From contig PMDB01000076.1 in NCBI GenBank assembly GCA_003155495.1, positions 48,656 through 84,851 of the forward strand: 36,196 bases of DNA, given 5' to 3'. A program made the translations under genes and the position numbers. This DNA is from Ignavibacteriota bacterium (lineage in GTDB: Bacteria > Bacteroidota > Ignavibacteria > UBA10030). The notes below the pieces were generated by a model, which was not told the origin of the DNA, made no database searches, and saw only the letters and a program-made list of their open reading frames with translations. This document shows, piece by piece, positions 1 through 36,196 of this stretch (position 1 is the first letter of the stretch; every line of letters begins with the position of its first letter).

Positions 1-1252
1 TGTAGTAGAATTTATTTTTTAAATTATCCGGAAGAAATTGCTGTTCAACAAAGTGGCCGGGAAAATCGTGACTGTATTTGTATTCTTTCCCGTAGCCGAG
101 TTCGTCCATCAATTTTGTCGGAGCATTGCGGATATGAAGAGGCACCGGAAGGTTCGGAAGATTTCGCACATCACCCCACGCTTCTTCAATTGCACGGTAC
201 GAAGCGTTGCTCTTCGGACATGAAGCGAGATATATCGCCGTTTGCGAAAGCACGATACGCGCTTCCGGCATACCGATGTAATCTATTGCAGTAAAGCAGG
301 ATGTCGCCAATGTAAGAGCGTACGGGTCAGCGTTGCCAATATCCTCTGATGCAAGCACGATCATCCGGCGCGCGATGAATTTTGGATCCTCGCCTCCATC
401 GAGCATACGTGCCATCCAATAGACAGCGGCATCGGGATCGCTGCCGCGCACACTCTTGATAAATGCAGAAATAATATCGTAATGCTGTTCGCCTTCTTTG
501 TCATAGAGTGTAAATTTTCGCTGGAAGGCTTCTTCAATTTTCTGCTTGGTGATCGTCACAGAACCATCAGCGGCCGGATTTGTCAGGCGAATGGCATTTT
601 CCAGCCCGTTGAGGAGTTTGCGCGCATCACCGCCGGATAAAAGCATCAGGAATTCACGATCAACAATTTCGATTTTACGTTTGGATAGAATCGTATCGCT
701 TTCCAGTGCATGAGTAAGAATTGCATTCAGCGATTCTCTGCCTAGCGATTCCATGACATACACTTGACATCTTGAAAGAAGCGGGGAGATAACTTCAAAC
801 GATGGATTCTCCGTCGTCGCGCCAATCAGCATGATTATCCCTTCTTCGACCGAATGCAGCAGCGCATCCTGCTGTGCTTTGTTGAAACGATGAATCTCGT
901 CAATAAAAAGGACAGTGCGTTTGTTCAGTGTCTTGAGATTTTTCTCGGCACGAGCAATGACTTCGCGGACGTCTTTCACACCGGCTGCAACCGCATTGAG
1001 CTGATGAAACTCCGCCTGAACATAATGTGCCACCAAACGCGCCAATGTTGTTTTGCCCACTCCCGGCGGACCCCAGAAAATCATGGATGCAATTTCTCCG
1101 TTCTCCAACATCAACCGGAGCGGTTTATCGGGTTGTGTCAAATGGTACTGCCCAACAAATTCGTTTAATGTTTTCGGGCGAACGCGTTCCGCTAATGGTG
1201 CCGACGGAGGACGTGTAGAACGAGTTTCTTCTTTAGAAAACAAATCAGACAT
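1..1252 (-). CDS. rarA: Replication-associated recombination protein A (RarA/MgsA AAA+ ATPase), 3' end off the window
   Basis: RarA is a clamp-loader-like AAA+ ATPase that acts at stalled replication forks. Translating the minus strand from the ATG at 1252 gives 417 codons without a stop up to the left edge. Visible motifs are Walker A GPPGVGKTT (residues 61-69), Walker B/DEIH box FIDEIHRFNK (about 116-125), sensor-1 stretch GATTENPSF (about 144-152) and an arginine-finger region SRCQVY (about 160-165). The C-terminal tetramerisation part with LASEDIGNADP and the GHFVEQQFLP tail is present, so only roughly the last 25-30 residues are missing compared with family members of about 440. It is followed upstream by an FtsB-like gene and ddl on the same strand. 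The start has no strong Shine-Dalgarno but the N-terminus fits the family. Confidence 0.93.
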   Translation of the reverse strand, partial: MSDLFSKEETRSTRPPSAPLAERVRPKTLNEFVGQYHLTQPDKPLRLMLENGEIASMIFWGPPGVGKTTLARLVAHYVQAEFHQLNAVAAGVKDVREVIARAEKNLKTLNKRTVLFIDEIHRFNKAQQDALLHSVEEGIIMLIGATTENPSFEVISPLLSRCQVYVMESLGRESLNAILTHALESDTILSKRKIEIVDREFLMLLSGGDARKLLNGLENAIRLTNPAADGSVTITKQKIEEAFQRKFTLYDKEGEQHYDIISAFIKSVRGSDPDAAVYWMARMLDGGEDPKFIARRMIVLASEDIGNADPYALTLATSCFTAIDYIGMPEARIVLSQTAIYLASCPKSNASYRAIEEAWGDVRNLPNLPVPLHIRNAPTKLMDELGYGKEYKYSHDFPGHFVEQQFLPDNLKNKFYY

Positions 1253-1349
1253 CGATATGAGAAATTGGGTGATTGAATAACTTGGTGATTTAGTGATTTA
1301 AGGTTTGTTTCGGTGCTCAAACATGTTCTTCGTCATAGAGGATAGTCCT

Positions 1350-1703
1350 TTATTTCTCTTTCTTCACCTGATAGACCGTTTCACCTTCTCGTTTCATTCC
1401 GTATTTTTCACGGGCGATTGTTTCGATTGTTTTCTTGTCCCCCTCCAACGCTTTGATCTGTTCCTGGAGCCGTTTGGTTTCTAAACTATCGGCTTTGAGT
1501 TTTTCGATCCATTCATTGTGCTGCGATTCGAGACTGAGTCGTTTGAGAATCCCTTTATTATCAAATAAAAGGTAGAGAAAGAGAAAGAAGAGAAGAATGA
1601 AAAGTGCCGTGCGTCTTTTATTTTTTGCCGCTTTTTTTGCAATTCGTTTCAGGAAGCGTTCCGGCTCGATGTTTCTATAGAATTGATTGTCCATCAAACT
1701 CAT
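1350..1703 (-). CDS. Septum formation initiator (FtsB/DivIC) family protein
   Basis: A 117-residue bitopic protein: basic cytoplasmic N-terminus, one hydrophobic segment (TALFILLFFLFLYLLF), then a coiled coil rich in Leu, Glu and Lys, ending in the REKYGMKREGETVY motif typical of the FtsB/DivIC family. Members bridge FtsL and FtsQ in the divisome. I chose the ATG at 1703 (MSLMDNQF); a TTG further upstream would overlap ddl, and a second ATG lies at 1694. The start sits two bases after the ddl stop, so the two are probably translationally coupled. Which of FtsB or DivIC it is cannot be told from sequence alone. Confidence 0.8.
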   Translation of the reverse strand: MSLMDNQFYRNIEPERFLKRIAKKAAKNKRRTALFILLFFLFLYLLFDNKGILKRLSLESQHNEWIEKLKADSLETKRLQEQIKALEGDKKTIETIAREKYGMKREGETVYQVKKEK

Positions 1704-1705
1704 AC

Positions 1706-2848
1706 TTACGTATACCAATTATTTTTTGGATGGTATGTTGTTTTGAGTTTCTTTTTCACAGTATGCCGTGACAGTGCAAGTTGAATCAATTTATCCAATA
1801 GCGCGGAATATGACAGTCCGGAAGCCTGCCAGAGTTTCGGATACATGCTGATGGAAGTAAAACCGGGAAGAGTGTTGATCTCGTTGACAACAATACGATT
1901 TGTTTTTCGATTCACAAGAAAATCAACGCGAGCCATACCTGCACAATCCAAGATCCGAAATGCATCCAACGCATACATTTGTATTTTCTTTGCGATACAT
2001 TTCGGCAGTTTCGCAGGAATGATTTCCGTTGTCTTTCCATCAACATACTTCGCATCGTAATCGTAAAATTCATTCGATGGAACAATCTCGCCTAAGACCG
2101 ATGCGGCAGGATTGTCATTCCCCAGGACACTGCATTCAATCTCGCGGGCATTTTTTATTCCCTGTTCCACTAAAATTTTTCTATCAAACTGCGCCGCCTG
2201 ATCTATCGATGCAAGTAATTCCTTACGGCTGCCTGCTTTGCTGATGCCAATACTCGAACCGGAGTTCGCTGGTTTAATAAAGAGCGGATATTTTAGTTTT
2301 CGCTCAATCTCTGCGATATTTTTTTTCTGCTGCGTTTTGTATATTTCATACACAAACCAGACGCTTGGTGATACGGGAATCTGTGCCTGCTGTAATAATT
2401 CTTTTTGAATAACTTTATCCATTCCAACTGCCGAGCCGAGCACTCCAGCGCCGACATATGGAATATCCGCAAGTTCCAATAATCCCTGGAGCGAACCATC
2501 TTCACCACAGGATCCATGAATTAAAGGGAAAATAACATCGAGCGGCCTCTCAGCACTGACGCTCTCACCAAGAACAACTAACGACTGCTTGCGAGGATCG
2601 GGCACTAGCATATGCTCAGGTTCATTATCTATGGATTTTTTTCCCTTCAGCAGCCCGAGCGTTTCTCCCGAACTCAGCCATTTCCCTGTCGGTGCTATTC
2701 CGATCGGTACAACTTCATACTTCTTTTTATCCAACGCATTGATGACAGATGCGGCAGAGACAAGTGAAACTTCATGTTCCACAGATCGTCCGCCAAAAAT
2801 GATACCGACGCGGATTCTTGGTGTGCTTGGCATTTGTGAATGAGTCAT
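1706..2848 (-). CDS. ddl: D-alanine--D-alanine ligase
   Basis: Makes the D-Ala-D-Ala dipeptide of peptidoglycan in the cytoplasm. An ATP-grasp enzyme of 380 residues from the chosen ATG. Family motifs are in order: [18 protein letters not shown] near the N-terminus, [15 protein letters not shown] (substrate/serine loop), [11 protein letters not shown] (ATP-grasp loop), ARVDFLVN and [10 protein letters not shown] (metal ligands at the C-terminal half). The reading frame extends 47 codons further to an ATG at 2989, but that extension does not look like Ddl, so MTHSQMP at 2848 or MPSTPRI at 2833 is preferred; neither has a clear ribosome site. It starts an operon with the FtsB-like gene and probably rarA, a cell-wall/division cluster. 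Confidence 0.93.
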
Positions 2849-3027
2849 TGATGATTGTTCTGATGTGTATCTTCTCTTTAAATAAACTTCGTACCTATGA
2901 TAGGAAAAAGAACCGAGAGGTGCAACGAACACCGAATTGAAGTATTGTGTTTCGACAAAAATCTCAGTAGGTTTTTGAAGCTGGATCATTCATCCGACTC
3001 ATCATTTATTACTGGAGGTCGATTTTC

Positions 3028-4554
3028 ATGAGCAGTCCACTGTTCGCAAAAAAACCACTATCTCTGCTCCTCGAAGAGATGAGGGGAGAGAATCGCTTAC
3101 GGCGGGTACTCGGACCCGTAACCCTTACAAGTCTCGGTGTTGGGGCTATTATTGGAACAGGCATTTTTGTATTAACCGGTGTCGGTGCCCACGATAAAGC
3201 CGGCCCGGCACTGATTCTTTCCTTCGCTGCAGCAGGAGTCGCCTGTGTTTTTGCTGCACTCTGCTACGCAGAATTTGCTTCGATGGCACCTGTTGCAGGT
3301 TCAGCGTACACCTACGCATACGCAACACTCGGCGAACTTTTTGCTTGGATTATCGGATGGGACTTAGTTCTCGAGTACGCTGTCGCTTCAGCGGCGGTTG
3401 CCCATGGATGGTCAGCTCATTTTCAAGATCTTCTCAAAAGTTTCGGTATAGTCATTCCCTTCTCGCTTTCTACTGCGCCAATTGATTTCAATACAGGAAC
3501 CGGTCATTTCTTTGCTACCGGATCGTACTTTGATCTCACCGCAGTTATTATCACAGCAATTATCACTGCTATCTTAGTAAAAGGAATAAAAGAAAGTGCT
3601 GTATTCAATACTACAATGGTCATCATCAAGCTTGTGATCGTGCTCTTTGTGATCGTTGCTGGAGTTTTTTATATCGATCCGAATAACTGGAAGCCGTTTG
3701 CTCCCTATGGATTTACCGGTATCAGTTTCTTCGGGCATACATTGTTCGGACAAACTGCCAGCAATGGTGTTCCGCTCGGAATGCTTGCCGGTGCGGCAAT
3801 TATTTTCTTTGCATATATCGGTTTCGATTCTGTTTCCACGCATGCAGAGGAAGCACGAAACCCGCAACGCGATGTTCCTATCGGCATTATTGCCTCGCTC
3901 CTTATTTGTACGGTATTGTATATTGCAGTCTCTGCAATCATTACCGGTATGGTACGTTATGACCAAATTGATATTAATGCTCCGGTTGCAAATGCCTTTG
4001 CGCAAAAAGGATTGCCCTGGGCACAGCGTCTCATCGATGTTGGAGCCATCACCGGTATTACATCCGTTCTGCTCGTAATGATGTTAAGTCAACCGCGTGT
4101 TCTTTTAGCAATGGCACGTGACCATATGGTTCCTGAAAGTTTCTTTGGAGCTATCCATGAAAAATTCCGCACACCATGGAAATCTACTATTCTCACTGGA
4201 GTTTTTGTCGCTGCAATGGCAACCCTCCTTCCACTTCGTATACTTGCTGAGCTGACGAACATTGGGACATTGCTGGCATTCGTGATCGTTTGTGCAGCAG
4301 TGCTCATTATGCGTAAAACAAATCCTAAAGCTGAACGCCCATTTCGTGCACCATGGGTTCCGTTTGTTCCTATTGCGGGTATTGTCTGCTGTTCCATATT
4401 AATGTTCTCATTACCAGTAGAAAACTGGTGGCGTCTGTTTATATGGCTGGGAATCGGCTTCATTATTTACTTCAGCTATGGACGGCGGCATTGTGTGACA
4501 GCAAGAATTCGGCGTGGCGAAGTGGTTGTGCCGGTAGAAGAAGCAACAAAGTAA
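3028..4554 (+). CDS. APC-superfamily amino acid permease, cationic amino acid transporter-like
   Basis: A 508-residue polytopic inner-membrane protein with about 12-14 hydrophobic segments. The N-terminal GVGAIIGTGIFVLTG (about 37-51) is the unwound TM1 substrate-binding signature of APC transporters, followed by YAEFASMAPVAGSAYTYAY in TM3 and GFDSVSTHAEEARNPQRD between TM6 and TM7, a pattern of the CAT/YfnA subgroup. Substrate is an inference: amino acids, perhaps cationic or bulky neutral ones. A clear GGAGG lies 8-10 bases before the ATG. It is divergent from ddl and followed after about 100 bases by a second, distantly related permease. Confidence 0.9.
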   Translation: MSSPLFAKKPLSLLLEEMRGENRLRRVLGPVTLTSLGVGAIIGTGIFVLTGVGAHDKAGPALILSFAAAGVACVFAALCYAEFASMAPVAGSAYTYAYATLGELFAWIIGWDLVLEYAVASAAVAHGWSAHFQDLLKSFGIVIPFSLSTAPIDFNTGTGHFFATGSYFDLTAVIITAIITAILVKGIKESAVFNTTMVIIKLVIVLFVIVAGVFYIDPNNWKPFAPYGFTGISFFGHTLFGQTASNGVPLGMLAGAAIIFFAYIGFDSVSTHAEEARNPQRDVPIGIIASLLICTVLYIAVSAIITGMVRYDQIDINAPVANAFAQKGLPWAQRLIDVGAITGITSVLLVMMLSQPRVLLAMARDHMVPESFFGAIHEKFRTPWKSTILTGVFVAAMATLLPLRILAELTNIGTLLAFVIVCAAVLIMRKTNPKAERPFRAPWVPFVPIAGIVCCSILMFSLPVENWWRLFIWLGIGFIIYFSYGRRHCVTARIRRGEVVVPVEEATK

Positions 4555-4655
4555 GAGAACACGGATGAATCGACAAGCATTCTTAACATTGTAAGACGTT
4601 CATCGAATGATATGATTTTGTATCTGTCCTTACTTTTTACGGCCGGAGAAATACG

Positions 4656-6131
4656 ATGAAAACAAAAGAACCTTCCCATCAATTCAAACGCGGGCTTGGA
4701 TTACTCGACTCGACGATGATTGTCATCGGCTCAATGATTGGCTCGGGAATTTTTATCGTCAGTGCCGATATCGGACGTATTGTTGGAGCACCGGGATATC
4801 TGCTCTTGGTTTGGCTGATTACCGGTGTGATGACGGTGATTGCCGCACTCAGCTATGGCGAGCTTGCCAGTATGATGCCTCACGTCGGCGGACAGTATGC
4901 CTATCTCCGTGAAGCATACAATCCTTTCATTGCATTTCTCTACGGATGGGCTTTGTTCCTGGTCATTCAAACGGGAACGATCGCAGCAGTAGCTGTAGCC
5001 TTTGCAAAATTTACGGGAATTCTCATTCCCTGGTTCAGTGAAAAGAATATTCTTCTTTCTTTCGGCAAGTTTCACATTACTGCAGCACAGATTCTTGCGA
5101 TGGTGAGTGTCATTCTCTTGACCACCGTGAATGTGCGAGGATTACAGGAAGGGAAAATTATCCAGAACATTTTTACATCTATAAAAATTAGCGCTCTTCT
5201 TGGATTTATTTTTCTCGCGTTATTTATAGGTCAAAACACATCTGCCGTCGCTACAAATTTCAGCAACTTTTGGAATGCGACATGGACGCAAGTAGCAAAT
5301 GGCAAGATTCTTTCCATCACTCCACTGTCCGGTCTGATGCTTCTCTCTGCTATCGGTGTCGCTATGGTTGGTTCTCTTTTCTCCGCTGATGCTTGGAACA
5401 ATATTACGTTCACTGCAGGAGAAGTCACAAATCCAAACCGCAACATACCATTAAGTCTTGCTCTGGGAACAGGAGCAGTCATTCTTATGTACATTCTCGT
5501 AAATATCGGGTACCTGTTGGTTCTACCTTTGAACGGTTCGCCTGAAGCAACAGATGCAGTAGGACGAGGAATTCAATTTGCCGTCAGCGATCGAGTCGGA
5601 ACAGCTGCCGCCTCTGTTATTTTCGGCGAAAGTGCTGCAATTATTATGGCAGTGATGATCATGATATCAACCTTTGGATGCAATAACGGATTAATACTTG
5701 CTGGTGCACGCGTGTATTATGCAATGGCAAAGGATGGATTGTTCTTTAAAAGTGCAGGAATATTAAACAAGAAATCAGTGCCCGGTGCTGCACTTGTTGT
5801 CCAATGCATATGGACATGTCTTCTATGTCTCTCCGGCACTTATGGCGACCTGCTTGACTATGTCGTCTTTGTCGTGTTGGTGTTTTATATTCTCACGGTG
5901 ATCGGAATTTTTATATTACGAAGGAAACGTCTGGATGCCGAGCGGCCATATAGAGCATTTGGCTATCCGATTATTCCAGCAATTTACATTTTACTTGCCG
6001 CTGCAATCTCGATTGACCTGCTTATTTTCAAACCGCAGTACACATGGCCGGGATTGGGAATCGTGCTGTTGGGCATTCCGGTGTATTTTGCGTGGAAGAT
6101 GTCGCCAATGTCTGTAAAAGAGAAGAAGTGA
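4656..6131 (+). CDS. APC-superfamily amino acid permease
   Basis: A 491-residue polytopic transporter. GSMIGSGIFIVSADIGR in TM1 and YGELASMMPHVGGQYAYLREAY in TM3 place it in the APC family near LAT-type exchangers; FSADAWNNITFTAGEVTNP is the TM6-TM7 signature. Ribosome site GGAG about 8 bases before ATG. It follows another permease in the same direction. Its last 140 bases matter for the region: degraded copies of the same 3' end recur at about 9136-9219 and 15850-15992, so this is the surviving member of a set of duplicated permeases. The substrate is not determinable from sequence. Confidence 0.9.
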   Translation: MKTKEPSHQFKRGLGLLDSTMIVIGSMIGSGIFIVSADIGRIVGAPGYLLLVWLITGVMTVIAALSYGELASMMPHVGGQYAYLREAYNPFIAFLYGWALFLVIQTGTIAAVAVAFAKFTGILIPWFSEKNILLSFGKFHITAAQILAMVSVILLTTVNVRGLQEGKIIQNIFTSIKISALLGFIFLALFIGQNTSAVATNFSNFWNATWTQVANGKILSITPLSGLMLLSAIGVAMVGSLFSADAWNNITFTAGEVTNPNRNIPLSLALGTGAVILMYILVNIGYLLVLPLNGSPEATDAVGRGIQFAVSDRVGTAAASVIFGESAAIIMAVMIMISTFGCNNGLILAGARVYYAMAKDGLFFKSAGILNKKSVPGAALVVQCIWTCLLCLSGTYGDLLDYVVFVVLVFYILTVIGIFILRRKRLDAERPYRAFGYPIIPAIYILLAAAISIDLLIFKPQYTWPGLGIVLLGIPVYFAWKMSPMSVKEKK

Positions 6132-6148
6132 AAATCGTGAAAAATAAA

Positions 6149-6206
6149 CTACCAGATAGCATCCCGAATCTTTGCTGCGTACGTTCGAATTACCTTCACT
6201 CCGGAT
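6149..6206 (-). pseudogene. Remnant of a LytTR regulator C-terminus
   Basis: Reading the minus strand gives SGVKVIRTYAAKIRDAIW followed by a stop, nearly the same as the last residues of the intact LytTR regulator at 9237-9989 (SKVKVSRTYVAKIRDVIW). Only about 18 codons remain. As in the intact copy, it faces the 3' end of a plus-strand permease, with the same short spacer, so the permease-tail/LytTR-tail junction itself has been duplicated. Confidence 0.8.
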
Positions 6207-6305
6207 CATTGCTCGTAGTGCAAATCTCGTTTCTCCATTTAAGAAGAACCACATTGAATGTGCTAATCCACATGTAACCCCGGATACAATGATTTGGAAG
6301 ATCAA
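6207..6305 (-). pseudogene. Remnant of a CPBP protease gene (middle part)
   Basis: The minus strand encodes IFQIIVSGVTCGLAHSMWFF and on to RFALRAM, matching residues 115-147 of the intact CPBP protease at 12017-12601 and including its second motif (FGLAHSMW; here CGLAHSMW). It joins the LytTR tail directly, so the end of the protease, a kinase and most of a regulator appear to have been deleted between them. The next gene ends three bases upstream. Confidence 0.8.
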
Positions 6306-6308
6306 ATT

Positions 6309-8732
6309 CTACAAGATGGTGCTTACGCCCAGAGAGAAGAAGAGATTATTCGGCTTATTCAAACGGTAGGTCAGGTCGGCACGAATGAATTCGAAAATCT
6401 TTCCGATCCCTATTCCCACTTCGTAGTACCAGCCGTTTGTGGTTGACCTGCCACCGAGCCATGAATTTGCTGCCGTAACATCAACCAAAACGTCCATGCC
6501 GCTTTTGTAAAGAAATGGAATCCCAAGCATGAGAAACGGAACGTTCCTGAAGTTCTGCTCCGCAGAAAACATCACGAATCTGTCTCCCACGAACTCGCGT
6601 GGGTAAGCTGTCTTCAGTACACCGAACTCAGCGAACCGTCCCAGTTGGGAGTCAAGGACAAAATCTCTTTGCGGTGGAAGTTTTCCTGTGGATACACCTC
6701 CTGCAAACCTGATCTGTAGCTGCGGAGGAAAGAGGTAGCTTCGGAGAAACGTCGCAATGTGATATGACGCTGTGAGACAGTAACGATTGAAACTGAAATC
6801 ACTCCCGGTGATTGACGGAGAAGAATATTCTGCTGAAAATTTAACCGCGTTGACGGGGACAATCCCGAAAGTCACTGTCTCGCCACCATAACGGACATTC
6901 AATTGCAGGCTCTTCATTTGCCCGTCTGCAATCATTGGATTCGGGCGGTACATATGTCCAAATGAAAAAATGTTGAAGTTGGTATGGTTTGTGTCGCTCT
7001 TTTCATCTTCGGACAGATAAGTAATATCCGCTTTGAAGTCGCTAAACGGACTTATGCTGACGTGTGCTTTCCAACCATAGGTCATGAAGTAATCGCTGTA
7101 GTCGTTGCGTCCGAAAAGAGAGATCACAGACGTGAGTACTGTCGGATAGAAATCTCCATCTGGAAAGTGGGCAATATCTCTGTAAACCTCGGTGCCCACT
7201 TCAACCTTGTTGTCCTTCCCAAATGGAAATACTCCACCGAATCTCCATTTGAAAACCTCGTCCGAAATACCGTAGCCAGCATGGAGACTCACGCTCAATC
7301 CTGCCGAGCTTTGCGAGACACTGGCTCCTTCACTATAGACGTTGACTGTCATCATCTTTGGCTTATTGGTGTACGTATAACTTCCGCCAAGAAAAAGGCC
7401 CTCGACCCTGTTGTACCTCAGGTCGATGTATTTTAATGCCGAGAGCGAGCTCTCATTATCAATCAGAAATGCCGTTGCGCCCGACGGTTGAAATTGTTTC
7501 TGTAGCGTTTGGGTACTGTCCAGTGTCCTGTAGGCATTCCCCTCCGTCTCTGTAAGGGGGAGCACCTCGTGCGTACTCCAAAAAGTGGAGTCGTATTTCG
7601 CCGCGCTCGAATCGATAACCAGATCTCTCTTTCTGAATATTGAGTCGGGAATCTGGGAATTAATCCGGTAATCATATATTACAGATGTCTGGTTAAATTC
7701 TATCTTCGGAATGGAAAAGACCGCAAAGCCAATCTTTGCCGCGAAATCCATCGTTATGTCATTCGGCATCCAGAACCTGCCGTCATATAAAGAATATCGC
7801 TGGCCGTAGTTCAATTTCAGTTCACTGGTGAAAGGGATGTTGAACGCCTCGTTGGGACGGAGGTCGATTCCCATCACGGCATACGAAGAGTCTGCGACCA
7901 TTATTTTACCTGCAAAGAGAGGGGTAATGCGAGAGCCAGGGATAACCTGGATTTCGTACACCTCAACGCCGTTTTTTCTGAACGTCCTCAGCAATTTGTA
8001 TTTGTAATAATCAAGCGCATGTTCCGCTATCGGCCCCACGAATTTATATACGATCAGATCAATTACATCGTCGGTGAAGTTTAAGATCTTACCCACCGAC
8101 GGTACCATATTGGTCTCGGGAAGGTTTTGGGTCTCACGCTTTTGCGTGACGATCTCGGTGAGCGTATCTCCCTGTCGCCAGTAACCATTGCTGTAGGACT
8201 CTGTAATGCCTGCTATCGAAGTGTCTCTATAGAGAGTCACACGAGTAAAGGCTTTGAACTCATACGATTGCAGTAACTTTGCCCGTTCGTGCTTCTTCTC
8301 GATTGCCATGCGGATAATAGCATATGCCGGGTCCTCCGCGATTATTACGACCTCGGGAAGCGCTATATCTGCAGATTCCAGGGCGACATTACGTGAGATG
8401 TTAGTGCTAAGTGAAACGCTTATGGAATCTGTGCGATATCCTATATAGCTAAATATGAATGTGTAATTGCCTGGGGATAGAGAAAGAAGGTACGAACCGT
8501 CCATGTTGGTGATACTGCCCTTGGATGTTCCAGCCACTCTAATGTTCGCGGTAATGAGCGCTTCGCCGGTCTTCGAGTCCGATACCTTGCCGCTGACCGT
8601 GAAAATTTTTTGAGCCGCCACTCCCTCTGCAGGTAATAACGCAATCAGCAACCATAGTGACACAATATTGAAAATGAGTACTCCAAGTATTTTGGGCAAG
8701 TTACGATGGTTCTGTGAAATTTTTTGATCCAT
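6309..8732 (-). CDS. CarboxypepD_reg/DUF5686 outer-membrane protein
   Basis: An 807-residue exported protein. Residues 1-41 form a long signal sequence ending in GVAAQKIF. A carboxypeptidase-regulatory-like beta-sandwich follows (about 44-130: VSGKVSDSKTGEALITANIRV, then GYRTDSI), then the DUF5686 region with alternating beta strands to the C-terminus, expected to form a surface beta-barrel. This architecture is common in Bacteroidota and relatives; function is unknown, with roles suggested in envelope maintenance or uptake. The C-terminal end abuts the CPBP/LytTR remnant scar, so the gene sits at a rearrangement junction, but it appears intact. Upstream there are about 400 bases without an intact gene. 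Confidence 0.82.
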   Translation of the reverse strand: MDQKISQNHRNLPKILGVLIFNIVSLWLLIALLPAEGVAAQKIFTVSGKVSDSKTGEALITANIRVAGTSKGSITNMDGSYLLSLSPGNYTFIFSYIGYRTDSISVSLSTNISRNVALESADIALPEVVIIAEDPAYAIIRMAIEKKHERAKLLQSYEFKAFTRVTLYRDTSIAGITESYSNGYWRQGDTLTEIVTQKRETQNLPETNMVPSVGKILNFTDDVIDLIVYKFVGPIAEHALDYYKYKLLRTFRKNGVEVYEIQVIPGSRITPLFAGKIMVADSSYAVMGIDLRPNEAFNIPFTSELKLNYGQRYSLYDGRFWMPNDITMDFAAKIGFAVFSIPKIEFNQTSVIYDYRINSQIPDSIFRKRDLVIDSSAAKYDSTFWSTHEVLPLTETEGNAYRTLDSTQTLQKQFQPSGATAFLIDNESSLSALKYIDLRYNRVEGLFLGGSYTYTNKPKMMTVNVYSEGASVSQSSAGLSVSLHAGYGISDEVFKWRFGGVFPFGKDNKVEVGTEVYRDIAHFPDGDFYPTVLTSVISLFGRNDYSDYFMTYGWKAHVSISPFSDFKADITYLSEDEKSDTNHTNFNIFSFGHMYRPNPMIADGQMKSLQLNVRYGGETVTFGIVPVNAVKFSAEYSSPSITGSDFSFNRYCLTASYHIATFLRSYLFPPQLQIRFAGGVSTGKLPPQRDFVLDSQLGRFAEFGVLKTAYPREFVGDRFVMFSAEQNFRNVPFLMLGIPFLYKSGMDVLVDVTAANSWLGGRSTTNGWYYEVGIGIGKIFEFIRADLTYRLNKPNNLFFSLGVSTIL

Positions 8733-8959
8733 AGAATATATCTCTATTATATATTTCTTTGTTAGCGCCTTTGGTATACGTTCACATTTCTACTTAGGTT
8801 GCGTGGCGCATAATTTCTGCATAAGAGAAGGACTGAATGTAAAAAACTTCGCGACCAGACTCATTAAGTGCTTGGACCCTTCACTTAGCCGATTTACCAT
8901 AAATCTTGCAGAGAAGGGCGTTGTTTTTTTAAGCCGTCATTTTAAGTCATTACATTAGA
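8733..8959. other. Non-coding stretch upstream of the DUF5686 gene
   Basis: No credible reading frame, repeat or RNA gene seen. It presumably holds the promoter of the DUF5686 gene on the minus strand, but I cannot point to convincing boxes. Confidence 0.4.
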
Positions 8960-9082
8960 TTATCTGTCTAACCATTTCTTAAACGCTACAATCTTTTCAC
9001 GGCTTATTAAAAGTTCTCCAATTTTTTCTTCGTTGGCTATTTTTATTTTTAACCCGTTTGTAGAAAAACTGATGTTGAATCG
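8960..9082 (-). pseudogene. Possible remnant of another LytTR-domain C-terminus
   Basis: A 40-codon open stretch on the minus strand, closed by TAA at 8960-8962 and preceded in frame by a stop, with no usable start. The residues GELLISREKIVAFKKWLDR resemble the end of LytTR domains (a basic patch, then VSR-type motif and FK.WL). It is not a copy of the nearby LytTR gene, so would be a second lineage. The family call is by eye and could be wrong. Confidence 0.35.
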
Positions 9083-9135
9083 TTAGCTGAGCGTTTCTTC
9101 AGAATCGGTTGCTGCTGCCATCTTTAATGAGACGG

Positions 9136-9219
9136 TTTATTTTTAAACCACAGTACGCCTGGCAAGGATTTGGAATTGTACTGTTAGGAATTCCGGTGTA
9201 TTTTGTGTGGAAGAAGTGA
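9136..9219 (+). pseudogene. Permease 3'-end remnant (copy B)
   Basis: In frame it reads IFKPQYAWQGFGIVLLGIPV then YFVWKK and TGA, matching the last residues of the intact permease at 4656-6131. Everything upstream of this tail is lost. Position relative to the next gene is the same as for the intact permease and its LytTR remnant: the tail converges on a LytTR gene with about 20 bases between stops. Confidence 0.85.
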
Positions 9220-9236
9220 TAATGGTGAAAAATAAA

Positions 9237-9989
9237 TTACCAGATAACATCCCGAATCTTTGCTACATACGTTCGGCTGACTTTCACTTTGGATTTATCC
9301 TTGAGCATTGCTATGAATCCTCCTTCGCCATCACTGGCGAGATGTTCAATGGATTTATTCGCAATGATATAAGAACGATGCACTCGTAAAAAACGGGAAG
9401 GATCCAACCGCTCTCCAAGAGCGTTCAGGCTCAAATTACAAAGATGAGCGCCGTTGTTTGTGTATAACCGTGTGTAATCTCCATCAGCTTCAAACCAAAT
9501 AATATCCTCCACCTGAACCGAGACGATCTTTCTTCCGATACGGATAAAGATGCGTTGAGGATAACCTTCTGTCTCCTTCGATTGTTGCAAGACCCGCACA
9601 ATCCGTTCAATGTCATCGCCTGACTTAGAGGTTCGATCAAATACTTTCTGAACCGCCCGGGAAAATCTTTTCCGGTCGTACGGTTTGAGAAGGTAATCGA
9701 CAGCATTCATCTCAAATGCTTTCAGAGCATAATCACTGTACGCGGTTGAAAAGATAATGTGGGGAACGTGTTTCAGATTTTCCAGAACCTCAAATCCGTC
9801 CATACCGGGCATACGAATATCGAGAAATATGAGATCGGGTTTGGTCTCGTTTATCGTTTTAACTGCTTGCCTGCCATTCTTGCATTCTCCAACAATATTA
9901 ATTTGAGGAAAATCCTGCACGTACTCTTTCAAAAGTTTGCGTGCAAGAGGCTCATCGTCAACTAATATTGTTGTTATACGGTTCTTCAT
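9237..9989 (-). CDS. LytTR-family response regulator
   Basis: A 250-residue two-domain transcription factor. The receiver domain (1-about 120) shows acidic pair D11/D12, phosphoacceptor D57 in FLDIRMPG, the conserved Ser/Thr in FSTAYSDYAL and Lys in LLKPYDRKRF. The LytTR DNA-binding domain (about 148-250) has IIWFEADGDYTRLYT and FLRVHRSYIIA. It overlaps the upstream kinase by four bases (ATGA), so they are one two-component system. The kinase gene was once preceded by a CPBP protease in the same operon. Targets are unknown; LytTR regulators often control envelope, autolysis or bacteriocin-type functions. Confidence 0.93.
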   Translation of the reverse strand: MKNRITTILVDDEPLARKLLKEYVQDFPQINIVGECKNGRQAVKTINETKPDLIFLDIRMPGMDGFEVLENLKHVPHIIFSTAYSDYALKAFEMNAVDYLLKPYDRKRFSRAVQKVFDRTSKSGDDIERIVRVLQQSKETEGYPQRIFIRIGRKIVSVQVEDIIWFEADGDYTRLYTNNGAHLCNLSLNALGERLDPSRFLRVHRSYIIANKSIEHLASDGEGGFIAMLKDKSKVKVSRTYVAKIRDVIW

Positions 9990-11110
9990 TTCAAAGGCAG
10001 GGTAAAAACAACTTCGCAGCCCTGTTGATCAAGCGACTGTATTTTTAGCCGAGCTGAGGCGCCATAAATTTTGCGGATGCGGGCGTCGGTATTTTTCAAA
10101 CCAACACCATCAGTTGTTGCTAACGGATCAGAGCAAGAAATGCCAACACCTGTGTTAGAAATTCGGAATGTTATTCCCTCTGTTTCCTTTTGAATTTGAA
10201 TGCACACGCTTCCCCCTTCTTCGGCAGGCGCGATTCCATGTTTGATCGCATTTTCAACTAACGGTTGGAGAATCATTGGAGGTACTAAAAAGGAAACGAG
10301 GGATTGATCAACCTGAAATTTTGTCGTCAGCCTGTCTTCCAATCTTTTTGATTCTAATGCAATAAAGTCTTGAACAAACTGAAGTTCATCTTTCAGAGGT
10401 ACAAAATCCTTCTTCGAGCTTTCTATTGCATAGCGAAGCAAATCGGCAAGCTGGGCAATCAACGTACGTGTTTCTTCGGTATCAGTTGCCGCCATTGCAC
10501 TAATACTGTTGAGCGTGTTGAAAAGAAAATGTGGATTGATCTGTGCTTTCAATGTGACAAGTTCTTGTTCTTTCCGAAGGGATGATAACTCCAAAGCAAT
10601 TTTCTCTTTGACGCGCAGCTGCCTGAGAATTTCGTATCCATGATAAAGAGCGAATTGCAGGAGATAAATCAGGAGATTGTAATATATAAGCCAGCCTGCA
10701 CTCTTCCTTAATGGTTCAGCGCTTGCCTCACTGCCGAACCAAGCAACCATATAATAAAGATATCCATAGTTCAACACGGCATACGTAGGGGCAAGAAGGA
10801 GATGTACAAATCCCCTCCAGTACCACCGCGCCGCATACATCCAACGAATAACGATGAACCAGATCGGTATACTCAAAGCAAACATCACCATGCTTTGACA
10901 TACCTGCCAGTAGACCGCCTGTAGAAAAGAAACATTGTATGATTGCATCAATGGAAATGCGGCAAGCAACGAGTAAACGCACCAAACTGCCGCAACAATT
11001 CCTACACCGCGGTTTGTGATGCGCGGCTTCGAAGATTCTCCTAATATGGTTTGAAGAGGAAAAGTTTCAATATGTGTTATTCCATTATCCATCGTTTTTT
11101 GTTTTTCCAT
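9986..11110 (-). CDS. LytS/YehU-type sensor histidine kinase
   Basis: A 374-residue membrane kinase with about four N-terminal transmembrane segments (35-165), then the His_kinase domain: INPHFLFNTLNSISAMA with phosphoacceptor H194, N-box LVENAIKHG with N287, G1 box NTGVGI and G2 GVGLKNTDARI. No periplasmic sensor domain of note, so the signal is probably sensed in the membrane. It feeds the LytTR regulator with which it overlaps. Its start overlaps the former stop of a decayed CPBP protease gene: the remnant ends SISGE and the old stop TGA is now TGG. An alternative start is ATG seven codons in. Confidence 0.92.
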   Translation of the reverse strand: MEKQKTMDNGITHIETFPLQTILGESSKPRITNRGVGIVAAVWCVYSLLAAFPLMQSYNVSFLQAVYWQVCQSMVMFALSIPIWFIVIRWMYAARWYWRGFVHLLLAPTYAVLNYGYLYYMVAWFGSEASAEPLRKSAGWLIYYNLLIYLLQFALYHGYEILRQLRVKEKIALELSSLRKEQELVTLKAQINPHFLFNTLNSISAMAATDTEETRTLIAQLADLLRYAIESSKKDFVPLKDELQFVQDFIALESKRLEDRLTTKFQVDQSLVSFLVPPMILQPLVENAIKHGIAPAEEGGSVCIQIQKETEGITFRISNTGVGISCSDPLATTDGVGLKNTDARIRKIYGASARLKIQSLDQQGCEVVFTLPLK

Positions 11111-11236
11111 TCACCTGATATTGAAGAGAACATGAGCCACGATTCAATTACTAAATTAATCAACACATGTGCAACTATACAAGGCCCGACATTTCTTCCA
11201 CTCGTTACATAGATGGATGCTGATCCTAAGCCCAAC
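11110..11236 (-). pseudogene. CPBP protease C-terminal remnant (copy B, 3' part)
   Basis: The minus strand reads LGLGSASIYVTSGRNVGPCI, then VAHVLINL and on to SISGE, closely matching residues 153-194 of the intact CPBP protease, including the third motif HxxxN. There is no start; homology begins abruptly at 11236. The missing middle of the gene is replaced by the methyltransferase-like gene at 11307-11873, with the 5' leader of the same CPBP copy on its other side. Confidence 0.85.
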
Positions 11237-11292
11237 GCCTGCAGGCATTAGGCCGTGGCAACAGAGGGCATCATTGTCTTTCGCTGTTAGCC
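11230..11292 (-). repeat. Tentative short attC-like site next to the ICMT-like gene
   Basis: On the minus strand a GGCTAAC box (11286-11292) immediately downstream of the gene is followed 50 bases later by GTTGGGC (11230-11236), the spacing of a short 63-bp attC. The inner L boxes pair poorly, so this is only a suggestion; the case rests mainly on the inverted repeat at the gene's two ends. Confidence 0.25.
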
Positions 11293-11306
11293 GAAGTACC
11301 ATTTAT

Positions 11307-11873
11307 TTAAAAGATTCCAGGGATTAGTCGCTTGGTCGAGGCACAGTAGTTGACATACTCATCACCGAAATTATCAATAAGGGCTTTCTCTTCAACATGG
11401 ATTCTATAGAGAAAAGCCGAACATATCGGGAGAAAAATTATGAGCATGCTCATATAGTCAGCGAAGAATAACCCAAGCCCAAAGAATGAAAGCAAACTGC
11501 CCGCGTATGCCGGATGGCGCACAAAGCGATAAATTCCTTTCCTGATTATGTGATGGTCTTTTGTGATCGAAACGTCCACTGTGAATTGATGCTTCAGAGA
11601 AAAAATAGCAATCCAACGAACAAGCAAACCACAGACAATGAGAATGAGACCAGCAATTGGAAATATTCGGGATCCATTTCCAAAGTATCCAATACTCTGA
11701 AAGCTGAGAAGGATGCCAATATTCACGGAGAGAGCAATGGTTATCCATAAAAGACGGAGCGATGATTTATCAAATCTCATATCCGTCGATTGAGAACGAT
11801 TCGTTCGGGCTAAGATGATTTCCGAACCTGCCCAAAGGACGGAAACTATTATCAAAACGATTCCCAAGGCCAT
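11307..11873 (-). CDS. Isoprenylcysteine carboxyl methyltransferase (ICMT/PEMT)-family membrane protein
   Basis: A 188-residue protein with four to five hydrophobic segments. The C-terminal half has the family pattern GIYRFVRHPAYAGSLLSFFG followed by a second membrane region and RIHVEEKALIDNFGDEYVNY, the SAM-binding and catalytic RHP/EE signature of ICMT-like and PEMT-like methyltransferases. Bacterial substrates are generally unknown. A weak AGGA ribosome site lies about 13 bases before ATG. The gene replaces the middle of a CPBP gene and is bracketed by a 9-bp inverted repeat (11287-11295 and 11905-11913), which resembles the ends of the cassettes found further right. Confidence 0.85.
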   Translation of the reverse strand: MALGIVLIIVSVLWAGSEIILARTNRSQSTDMRFDKSSLRLLWITIALSVNIGILLSFQSIGYFGNGSRIFPIAGLILIVCGLLVRWIAIFSLKHQFTVDVSITKDHHIIRKGIYRFVRHPAYAGSLLSFFGLGLFFADYMSMLIIFLPICSAFLYRIHVEEKALIDNFGDEYVNYCASTKRLIPGIF

Positions 11874-11914
11874 TTGCGTGTTTTCCTATACTTGTTGGGG
11901 GCATTTCGGCTAAT

Positions 11915-11945
11915 GTTCATTAATGATGCAATCCTATTTTGTTCC
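11915..11945 (-). pseudogene. CPBP protease 5' leader and start codon (copy B, 5' part)
   Basis: The minus strand here (AACAAAATAGGATTGCATCA, then TTAATGAAC) aligns with the leader and start of the intact CPBP gene (AACAAAAAAGATTGCATAAT, then TATGAAC). Coding similarity stops two codons after ATG, exactly where the sequence leading to the ICMT-like gene begins. Confidence 0.6.
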
Positions 11946-12016
11946 TAACCTTCAAGTGTTTTTTCCTGTCCTCATTTAAACAATAATTCTTTCAAATTCA
12001 ATTATGTCTATTTTCT

Positions 12017-12601
12017 TCATTCACCCGATACCGAAGACAACATAAGCCATGGTTCGATTACTAAATTAATCAGCACATGTGCAGCAATACAGGGTCCGAT
12101 GTTTCTTCCACTTATCACATAAATAATAGCTAATCCAAAACCAAGCATGCTCGTCGACAACATCGCCAATAATGCAAACCTCAATTCCCTCTTAAATAAA
12201 AACCACATAGAATGGGCTAATCCGAAAATAATTCCAGACAAAACTATTTGAAGAATCGCACCATATCCAAGGTTCATCGTGAAATCCATGAACCAGCGCC
12301 TAAAGATTACTTCTTCAAGCAATCCACCTGCAAATGCGGAGAGAATACCAATGAATTTGAGAACGGATATTTCTCGCTGCATTTTTAATATGCACGGAAT
12401 GTTTCGAAATGTATAGAGTATATAACCAAAGGACAGAATCAACGACAGTCCCCAAGAGTAGAACGGTGCTAATGTATCTCTTGAAAATCCCAAGTTTTGA
12501 AATATCGGATTCTTTATCCCGACCAGATTCATTATAAAAGGGCTGAACATTATCATTGAGAACGTGATCAGAATAAATCCTGTTTTTCTTCTGTCGTTCA
12601 T
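12017..12601 (-). CDS. CPBP-family intramembrane glutamic endopeptidase (intact copy)
   Basis: A 194-residue polytopic membrane protein of the Rce1/CaaX-like CPBP family. Motif 1 EExxxR is E96/E97/R101 (LLEEVIFRRW), motif 2 FxxxH is F126/H130 (FGLAHSMW), motif 3 HxxxN is H175/N179 (AHVLIN). All catalytic residues are present. In bacteria, members serve in bacteriocin immunity, peptide maturation or signal proteolysis. It is the only complete one of at least three copies in this region; the others are wrecks at 6207-6305 and 11110-11945. In the damaged copy B the gene lay just upstream of a LytS kinase, suggesting that the protease and the two-component system once worked together. Here it follows a TPR gene and a TonB receptor on the same strand. 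Confidence 0.9.
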   Translation of the reverse strand: MNDRRKTGFILITFSMIMFSPFIMNLVGIKNPIFQNLGFSRDTLAPFYSWGLSLILSFGYILYTFRNIPCILKMQREISVLKFIGILSAFAGGLLEEVIFRRWFMDFTMNLGYGAILQIVLSGIIFGLAHSMWFLFKRELRFALLAMLSTSMLGFGLAIIYVISGRNIGPCIAAHVLINLVIEPWLMLSSVSGE

Positions 12602-12640
12602 AATTATGCAATCTTTTTTGTTGGGAGTGTGTAATGTACG

Positions 12641-13426
12641 TTATTGTGTTTCTGCCTCGGAAGCAACTTTTTTCATAAGAACATACTTCACCCATCCATA
12701 GTCCGGATTGGTCTCCAACGCTTTCTCAAATGCCTTGCGCGCAAGGATTGTCTCTTTCCTGTCGAGATAAGCTATACCGATCCATGTATATACTTGTTCT
12801 TTTCCCCAATCTGGCTGGAGAGAATCTACTGTCTTCCATTGATCAAAAAGTTTCACTGCTTCCTTAAATGCTTCAAGACCTTTTTCCTTGCCGCCTCCGA
12901 ACAATGCCGGCGTATTATAAGTGCCTATCGCGCCGAGCAACGCCACTCTTGGGTTCTCTAGAGCAAGATTTTTCGCTTTGCTCATTTCGGAACCGGACTT
13001 AGGCCCACGCCATATTCCGCTCAGTGGAGAAAAGGCGATTTGCATGCCATAACAGCTTGCGAGCAGTGCATGCGACTCGGCATCGTTGTCGTTTATTTGA
13101 AGAGCCTTTTCTAGATGCACGATCGCGCTATCGAAACTTGCAGGAGATTTCTCTTTATCCATCCGATAGACCGCAACTGCCATTTGGTAGTCTATATAAC
13201 CAAGATAATACTCTGCAAGTGCTTGATGATCTCCTTGACAGGTAAATTGAGTCAGGATGTTATGCGCTTGCTCAAATTTTTCTCTTGAGGCTGTATTGGA
13301 ACCTTGTTGTATAAATTCTTTTGCATCCATTATTCCTTGCGCTGCGGTCTGTGTTTGACTAAAGCCATTCACCGTTACTAAAATAATTATGCAACTTATA
13401 ATGATGTTCAATCGCATTGTTTGCAT
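12641..13426 (-). CDS. Exported TPR-repeat protein
   Basis: A 261-residue protein with an N-terminal signal sequence (MQTMRLNIIISCIIILVTVN, cut near GFSQT). Helical tetratricopeptide units are seen around residues 40-130 (AEYYLGYIDYQMAVAVYRMD; AIVHLEKALQINDNDAESHA) and 210-250 (AYLDRKETILARKAFEKALE then TNPDYGW). The middle part ENPRVALLGAIGTYNTPALF resembles exported TPR proteins of Bacteroidota found beside TonB receptors. It follows the TonB receptor by 30 bases and precedes the CPBP gene by 39, so the three are probably one operon. Likely a periplasmic scaffold; specific function unknown. Confidence 0.75.
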   Translation of the reverse strand: MQTMRLNIIISCIIILVTVNGFSQTQTAAQGIMDAKEFIQQGSNTASREKFEQAHNILTQFTCQGDHQALAEYYLGYIDYQMAVAVYRMDKEKSPASFDSAIVHLEKALQINDNDAESHALLASCYGMQIAFSPLSGIWRGPKSGSEMSKAKNLALENPRVALLGAIGTYNTPALFGGGKEKGLEAFKEAVKLFDQWKTVDSLQPDWGKEQVYTWIGIAYLDRKETILARKAFEKALETNPDYGWVKYVLMKKVASEAETQ

Positions 13427-13456
13427 TGTTGTACTCCTGATGAATTGATAGAATTG

Positions 13457-15703
13457 TTAATTATCGATACCGTATGAGCCGAATGAGATTGCAACTCCAA
13501 AGTAAATAGACCGTCGATAGTCTGTCGTTTTTAGTGTACGTTCAGAATAATCGGCTGAATATTCATAGCCGGAGGGATTGTCTCGATCCAGTAGATTGGA
13601 AACGGCGAAGTAAATCATAGCCGAGTTCAAATCGCCAAACGGTAAGAAATACCCTAAGCTCACATCTATTCGAATGAAGTCCGGCATACGTTCTGAGTTT
13701 ATCGGACCCTGCACCGGTTCATAATATTCCTCTCCTGCTGCTTGAATTGCGCTTACAATCGGGGTAACGGGCTTACCTGTTGCATATCGAGCAGTCAAGC
13801 CGAGACTAAAGAATTGAATTAATTGAATCTTTCCTACGACAGTCAAATTGTGGGTAATATCAAATGACGAGGGGGCTTGTTCGTACACAATACGATCTAC
13901 AAGATCGCGCGCTTGCAATCTGCGGGAATGCAAATAACTGTACGAAATCCAGCCGCTGACAGGCGTTCTCAGAAATCCTCCATACTTTAAAAAGAAATCC
14001 AATCCCGTTGCGATGCCATCACCGAGGTTTGCATAATGCGTTAACTCGTTGCGAAGAACAAGATTGGAGTAATTCTTTTGATATGTCTCAATCCGACACA
14101 TGAGAAGTTCAGTGGAATATTCGGCTCCTGCAGTAAGGTGTTGTGCCGACTGTGCTGATAATTGAGTATTTCCATTCACTTGATTGTAAAGGTATGGTTG
14201 AGCGAATTGATGATATATTCCCCAACTCATTTGTGCATACATTTCTTTTGATATGTTATAGCGAAATGACGCTCGCGGATCGACAATGGCTTCCTTTGAT
14301 AAATCATAGTAATCACTTCTGATGCCAATACTTACCATGACCCTTTTCAAAAATGCAGATTCCAGCTCAGAGTACACTCCAAGTCTCACGGCACTATATT
14401 CTTCATCCAAAGTATAAACACTTCCATGGGGATCAAGCACGGATAGATTTTGTGGCACCGTTCCCTTATATCGATTGATCATTTTCTCAGCTTCAGCTCC
14501 GAACGACAATCGATGATCATCGTCCAGATTCGCTTCTGCATCGAAGCGAGCTTTGTAGGTAATGTCTGAAGGTTTCAAATTCAAACTGCCGAGATCTTGT
14601 TAGGTGATAAACCGATTGAGAGAGAGACTCCCTTTCAGGAGCCATTGCTCCGTTGCTTCACTCCATTGAAGATTATGAAACCAGTTTGTCTCTTGTGATT
14701 TGTATACGCCTTTAAATGAAAGCTCATCCACCCGAACGCCGATTAAATCGGTGTTAACGAAATTAAAGAATTTAATTTGAGCGGTAGGAGAATATTTCCA
14801 GATCACACTCACATTGCCATCGAGACCCTCGGGTGGAACGGTGAATCTACTGCGGGAACCATTCATTCGAAACATTGCATCTGTAAAACTTTTATTACCC
14901 GAGATTCGAATCCCGAGTGTGTTGGGAATAATTGGAATACTTGCAGCAAGAGATCCAGCAGCAAGTCTGACACCAACCGATGAGGTCAACTTCGACGGCT
15001 TATTCAAACTTTCCATTGCCAGTACGCCTGACAACGCATTTCCATAGCGGGCAGAAAAACCTCCCGAAGAAAAAAATGTTCCGCCGATGAGGAAGGGTGG
15101 TATGGTCCCGAAAAATCCGCCTGTAGACGACTCAAATTTGTAAGGATGCACAACTGTTGCTTGATCGAGAAGAATCGTTGTTTCACCAACATCTCCGCCT
15201 CGGACAAACAATCCGGAACCCTCATCGACTGCAACTACTCCGGGAAATGTCTGGATGGCTCGGAAAATGTCAGCTGCCGCTCCGGGTGTCGTAAAGACCT
15301 CAAGAGAACGAAGCGTTAATGCTTTCGGTTCATCACCTGTTGTGAAGGCACTTCCAGCTACAACAACTTCCTTGAGCTTCACGGACGATTCATTCATCTC
15401 TATATTGAGAACGATGGAATCATTTTCTGATACTGTTAGCCTAAAATTCACCGGTTCATATCCCATTCGTGATGCTCGAACGATGCCTTCTCCGCGCTTT
15501 CCCGTTTTAAAAACAAACCTCCCCTTCGAATTCGTAGCATCGCCGTCATGTGTGCCGACTATTTGCACATTCACCATTGCAAGGGGCAACCCATTCCCGT
15601 CCTTAACGAAACCAGCAATCACCGATTCTTTCTTCTGACCAAACACGGTTATTGCAATGAAGAAAATAGAGATAATGGATCTATTAATTCTGTGTGAAAA
15701 CAT
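13457..15703 (-). pseudogene. TonB-dependent receptor with one in-frame stop codon
   Basis: The frame runs 748 codons from ATG at 15703 but is interrupted by TAA at 14600-14602 (codon 368), between RFIT and QDLGSLNLKPSD; the same frame continues without shift. Upstream part: signal peptide, CarboxypepD_reg domain (about 27-110: IAGFVKDGNGLPLAMVNVQI), plug domain (about 120-225: AADIFRAIQTFPGVVAVDEG then SGLFVRGGD) and the first barrel strands. Downstream part (13457-14599): barrel strands to a C-terminal RRSIYFGVAISFGSYGIDN. Either a single nonsense mutation has killed the receptor, or there is a base error, or both halves are made separately (an ATG follows at 14584). Ligand unknown. First gene of a putative operon with the TPR and CPBP genes. 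Confidence 0.85.
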
Positions 15704-15849
15704 GCTGTTTTACTCTTTTTAAAAATTGATGGAGTTCCGCGTTTTTTCTTTGAACAAGGATACGTTACGATTCTTTAAATGCGAATCGAATTCCGATGAA
15801 GTGCGGGACGAATCGCCGGTCTACGGCTGTTTCCACTGGTCGTACGACA

Positions 15850-15992
15850 ATATATATTTTGCTCATTGCTCCTATCTCAATTGACCTGCTCATTTACAAA
15901 CCGCAGACGCCTTGCCAGGATTGGGGATTGTGCTGCTGGGTGTTCCAATGTATTTTGTGTGGAAGAAATATAACTCTAGAACTGTATCATAA
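15850..15992 (+). pseudogene. Permease 3'-end remnant (copy C)
   Basis: ISIDLLIYKPQ on the plus strand matches ISIDLLIFKPQ in the intact permease at 4656-6131. A small deletion then shifts the frame, and the nucleotide match resumes through the region for LLG.P.YF.WKK. The copy reads TATAACTCTAGAACTGTATC before a stop. It lies upstream of the TonB receptor and beside the lysA terminator, with no LytTR tail after it. Confidence 0.8.
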
Positions 15993-15997
15993 ACAGC

Positions 15998-16019
15998 AAC
16001 GCCCTCTTATGAGGGCGTT
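15998..16019 (-). terminator. Terminator downstream of lysA
   Basis: Perfect 9-bp stem AACGCCCTC/GAGGGCGTT with a four-base loop, 22 bases beyond the lysA stop. It is short of a long T-run but symmetrical, so could act in both directions. Confidence 0.75.
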
Positions 16020-16041
16020 TGCATTTCGAAGATTGATTTTT

Positions 16042-17310
16042 CTATCCTAACTCTTCCATCGTCTGGCGAGGACGAATGACACGTACACGATCTCCGTTCA
16101 CAAGAATTTCAGCGGGACGAGGCCGACCATTGTAATTAGAACTTAACACAAAACCATATGCGCCGGTTGTGAGCACTGCAAGATATTCGCCTGTATTTGT
16201 TTTTGCCAGCATTCGATCACGAGCAAAAAAATCGGTGCTTTCGCAGATCGGGCCGACAATATCAACCTTCTCGTGTTCGTACGTATCAATGGATACTGGA
16301 ACGATTTGATGATATGCCTGGTAGAGACTCGGCCTCAGTAAGTCGTTCATACCGCTATCAACGATGACAAATTTCTTCACAGAATTTTCTTTTATAGAGA
16401 TCACCTGCGTCACCAAAACTCCGGCATTTGCCACAATCGAACGTCCCGGTTCAATCCAAAGTGAACAGCCAGATGACTGCAGAATAGGTAACACCGCTTT
16501 CAGAAAGTCTTCGGGTGTTGGTATACTATTATCCGGCGTTTCTTCTTTTGGAAGCGCTTCATGCACAATGGCATTGGTGTATTGAACACCAAAACCGCCA
16601 CCAAAATCAATATGTGTCAAATTGATGCCGGCTGATCGCAATTTTTCGATCAATCCGACCACATAGTTCGCCGTTGTTATAAACGGTTCCACTTTTGTAA
16701 TTTGTGAACCGATGTGAGTATGAATTCCTACCAGTTCCAGCGATGATAACGAGACTGCATACTGAAATACCTCGAATGCTTTTGATGCTTCGATGCCAAA
16801 TTTAGATGATTGGAGACCCGTGGTAATGTACGGATGGCTTTGTGCATCGATATCTGGATTGATGCGAAGCGCAATGCGGGCTTTCTTTCCCATTCGAAGT
16901 GCTACGCGTGAAATCGTATGCAGTTCTGCTATCGATTCAACGTTGAAGCAGAAAATGTCCTGCTTTAATGCATATTCGATTTCATCTTCTCGTTTTCCCA
17001 CACCTGCAAAGACAATCTTATCCTGAGTAAACCCGGCATTTAACGCAAGATACAACTCCCCGGCAGAGACCACATCCGCACCAGCGCCATCTGCAGCAAG
17101 TATTTTCAAAATAGAATGATTTGCATTCGCCTTCAGAGCATAACACACAAGGTGATTCGTTTCTCCCATCGCGCCGCGGAGAGATCGATAATTCTCCGTG
17201 ATTTGGTTCTTACTATAAACGTACAATGGCGTACCGTACTCTTCCGCTAATTCTTTTAATGGAATATCTTCACATGTGAGATTGTTTTCTTTATATGTTA
17301 TATAATTCAT
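16042..17310 (-). CDS. lysA: Diaminopimelate decarboxylase
   Basis: Converts meso-diaminopimelate to L-lysine, the last step of lysine biosynthesis; a cytoplasmic PLP enzyme of 422 residues. The PLP lysine is K60 in YALKANANHSIL. Other family motifs: SAGELYLALNAGF, HIGSQI, the phosphate-binding GGGFGVQY, EPGRSIVANAGVLVTQV, and the C-terminal GPICESTDFFARDR supplying the active-site cysteine. All are intact and length is normal. Start is ATG at 17310, no strong ribosome site. It is co-directional with a membrane protease gene 62 bases upstream. Confidence 0.95.
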   Translation of the reverse strand: MNYITYKENNLTCEDIPLKELAEEYGTPLYVYSKNQITENYRSLRGAMGETNHLVCYALKANANHSILKILAADGAGADVVSAGELYLALNAGFTQDKIVFAGVGKREDEIEYALKQDIFCFNVESIAELHTISRVALRMGKKARIALRINPDIDAQSHPYITTGLQSSKFGIEASKAFEVFQYAVSLSSLELVGIHTHIGSQITKVEPFITTANYVVGLIEKLRSAGINLTHIDFGGGFGVQYTNAIVHEALPKEETPDNSIPTPEDFLKAVLPILQSSGCSLWIEPGRSIVANAGVLVTQVISIKENSVKKFVIVDSGMNDLLRPSLYQAYHQIVPVSIDTYEHEKVDIVGPICESTDFFARDRMLAKTNTGEYLAVLTTGAYGFVLSSNYNGRPRPAEILVNGDRVRVIRPRQTMEELG

Positions 17311-17372
17311 GAACGATTTGAGATTTTCGATTGATACGAAAGCATAGTGATATATCTATTTCTATTCCTTAT

Positions 17373-18038
17373 TTATGTAAACAACCTAATAAATGTATCT
17401 AATGGCATGCGCAGTGTGAGTACAATAGAAAAAACAGCATGTTGGAACGGCGCTATTCGCATCAGCATAATAACAATGAGAATTCCGAAGAATCCGATTT
17501 GCCGAAACTGCTCGCCTATTTTTTCTGGAAGCAGCGATGATAATACATGCGATCCATCTAACGGCGGTACGGGAATCAGATTAAAGACCGCAAGAAAAAT
17601 ATTCAGCGTGATACCGGCGGCAAACATGCGAATCACAAATATCGCTATTTCACGTTGTAGATCACTTTCGGCCAACGTCGTCGAACCAAGAATGTGCACT
17701 GAAAGGATGTATAAAATCGAACAAAAGCACGCCATCAATAAGTTAGAGAACGGGCCCGCAATAGAGACAAGAATATCGTCCCGGTGAAAATTACGAAAAT
17801 GAGCCGGATTGACTGGAACCGGTTTTGCCCATGCAATAAACACAGATCCAGCAGAGATAAACGACAACAATGGAATTGCAATAGATCCAATTGGGTCAAT
17901 ATGGGGAATCGGATTAAATGTTAACCTGCCGGCATCACGAGCTGTGGTGTCGCCCAGACGCAGCGCCATCCACCCATGCGCTACTTCATGTACGACAATG
18001 GAAAAAAGAAGAATCGGTAATACATAAAGTGAATCCAA
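17373..18038 (-). CDS. Site-2-protease-like membrane metalloprotease (M50 family)
   Basis: A 221-residue polytopic membrane protein with the zinc motif HEVAHG (H17, E18, H21) in the first membrane segment and the second metal motif NLIPVPPLDGSHVL near residues 165-178, typical of the short M50 rhomboid-neighbour group (FpvI/SpoIVFB-like, YwhC class). The frame has no ATG before the catalytic motif: the start must be TTG at 18036-18038, with AAAGGA about seven bases upstream. Substrate unknown; such small M50 proteins are widespread housekeeping membrane proteases. Divergent from the TPR gene; a strong hairpin lies in its 5' leader. Confidence 0.88.
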   Translation of the reverse strand: MDSLYVLPILLFSIVVHEVAHGWMALRLGDTTARDAGRLTFNPIPHIDPIGSIAIPLLSFISAGSVFIAWAKPVPVNPAHFRNFHRDDILVSIAGPFSNLLMACFCSILYILSVHILGSTTLAESDLQREIAIFVIRMFAAGITLNIFLAVFNLIPVPPLDGSHVLSSLLPEKIGEQFRQIGFFGILIVIMLMRIAPFQHAVFSIVLTLRMPLDTFIRLFT

Positions 18039-18061
18039 GAGAATGTCCTTTCAAAAACAAT

Positions 18062-18085
18062 CCGTCCCGCTTTGATGCGGGACGG
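18062..18085. repeat. Perfect 9-bp hairpin in a divergent promoter region
   Basis: CCGTCCCGC/GCGGGACGG with a six-base TTTGAT loop, located between the divergently oriented M50 and TPR genes. Not in the position of a terminator for either. It would be in the 5' leader of the M50 transcript or be an operator or small repeat element. Confidence 0.55.
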
Positions 18086-18250
18086 GCAAGAAATATTATC
18101 TGCACTCAATACCTATTATAGGTACCAAAAAATGTGGTGGAATTCAAGAAGTTCCCGTATGTGAATCATTGCATCTGCGGCACTGTTTTTCTATATTCAT
18201 TCCATATTTCTTATAGCATCATTAAGCATTTTGACTGTCCGAGGTTTCAA

Positions 18251-20164
18251 ATGAACATCAGATTCTTATCCTTGCTCTCTGGTATCCTTTGCGTTGCGAC
18301 GATTCTCAATGCTCAGGCACCTTCTGTTCAACTGAAGATTAAAGAAAAATCCGGTTTTTTAGGTATGGGCGGTCCTCGCACATTGAAGATCGAACTTTCG
18401 AATCAAAATCACAAACAAACATTAACAAGCGATAGCGTTAACAGCGGGGAATACTTCTTCTTTCTTGTGACACCTTTGGAAGATTGGAAGCTTGATGAGG
18501 ATTTTGCAAAGGAAGAGATTTCTAAAATCAATATTAATCAAGACGGAAATAAAATCTCCATTGCATGGAAGAGTGATGTGATCAAAGGGGGAAACAATGC
18601 CATGGTGCTTGGATTCTCAAAGACATTCAAATTCAACCTTCCCTTTTTCTTCCAATATCCGATTGATGAAGTAATGAATCAGGCAGAGTATATGGTACCG
18701 CAGGAGCTATGGCCTGGGTTTACGACAGTCACCGATCTTACGAAGCAAGCTGAAACCGCGACAGCTGCGAAACATTTCAAATCAGCTATTGGATTCTATG
18801 AGCAGATTCTGGGGAACAAAAACTTGCAGATTTTTCTTCAATACGAAGAGTCAAAGAAAAAACGCACTCAATGTTTCGATAGTTTTCACAACGAAACTTC
18901 TTTGTCGTTCCAAGCGGCAGCTACAAATGCACAAATGGATTTGAATTCGCGTATTGCCCTTATGGATGGGTTTAAGCCGAACTTTAAGATGATACTCGAT
19001 TCATTACCGCGAGCTGAGTGGAACATTGGTTCGCTTGATTCAACTATTGCCCCTATTTTAAATCAATGTCGAAATTCACTCGCCCATCTTACCAGTATTC
19101 GCGATTCGCTCCAGCATATTCTGGACGATCAGAACGTACGATGGATTATTGAAGGCTCCGCAACAGGTAAAAACGGTTACCTTTATGTATACATGATTGA
19201 AACAGTAGCTTCGGCATTTTCATCTCTCAATTTTGCTGACACACTTTCACCAGAATTGAAAGTGGAGATATCAGATGAATATCAGACACGACTTGCAAAA
19301 TATGACATCAGGTCGTCGTATGAGACATTTATCCGCATTTGTAATGAACGGTATCAAACACATCTTCCCATTTTTCCTATCGATTTCCTTCCCAACCTTA
19401 AGAAAGACAGCATTTCTTTTTTCCTACCTTATTATTCAATGCTCAAAGCAGTAAACGATTATTACTATGGCAACTTCGCAAGCGCAAAGAAAGAGATCAT
19501 CCAGATCTTCCGTACGAATTACGAACCGGACATCAATAGTCGATTTGACATAATGCGTGTGGTCATTGCGAACCGCGAACAACGTATTTCACCGGACGTG
19601 ATGAAGATGTTCGAAGAAGCAGAACAATTGGAAAAAGCAAAAGATCCTCAGAATGCACAGGACAAATACCGCCAAATCACATTGATTGCACCAAATTTTG
19701 CGTATGGGTTTTTTATGCTTGGAAAATTCTATAGTCGTACAGGCGATCCCATCCGCGCAAATTATTCGTATCAACGCGCATATCAACTGGACTCGCTCTA
19801 TTTGAGCGCCTATCGCGAGAGCTATAGTATCTTTCTGAAGCAGAGCAACTTCAAAGAAATTATTAACGTATATTCCATCGCGCTTTCTAAAGGGAACAAT
19901 TATTGGGAAATTAATTATACTCTAGGCGTAGCTTTTCTTGGCGAGGCAGATCCGGCACGCGCTATCCAAAGCTTTGAACGTGCACTTGCACTCAATCCAA
20001 AAAGCTATAGGACAAATATCCAGATTGGACTCGCGCATCAGAATGTAAAGAACTACCAAAAAGCACGCGAGTATTTTAACAATGCCATCGGCTTGGATCC
20101 CACTCGGCAGGAAGCAGTCGATTATTTGACAAAGTTGAATGAACTCCAGCGAACCGGCAGATGA
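18251..20164 (+). CDS. Exported TPR-repeat protein
   Basis: A 637-residue protein from the ATG at 18251, which has GAGG about seven bases upstream and starts a clear signal peptide (MNIRFLSLLSGILCVATILN, cut after AQA). The frame opens 39 codons earlier but that extension is not protein-like. The first half (to about 450) has no domain I recognise; the C-terminal 170 residues hold four to five TPR units (PNFAYGFFMLGKFYSRTGDP; INYTLGVAFLGEADPARAIQ; IQIGLAHQNVKNYQKAREYF). Probably periplasmic and involved in protein-protein contacts. It is the last resident gene before the island, followed by its own terminator. Confidence 0.8.
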   Translation: MNIRFLSLLSGILCVATILNAQAPSVQLKIKEKSGFLGMGGPRTLKIELSNQNHKQTLTSDSVNSGEYFFFLVTPLEDWKLDEDFAKEEISKININQDGNKISIAWKSDVIKGGNNAMVLGFSKTFKFNLPFFFQYPIDEVMNQAEYMVPQELWPGFTTVTDLTKQAETATAAKHFKSAIGFYEQILGNKNLQIFLQYEESKKKRTQCFDSFHNETSLSFQAAATNAQMDLNSRIALMDGFKPNFKMILDSLPRAEWNIGSLDSTIAPILNQCRNSLAHLTSIRDSLQHILDDQNVRWIIEGSATGKNGYLYVYMIETVASAFSSLNFADTLSPELKVEISDEYQTRLAKYDIRSSYETFIRICNERYQTHLPIFPIDFLPNLKKDSISFFLPYYSMLKAVNDYYYGNFASAKKEIIQIFRTNYEPDINSRFDIMRVVIANREQRISPDVMKMFEEAEQLEKAKDPQNAQDKYRQITLIAPNFAYGFFMLGKFYSRTGDPIRANYSYQRAYQLDSLYLSAYRESYSIFLKQSNFKEIINVYSIALSKGNNYWEINYTLGVAFLGEADPARAIQSFERALALNPKSYRTNIQIGLAHQNVKNYQKAREYFNNAIGLDPTRQEAVDYLTKLNELQRTGR

Positions 20165-20189
20165 ATCCAATGTTTCAAAAAAATCTGCG

Positions 20190-20219
20190 AAAGGGATTCC
20201 AAGATGAATCCCTTTTTGC
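20190..20219 (+). terminator. Rho-independent terminator of the TPR gene
   Basis: Ten-base perfect stem AAAGGGATTC/GAATCCCTTT (20190-20199 and 20206-20215), six-base loop, followed by TTGCTTTT, 26 bases past the stop. Confidence 0.85.
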
Positions 20220-20242
20220 TTTTCATTCAATCGGTTCTTATA

Positions 20243-20272
20243 TTGAAATGCCCAATTGCAGGCGTTTATAAT
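20243..20272 (+). promoter_or_regulatory. Sigma70-like promoter of the tRNA-Leu locus
   Basis: TTGAAA (20243-20248), an 18-base spacer and a consensus TATAAT (20267-20272), about 35 bases before the tRNA-Leu 5' end. The same DNA forms a two-part hairpin (AATGCCCAA at 20247-20255 with TTGGGCATT at 20288-20296, inner GCGTT/AACGC) ending in T's, so it may double as a terminator for transcription coming from the left. Confidence 0.6.
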
Positions 20273-20306
20273 AGAACGCTCAGCTCATTGGGCATTTTTT
20301 ACAGAA

Positions 20307-20345
20307 GGGCACGTGGCGAAACTGGCAGACGCGTCCCGCAAAACG
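20307..20345 (+). tRNA. Truncated tRNA-Leu 5' half (copy 1)
   Basis: GGGCACG would be the 5' acceptor strand, followed by TGGCGAAACTGGCAGACGCG (20314-20333), the position 8-26 segment with the D arm typical of tRNA-Leu. Leucine-tRNA similarity ends there; no anticodon stem, variable arm or T arm follows. It cannot fold as a tRNA. Interpreted as an integration scar. Confidence 0.65.
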
Positions 20346-20350
20346 ATTTC

Positions 20351-20390
20351 GGGTAGATGGCGAAACTGGCAGACGCGCTAGCCTTAGGAA
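20351..20390 (+). tRNA. Truncated tRNA-Leu(UAG) 5' half (copy 2), putative att site
   Basis: A second exact copy of the 20-base D-arm segment (20358-20377) is followed by CTAGC and loop CTTAGGA, giving anticodon UAG. The 3' strand of the anticodon stem (expected GCTAG) is missing: sequence diverges right after the loop. The 3' half is nowhere in the window. A break in the anticodon loop next to an integrase gene is the usual mark of a tyrosine-recombinase attachment site. Confidence 0.7.
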
Positions 20391-20511
20391 GAATTTAATT
20401 ACCTCGTTTTCTCTAACAAATCTCATGATTTTTGACCTCCCCTAACTAAATCCTAACATTTATTTGCTATTCAAAATTCTTTCGAGGATCGATCGGGTGC
20501 GTTAAAAAAAA

Positions 20512-20535
20512 GAACCCCAGATTACTCCGGGGTTC
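20512..20535 (-). terminator. Rho-independent terminator of the integrase gene
   Basis: Minus-strand GAACCCC/GGGGTTC stem with a ten-base loop followed by a run of nine T's, ten bases beyond the integrase stop. Confidence 0.9.
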
Positions 20536-20543
20536 AATCATGA

Positions 20544-21617
20544 TTAAACTGCTTTGGCAGGAAGAAGCTTTTGATTCATTGGCTGCATTGATAATTCCAA
20601 AGATCGTATCGCACTTTCCAGTACCGGTCGTTGCACCTTCGCATAGATCATCGTTGTCTTGATATCCGCATGCCCTAACAACTTGCTTACCGTCAAGACA
20701 TCCACACCGGCATCGATGAGTTTTGTAGCGTGCGTGTGACGAATACTGTGAAGTTTGAAACCAACCAACCCAGCTTTCTCACAAAAATATATGAACTTGT
20801 GAGTAACAAGACTCGGCGTAAAATCCGCAAACAACTCTTCGCCAAGTTCAAGCAATATTACTTTTGCCCGACGGCTCAGCGGGATCATCCGTGTCTGTTT
20901 TGATTTTGACTTTATAACATAGAGAAGATTCTTCTTGAAGTCGATGTCCTGCCAACGTAAGCGCAAACCTTCTTCTCTTCTCATTCCTGTGTGCAACAAC
21001 AGTTCAACATAAAGTCCAAACTTATGATGAATGGCGCGATGGTGTGCATTTCTGCTGTTCATCGCTTCAGTTCGGATACTATTGAACAATAATTCAAGTT
21101 CATCATCCATAAGAAACCGTCTACGCTCCTGCACTTTTAGATTGCGAAGCTCACTAAATGGATTCTTCTCGATATATCCCCACTTTGTAGCTACGTTAAA
21201 CATTGCATGTAGCGTCCTACGTTCTGTGTTAAACGTAACGGGTTTAACGTGTTGCAACGTATGCCCCTGCCATCGATCAAGAAGTCGAGCGTCAACAGAC
21301 CGAAGGTTTATATCACCTGCAAATTTCAGGAACTTCTCTACGTGGATTCTTTGCAGGTATATAGTCCGCTCTGATTTTACTCCCTCCGCATATTGGAAAT
21401 ATTCATCGCGAAAATGCGAGAAACTACAATCCTTTTGCTTGTACTCTAAAAGATTAAACGTTCCTCGGGCAATTTTCCCTTGTATGTCGTCGAGTATTGT
21501 CCGGGCAATCTTTGGATCCGATGTCTTGGTAGACATTACATAGCGTCTTCCTTTATAGGAATAATCGATATGATATACGAACCCTGTCTTCGTTTTTATT
21601 TTTCGCAAACACGCCAT
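20544..21617 (-). CDS. Phage/island-type tyrosine recombinase (integrase)
   Basis: A 357-residue site-specific recombinase. N-terminal arm-binding-like region (1-65: TKTGFVYHIDYSYKGRRYVM), SAM-like core-binding domain (about 66-155), catalytic domain from about 165 with R213 (HTGMRREEGLRL), a Lys in the beta hairpin (IKSKSKQTRMIPL), H290 and R293 (LHSIRHTHATKL), H316 (LLGHADIKTTM) and nucleophile Y325. The catalytic set is complete. It lacks the extra helix insertion near the HxxR box that marks integron integrases, so it is not IntI. It is transcribed toward the broken tRNA-Leu, as in many tRNA-targeting islands, and shares one base with the excisionase-like gene upstream. Confidence 0.93.
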   Translation of the reverse strand: MACLRKIKTKTGFVYHIDYSYKGRRYVMSTKTSDPKIARTILDDIQGKIARGTFNLLEYKQKDCSFSHFRDEYFQYAEGVKSERTIYLQRIHVEKFLKFAGDINLRSVDARLLDRWQGHTLQHVKPVTFNTERRTLHAMFNVATKWGYIEKNPFSELRNLKVQERRRFLMDDELELLFNSIRTEAMNSRNAHHRAIHHKFGLYVELLLHTGMRREEGLRLRWQDIDFKKNLLYVIKSKSKQTRMIPLSRRAKVILLELGEELFADFTPSLVTHKFIYFCEKAGLVGFKLHSIRHTHATKLIDAGVDVLTVSKLLGHADIKTTMIYAKVQRPVLESAIRSLELSMQPMNQKLLPAKAV

Positions 21618-21889
21618 TATTGTTTAATCTCCTTTCTCTCCCAGATTGCATCAGCACGTTCTAAGGATTGCGATTTTACATCCGGACCGGATGGATTGAT
21701 TGTTAGGGTACTGATCCATTCTTCCAGTTTGAGTTTGTAGAAAAGATATCTCCCCTCGATTTTATGAAAAGGAATTCGTTTCTCTTTAATAAGTCGTCGA
21801 ATGATACTTTCAGAGACTCTGAGAAAATCCGATGCCTCCGGTACATTCATAATCACTCTATCGGTTACTTGAATCTTAGTTGCTTTCAA
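21617..21889 (-). CDS. Excisionase-like MerR/HTH_17 DNA-binding protein
   Basis: A small protein whose segment MNVPEASDFLRVSESIIRRL, then IKEKRIPFHKIEGRYLFYKL, is the winged helix-turn-helix of the excisionase/HTH_17 family. It overlaps the integrase start by one base (TAATG), consistent with an int-xis control pair governing excision. Start is uncertain: TTG at 21889 gives 90 residues, ATG at 21850 gives 77 and begins right at the domain. The C-terminal tail after EEWISTL is unlike the family and may be disordered. Confidence 0.82.
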   Translation of the reverse strand: MKATKIQVTDRVIMNVPEASDFLRVSESIIRRLIKEKRIPFHKIEGRYLFYKLKLEEWISTLTINPSGPDVKSQSLERADAIWERKEIKQ

Positions 21890-21969
21890 TCTTATACCCT
21901 AAGATTCAAGACCTCTAAAACTAATTCTCAACAAACATGCTATAAACATTATTTTGCCTTTCATATAGA

Positions 21970-21995
21970 GGGAAGCGCCCTTCCGAGCGCCTCCC
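21970..21995 (-). terminator. Terminator-like hairpin after the 22011-22502 gene
   Basis: Nine-bp stem GGGAGGCGC/GCGCTTCCC on the minus strand with one G-T pair and an eight-base loop, followed by TCTATAT; 16 bases past the stop. Confidence 0.65.
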
Positions 21996-22010
21996 ATTTT
22001 GAAATCTTTA

Positions 22011-22502
22011 TCAAATTATTCCATTGGAAAGAAACGGATCGTTGCTTTTCTGTATCAATATTTCAAGCTCATCTGCCGCTGTGCTCTTTCCGATAACGAT
22101 CGAATGTAGATACGGGAGTGCAGCCTTTGCAAATACGCCGATCTTTAGAATGAATGCGGATATAGATTGTTGAGGATTTGCAACATAATCCAATTTCAGA
22201 CCATCCTTGAACACAACGTTCATATCAGAATCGATCGATAAGAGACCGAGTGATAGTATTTCATTAAGTCCAATAGCAAACGTGGCTACCTCATCTAAAA
22301 CTATTTGATCCATAGTCCCACTGTAGGGATACTCCACGACAATAACTTCATCTTTCTCGTTGCATATTACAAAGCAATCTAATTGATCGCCGCCAATTAC
22401 AGGCTGCGCGATTAATGTGTTCGCCGGCATAACAATAGGCCGAACGGTATACTTGATGCCGTTAGCATCGAGTGAATCTTTTACAACTTCAATCAGTTTC
22501 AT
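22011..22502 (-). CDS. Unknown protein, possible YbjN-like fold (paralogue of 22671-23153)
   Basis: 163 residues from ATG at 22502, which has AAAGGAGA seven bases upstream; the frame is open for 46 more codons without a start that fits. It begins MKLIEVVKDSLDANGIKYTV, nearly the same opening as the next gene upstream (MKLIDVVKDSLDTNDIDYSG). Strand-helix layout (short N-terminal helix, three beta strands with LDCFVICNEKDEVIVVEY, helices at 90-110, then LKLDYVANPQQSISAFILKI and a final helical part with the PYLHSI..G.STAADELEIL pattern) resembles the YbjN/type III chaperone-like fold. That is a guess from pattern, not a recognised family. No export signal. Confidence 0.7.
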   Translation of the reverse strand: MKLIEVVKDSLDANGIKYTVRPIVMPANTLIAQPVIGGDQLDCFVICNEKDEVIVVEYPYSGTMDQIVLDEVATFAIGLNEILSLGLLSIDSDMNVVFKDGLKLDYVANPQQSISAFILKIGVFAKAALPYLHSIVIGKSTAADELEILIQKSNDPFLSNGII

Positions 22503-22598
22503 ATGTTCTCCTTTGACTGATTGGTTTTGCAGCTCCCAGGCATCTGCGAAAATGAATTTATTTCCTGGGTATATGCACAAAGGTGCACGATAATATGT

Positions 22599-22624
22599 GG
22601 AGGCACCCAGTGAAGGATGCCTCC
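22599..22624. terminator. Hairpin between the paralogous small genes
   Basis: GGAGGCA (22599-22605) and TGCCTCC (22618-22624) form a seven-bp stem 47 bases past the stop of the 22671-23153 gene. No T-run on the minus-strand side, so termination is weak or it is a processing signal. Confidence 0.45.
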
Positions 22625-22670
22625 ATTTTAATTTCAACACATCACATGCAAAAAGTGTGATTAATATTGA

Positions 22671-23153
22671 TCAATCTGTTTCGTTTGAGCGATTTTTTCT
22701 TGCTATCCGAAGCTCGTCCCCAACGGTACTGGATCCATTTGCAATTCGATCCAAATGACTGTAGGCAACCAATGCAGCCTCGCCAATTTCAATTACGAAC
22801 GCCGCAATTGACTTTTGTGGATCCTTAAGATTGTCTAATCTGATCCGGTCTTCGTAACAGTTTTCACCGGTATAGCTGACAGATAGGTGACCCAAGTTCA
22901 AGTTATAGTAACTGTTGAACTCATCGGCGAATAATTGAGCTTCATCCACATTACTATAATCGACATTGTCACTAAGAAAATACGAGGCGCTCATAATATG
23001 TCTCTGTTCGTCCACATTAATAATGCAATTAATTTCTCGCTCATTAATAACAACGTGAGCGAATAAAACATCCGATTGCAGGACTGGCTCCTTACCGGAA
23101 TAATCGATGTCGTTTGTATCGAGTGAATCTTTTACGACGTCAATGAGTTTCAT
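22671..23153 (-). CDS. Unknown protein, possible YbjN-like fold (paralogue of 22011-22502)
   Basis: 160 residues, starting MKLIDVVKDSLDTNDIDYSG and sharing with its neighbour the opening helix, the I.C.INVDE strand, the LN.GHLSVSY region, NLKDPQKSIAAFVIEIGEAA and the S(T/S).GDEL ending. Overall identity is low outside these blocks, so the duplication is old or the two arrived as diverged partners. Its start overlaps the end of the gene upstream by 14 bases, indicating an operon. No signal peptide or membrane segment; function unknown. Confidence 0.7.
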   Translation of the reverse strand: MKLIDVVKDSLDTNDIDYSGKEPVLQSDVLFAHVVINEREINCIINVDEQRHIMSASYFLSDNVDYSNVDEAQLFADEFNSYYNLNLGHLSVSYTGENCYEDRIRLDNLKDPQKSIAAFVIEIGEAALVAYSHLDRIANGSSTVGDELRIARKNRSNETD

Positions 23154-23445
23154 GATTATCCTTTAAAAAATTTGATGTTGCCATCGTTGAAGTTTTATCG
23201 GTAACATTTGCAATTTCCAACTTAATATCCCATTTGCGGCCCTTCTTACAACCGTTATTATATATTTCTTCAATAGTCAATATGTACGGTTTCCTCGTTG
23301 GGATTCCACTGGTTAGCCGTATTTGCAAATAAAACAACGCCCCCTGAAACGCTTCTTTCCGAGTATCGTATTCTGCATACCAACCTCCATAAATGTCGAC
23401 TCGATTGTCTGTCATTAAATAGTGCCGCTTATTTTTAGTTTTCAT
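23140..23445 (-). CDS. Small hypothetical protein
   Basis: 101 residues from ATG at 23445, with AAAGG about eight bases upstream; the frame is open 23 codons further without a good start. Sequence is polar and basic, with YGGWYAEYDTRKEAFQGALF, which looks like an alpha/beta unit. No family recognised. It overlaps the downstream YbjN-like gene by 14 bases, so it is the first gene of that small operon. Confidence 0.6.
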   Translation of the reverse strand: MKTKNKRHYLMTDNRVDIYGGWYAEYDTRKEAFQGALFYLQIRLTSGIPTRKPYILTIEEIYNNGCKKGRKWDIKLEIANVTDKTSTMATSNFLKDNHETH

Positions 23446-23678
23446 TATGATACCTTTGCATTTTTGTTTTTCACACGCCTGAATTATTGTAAAGGGTGCA
23501 TAAATCGCACGCAAAATAATTTGTGTGCAGCGGAATCAAGATCACGTTACTTTTTTTAGGTATCTCCATTATTTGTGAAAATTTTATGATTGTTCAATCA
23601 ATCCCTCCTTTAGGCATACGATAAGAAGATCAGGTGAGGGACAGAAATTTGTGCCTCACTATATAATCGCAACATAGT

Positions 23679-24161
23679 TCAATTAGGTCGTCCTTTGTCA
23701 TCCAAATCTTCCATTTTTGTAACTGGTTGTGATGCAGCAAGTACAATTGAAACTAATACTTGCGCCAAGGCCACAATTGTAATTCCACTTTTGTATCCCA
23801 TGCATACTTCATAAATCTTGTAATATGCAGCTTTGATGGAATCCATCGAATTATTTTTTGCATATTCCTGCTGCACCTTATCAAAATGAGCCAGTGTCTC
23901 AGATGTAAATAATTTCTTAGCGAAATTATAAAAATCTGGAATTTGATCTTGTGTTAACATGTTCAACCTCATAAATTTATTATTGTTTGCCACCCACAGA
24001 GTTTCTGCAGATCTTAAAAAAATGTTTTCCGGAGAAAACTTAATTCGATTAGAGCTCGCAATGTTGCGAGCATAATTCGAAGATATGGTGCAAATGCTAT
24101 CGCACCATAATACATAGAGAGGGATATAAATAACAAAAGCCTCTAAAATCAAAATCACCAT
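23679..24161 (-). CDS. Small membrane protein of unknown function
   Basis: 160 residues with one hydrophobic segment at each end: MVILILEAFVIYIPLYVLW at the N-terminus and SGITIVALAQVLVSIVLAAS near the C-terminus, separated by a charged helical region of about 110 residues. GGAG lies about eight bases before the ATG. No family recognised. The hairpin-like topology with both termini on one side is an inference. It lies alone between the small operon and a 600-base gap. Confidence 0.6.
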   Translation of the reverse strand: MVILILEAFVIYIPLYVLWCDSICTISSNYARNIASSNRIKFSPENIFLRSAETLWVANNNKFMRLNMLTQDQIPDFYNFAKKLFTSETLAHFDKVQQEYAKNNSMDSIKAAYYKIYEVCMGYKSGITIVALAQVLVSIVLAASQPVTKMEDLDDKGRPN

Positions 24162-24778
24162 CGCGAATCTCCGTTATACTTCTATTTTTAACGTTGCCGT
24201 TGTTACGGCTTAATTCGCAAGGTGACTCGATTTCAGAGGCCTTGACTTGCTATAATTAAGATATAAATTTATTTCTTATTAATCAATAGGTTCTCCACTT
24301 TTTCATCGCACCAATACCCCGATGTTTCCGGCTTTGAATGATTGGTTCACCTTGCTTGGTTCTTTTTTGTCGAACGTGATTTTTTGTACAGGTAATCGTA
24401 TCCATTTCTGATTTATCTCACGATAATTACATAGCAATTGATAGCCATTTTTTGTAATTTATATAAAATTTTGAAAGGAAAGAATTATGTGGTCTTTCTT
24501 AATACTTGATGGTGGTTGGCGGAAATAGGCTTATAACCCTCTTTTCGAATATTCTTTTTTAAATGGAATTACACGCATTTCGGATTTTTTTATTAATCCG
24601 TGGTTATATCTGTGTGGTGTGCTTTCTTATTCCCACCAAATAACATCCAGTACATCATCTCCGATTTTCATCACACCACCTTACACACACACATCCACCC
24701 ACAACCCGCCACTGTCGGTGCGGAGATGATGGTGTATGCTCTAAATCCTTCAGGGCGAACGGGCACAAATCTATCTTC
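24162..24778. other. Long AT-rich intergenic region
   Basis: No gene of normal length. It holds a CA-rich run (about 24681-24702), a hairpin CGGATT/AATCCG (24581-24600), and at 24486 an ATG with a good AAAGGAAAG upstream that opens only a 13-codon peptide (MWSFLILDGGWRK). I see no RNA gene with confidence. Confidence 0.4.
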
Positions 24779-26092
24779 CTACTTCCCCCAATTTGCTGAT
24801 TTTTTGTAATGGTTATCAAACTCCTTGAATATTTCAGTGCTATAAAATTTCATTCTAGAACTATTTTCGTTTTTTGGATTGAGCAAACGGACAGTACAAT
24901 AACGCACACCATTCTTCTCAGGATCTTCCAACTCTTTTTTCAGTCGATTAAATGCCTTATTAAATTTCAAATCGGAATAACGTTCTTTCAATTTCTCTTT
25001 AAGTTCAGTAAATGACATAGGATATCTTCTTGCCAAGTCATCTTCGACTGTCGTTCTAACCTTTATTGCATCGGGATCATTAGAGTATTGAACTAATACA
25101 GTTGATTCAGTGGATGAGCGCACGAACTTCGTTGAAAGTTTCATTGAAACATTCATATTGTTTTCTTGAGTTGAAATACTTTCGTTCTCCAAATACGATA
25201 GAAATTCGAGGACTCTTTTCATTTCATGACTCGATTTTAATAAAGATACAGGATCCATTGTCTGAGGTGTATAAAATGAAAGAGGCATCAAAAAGAAATT
25301 GTATTTCGATAAATCATAATTGAACCATCTTTGTATAAGAATTAGATAATTTCTCAGACTTGCAGTTCCAAATTCTTGAACTTTTACGCAGAACATCACA
25401 CCTTTGTTCATAAAATGAACTGCGTTATCTCGTATCTCAATAAGACCAGCAAGATTTAAACGTAAATCTTTAGGCACATTAAGTTCACCAAGCTTTCTCA
25501 TTGACTCATCAATATCGATTGTTCGAGGATTTCCTGTTCTATTTTTCTTCGTCCCATCATAAATCGTTTTTATCTTGTTACCATTGTCGTGCAATAATTT
25601 AGCTTTAAATAACAACTCCCATGCATTGATCATTAATACGGAAAAGGTTTCTTCCCTATATTTAAAATCAGGTTTGTTATAGATTTCTATAGCAGAGAGA
25701 CATGCAAAAACTGACTTATGAAGAAGTTCTTTCGCACGACCTTGTGCTTCACGAGGTTGCGCTTCAATTCCAATTATCATTCGACATACTTCACCGTTTC
25801 TATTTTTATACAATAGTCTCTTTATATTTTTTGGTTCTGTTTTGAATTTAAATCCAAGGGTATGAAGTCGATTGATTAAAGCAGCAGGCTGATCGCTAAT
25901 ACTACGTAGCTCAGTATGCAAAGCCTCCCTTTTATATGTAAGAATTAAAGCAGCGAGTAGGCTGGAGGACCTAAAGGGCGTACCTTTAAAATTCAATAAA
26001 TCATCATTGATAGCTGGGTTTTCCGAAATACCAAATTTCTTCAAACATTGCTGAATCGCTGCTTTTCTTTCAGATACTAGATCAATATTCAT
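24779..26092 (-). CDS. DUF3644 domain protein
   Basis: 437 residues from ATG at 26092, which has GGAGG five bases upstream; the frame opens earlier with TTG at 26170 but that part overlaps the methyltransferase remnant. An N-terminal helical, HTH-like region (1-110) precedes the DUF3644 block (about 143-320: EETFSVLMINAWELLFKAKL; DLRLNLAGLIEIRDNAVHFM). DUF3644 proteins occur in accessory regions with restriction and other defence genes; biochemical role unknown. The C-terminal third (LARRYPMSFTELKEKLKERY; FNRLKKELEDP) looks like a small winged-helix region. Base composition is AT-richer than in the resident genes. Confidence 0.75.
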   Translation of the reverse strand: MNIDLVSERKAAIQQCLKKFGISENPAINDDLLNFKGTPFRSSSLLAALILTYKREALHTELRSISDQPAALINRLHTLGFKFKTEPKNIKRLLYKNRNGEVCRMIIGIEAQPREAQGRAKELLHKSVFACLSAIEIYNKPDFKYREETFSVLMINAWELLFKAKLLHDNGNKIKTIYDGTKKNRTGNPRTIDIDESMRKLGELNVPKDLRLNLAGLIEIRDNAVHFMNKGVMFCVKVQEFGTASLRNYLILIQRWFNYDLSKYNFFLMPLSFYTPQTMDPVSLLKSSHEMKRVLEFLSYLENESISTQENNMNVSMKLSTKFVRSSTESTVLVQYSNDPDAIKVRTTVEDDLARRYPMSFTELKEKLKERYSDLKFNKAFNRLKKELEDPEKNGVRYCTVRLLNPKNENSSRMKFYSTEIFKEFDNHYKKSANWGK

Positions 26093-26153
26093 TATCCCTC
26101 CGATTATTTTAAATCCATCCAACAACATTCGGGGAGGATTCCTTAAGCTAAAT

Positions 26154-26234
26154 TCATTTCCCCTCCACAATCCTTATATCTTCCTCAGTCAAACCATTTA
26201 GCTCATACACCGCATCATCAATTTGGTGGTCGAG
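26154..26234 (-). pseudogene. C-terminal remnant of an Eco57I/PglX-like N6-adenine methyltransferase
   Basis: The minus strand encodes LDHQIDDAVYELNGLTEEDI followed by RIVEGK and a stop. The D..IDELVYELYGLTEEEI..VEG ending is characteristic of type IIG/BREX-type adenine methyltransferases. Nothing else of the gene is present; it begins abruptly a few bases inside a broken attC site, so it was cut by recombination or deletion at the array boundary. Confidence 0.65.
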
Positions 26235-26262
26235 ACTTCACCATTCGAGCGCTTGGTTAGGT
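26235..26262 (-). repeat. attC site, 5' (R''-L'') part only
   Basis: On the minus strand ACCTAAC (R'', 26256-26262) is followed by CAAGCGCT (L''), directly after the stop of the AlbA_2 gene. The rest of the site is replaced by the methyltransferase remnant. The bases 26257-26270 are the exact reverse complement of 27303-27316 at the other end of the cassette. Confidence 0.75.
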
Positions 26263-26269
26263 GGCGTAT

Positions 26270-27298
26270 CTATTTCAGTGATTTGTCTTTTACTTTTATG
26301 TCTTTATAAAAAGACTCACCTGTATTGGGTTCAGCATTATCCGCGTAAACCGTCCAATAGATCTTTAAGTCTCTTAATTCTGGAGTATCCTTTAACAAAA
26401 TTCTTGAATAGGAATTTGTTGATAATGAGACATTTGTTTTAGGTAAGACCGGAATATATCTTGTAGGGCCATAATTTGGATAACTGAATGAGCCACTACC
26501 GCTTGCTCCGATAACATCTCTGTCCGTATTTTTTCGAAATCTCTTTTCAAAAGGAATACCATCCTTCAAGAAGATTTCAGGAGTTGTTCGTTCATCTTTT
26601 TTAATAAGAATTGCTTCGGGAATTTCAAGGACACAATTGATATAGTTTGCCAATATTTTGCCATTATTGTATGCATATACTAATAATTCAATATCAGTAC
26701 GATACTCTGGTTCTTGTTTATGATCGACGAATAATGGAATACCTGGAATACCGCGACTGACTTCATAGGTTTCTTTCTCTATAAGAAACTCTATATTAAT
26801 TACAGGTGTTTGTGCGCGATTTAATATGTCGCGTATTTCGTAGTCGTACATAGCAGTAGATTCAAAATTGAACCTCTTATAATACCTTTTATCACTGGCT
26901 TGGTGAGCGGTATTACTTTTTGGTATAGTAACCACATAGATCACACCGTTCGGAGAAACGCTAGTAGGAATTGGCTCAATGATGATATTAGATATGCGCG
27001 GAAAGATATTTGTATTAATAATTTGCTCTAACCATTCTTTCGAAATATCATTTCTATCAATTGGGTCAATTTTTTCTGGTAAGTGTCTCATCTCTGAAGC
27101 ATCATATTCTTTAACTCCATATATAATGACACCTCCGTCAGAGTTTGCCATAGCAGAAACATCCTTAGCAATTTCCTTTTTCTTTGAATCCGAGGATTTG
27201 CTGAGAGATTCTGCTGACTTATAATCAAGATTCAAATTTTCCTCAATATGATTCTTAATTAAACCTAATATTTCTTTTTCATTCCATAGCTTATTCAT
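26270..27298 (-). CDS. Schlafen AlbA_2-domain protein (cassette gene)
   Basis: 342 residues. The N-terminal AlbA_2 putative nucleic-acid/ATP-binding domain spans about 1-150: E..LDYKSAE then KKKEIAKDVSAMANSDGGVI and IYGVKE, followed by IPKSNTAHQASDKRYYKRFN, the typical order for this family. The C-terminal half (about 165-342) is beta-rich, of unknown type. AlbA_2 proteins are common in transcription-regulator and defence contexts. ATG is about 12 bases downstream of the R' box of the preceding attC, and the stop lies eight bases before the R'' box of its own, the compact layout of an integron cassette. A 14-bp perfect inverted repeat brackets the gene. Confidence 0.88.
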   Translation of the reverse strand: MNKLWNEKEILGLIKNHIEENLNLDYKSAESLSKSSDSKKKEIAKDVSAMANSDGGVIIYGVKEYDASEMRHLPEKIDPIDRNDISKEWLEQIINTNIFPRISNIIIEPIPTSVSPNGVIYVVTIPKSNTAHQASDKRYYKRFNFESTAMYDYEIRDILNRAQTPVINIEFLIEKETYEVSRGIPGIPLFVDHKQEPEYRTDIELLVYAYNNGKILANYINCVLEIPEAILIKKDERTTPEIFLKDGIPFEKRFRKNTDRDVIGASGSGSFSYPNYGPTRYIPVLPKTNVSLSTNSYSRILLKDTPELRDLKIYWTVYADNAEPNTGESFYKDIKVKDKSLK

Positions 27299-27310
27299 TT
27301 TTGATACGCC

Positions 27311-27467
27311 ACCTAAGGAATGGAGCTAAGCTGCGACGTTGATAACCTTCCAATTTTACCGCTGTCGCGCAGAATACCTTACTTAAATTCATAATCTTTA
27401 CCTTCCACGCGCGGACTTTTGCACCCGCGTTCTTTCCGTCAGCTTGCCTGCCTGGATCATTCGCTGC
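27311..27467 (-). repeat. attC-like site, R'' side decayed
   Basis: The minus-strand 3' half is clear: TTATCAACGTCGCAGCTTAG as in the other sites, then CTCC and CTTAGGT (R', 27311-27317). The 5' side keeps CAAGCTGACGG but the R''/L'' boxes are degraded to GAATGATCCAGGC. It probably cannot be recut at the R'' side. Confidence 0.65.
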
Positions 27468-27477
27468 TTACAATCTT

Positions 27478-28044
27478 TTACAGGATGAAATATTTGGCAC
27501 CAATTCCCACAAGGAATGTGTCAGTTGAGTTTTGAGCATTATAGCGTACCCTTGAATAAACCATTGCGGGTTCTATAGAAGCTGAACGTGCAATAAATAT
27601 TTCCAGCCCTCCGGTGAAGTTGTATCCGGTTGTTGGTGCTTGGAACGGCTGACTGGAATCGTAATATGACGTCATCCAGGAAATTTTCCCGCTTGCTCCG
27701 ATAAATGGAGCGACCTTGTCTAAAGGGAAATAAAAACGCATTCCCAGGTCTAATGCGAGGCTTTTACTTTTTGCCGGATTTACATAATAAACGTTTGCAG
27801 GATTGAGGTCTATAGAAGTGTATGTATAATCGACGCCGAAGGACAATTCAAATTGATCGATGAGGAAATACGAGATGGATGGTGCAAGAGCATAGGTCGA
27901 ATTGCTAAAACCTCCTTCTACAGTCTTTATCGAAGAATAGGAAATGCTTCCGCCGAGCGAATAAACTCCCTGCTTTATTTGGTCCTGGGCTGGGGATGCT
28001 GCAAACAGGAAGGCAACCAGGCACAGACTACGGGTGATTTTCAT
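27478..28044 (-). CDS. Outer-membrane beta-barrel protein (OmpW/OmpA-barrel-like size)
   Basis: 188 residues from ATG at 28044, with AAGGAG eight bases upstream; a longer frame to 28101 lacks a sensible start. Signal peptide MKITRSLCLVAFLFAASPAQ. The rest alternates polar and hydrophobic residues with aromatic girdles (YSLGGSISYSS, FELSFGVDYTYTSIDL, LALDLGMRFYFPL, FLVGIGAKYFIL), an eight-stranded barrel of the outer-membrane-beta-barrel group. It ends in a hydrophobic-aromatic C-terminal strand. Function unknown. It directly precedes a decayed attC on the transcribed strand, suggesting it is a cassette gene whose upstream site has been lost. Confidence 0.78.
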   Translation of the reverse strand: MKITRSLCLVAFLFAASPAQDQIKQGVYSLGGSISYSSIKTVEGGFSNSTYALAPSISYFLIDQFELSFGVDYTYTSIDLNPANVYYVNPAKSKSLALDLGMRFYFPLDKVAPFIGASGKISWMTSYYDSSQPFQAPTTGYNFTGGLEIFIARSASIEPAMVYSRVRYNAQNSTDTFLVGIGAKYFIL

Positions 28045-28398
28045 GATATCTCCTTGATGATGTTTGTTGTACAGCCAGCGAACAGGTGATGAGGAAGACA
28101 CTGGTTATAATTTTATAAATACGCTAAAAAACAAAGCCAACGGTCAGGAAGAGCCCGTGGAGTGCATTTGATCGGCACACTACATTTCCTTTTTAGATTT
28201 TTCTTCAAATTGGAACCCCCCACGGCGAATTACCGTGCGATGAATAGCCTCACACGTGAAACAACTGTGACAAAGTACGTGAGAGATCAATCAAACGCAA
28301 CAACTTAGCCAAACACTATTTTGTACTCCATTTGTGACGCTCTGAACACCTCCCCGGAACACTTTGTGATCTCTCAGCGACCACTTCTGTGCCTTGTC
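28045..28398. other. Intergenic region without a gene, with a separated 10-bp inverted repeat
   Basis: About 350 bases between the barrel protein gene and the SIR2-like gene. TGAGAGATCA (28280-28289) and TGATCTCTCA (28367-28376) are perfect inverted copies, each with a nearby CAAAGT/ACTTTG. No attC boxes are recognisable, so any cassette boundary here is erased. Confidence 0.45.
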
Positions 28399-29610
28399 TC
28401 AACGTAGTTCACTGGAAGTAATATGACATTTGATATCGCTTAATTTAGTATTACACAACCACTTCTGAATTGGGATCAACTGGTTGCGACGAATCCATGG
28501 GTCGTAACCACTTGCAATAATGACCGATTTATATAAGACTTCAGATGGTTTTTCGTGGAGGTGAATTAGAGTATTTCGAGGACAACGATCAAACCAAGCA
28601 TCTATTCGAAAGTTAATAGCTGTGTCACCCCATCCATACCCTGACATCACCATGACTTCACATTGACTTAGAATTTGATGTAAGCGAAAATGCATGTCGG
28701 CATAGATTCCACGTTGGTATGAAACAGCCTTATTTATTCCAGTTAAAAATGACGGCATGCGAATTTCAAGTTTGAGTTCAGTTCCGTTTCCATCCTTGAT
28801 ATGTTTGATATCGTCACCGAGAAAGATTACTTCCTTCAATCTTCCATCCACTACAAACGAATGCCAATTCACAGAACCGTGTAATTTAAATAATCTGACT
28901 TTAGCCTGACGCACATCATACACATCATCTTTATACCACCGCACATCGCCATCACGTTCGCCAAATCCATCTACGAAATCCACTCTATTCTCAAACAGAA
29001 ACCGCTCAATTAGAGTGTCATGGTTGAGTGTGAATATGTTTAATTGTTCTATGTCTTGTGCAGTCGCTAATTCAAGAATAAGATCGAATCCAACTAAATC
29101 TTTCGTGTGACGTAATTCTCCGGCCACGACTGACTCGATAAAAAAACACGCATTCTCAGCGAGGGAACCCAGGTAGCTCAGTCGAGCCATTACGCTGCCT
29201 CCTATAAGGAGTTTGCCGGCTTTCTTCTCTATGACCTCCATCAGTGGAGTAACAAGTGAATTGTCAACTCGACCATCGCTCCAATATTTCATCTGTTCGC
29301 AAAGAAAAAACAGATCTTCATACGAAGTGACACCTCGAAATATTGCTCCAGAACTACTCTTACCTGGCGGATAATATCCCACACGTTTAATATCACGTTT
29401 GTCGTGTCTGCTAAGTAACCGCAGAAGTCGGCGAATTCGGATTATAACTTCTTCCGATTCTTGACTATCAAGGTTTTGTTTGCCTGGGCTGAAATGAATG
29501 GAGCTGTCCTGATGGTAGGCACGGTTATAAATTGCGCGGGTTAATTTCTCTGCAGTTGGTAAGCCGGAAGGAACAGAAACTCCAGCGCCAAGAAATAGAA
29601 TTAGTTTCAT
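28399..29610 (-). CDS. SIR2-like domain protein, putative NADase (defence-type)
   Basis: 403 residues of the SIR2-like clade used by several antiphage systems. Rossmann NAD-binding start LFLGAGVSVPSGLPTAEKL (6-24), catalytic-type NHD at 196-198 (FTLNHDTLIERF), H244 in LFKLHGSVNW, and the distal MSGYGWGDTAIN (322-333). No second domain of note (no TIR, HerA, TPR), so either it works alone or with a partner outside. It is not a classical zinc-containing deacetylase: no CxxC pairs. Enzyme activity is inferred from the family. It lies downstream of a truncated attC, so is likely a cassette gene that lost its upstream half-site. Confidence 0.85.
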   Translation of the reverse strand: MKLILFLGAGVSVPSGLPTAEKLTRAIYNRAYHQDSSIHFSPGKQNLDSQESEEVIIRIRRLLRLLSRHDKRDIKRVGYYPPGKSSSGAIFRGVTSYEDLFFLCEQMKYWSDGRVDNSLVTPLMEVIEKKAGKLLIGGSVMARLSYLGSLAENACFFIESVVAGELRHTKDLVGFDLILELATAQDIEQLNIFTLNHDTLIERFLFENRVDFVDGFGERDGDVRWYKDDVYDVRQAKVRLFKLHGSVNWHSFVVDGRLKEVIFLGDDIKHIKDGNGTELKLEIRMPSFLTGINKAVSYQRGIYADMHFRLHQILSQCEVMVMSGYGWGDTAINFRIDAWFDRCPRNTLIHLHEKPSEVLYKSVIIASGYDPWIRRNQLIPIQKWLCNTKLSDIKCHITSSELR

Positions 29611-29732
29611 GCTGAATCTAGTCCTGATTCAAAAGATACCGTGCTTTCAGTCGTTGTATTATTCACAAAACCCCGGCACACTACCATACACCGAGGCTTA
29701 AGAGTATAACAGTATTAGAGTGCGACACTTAT

Positions 29733-29762
29733 TTACTGACAAGCGTGAGCGCCTGGTTTGGC
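29733..29762 (-). repeat. attC site, 5' part only, overlapping the end of a gene
   Basis: Minus strand GCCAAAC (R'', 29756-29762; one base off GCCTAAC) then CAGGCGCT (L''). The 3' half with GCAGCTTAGCGCC is absent before the SIR2-like gene, so the site is truncated. Confidence 0.7.
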
Positions 29763-30485
29763 GGCGCTTTCTTTTGCCTGTCGATCCTCATCACTTAAAA
29801 GCCAAATAGCTGGATATTGAGCATTAATAAAAGTTATAGCATCATTCGTTATTCGCAGGGATTCCGTCAGAGGAAATAAAAGCATTCCTAGAGAAAGATC
29901 ATTTATCCGTGCGCTTCCATCAATATATAATATTAGCCTTTCGTGATCCATCTTTCCATACAGCCCATGCATACCACTATAGTTAGGATGCGCAAACTCA
30001 GACAAGTCTTCATAAGCAACTTTAAATCCCTCATAGAGTTTGTCAACCTTATCAACAGCTGTCATAATATTGCTAACTCTGACAAGCGATAATTCATTAC
30101 GCCCACCGAATAACCTGACAACAATTGCATTATGAATTTCATTTAAGTCACCCTTTTGTAGACTGGAATCAAGACTTAAATAAAGATCAAAGATTGCTGC
30201 AGCGTTTTCTGCAATAGCTCGGGCAAGAATAAATGTGATTGCTGGTTGTCCATTATCCCAGCAATTGACCGCAACCGTGAACAAATCGACAACCCGATGA
30301 ATAGTAAGTTGGATAAATGACTTAACCATCCAAACAGTTTTAGGCGTCATTGGATCGGTCACGGGATCAACAATTGAAGCCTTATATGATTCAATTGAAT
30401 CAGCCAACGAATTCAAATATTCTATATGCTCAGACTTTGTGTCTGTATAGCGAGCAGAATCGTTTTTAAAGTGAACTAATGCCAT
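29733..30485 (-). CDS. Unknown helical protein (cassette gene)
   Basis: 250 residues, mostly helical, no signal peptide. Blocks such as FILARAIAENAAAIFDLYLS and YEDLSEFAHPNYSGMHGLYG recall the RA.(E/H).....L......FAH.....H arrangement of DUF5677-like and HEPN-adjacent proteins, but I do not recognise the family with confidence. Start ATG is 13 bases after the R' box of the attC at 30501-30679. The last residues AAKPGAHACQ are translated from the R''-L'' part of the following attC, with the stop inside it. An 11-of-12 inverted repeat (29757-29768 with 30495-30506) brackets the gene. Confidence 0.78.
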   Translation of the reverse strand: MALVHFKNDSARYTDTKSEHIEYLNSLADSIESYKASIVDPVTDPMTPKTVWMVKSFIQLTIHRVVDLFTVAVNCWDNGQPAITFILARAIAENAAAIFDLYLSLDSSLQKGDLNEIHNAIVVRLFGGRNELSLVRVSNIMTAVDKVDKLYEGFKVAYEDLSEFAHPNYSGMHGLYGKMDHERLILYIDGSARINDLSLGMLLFPLTESLRITNDAITFINAQYPAIWLLSDEDRQAKESAAKPGAHACQ

Positions 30486-30500
30486 ATTTCTTTTAGCGCC

Positions 30501-30679
30501 GCCTAACGACCGGCGCTAAGCTGCGGCGTTGATAACTTTCAATATGCAACCAACGAAGCGAGTTCATGCTGGTTCTTTCAATTTTGTAACAACCTATACA
30601 CGCCATGCTTGACGCACCCAGCTGGCAACCGTCAGCTTGTTTACCCGTCGTCTTACTGGGCGGGAGCGCCTGATTAGGC
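30501..30679 (-). repeat. Complete attC-like site, 179 bp
   Basis: On the minus strand R'' GCCTAAT (30673-30679), C, L'' AGGCGCT, a long interior, then L' AGCGCC and R' GTTAGGC (30501-30507). The two ends pair as CGCCGCCTAA..AGGCGCT with AGCGCC..TTAGGCGGCG, leaving unpaired bases between L' and R' as in integron attC sites. The interior includes AAGCTGACGG, which can pair with CCGCAGCTT, and a loosely repeated TGATAACTTTCAA unit. Confidence 0.82.
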
Positions 30680-30722
30680 GGCGTTTTGGGTTTATTATTT
30701 TCTAAAAAAGAATAATAGATTG

Positions 30723-32462
30723 TTATTTTAAGACACAGCGGAAACCCCAAGTACCGGTGCCACTAATCGGACCCTGTTTATCGCGTGCGACCACTTGACA
30801 CCAGTCCTCATAAAAAATTGAACCACCACGCTGCACACGAAATGTTTGCGCCGTCGATGGACCCTTAGGATCTGTTGTGCCACCGCATGGATAGGCGCCA
30901 TCTCCATTATAATACCAATCCCAGCACCACTCCGCTACATTTCCACTCATATCGTAAATACCAAGTTCGTTTGCTGACTTTGTGCCTACAGTATGTGTTA
31001 TAATTTCAGAATTGCTGTAATACCATGCGACATTTTTTATTTCGTTACTGCCGCTGTAAGTGTACCCCCGCGAGCTTGTTCCACCCCGTGCTGCAAACTC
31101 CCACTCTGCTTCTGTCGGAAGGCGGTAACCATTTGCATTCCAATTCACTGCGTCATTATTTATATCGATTTGTCCGAGGCGATAGACTGCGTTTTGCGTA
31201 ACGTCTGTATAATAGACAGGTGATAATCCCTCTTGCTCCGAACGTGCATTGCACCACTTAACAATGTCATACCAATTTACATACGTTACAGGATTGTTTG
31301 TGCTATTGGGATGGAAACCATTTCCACCCTCTATTAAGTCAGTATAACCGTGCATTATTGCCCATGTTCTTACTTCTGTCCATAGATCGTATGTGACTTC
31401 GTAGTTCTCTATCTTGAAACTACTGATAGTAACTAGAGTTGAACCTGCAGTAAATGTACCGCCGGCGACAGAAATAACACTTCTCGTAATTATATCGGAA
31501 CTTGTTGTAAACGACCAAACCGGCCCTATTGTTGTCGCTGACTTACTGTCTTTTGCATTTATCTGCCAATAGTATGTCGTACTATTTGAAAGATTTGTTG
31601 TAGAGAATGTTGCTGCACTTTGCCCGGTTGCAATGAGGTTGGTTGGCGGATTGCTGGCGTCAAAGTAGAAATCGTATGTAATTCCATCCTTCTCTGGATC
31701 CGAGCATGTCCAGCTTAAAATTGGAGAATTCGAAATGCCTATTGCGCCATCGGCAGGATATGGATTCGAAGGAAGTGCCGGAGGATAGTTGGTAGTGAAT
31801 GACCAGATCGATCCAGCTGTTGTTCCCCCCTTACTATCCTTAGCAACAATTTTCCAGTAATACGTTGTGCTATTGGTAAGTCCTGAAGAACTTATGCTGA
31901 GGGCCGTTTGATTTGCGGCAATAGCTATGGTAGGATTATTGCTTGTACCAAAATACACGTCGTACTTCAGTGCATCGCCGTCGGGATCGGAACAATTCCA
32001 ACTTAAGACCATCGAGATCTGAACACCGACGGCACCATTTGCCGGTTCGGGATTAGATGGGACGGCGGGTGCGTTGTTGAATTTAATTGTCACAAGAGAT
32101 GATTGTCCGATATTTCCAGACCAATCATATGCCTTTGCCATCACTGTATGATAACCGCTTTTTCCTCGAGTATTCCATTTCGATTCATATGGTGCTGTTT
32201 CAATTGTATCAACTATTTTTCCATTAATATAAAATTCAACCTTGGATACTTCCTTATTATCTTCGGCATTAGCAATTATTGTATATATGGTATCAATCTT
32301 TAATTCTGAATCTGTTTCCGGGAATAAGATTGCTACTGTAGGTTTCTCAGTATCTGCCGGAACCGGTTCTTGAATCGGCTCTGTTGTATCGTCTTTACAG
32401 GATTGAAAAAAAAGAATTAAGGATAAAAGAAAAATCCTAAATATGAAGCGATGCGGTTTCAT
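30723..32462 (-). CDS. Lipoprotein with Ig/FN3-like repeats and a C-terminal FGE-sulfatase (SUMF1-like) domain
   Basis: 579 residues. Lipobox LILFFQSC puts the lipidated Cys at 22. Then an Ig-like domain (about 40-130: KPTVAILFPETDSELKIDTI), two FN3-like domains (about 133-226 and 228-322, each with YDVYFGTS or YDFYFDAS and TYYWKI or TYYWQI), and an FGE-sulfatase domain (about 330-579): FKIENYEVTYDLWTE, PVTYVNWYDIVKWCNARSEQ, YRLPTEAEWEFAARGGTSSR, GIYDMSGNVAEWCWDWYY, and a RVQRGGSIF..GFRCVLK ending. True formylglycine activity is not implied; many such domains are binding modules. It is 42 bases downstream of a large secreted protein gene, suggesting one envelope operon. Confidence 0.88.
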   Translation of the reverse strand: MKPHRFIFRIFLLSLILFFQSCKDDTTEPIQEPVPADTEKPTVAILFPETDSELKIDTIYTIIANAEDNKEVSKVEFYINGKIVDTIETAPYESKWNTRGKSGYHTVMAKAYDWSGNIGQSSLVTIKFNNAPAVPSNPEPANGAVGVQISMVLSWNCSDPDGDALKYDVYFGTSNNPTIAIAANQTALSISSSGLTNSTTYYWKIVAKDSKGGTTAGSIWSFTTNYPPALPSNPYPADGAIGISNSPILSWTCSDPEKDGITYDFYFDASNPPTNLIATGQSAATFSTTNLSNSTTYYWQINAKDSKSATTIGPVWSFTTSSDIITRSVISVAGGTFTAGSTLVTISSFKIENYEVTYDLWTEVRTWAIMHGYTDLIEGGNGFHPNSTNNPVTYVNWYDIVKWCNARSEQEGLSPVYYTDVTQNAVYRLGQIDINNDAVNWNANGYRLPTEAEWEFAARGGTSSRGYTYSGSNEIKNVAWYYSNSEIITHTVGTKSANELGIYDMSGNVAEWCWDWYYNGDGAYPCGGTTDPKGPSTAQTFRVQRGGSIFYEDWCQVVARDKQGPISGTGTWGFRCVLK

Positions 32463-32504
32463 TCAATTATTACTGGTTGTACGTTGTTAGATTTAGTGTG
32501 CAAG

Positions 32505-35240
32505 TTATTTGAGAAGAAGTAATTTTTTTGTAATAAGCACATTGTTTACCCGTAAGCGATATATATAGACTCCGCTTGAAAGATTGGTTGGTCTCCAAAA
32601 AAATCTAAAGGATCCTGCTGCAAGCGGATGTGAAACAACAGTCCCGACGAGTCCGCCAGTGGTAGAATAGATTTCTACTCGAACGTCTGATGCCTGAGGC
32701 AGACTGAGGATAAAATTAGTTTCCTGATTAAACGGATTGGGATAATTCTGGCTAATGTCCAACTTTGATGGAATGGAAAGATCTTGACGGAAGAAATTAT
32801 CAAAAGGACCTGTTTGAAATCTCATCGTTTGCGTCCATTGACTTCTCCCCCCAATATAGCTGTTTGCAGCCACGCGCCAATAATATTTTGTATTGCTTGC
32901 AAATTTTCTTCGGTAAACCGTATCGGTTAATGTTATTGTTTCTCCAGTACGGTTCCAAGTTAATGTATCGGTAGTAATTTTAAGGATGTAGTTGTCCGCA
33001 TTGACAGAAGAAGCCCATGCCAACATACCTTCAGCAACTTCGCCTTGTGAATTATTTTCAGGCAGTATAATTTTTGGTACAGGCGGCGGTGAAATAACTG
33101 TTTTGAATGAAAATATTGAATACTGGGAACGCGCACCGCCGTAATTCTCAGGTATGACTGTCCAATAATACCGAGTATCGTTTTCCAAACCATTAATGCT
33201 TTGAGCGATTGTATCAATGCCGTTGTATGAATAAAATATACCGCTTTGTAAATCCTGAGTTGTTGAAATTATGAGGTGATACCATTTTGCACGAGTAGCG
33301 GGCAGCCATTGAAATTCGATTGAAATAGGTTGATTCAGCGCAAGATTTTCGGGACTAATGAGATGACATGTATCAGGCGGCGGTTCGGCAGTATAGAACG
33401 TGAAGAAGGCTGAAGTCTGACCGCCGACTCCTCCATAATTTCGCGGAATCACTCTCCAGTAGTATTTTGTATCATTTGACAATCCTGAGACGATTGAACT
33501 GGTGGTGGTTATCATGCTATCTGAATAAACCATACCGGTCTGAAAATTCTGATCGGTTGCAACTTGCAGGTGATACCATCGCGCTCCTACTCCTGCGGTC
33601 CATTGAAATGTAAGTGATGTAGGCTGTTCACGCGCGTTATCTGCTGGAGATGAGAGATAGCAGTAGAGCGGTGGTGGTTCAGACGTTGTAAACTTCCAGG
33701 GCGCCGACGGCTCGCTTATTCCTGCAATACATCTTGTCCATAATCTCCAATAATAGGACGAGTTATAAAAAAGTGAATAACCGGACGAACGAGATGGAAA
33801 AATTGCAAATGTATCCAAGGTTGTAATATACCAGATCCCATTTTCTCCGGAACTATCTCTGCTTACACTTATGGAATACTCAGTTGCCTTCGGTACAGAA
33901 TTCCATAAAAACTTTAATCCATTTACTTGAATATTTGTATCGCCAAAAACAGGAAATGAAGGAATCGGAGACGGGGCAGGTGGTCCGGATGTGAATTTCC
34001 ATGCATTGGAAAAAGATGATATTTCCGATGCGTTCTCTGAGCGTACTCTCCAAAAAAAGTTCTGAATTTCTGCCAGTCCCCAAACAAATGCAGACGTGTC
34101 ATTGACAACAGTCGAATCAAAAACAATTCCAGAAGCAAACTCGGAATCGGTCGAAACCTGTACTCGATATCGACTTGCACCAAATGATCTTCGCCATTTC
34201 ATGGCTACTTGATGAATAATATTAACTGATTCATAAGGCGGAGATATCGGAAGCGGTGGAAGTAAGGCAAGTGTTGATTGCTCAGATTTATACACCTTCC
34301 CATCAGATGCGCCCGCAAGCATATAACCATCGGGTAGTGGTAGGAGCGCTAAGACTGTATCCGACAATAATCCTGTAGAACAAGGCTCCCAAGATTCTCC
34401 ATGAGTAACGGAATTATAAATACCAAGTCCACTCGTACCAATAAATAATCTTCCGTTCCTATCGGATGTAATAACTGTCCAATCCACCTGAGGCAAAACC
34501 TGCCAGGTAGTACTTTGGCCTGGTTCAGGTCTTCCAATACCGGGATAGATAAGCAGTGCTCTCATAATGGTGTTTCGTATACCGAAGAACATATACCCAA
34601 ACGGGTCAAGAACAAGAGAGTTACTGCTAGAGTATAAACAGTACCCGGTCCATTGTTCTATTTCGACACTTTGAGCGAAATTACTAAAATAAATACATCC
34701 ATAACTATCAGATGCTGTAAATATACAGTTACCATCTGGTAATCCAATAACATAAGTTGCGCAGTTGGGATTACTCCAATTGACCGGGATTCGATTCCAT
34801 GAAATGCCGTAATCCTTTGATTGATGTACCAGATTTCCGCAAGTAGTAGCAATGACTCTCTTTGTGGAAAGTATTTTTATATCTGTTATGCGTGCGCTAA
34901 GATTTGCTTGTAATGACCAACTGGAACCTGAATTGCCAGAGAGATAGATTTTTCCGGTTGACGATCCTGCAATGATGGTATTGTCCTTATTTCCACATGC
35001 AATCGCACAAATATTTAATTCCGGCGGATTGGAACCAATACTTATCCAATTGACTCCATAGTCTGTCGACTGTATAATACCTCCATTTTCAGTCCCCGCA
35101 TATATCACTCCATTAGAATCTCTTGTAAGTGTTAGGATAGACCCATGAAGAGGGCCGTTTGTTGGAGCCCATGATATGGACTGAGGAAAAACCGTGGTTG
35201 TTATCGATAAAACTAATAATATGTATACGAAGAATTTCAT
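32505..35240 (-). CDS. Secreted beta-propeller/FN3 protein with type IX secretion C-terminal domain
   Basis: 911 residues. Signal peptide MKFFVYILLVLSITTTVFPQ. Residues about 22-325 form a Ycf48/BNR-like propeller: repeated NG.IYAGT..GGI..STDYG..W units. Five FN3-like domains follow at about 332-417, 422-519, 525-617, 623-713 and 719-810, the last four ending in YYWR or YYWT motifs. Residues 829-911 are a Por/T9SS sorting-type domain: SQNYPNPFNQETNFILSLPQ, LSSGVYIYRLRVNN and a basic-hydrophobic KKLLLLK end. Such proteins go through the outer membrane and are often anchored on the surface. Large for cassette cargo; the paired FGE lipoprotein may assist or interact with it, an inference from adjacency. 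Confidence 0.9.
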   Translation of the reverse strand: MKFFVYILLVLSITTTVFPQSISWAPTNGPLHGSILTLTRDSNGVIYAGTENGGIIQSTDYGVNWISIGSNPPELNICAIACGNKDNTIIAGSSTGKIYLSGNSGSSWSLQANLSARITDIKILSTKRVIATTCGNLVHQSKDYGISWNRIPVNWSNPNCATYVIGLPDGNCIFTASDSYGCIYFSNFAQSVEIEQWTGYCLYSSSNSLVLDPFGYMFFGIRNTIMRALLIYPGIGRPEPGQSTTWQVLPQVDWTVITSDRNGRLFIGTSGLGIYNSVTHGESWEPCSTGLLSDTVLALLPLPDGYMLAGASDGKVYKSEQSTLALLPPLPISPPYESVNIIHQVAMKWRRSFGASRYRVQVSTDSEFASGIVFDSTVVNDTSAFVWGLAEIQNFFWRVRSENASEISSFSNAWKFTSGPPAPSPIPSFPVFGDTNIQVNGLKFLWNSVPKATEYSISVSRDSSGENGIWYITTLDTFAIFPSRSSGYSLFYNSSYYWRLWTRCIAGISEPSAPWKFTTSEPPPLYCYLSSPADNAREQPTSLTFQWTAGVGARWYHLQVATDQNFQTGMVYSDSMITTTSSIVSGLSNDTKYYWRVIPRNYGGVGGQTSAFFTFYTAEPPPDTCHLISPENLALNQPISIEFQWLPATRAKWYHLIISTTQDLQSGIFYSYNGIDTIAQSINGLENDTRYYWTVIPENYGGARSQYSIFSFKTVISPPPVPKIILPENNSQGEVAEGMLAWASSVNADNYILKITTDTLTWNRTGETITLTDTVYRRKFASNTKYYWRVAANSYIGGRSQWTQTMRFQTGPFDNFFRQDLSIPSKLDISQNYPNPFNQETNFILSLPQASDVRVEIYSTTGGLVGTVVSHPLAAGSFRFFWRPTNLSSGVYIYRLRVNNVLITKKLLLLK

Positions 35241-35268
35241 TCTTTTAAAAAAAGGGCAATCAGTTGCG

Positions 35269-35447
35269 GCCTAAGCTACGACGCTGATAACTTTCAAAAT
35301 GTACTAAACGAAACAAGTTCATGCTGATAACTTTCAATCTTGTACTCAACCTATGCTCGCCATGAATTTCGCACTCAGCTCATTCCGTCAGCTTGTCCCA
35401 ATGGGTTCCCCCAAAGGGGCAGGCCTTCGGGAAGCGCCTGGTTAGGC
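35269..35447 (-). repeat. attC-like site, 179 bp, L' region altered
   Basis: Minus strand R'' GCCTAAC (35441-35447), C, L'' AGGCGCTT, an internal hairpin CCTGCCCCTTTGGGGG, an interior with two TGATAACTTTCAA-like units (as seen on the plus strand), and an end GCGTCGTAGCTTAGGC. Compared with the other sites the L' segment (CGCCGGTC) is missing and R' reads CTTAGGC, so the right end has suffered a small deletion. Confidence 0.78.
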
Positions 35448-35481
35448 AGCCATATAACATGATTGTTTTAACTGTGAATGA

Positions 35482-36093
35482 TCACAGTATAATTGAAAAT
35501 CCAAATAGTACACCAAAATAGGAATATGTAACATTAGTGCTATTTGTTGGAATTGCTGGGAACATATTATGGTACGGATCAGTATAAGTAAATGATTCGC
35601 TACGATAATTTAATTCAACTTTCAGAGCTATATCATTTTTCACTAAATATTTTACGCCCGTTCCCGCATTGATTATATGTGCAATCCATTTATCAAATGT
35701 GAATTGATAGACTCCATTAAAAAGTGGAAAAGATATTGAATTACTTATGCCGTATCCACCCTCGACAAACAGAGCAATATTAGAATTTGGAATACGTTTA
35801 TTATATGAAAGATTGAGAATAAGAGAATGTGCTGGCGGGAGATTCTCTTCTGCCAATAAGCCATATTGAGGTTCAATGGATAAACCATCAAGAAAATAAT
35901 ATCCAATTGAGGTATTAAGGAATACATAAATACCTGACATGGTCGCAGGAGGCATCATTTCAGAGGTGTTCGTAGTACCAAGACCACCGCCAGTTCCAGA
36001 TAGTGAAAGTTCAACATTTCCTTTTTCAAATTGTGCAGGTGCCAGTGTTATTCCAAGAATGATTGTTAATACCACTAGAATTAGTCTACTCAT
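35482..36093 (-). CDS. Small outer-membrane beta-barrel protein (cassette gene)
   Basis: 203 residues from ATG at 36093 (AGGAGAG about four bases upstream; a longer frame begins five codons earlier). Signal peptide MSRLILVVLTIILGITLAPA. The remainder shows about eight amphipathic strands (GIYVFLNTSIGYYFLDGLSI; IALFVEGGYGISNSI; IALKVELNYRSESFTY) and ends YSYFGVLFGFSIIL, a typical barrel closing strand. Weak resemblance in layout to the barrel protein at 27478-28044, but not a close copy. A 16-bp perfect inverted repeat (35442-35457 with 36119-36134) brackets the gene, so this is a clean cassette. Confidence 0.8.
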   Translation of the reverse strand: MSRLILVVLTIILGITLAPAQFEKGNVELSLSGTGGGLGTTNTSEMMPPATMSGIYVFLNTSIGYYFLDGLSIEPQYGLLAEENLPPAHSLILNLSYNKRIPNSNIALFVEGGYGISNSISFPLFNGVYQFTFDKWIAHIINAGTGVKYLVKNDIALKVELNYRSESFTYTDPYHNMFPAIPTNSTNVTYSYFGVLFGFSIIL

Positions 36094-36128
36094 TTTCTCT
36101 CCTATCATTTAGCATTTCTTATATGGCT

Positions 36129-36196
36129 GCCTAACGGACCGGCGCTAAGCTGCGGCGCTGATAATTTTCAAAATGCACCCAACGAAACAAGTTCAT
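36129..36196 (-). repeat. attC-like site, continues beyond the window
   Basis: R' GTTAGGC (36129-36135) preceded on the minus strand by AGCTTAGCGCCGGTCC (L' side) and AAAATTATCAGCGCCGC, the same 3' half as the other sites. The R'' half lies to the right of the window. Confidence 0.78.

Follow-up and report, generated by a model that had tools for sequence, protein, structure and literature searches.

How does a single gene come to lie between two copies of a short sequence that are perfect reverse complements of each other? The question arises in a 36,196-nucleotide stretch of an Ignavibacteriota genome, called the window below, where TTAGGTGGCGTATC at 26257-26270 on the plus strand returns as its exact reverse complement at 27303-27316. 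The first arm runs up to the stop codon (TAG, 26272-26270) of a minus-strand gene with an AlbA_2 domain, and the second lies four bases upstream of its ATG (27298). No solved structure matches the encoded protein by sequence. The initial annotation had described a 14-bp perfect inverted repeat bracketing this gene, and the repeat was confirmed at both positions. The 14-mer occurs only twice in the whole genome of 3,585,865 bases, once per strand. Directly outside the arms, the adjoining base pair is mismatched, with GTTAGG reading from 26256 and CTTAGG from 27317.

Repeats of this length can form by coincidence, as 3.5 inverted repeats of 14 bases are expected at any distance in 36 kb of shuffled sequence and the window holds seven. 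Within 1.5 kb, however, only 0.29 exact repeats of at least 14 bases are expected, and the window has two. Both of these short-range repeats bracket cassettes, namely AlbA_2 and a second one at 35441-36135 whose full arms measure 17 bases. Since the same arms also stand at the same ends of a homologous gene in another genus, the probability of a chance repeat is practically negligible.

The surroundings of the gene point to an answer. Read on the minus strand, the region from beyond 36196 down to 26247 is a succession of genes, and between them stand attC sites (R'', L'', L', R') with the pattern RYYYAAC-CAGGCGCT ... AGCGCCGGTCC-GTTAGGC. Similar attC sites are scattered across several contigs of this genome and occur in its relatives as well. 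The AlbA_2 gene is almost certainly an integron gene cassette, and its arms are the R' and R'' boxes of its own attC together with eight further complementary bases. The features of the array are collected in the table. The neighbouring cassette is likewise bounded by arms of its own, GTTAGGCGGCGCT (30507-30495) and AGCGCCGCCAAAC (29768-29756).

Table. Coordinates of the AlbA_2 cassette and of the array elements around it in the window.
Feature	Position	Strand	Remark
AlbA_2 cassette start, R' and extension CTTAGGTGGCGTATC	27303..27317	(-)	crossover position judged from attI junctions in relatives
End of the coding part of the cassette, extension GATACGCC and R'' ACCTAAC	26256..26270	(-)	identical in the relocated relative L082
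AlbA_2 cassette gene, 342 aa, SLFN_AlbA_2 domain (PF04326, E 3.9e-17)	26270..27298	(-)	
Left part of the cassette's own attC, R''-L'' ACCTAACCAAGCGCTC	26247..26262	(-)	L'/R' half missing; unrelated sequence follows
Right half of the upstream attC, AAGCTGACGG ... GCAGCTTAGCTCC ... CTTAGGT	27317..27480	(-)	its R'' is not recognisable
Neighbouring cassette (gene 29733-30485)	29756..30507	(-)	arms 12/13 complementary
Intact attC of the array, GCCTAAT CAGGCGCT ... AGCGCCGGTC GTTAGGC	30501..30679	(-)	
Cassette with outer-membrane-protein-like gene, 17-base perfect arms GTTAGGCAGCCATATAA	35441..36135	(-)	

Arm complementarity is far higher within cassettes than between neighbours. The comparison covered 94 cassettes flanked by recognisable sites in five genomes of the genus, which were detected by their core and internal motifs only, and it measured contiguous complementarity beyond the 7-base R boxes. 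Within one cassette the mean was 5.6 bases (median 6, mode 8). Neighbours sharing one chromosomal attC averaged 0.68 bases and all other pairings 0.76, and in 10,000 permutations the within-cassette mean was never equalled. Counted from the G, the paired fraction is at least 0.76 up to position 13, then 0.63 and 0.46 at positions 14 and 15, and at background from position 16; total self-pairing in these cassettes is typically 13-15 bases. The arms have little fixed sequence apart from GTTAGGC and the following NGC, and their mismatches show no clear preference for a strand (16 wobble pairs on the top strand and 11 on the bottom). Twelve of the 94 cassettes lack any extension beyond the R boxes.

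Matched private arms, present in most cassettes, are therefore a general rule in this genus, and the AlbA_2 pair is not special. The earlier view that matched arms mark one incoming unit is supported, yet it loses the special status attached to this pair, since private arms are general in the cassettes of the genus. The GGTGG variant had also been thought to be common to these two ends only. This is true within the window, where the variant is confined to the AlbA_2 arms, but it does not extend to the genus, in which other cassettes start with GTTAGGTGGC.

Relatives with an integrase reveal where cassettes are opened. Four genomes of the same genus (G004, G005, G006 and G008) carry IntI above the NCBIfam TIGR02249 cut-off of 265 bits, with scores of up to 454 bits. 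The IntI of G008 matches the solved integrase 2A3V, named IntI4 there, with an E-value of 4.6e-81. Its gene adjoins a long array from which it diverges, and its sequence contains what we take to be the additional domain of IntI. Beside IntI in G008, G005 and G004, the last bases of attI are constant (GTCTAATCATA), while the next 17, 16 and 16 bases, respectively, are the exact complement of the first cassette's far end and differ among the three. These junctions show directly that cassettes are opened at the R' crossover (G^TT) and carry the extended arm along with them. In a fourth case, C29 of G005, no matching far arm was found.

The AlbA_2 cassette itself also appears elsewhere, with its arms. 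A homologue from a different genus within the family (G025; L082, DOWV01000015.1) shares 66% amino acid identity, and the two cassettes are 69% identical in DNA. There, GTTAGGTGGCGTATC precedes the start and its complement follows the stop, in surroundings unrelated to those in the window, so that gene and site have relocated as a unit with the same 15-base arms and different flanks. The arms of the two cassettes agree in 29 of 30 bases, and the sole difference falls on a base of the upstream site. Matched arms also enclose a more distant homologue (L089, 57%), where they have a different sequence, GTTATAAGGCT. Within-cassette pairing, relocation and the attI junctions in relatives together support the original proposal that the arms belong to a cassette opened at R'. 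Among viral contigs, no AlbA_2 relative was found by protein; 35 such contigs each contain a single copy of the 15-base arm, never a pair, which we read as chance matches.

These observations can be placed in a simple cycle. The free circle would contain a single attC, with an outer stem formed by R'' and R' (7 bp) and about eight more pairs. The integrase would open this circle at R', cutting between G and TT. The sequence that follows the cut would then form the left end of the inserted cassette, and its paired partner (RYYYAAC and the extension) would remain at the right end. Because the cut at R' separates the paired halves, the gene would end up between two arms that form an inverted repeat. 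The extension is expected to pair within the folded attC of the circle and thereby stabilise the site. Folding with DNA parameters gave a circle form that is on average 7.4 kcal/mol more stable than the array form, and the circle was the more stable of the two in 71 of 73 folded sites. A point against this account is that the bottom strand is not predicted to fold better than the top one, and folding energy offers no explanation of strand choice.

What the extension does is less certain than where it comes from. It may be a passive relic of the origin of the cassette that recombination does not use, a reading that concerns only the extension and not the R boxes. The near absence of fixed sequence beyond NGC fits this idea, as do the cassettes without any extension. 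Against it stand the consistent pairing length of about 14 bases kept in many unrelated cassettes and the near identity of the arms in two AlbA_2 cassettes that have diverged so much further in the rest of their DNA, and we consider a passive relic somewhat unlikely. A functional proposal, which we put forward tentatively and regard as doubtful, is that the R arm in this genus might have a set length of about 14 bases, equal in size to a full tyrosine-recombinase half-site, and be maintained through pairing and not through sequence. Such an arm would pair along its whole length only in the circle; in the array, where a site joins two cassettes, this pairing would be interrupted. The extension would thus let a circle fold into a better substrate than an inserted site and bias the reaction toward insertion. 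If the extension matters only in the circle, there would be a simple reason why insertion could be favoured over excision.

Two other explanations of the arms were considered. The arms could be the terminal inverted repeats of a transposable element, whose transposase recognises the 14-base ends and moves the gene, and short perfect repeats at both ends of a single gene suit such an element. No transposase lies between the arms, however, and the outside bases (26240-26256 and 27317-27333) show no target duplication. Moreover, the arm sequence is private to each cassette and joined to a conserved attC interior, which is unexpected for a transposase with fixed ends, and transposition is thus highly improbable. 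Alternatively, the arms might act in RNA, pairing in the transcript to join the leader before the ATG to the stop codon and so control translation or mRNA stability. They abut the stop and start codons closely enough to make this pairing physically possible, but the attI G^TT boundary and the association with an integrase already explain them, and a role in RNA is very unlikely.

As integron cassettes, the units of this genus resemble known ones in their RYYYAAC and GTTRRRY boxes, their complementary L boxes and the single orientation of all cassettes. In relatives, the likeness extends to an IntI that has the additional domain and whose gene diverges from the array, and to the attI junction at G^TT. 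Pairing beyond the boxes has been described (PMC8352920), with self-pairing that reaches 9-11 consecutive bases in most cassettes (PMC2727003), and R' and R'' within an array need not be complementary (PMC5371416). Compared with the cassettes of PMC2727003, arms in the genus pair over 13-15 bases in most cases instead of 9-11, and attC sites are mostly 155-250 nt long instead of 57-142 nt. The Vibrio superintegron (VCR) of Vibrio sp. HDW18 likewise has cassette ends that are complementary beyond the conserved box, with much less complementarity between neighbours, but the median total is 10 bases there and 13 in the genus (p about 2e-6, same measure). The class 1 cassette catB3 has 13 complementary end bases, GTTAGACGGCAAA, and long arms are therefore not unique to the genus, although catB3 differs in attC interior and host group and is the sole case quoted from class 1 plasmid arrays, where automatic attC finding recovered few sites.

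The arm-pairing principle is already established, and the genus cassettes lie at the long end of its range. In the part of PMC9024848 that recounts its authors' earlier survey, Bacteroidetes are given as having only integrases without attC sites; the present genus documents integrons with long-armed attC in an apparent Bacteroidota lineage. Arm matching also marks cassette borders without any knowledge of the integrase. Ends that match each other and nothing else identify one incoming unit, even if the integrase has been lost or the sites have decayed.

The genome of the window (G000) may be such a setting. No IntI above the family cut-off was found in this 97%-complete draft of 119 contigs, in which an IntI may have been missed. 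The recombinase encoded at 20544-21617 of the window was considered and rejected as IntI, being Xer-like and scoring 79 bits against the cut-off of 265. Several attC sites in the window and at L011, with no IntI found, make the system a CALIN (at least two attC and no neighbouring integrase) and not a complete integron (intI, attI, array); it differs from a typical CALIN in that the fragmented draft may conceal an integrase.

The AlbA_2 cassette was classed as truncated. Its gene is followed by R'' (RYYYAAC) and L'', which read ACCTAAC CAAGCGCTC at 26262-26247 on the minus strand, but the L'/R' half is absent downstream of 26247; complete sites exist elsewhere, for example at 30679-30501. The GTTRRRY start reads TTAGGT from 27316, where the cassette proper begins, and is preceded by C instead of G. 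This C at 27317, a G in working sites, is part of the upstream site. Because no IntI was found, the attC lacks its right half and C replaces the G of GTT in the upstream R', this copy has probably become stranded in this genome, fixed in place and no longer mobile. Both attC sites beside it are incomplete, and the case for mobility therefore rests on relatives.

At ten loci (L079, L150, L158, L041, L144, L152, L149, L076, L147 and L155), an attI-like TCTAATCATA immediately precedes the start of a cassette, and no integrase gene was seen next to it. They lie in G000 at C29:1569, C119:1836, C108:684 and C18:70160, and in relatives on C24 and C59 of G004, C37 and C118 of G005, and C1 and C8 of G008. 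Several of the first cassettes have matched arms, and C18 of G000 and C118 of G005 have a common upstream gene followed by different first cassettes. Such loci may be remnants, or else docking sites that are served in trans.

Four AlbA_2 relatives from other Bacteroidota (L083, L084, L087 and L088) lie between arms of a different type, GTTGTNNNNAATTA and TAACTNNNNACAAC. At position 11 of these arms an A-C mismatch recurs, and the opposite strand has a G-T pair there. L087 and L088 additionally have long spacer repeats. This arm type is possibly an undescribed attC class. A canonical IntI is present in only one of the four genomes, and in three genomes with AlbA_2 relatives, the recombinases of about 400 aa are without the IntI additional domain, and no attC-like hairpins of the kind looked for lie next to their genes.

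Within the window, candidate defence genes lie beside the AlbA_2 cassette, encoding a DUF3644 protein (PDC-S19 models) at 24779-26170 and a SIR2-like protein at 28399-29610. Behind the truncated attC, region 26100-26250 contains a 26-residue open stretch, LDHQIDDAVYELNGLTEEDIRIVEGK, followed by a stop, which looks like the tail of a lost gene, with an ending of restriction-modification type; it has no Pfam match. The segment 30690-35260, which contains two genes, has at its start an attC (35263-35280) from which the L' box and some of R' appear to be gone, perhaps through a deletion between two TTAG repeats. Finally, three diverged direct copies of an 81-base segment occur at 6022-6102, 9137-9217 and 15889-15969, the first falling within the last part of an amino-acid permease gene and the other two apparently gene remnants.
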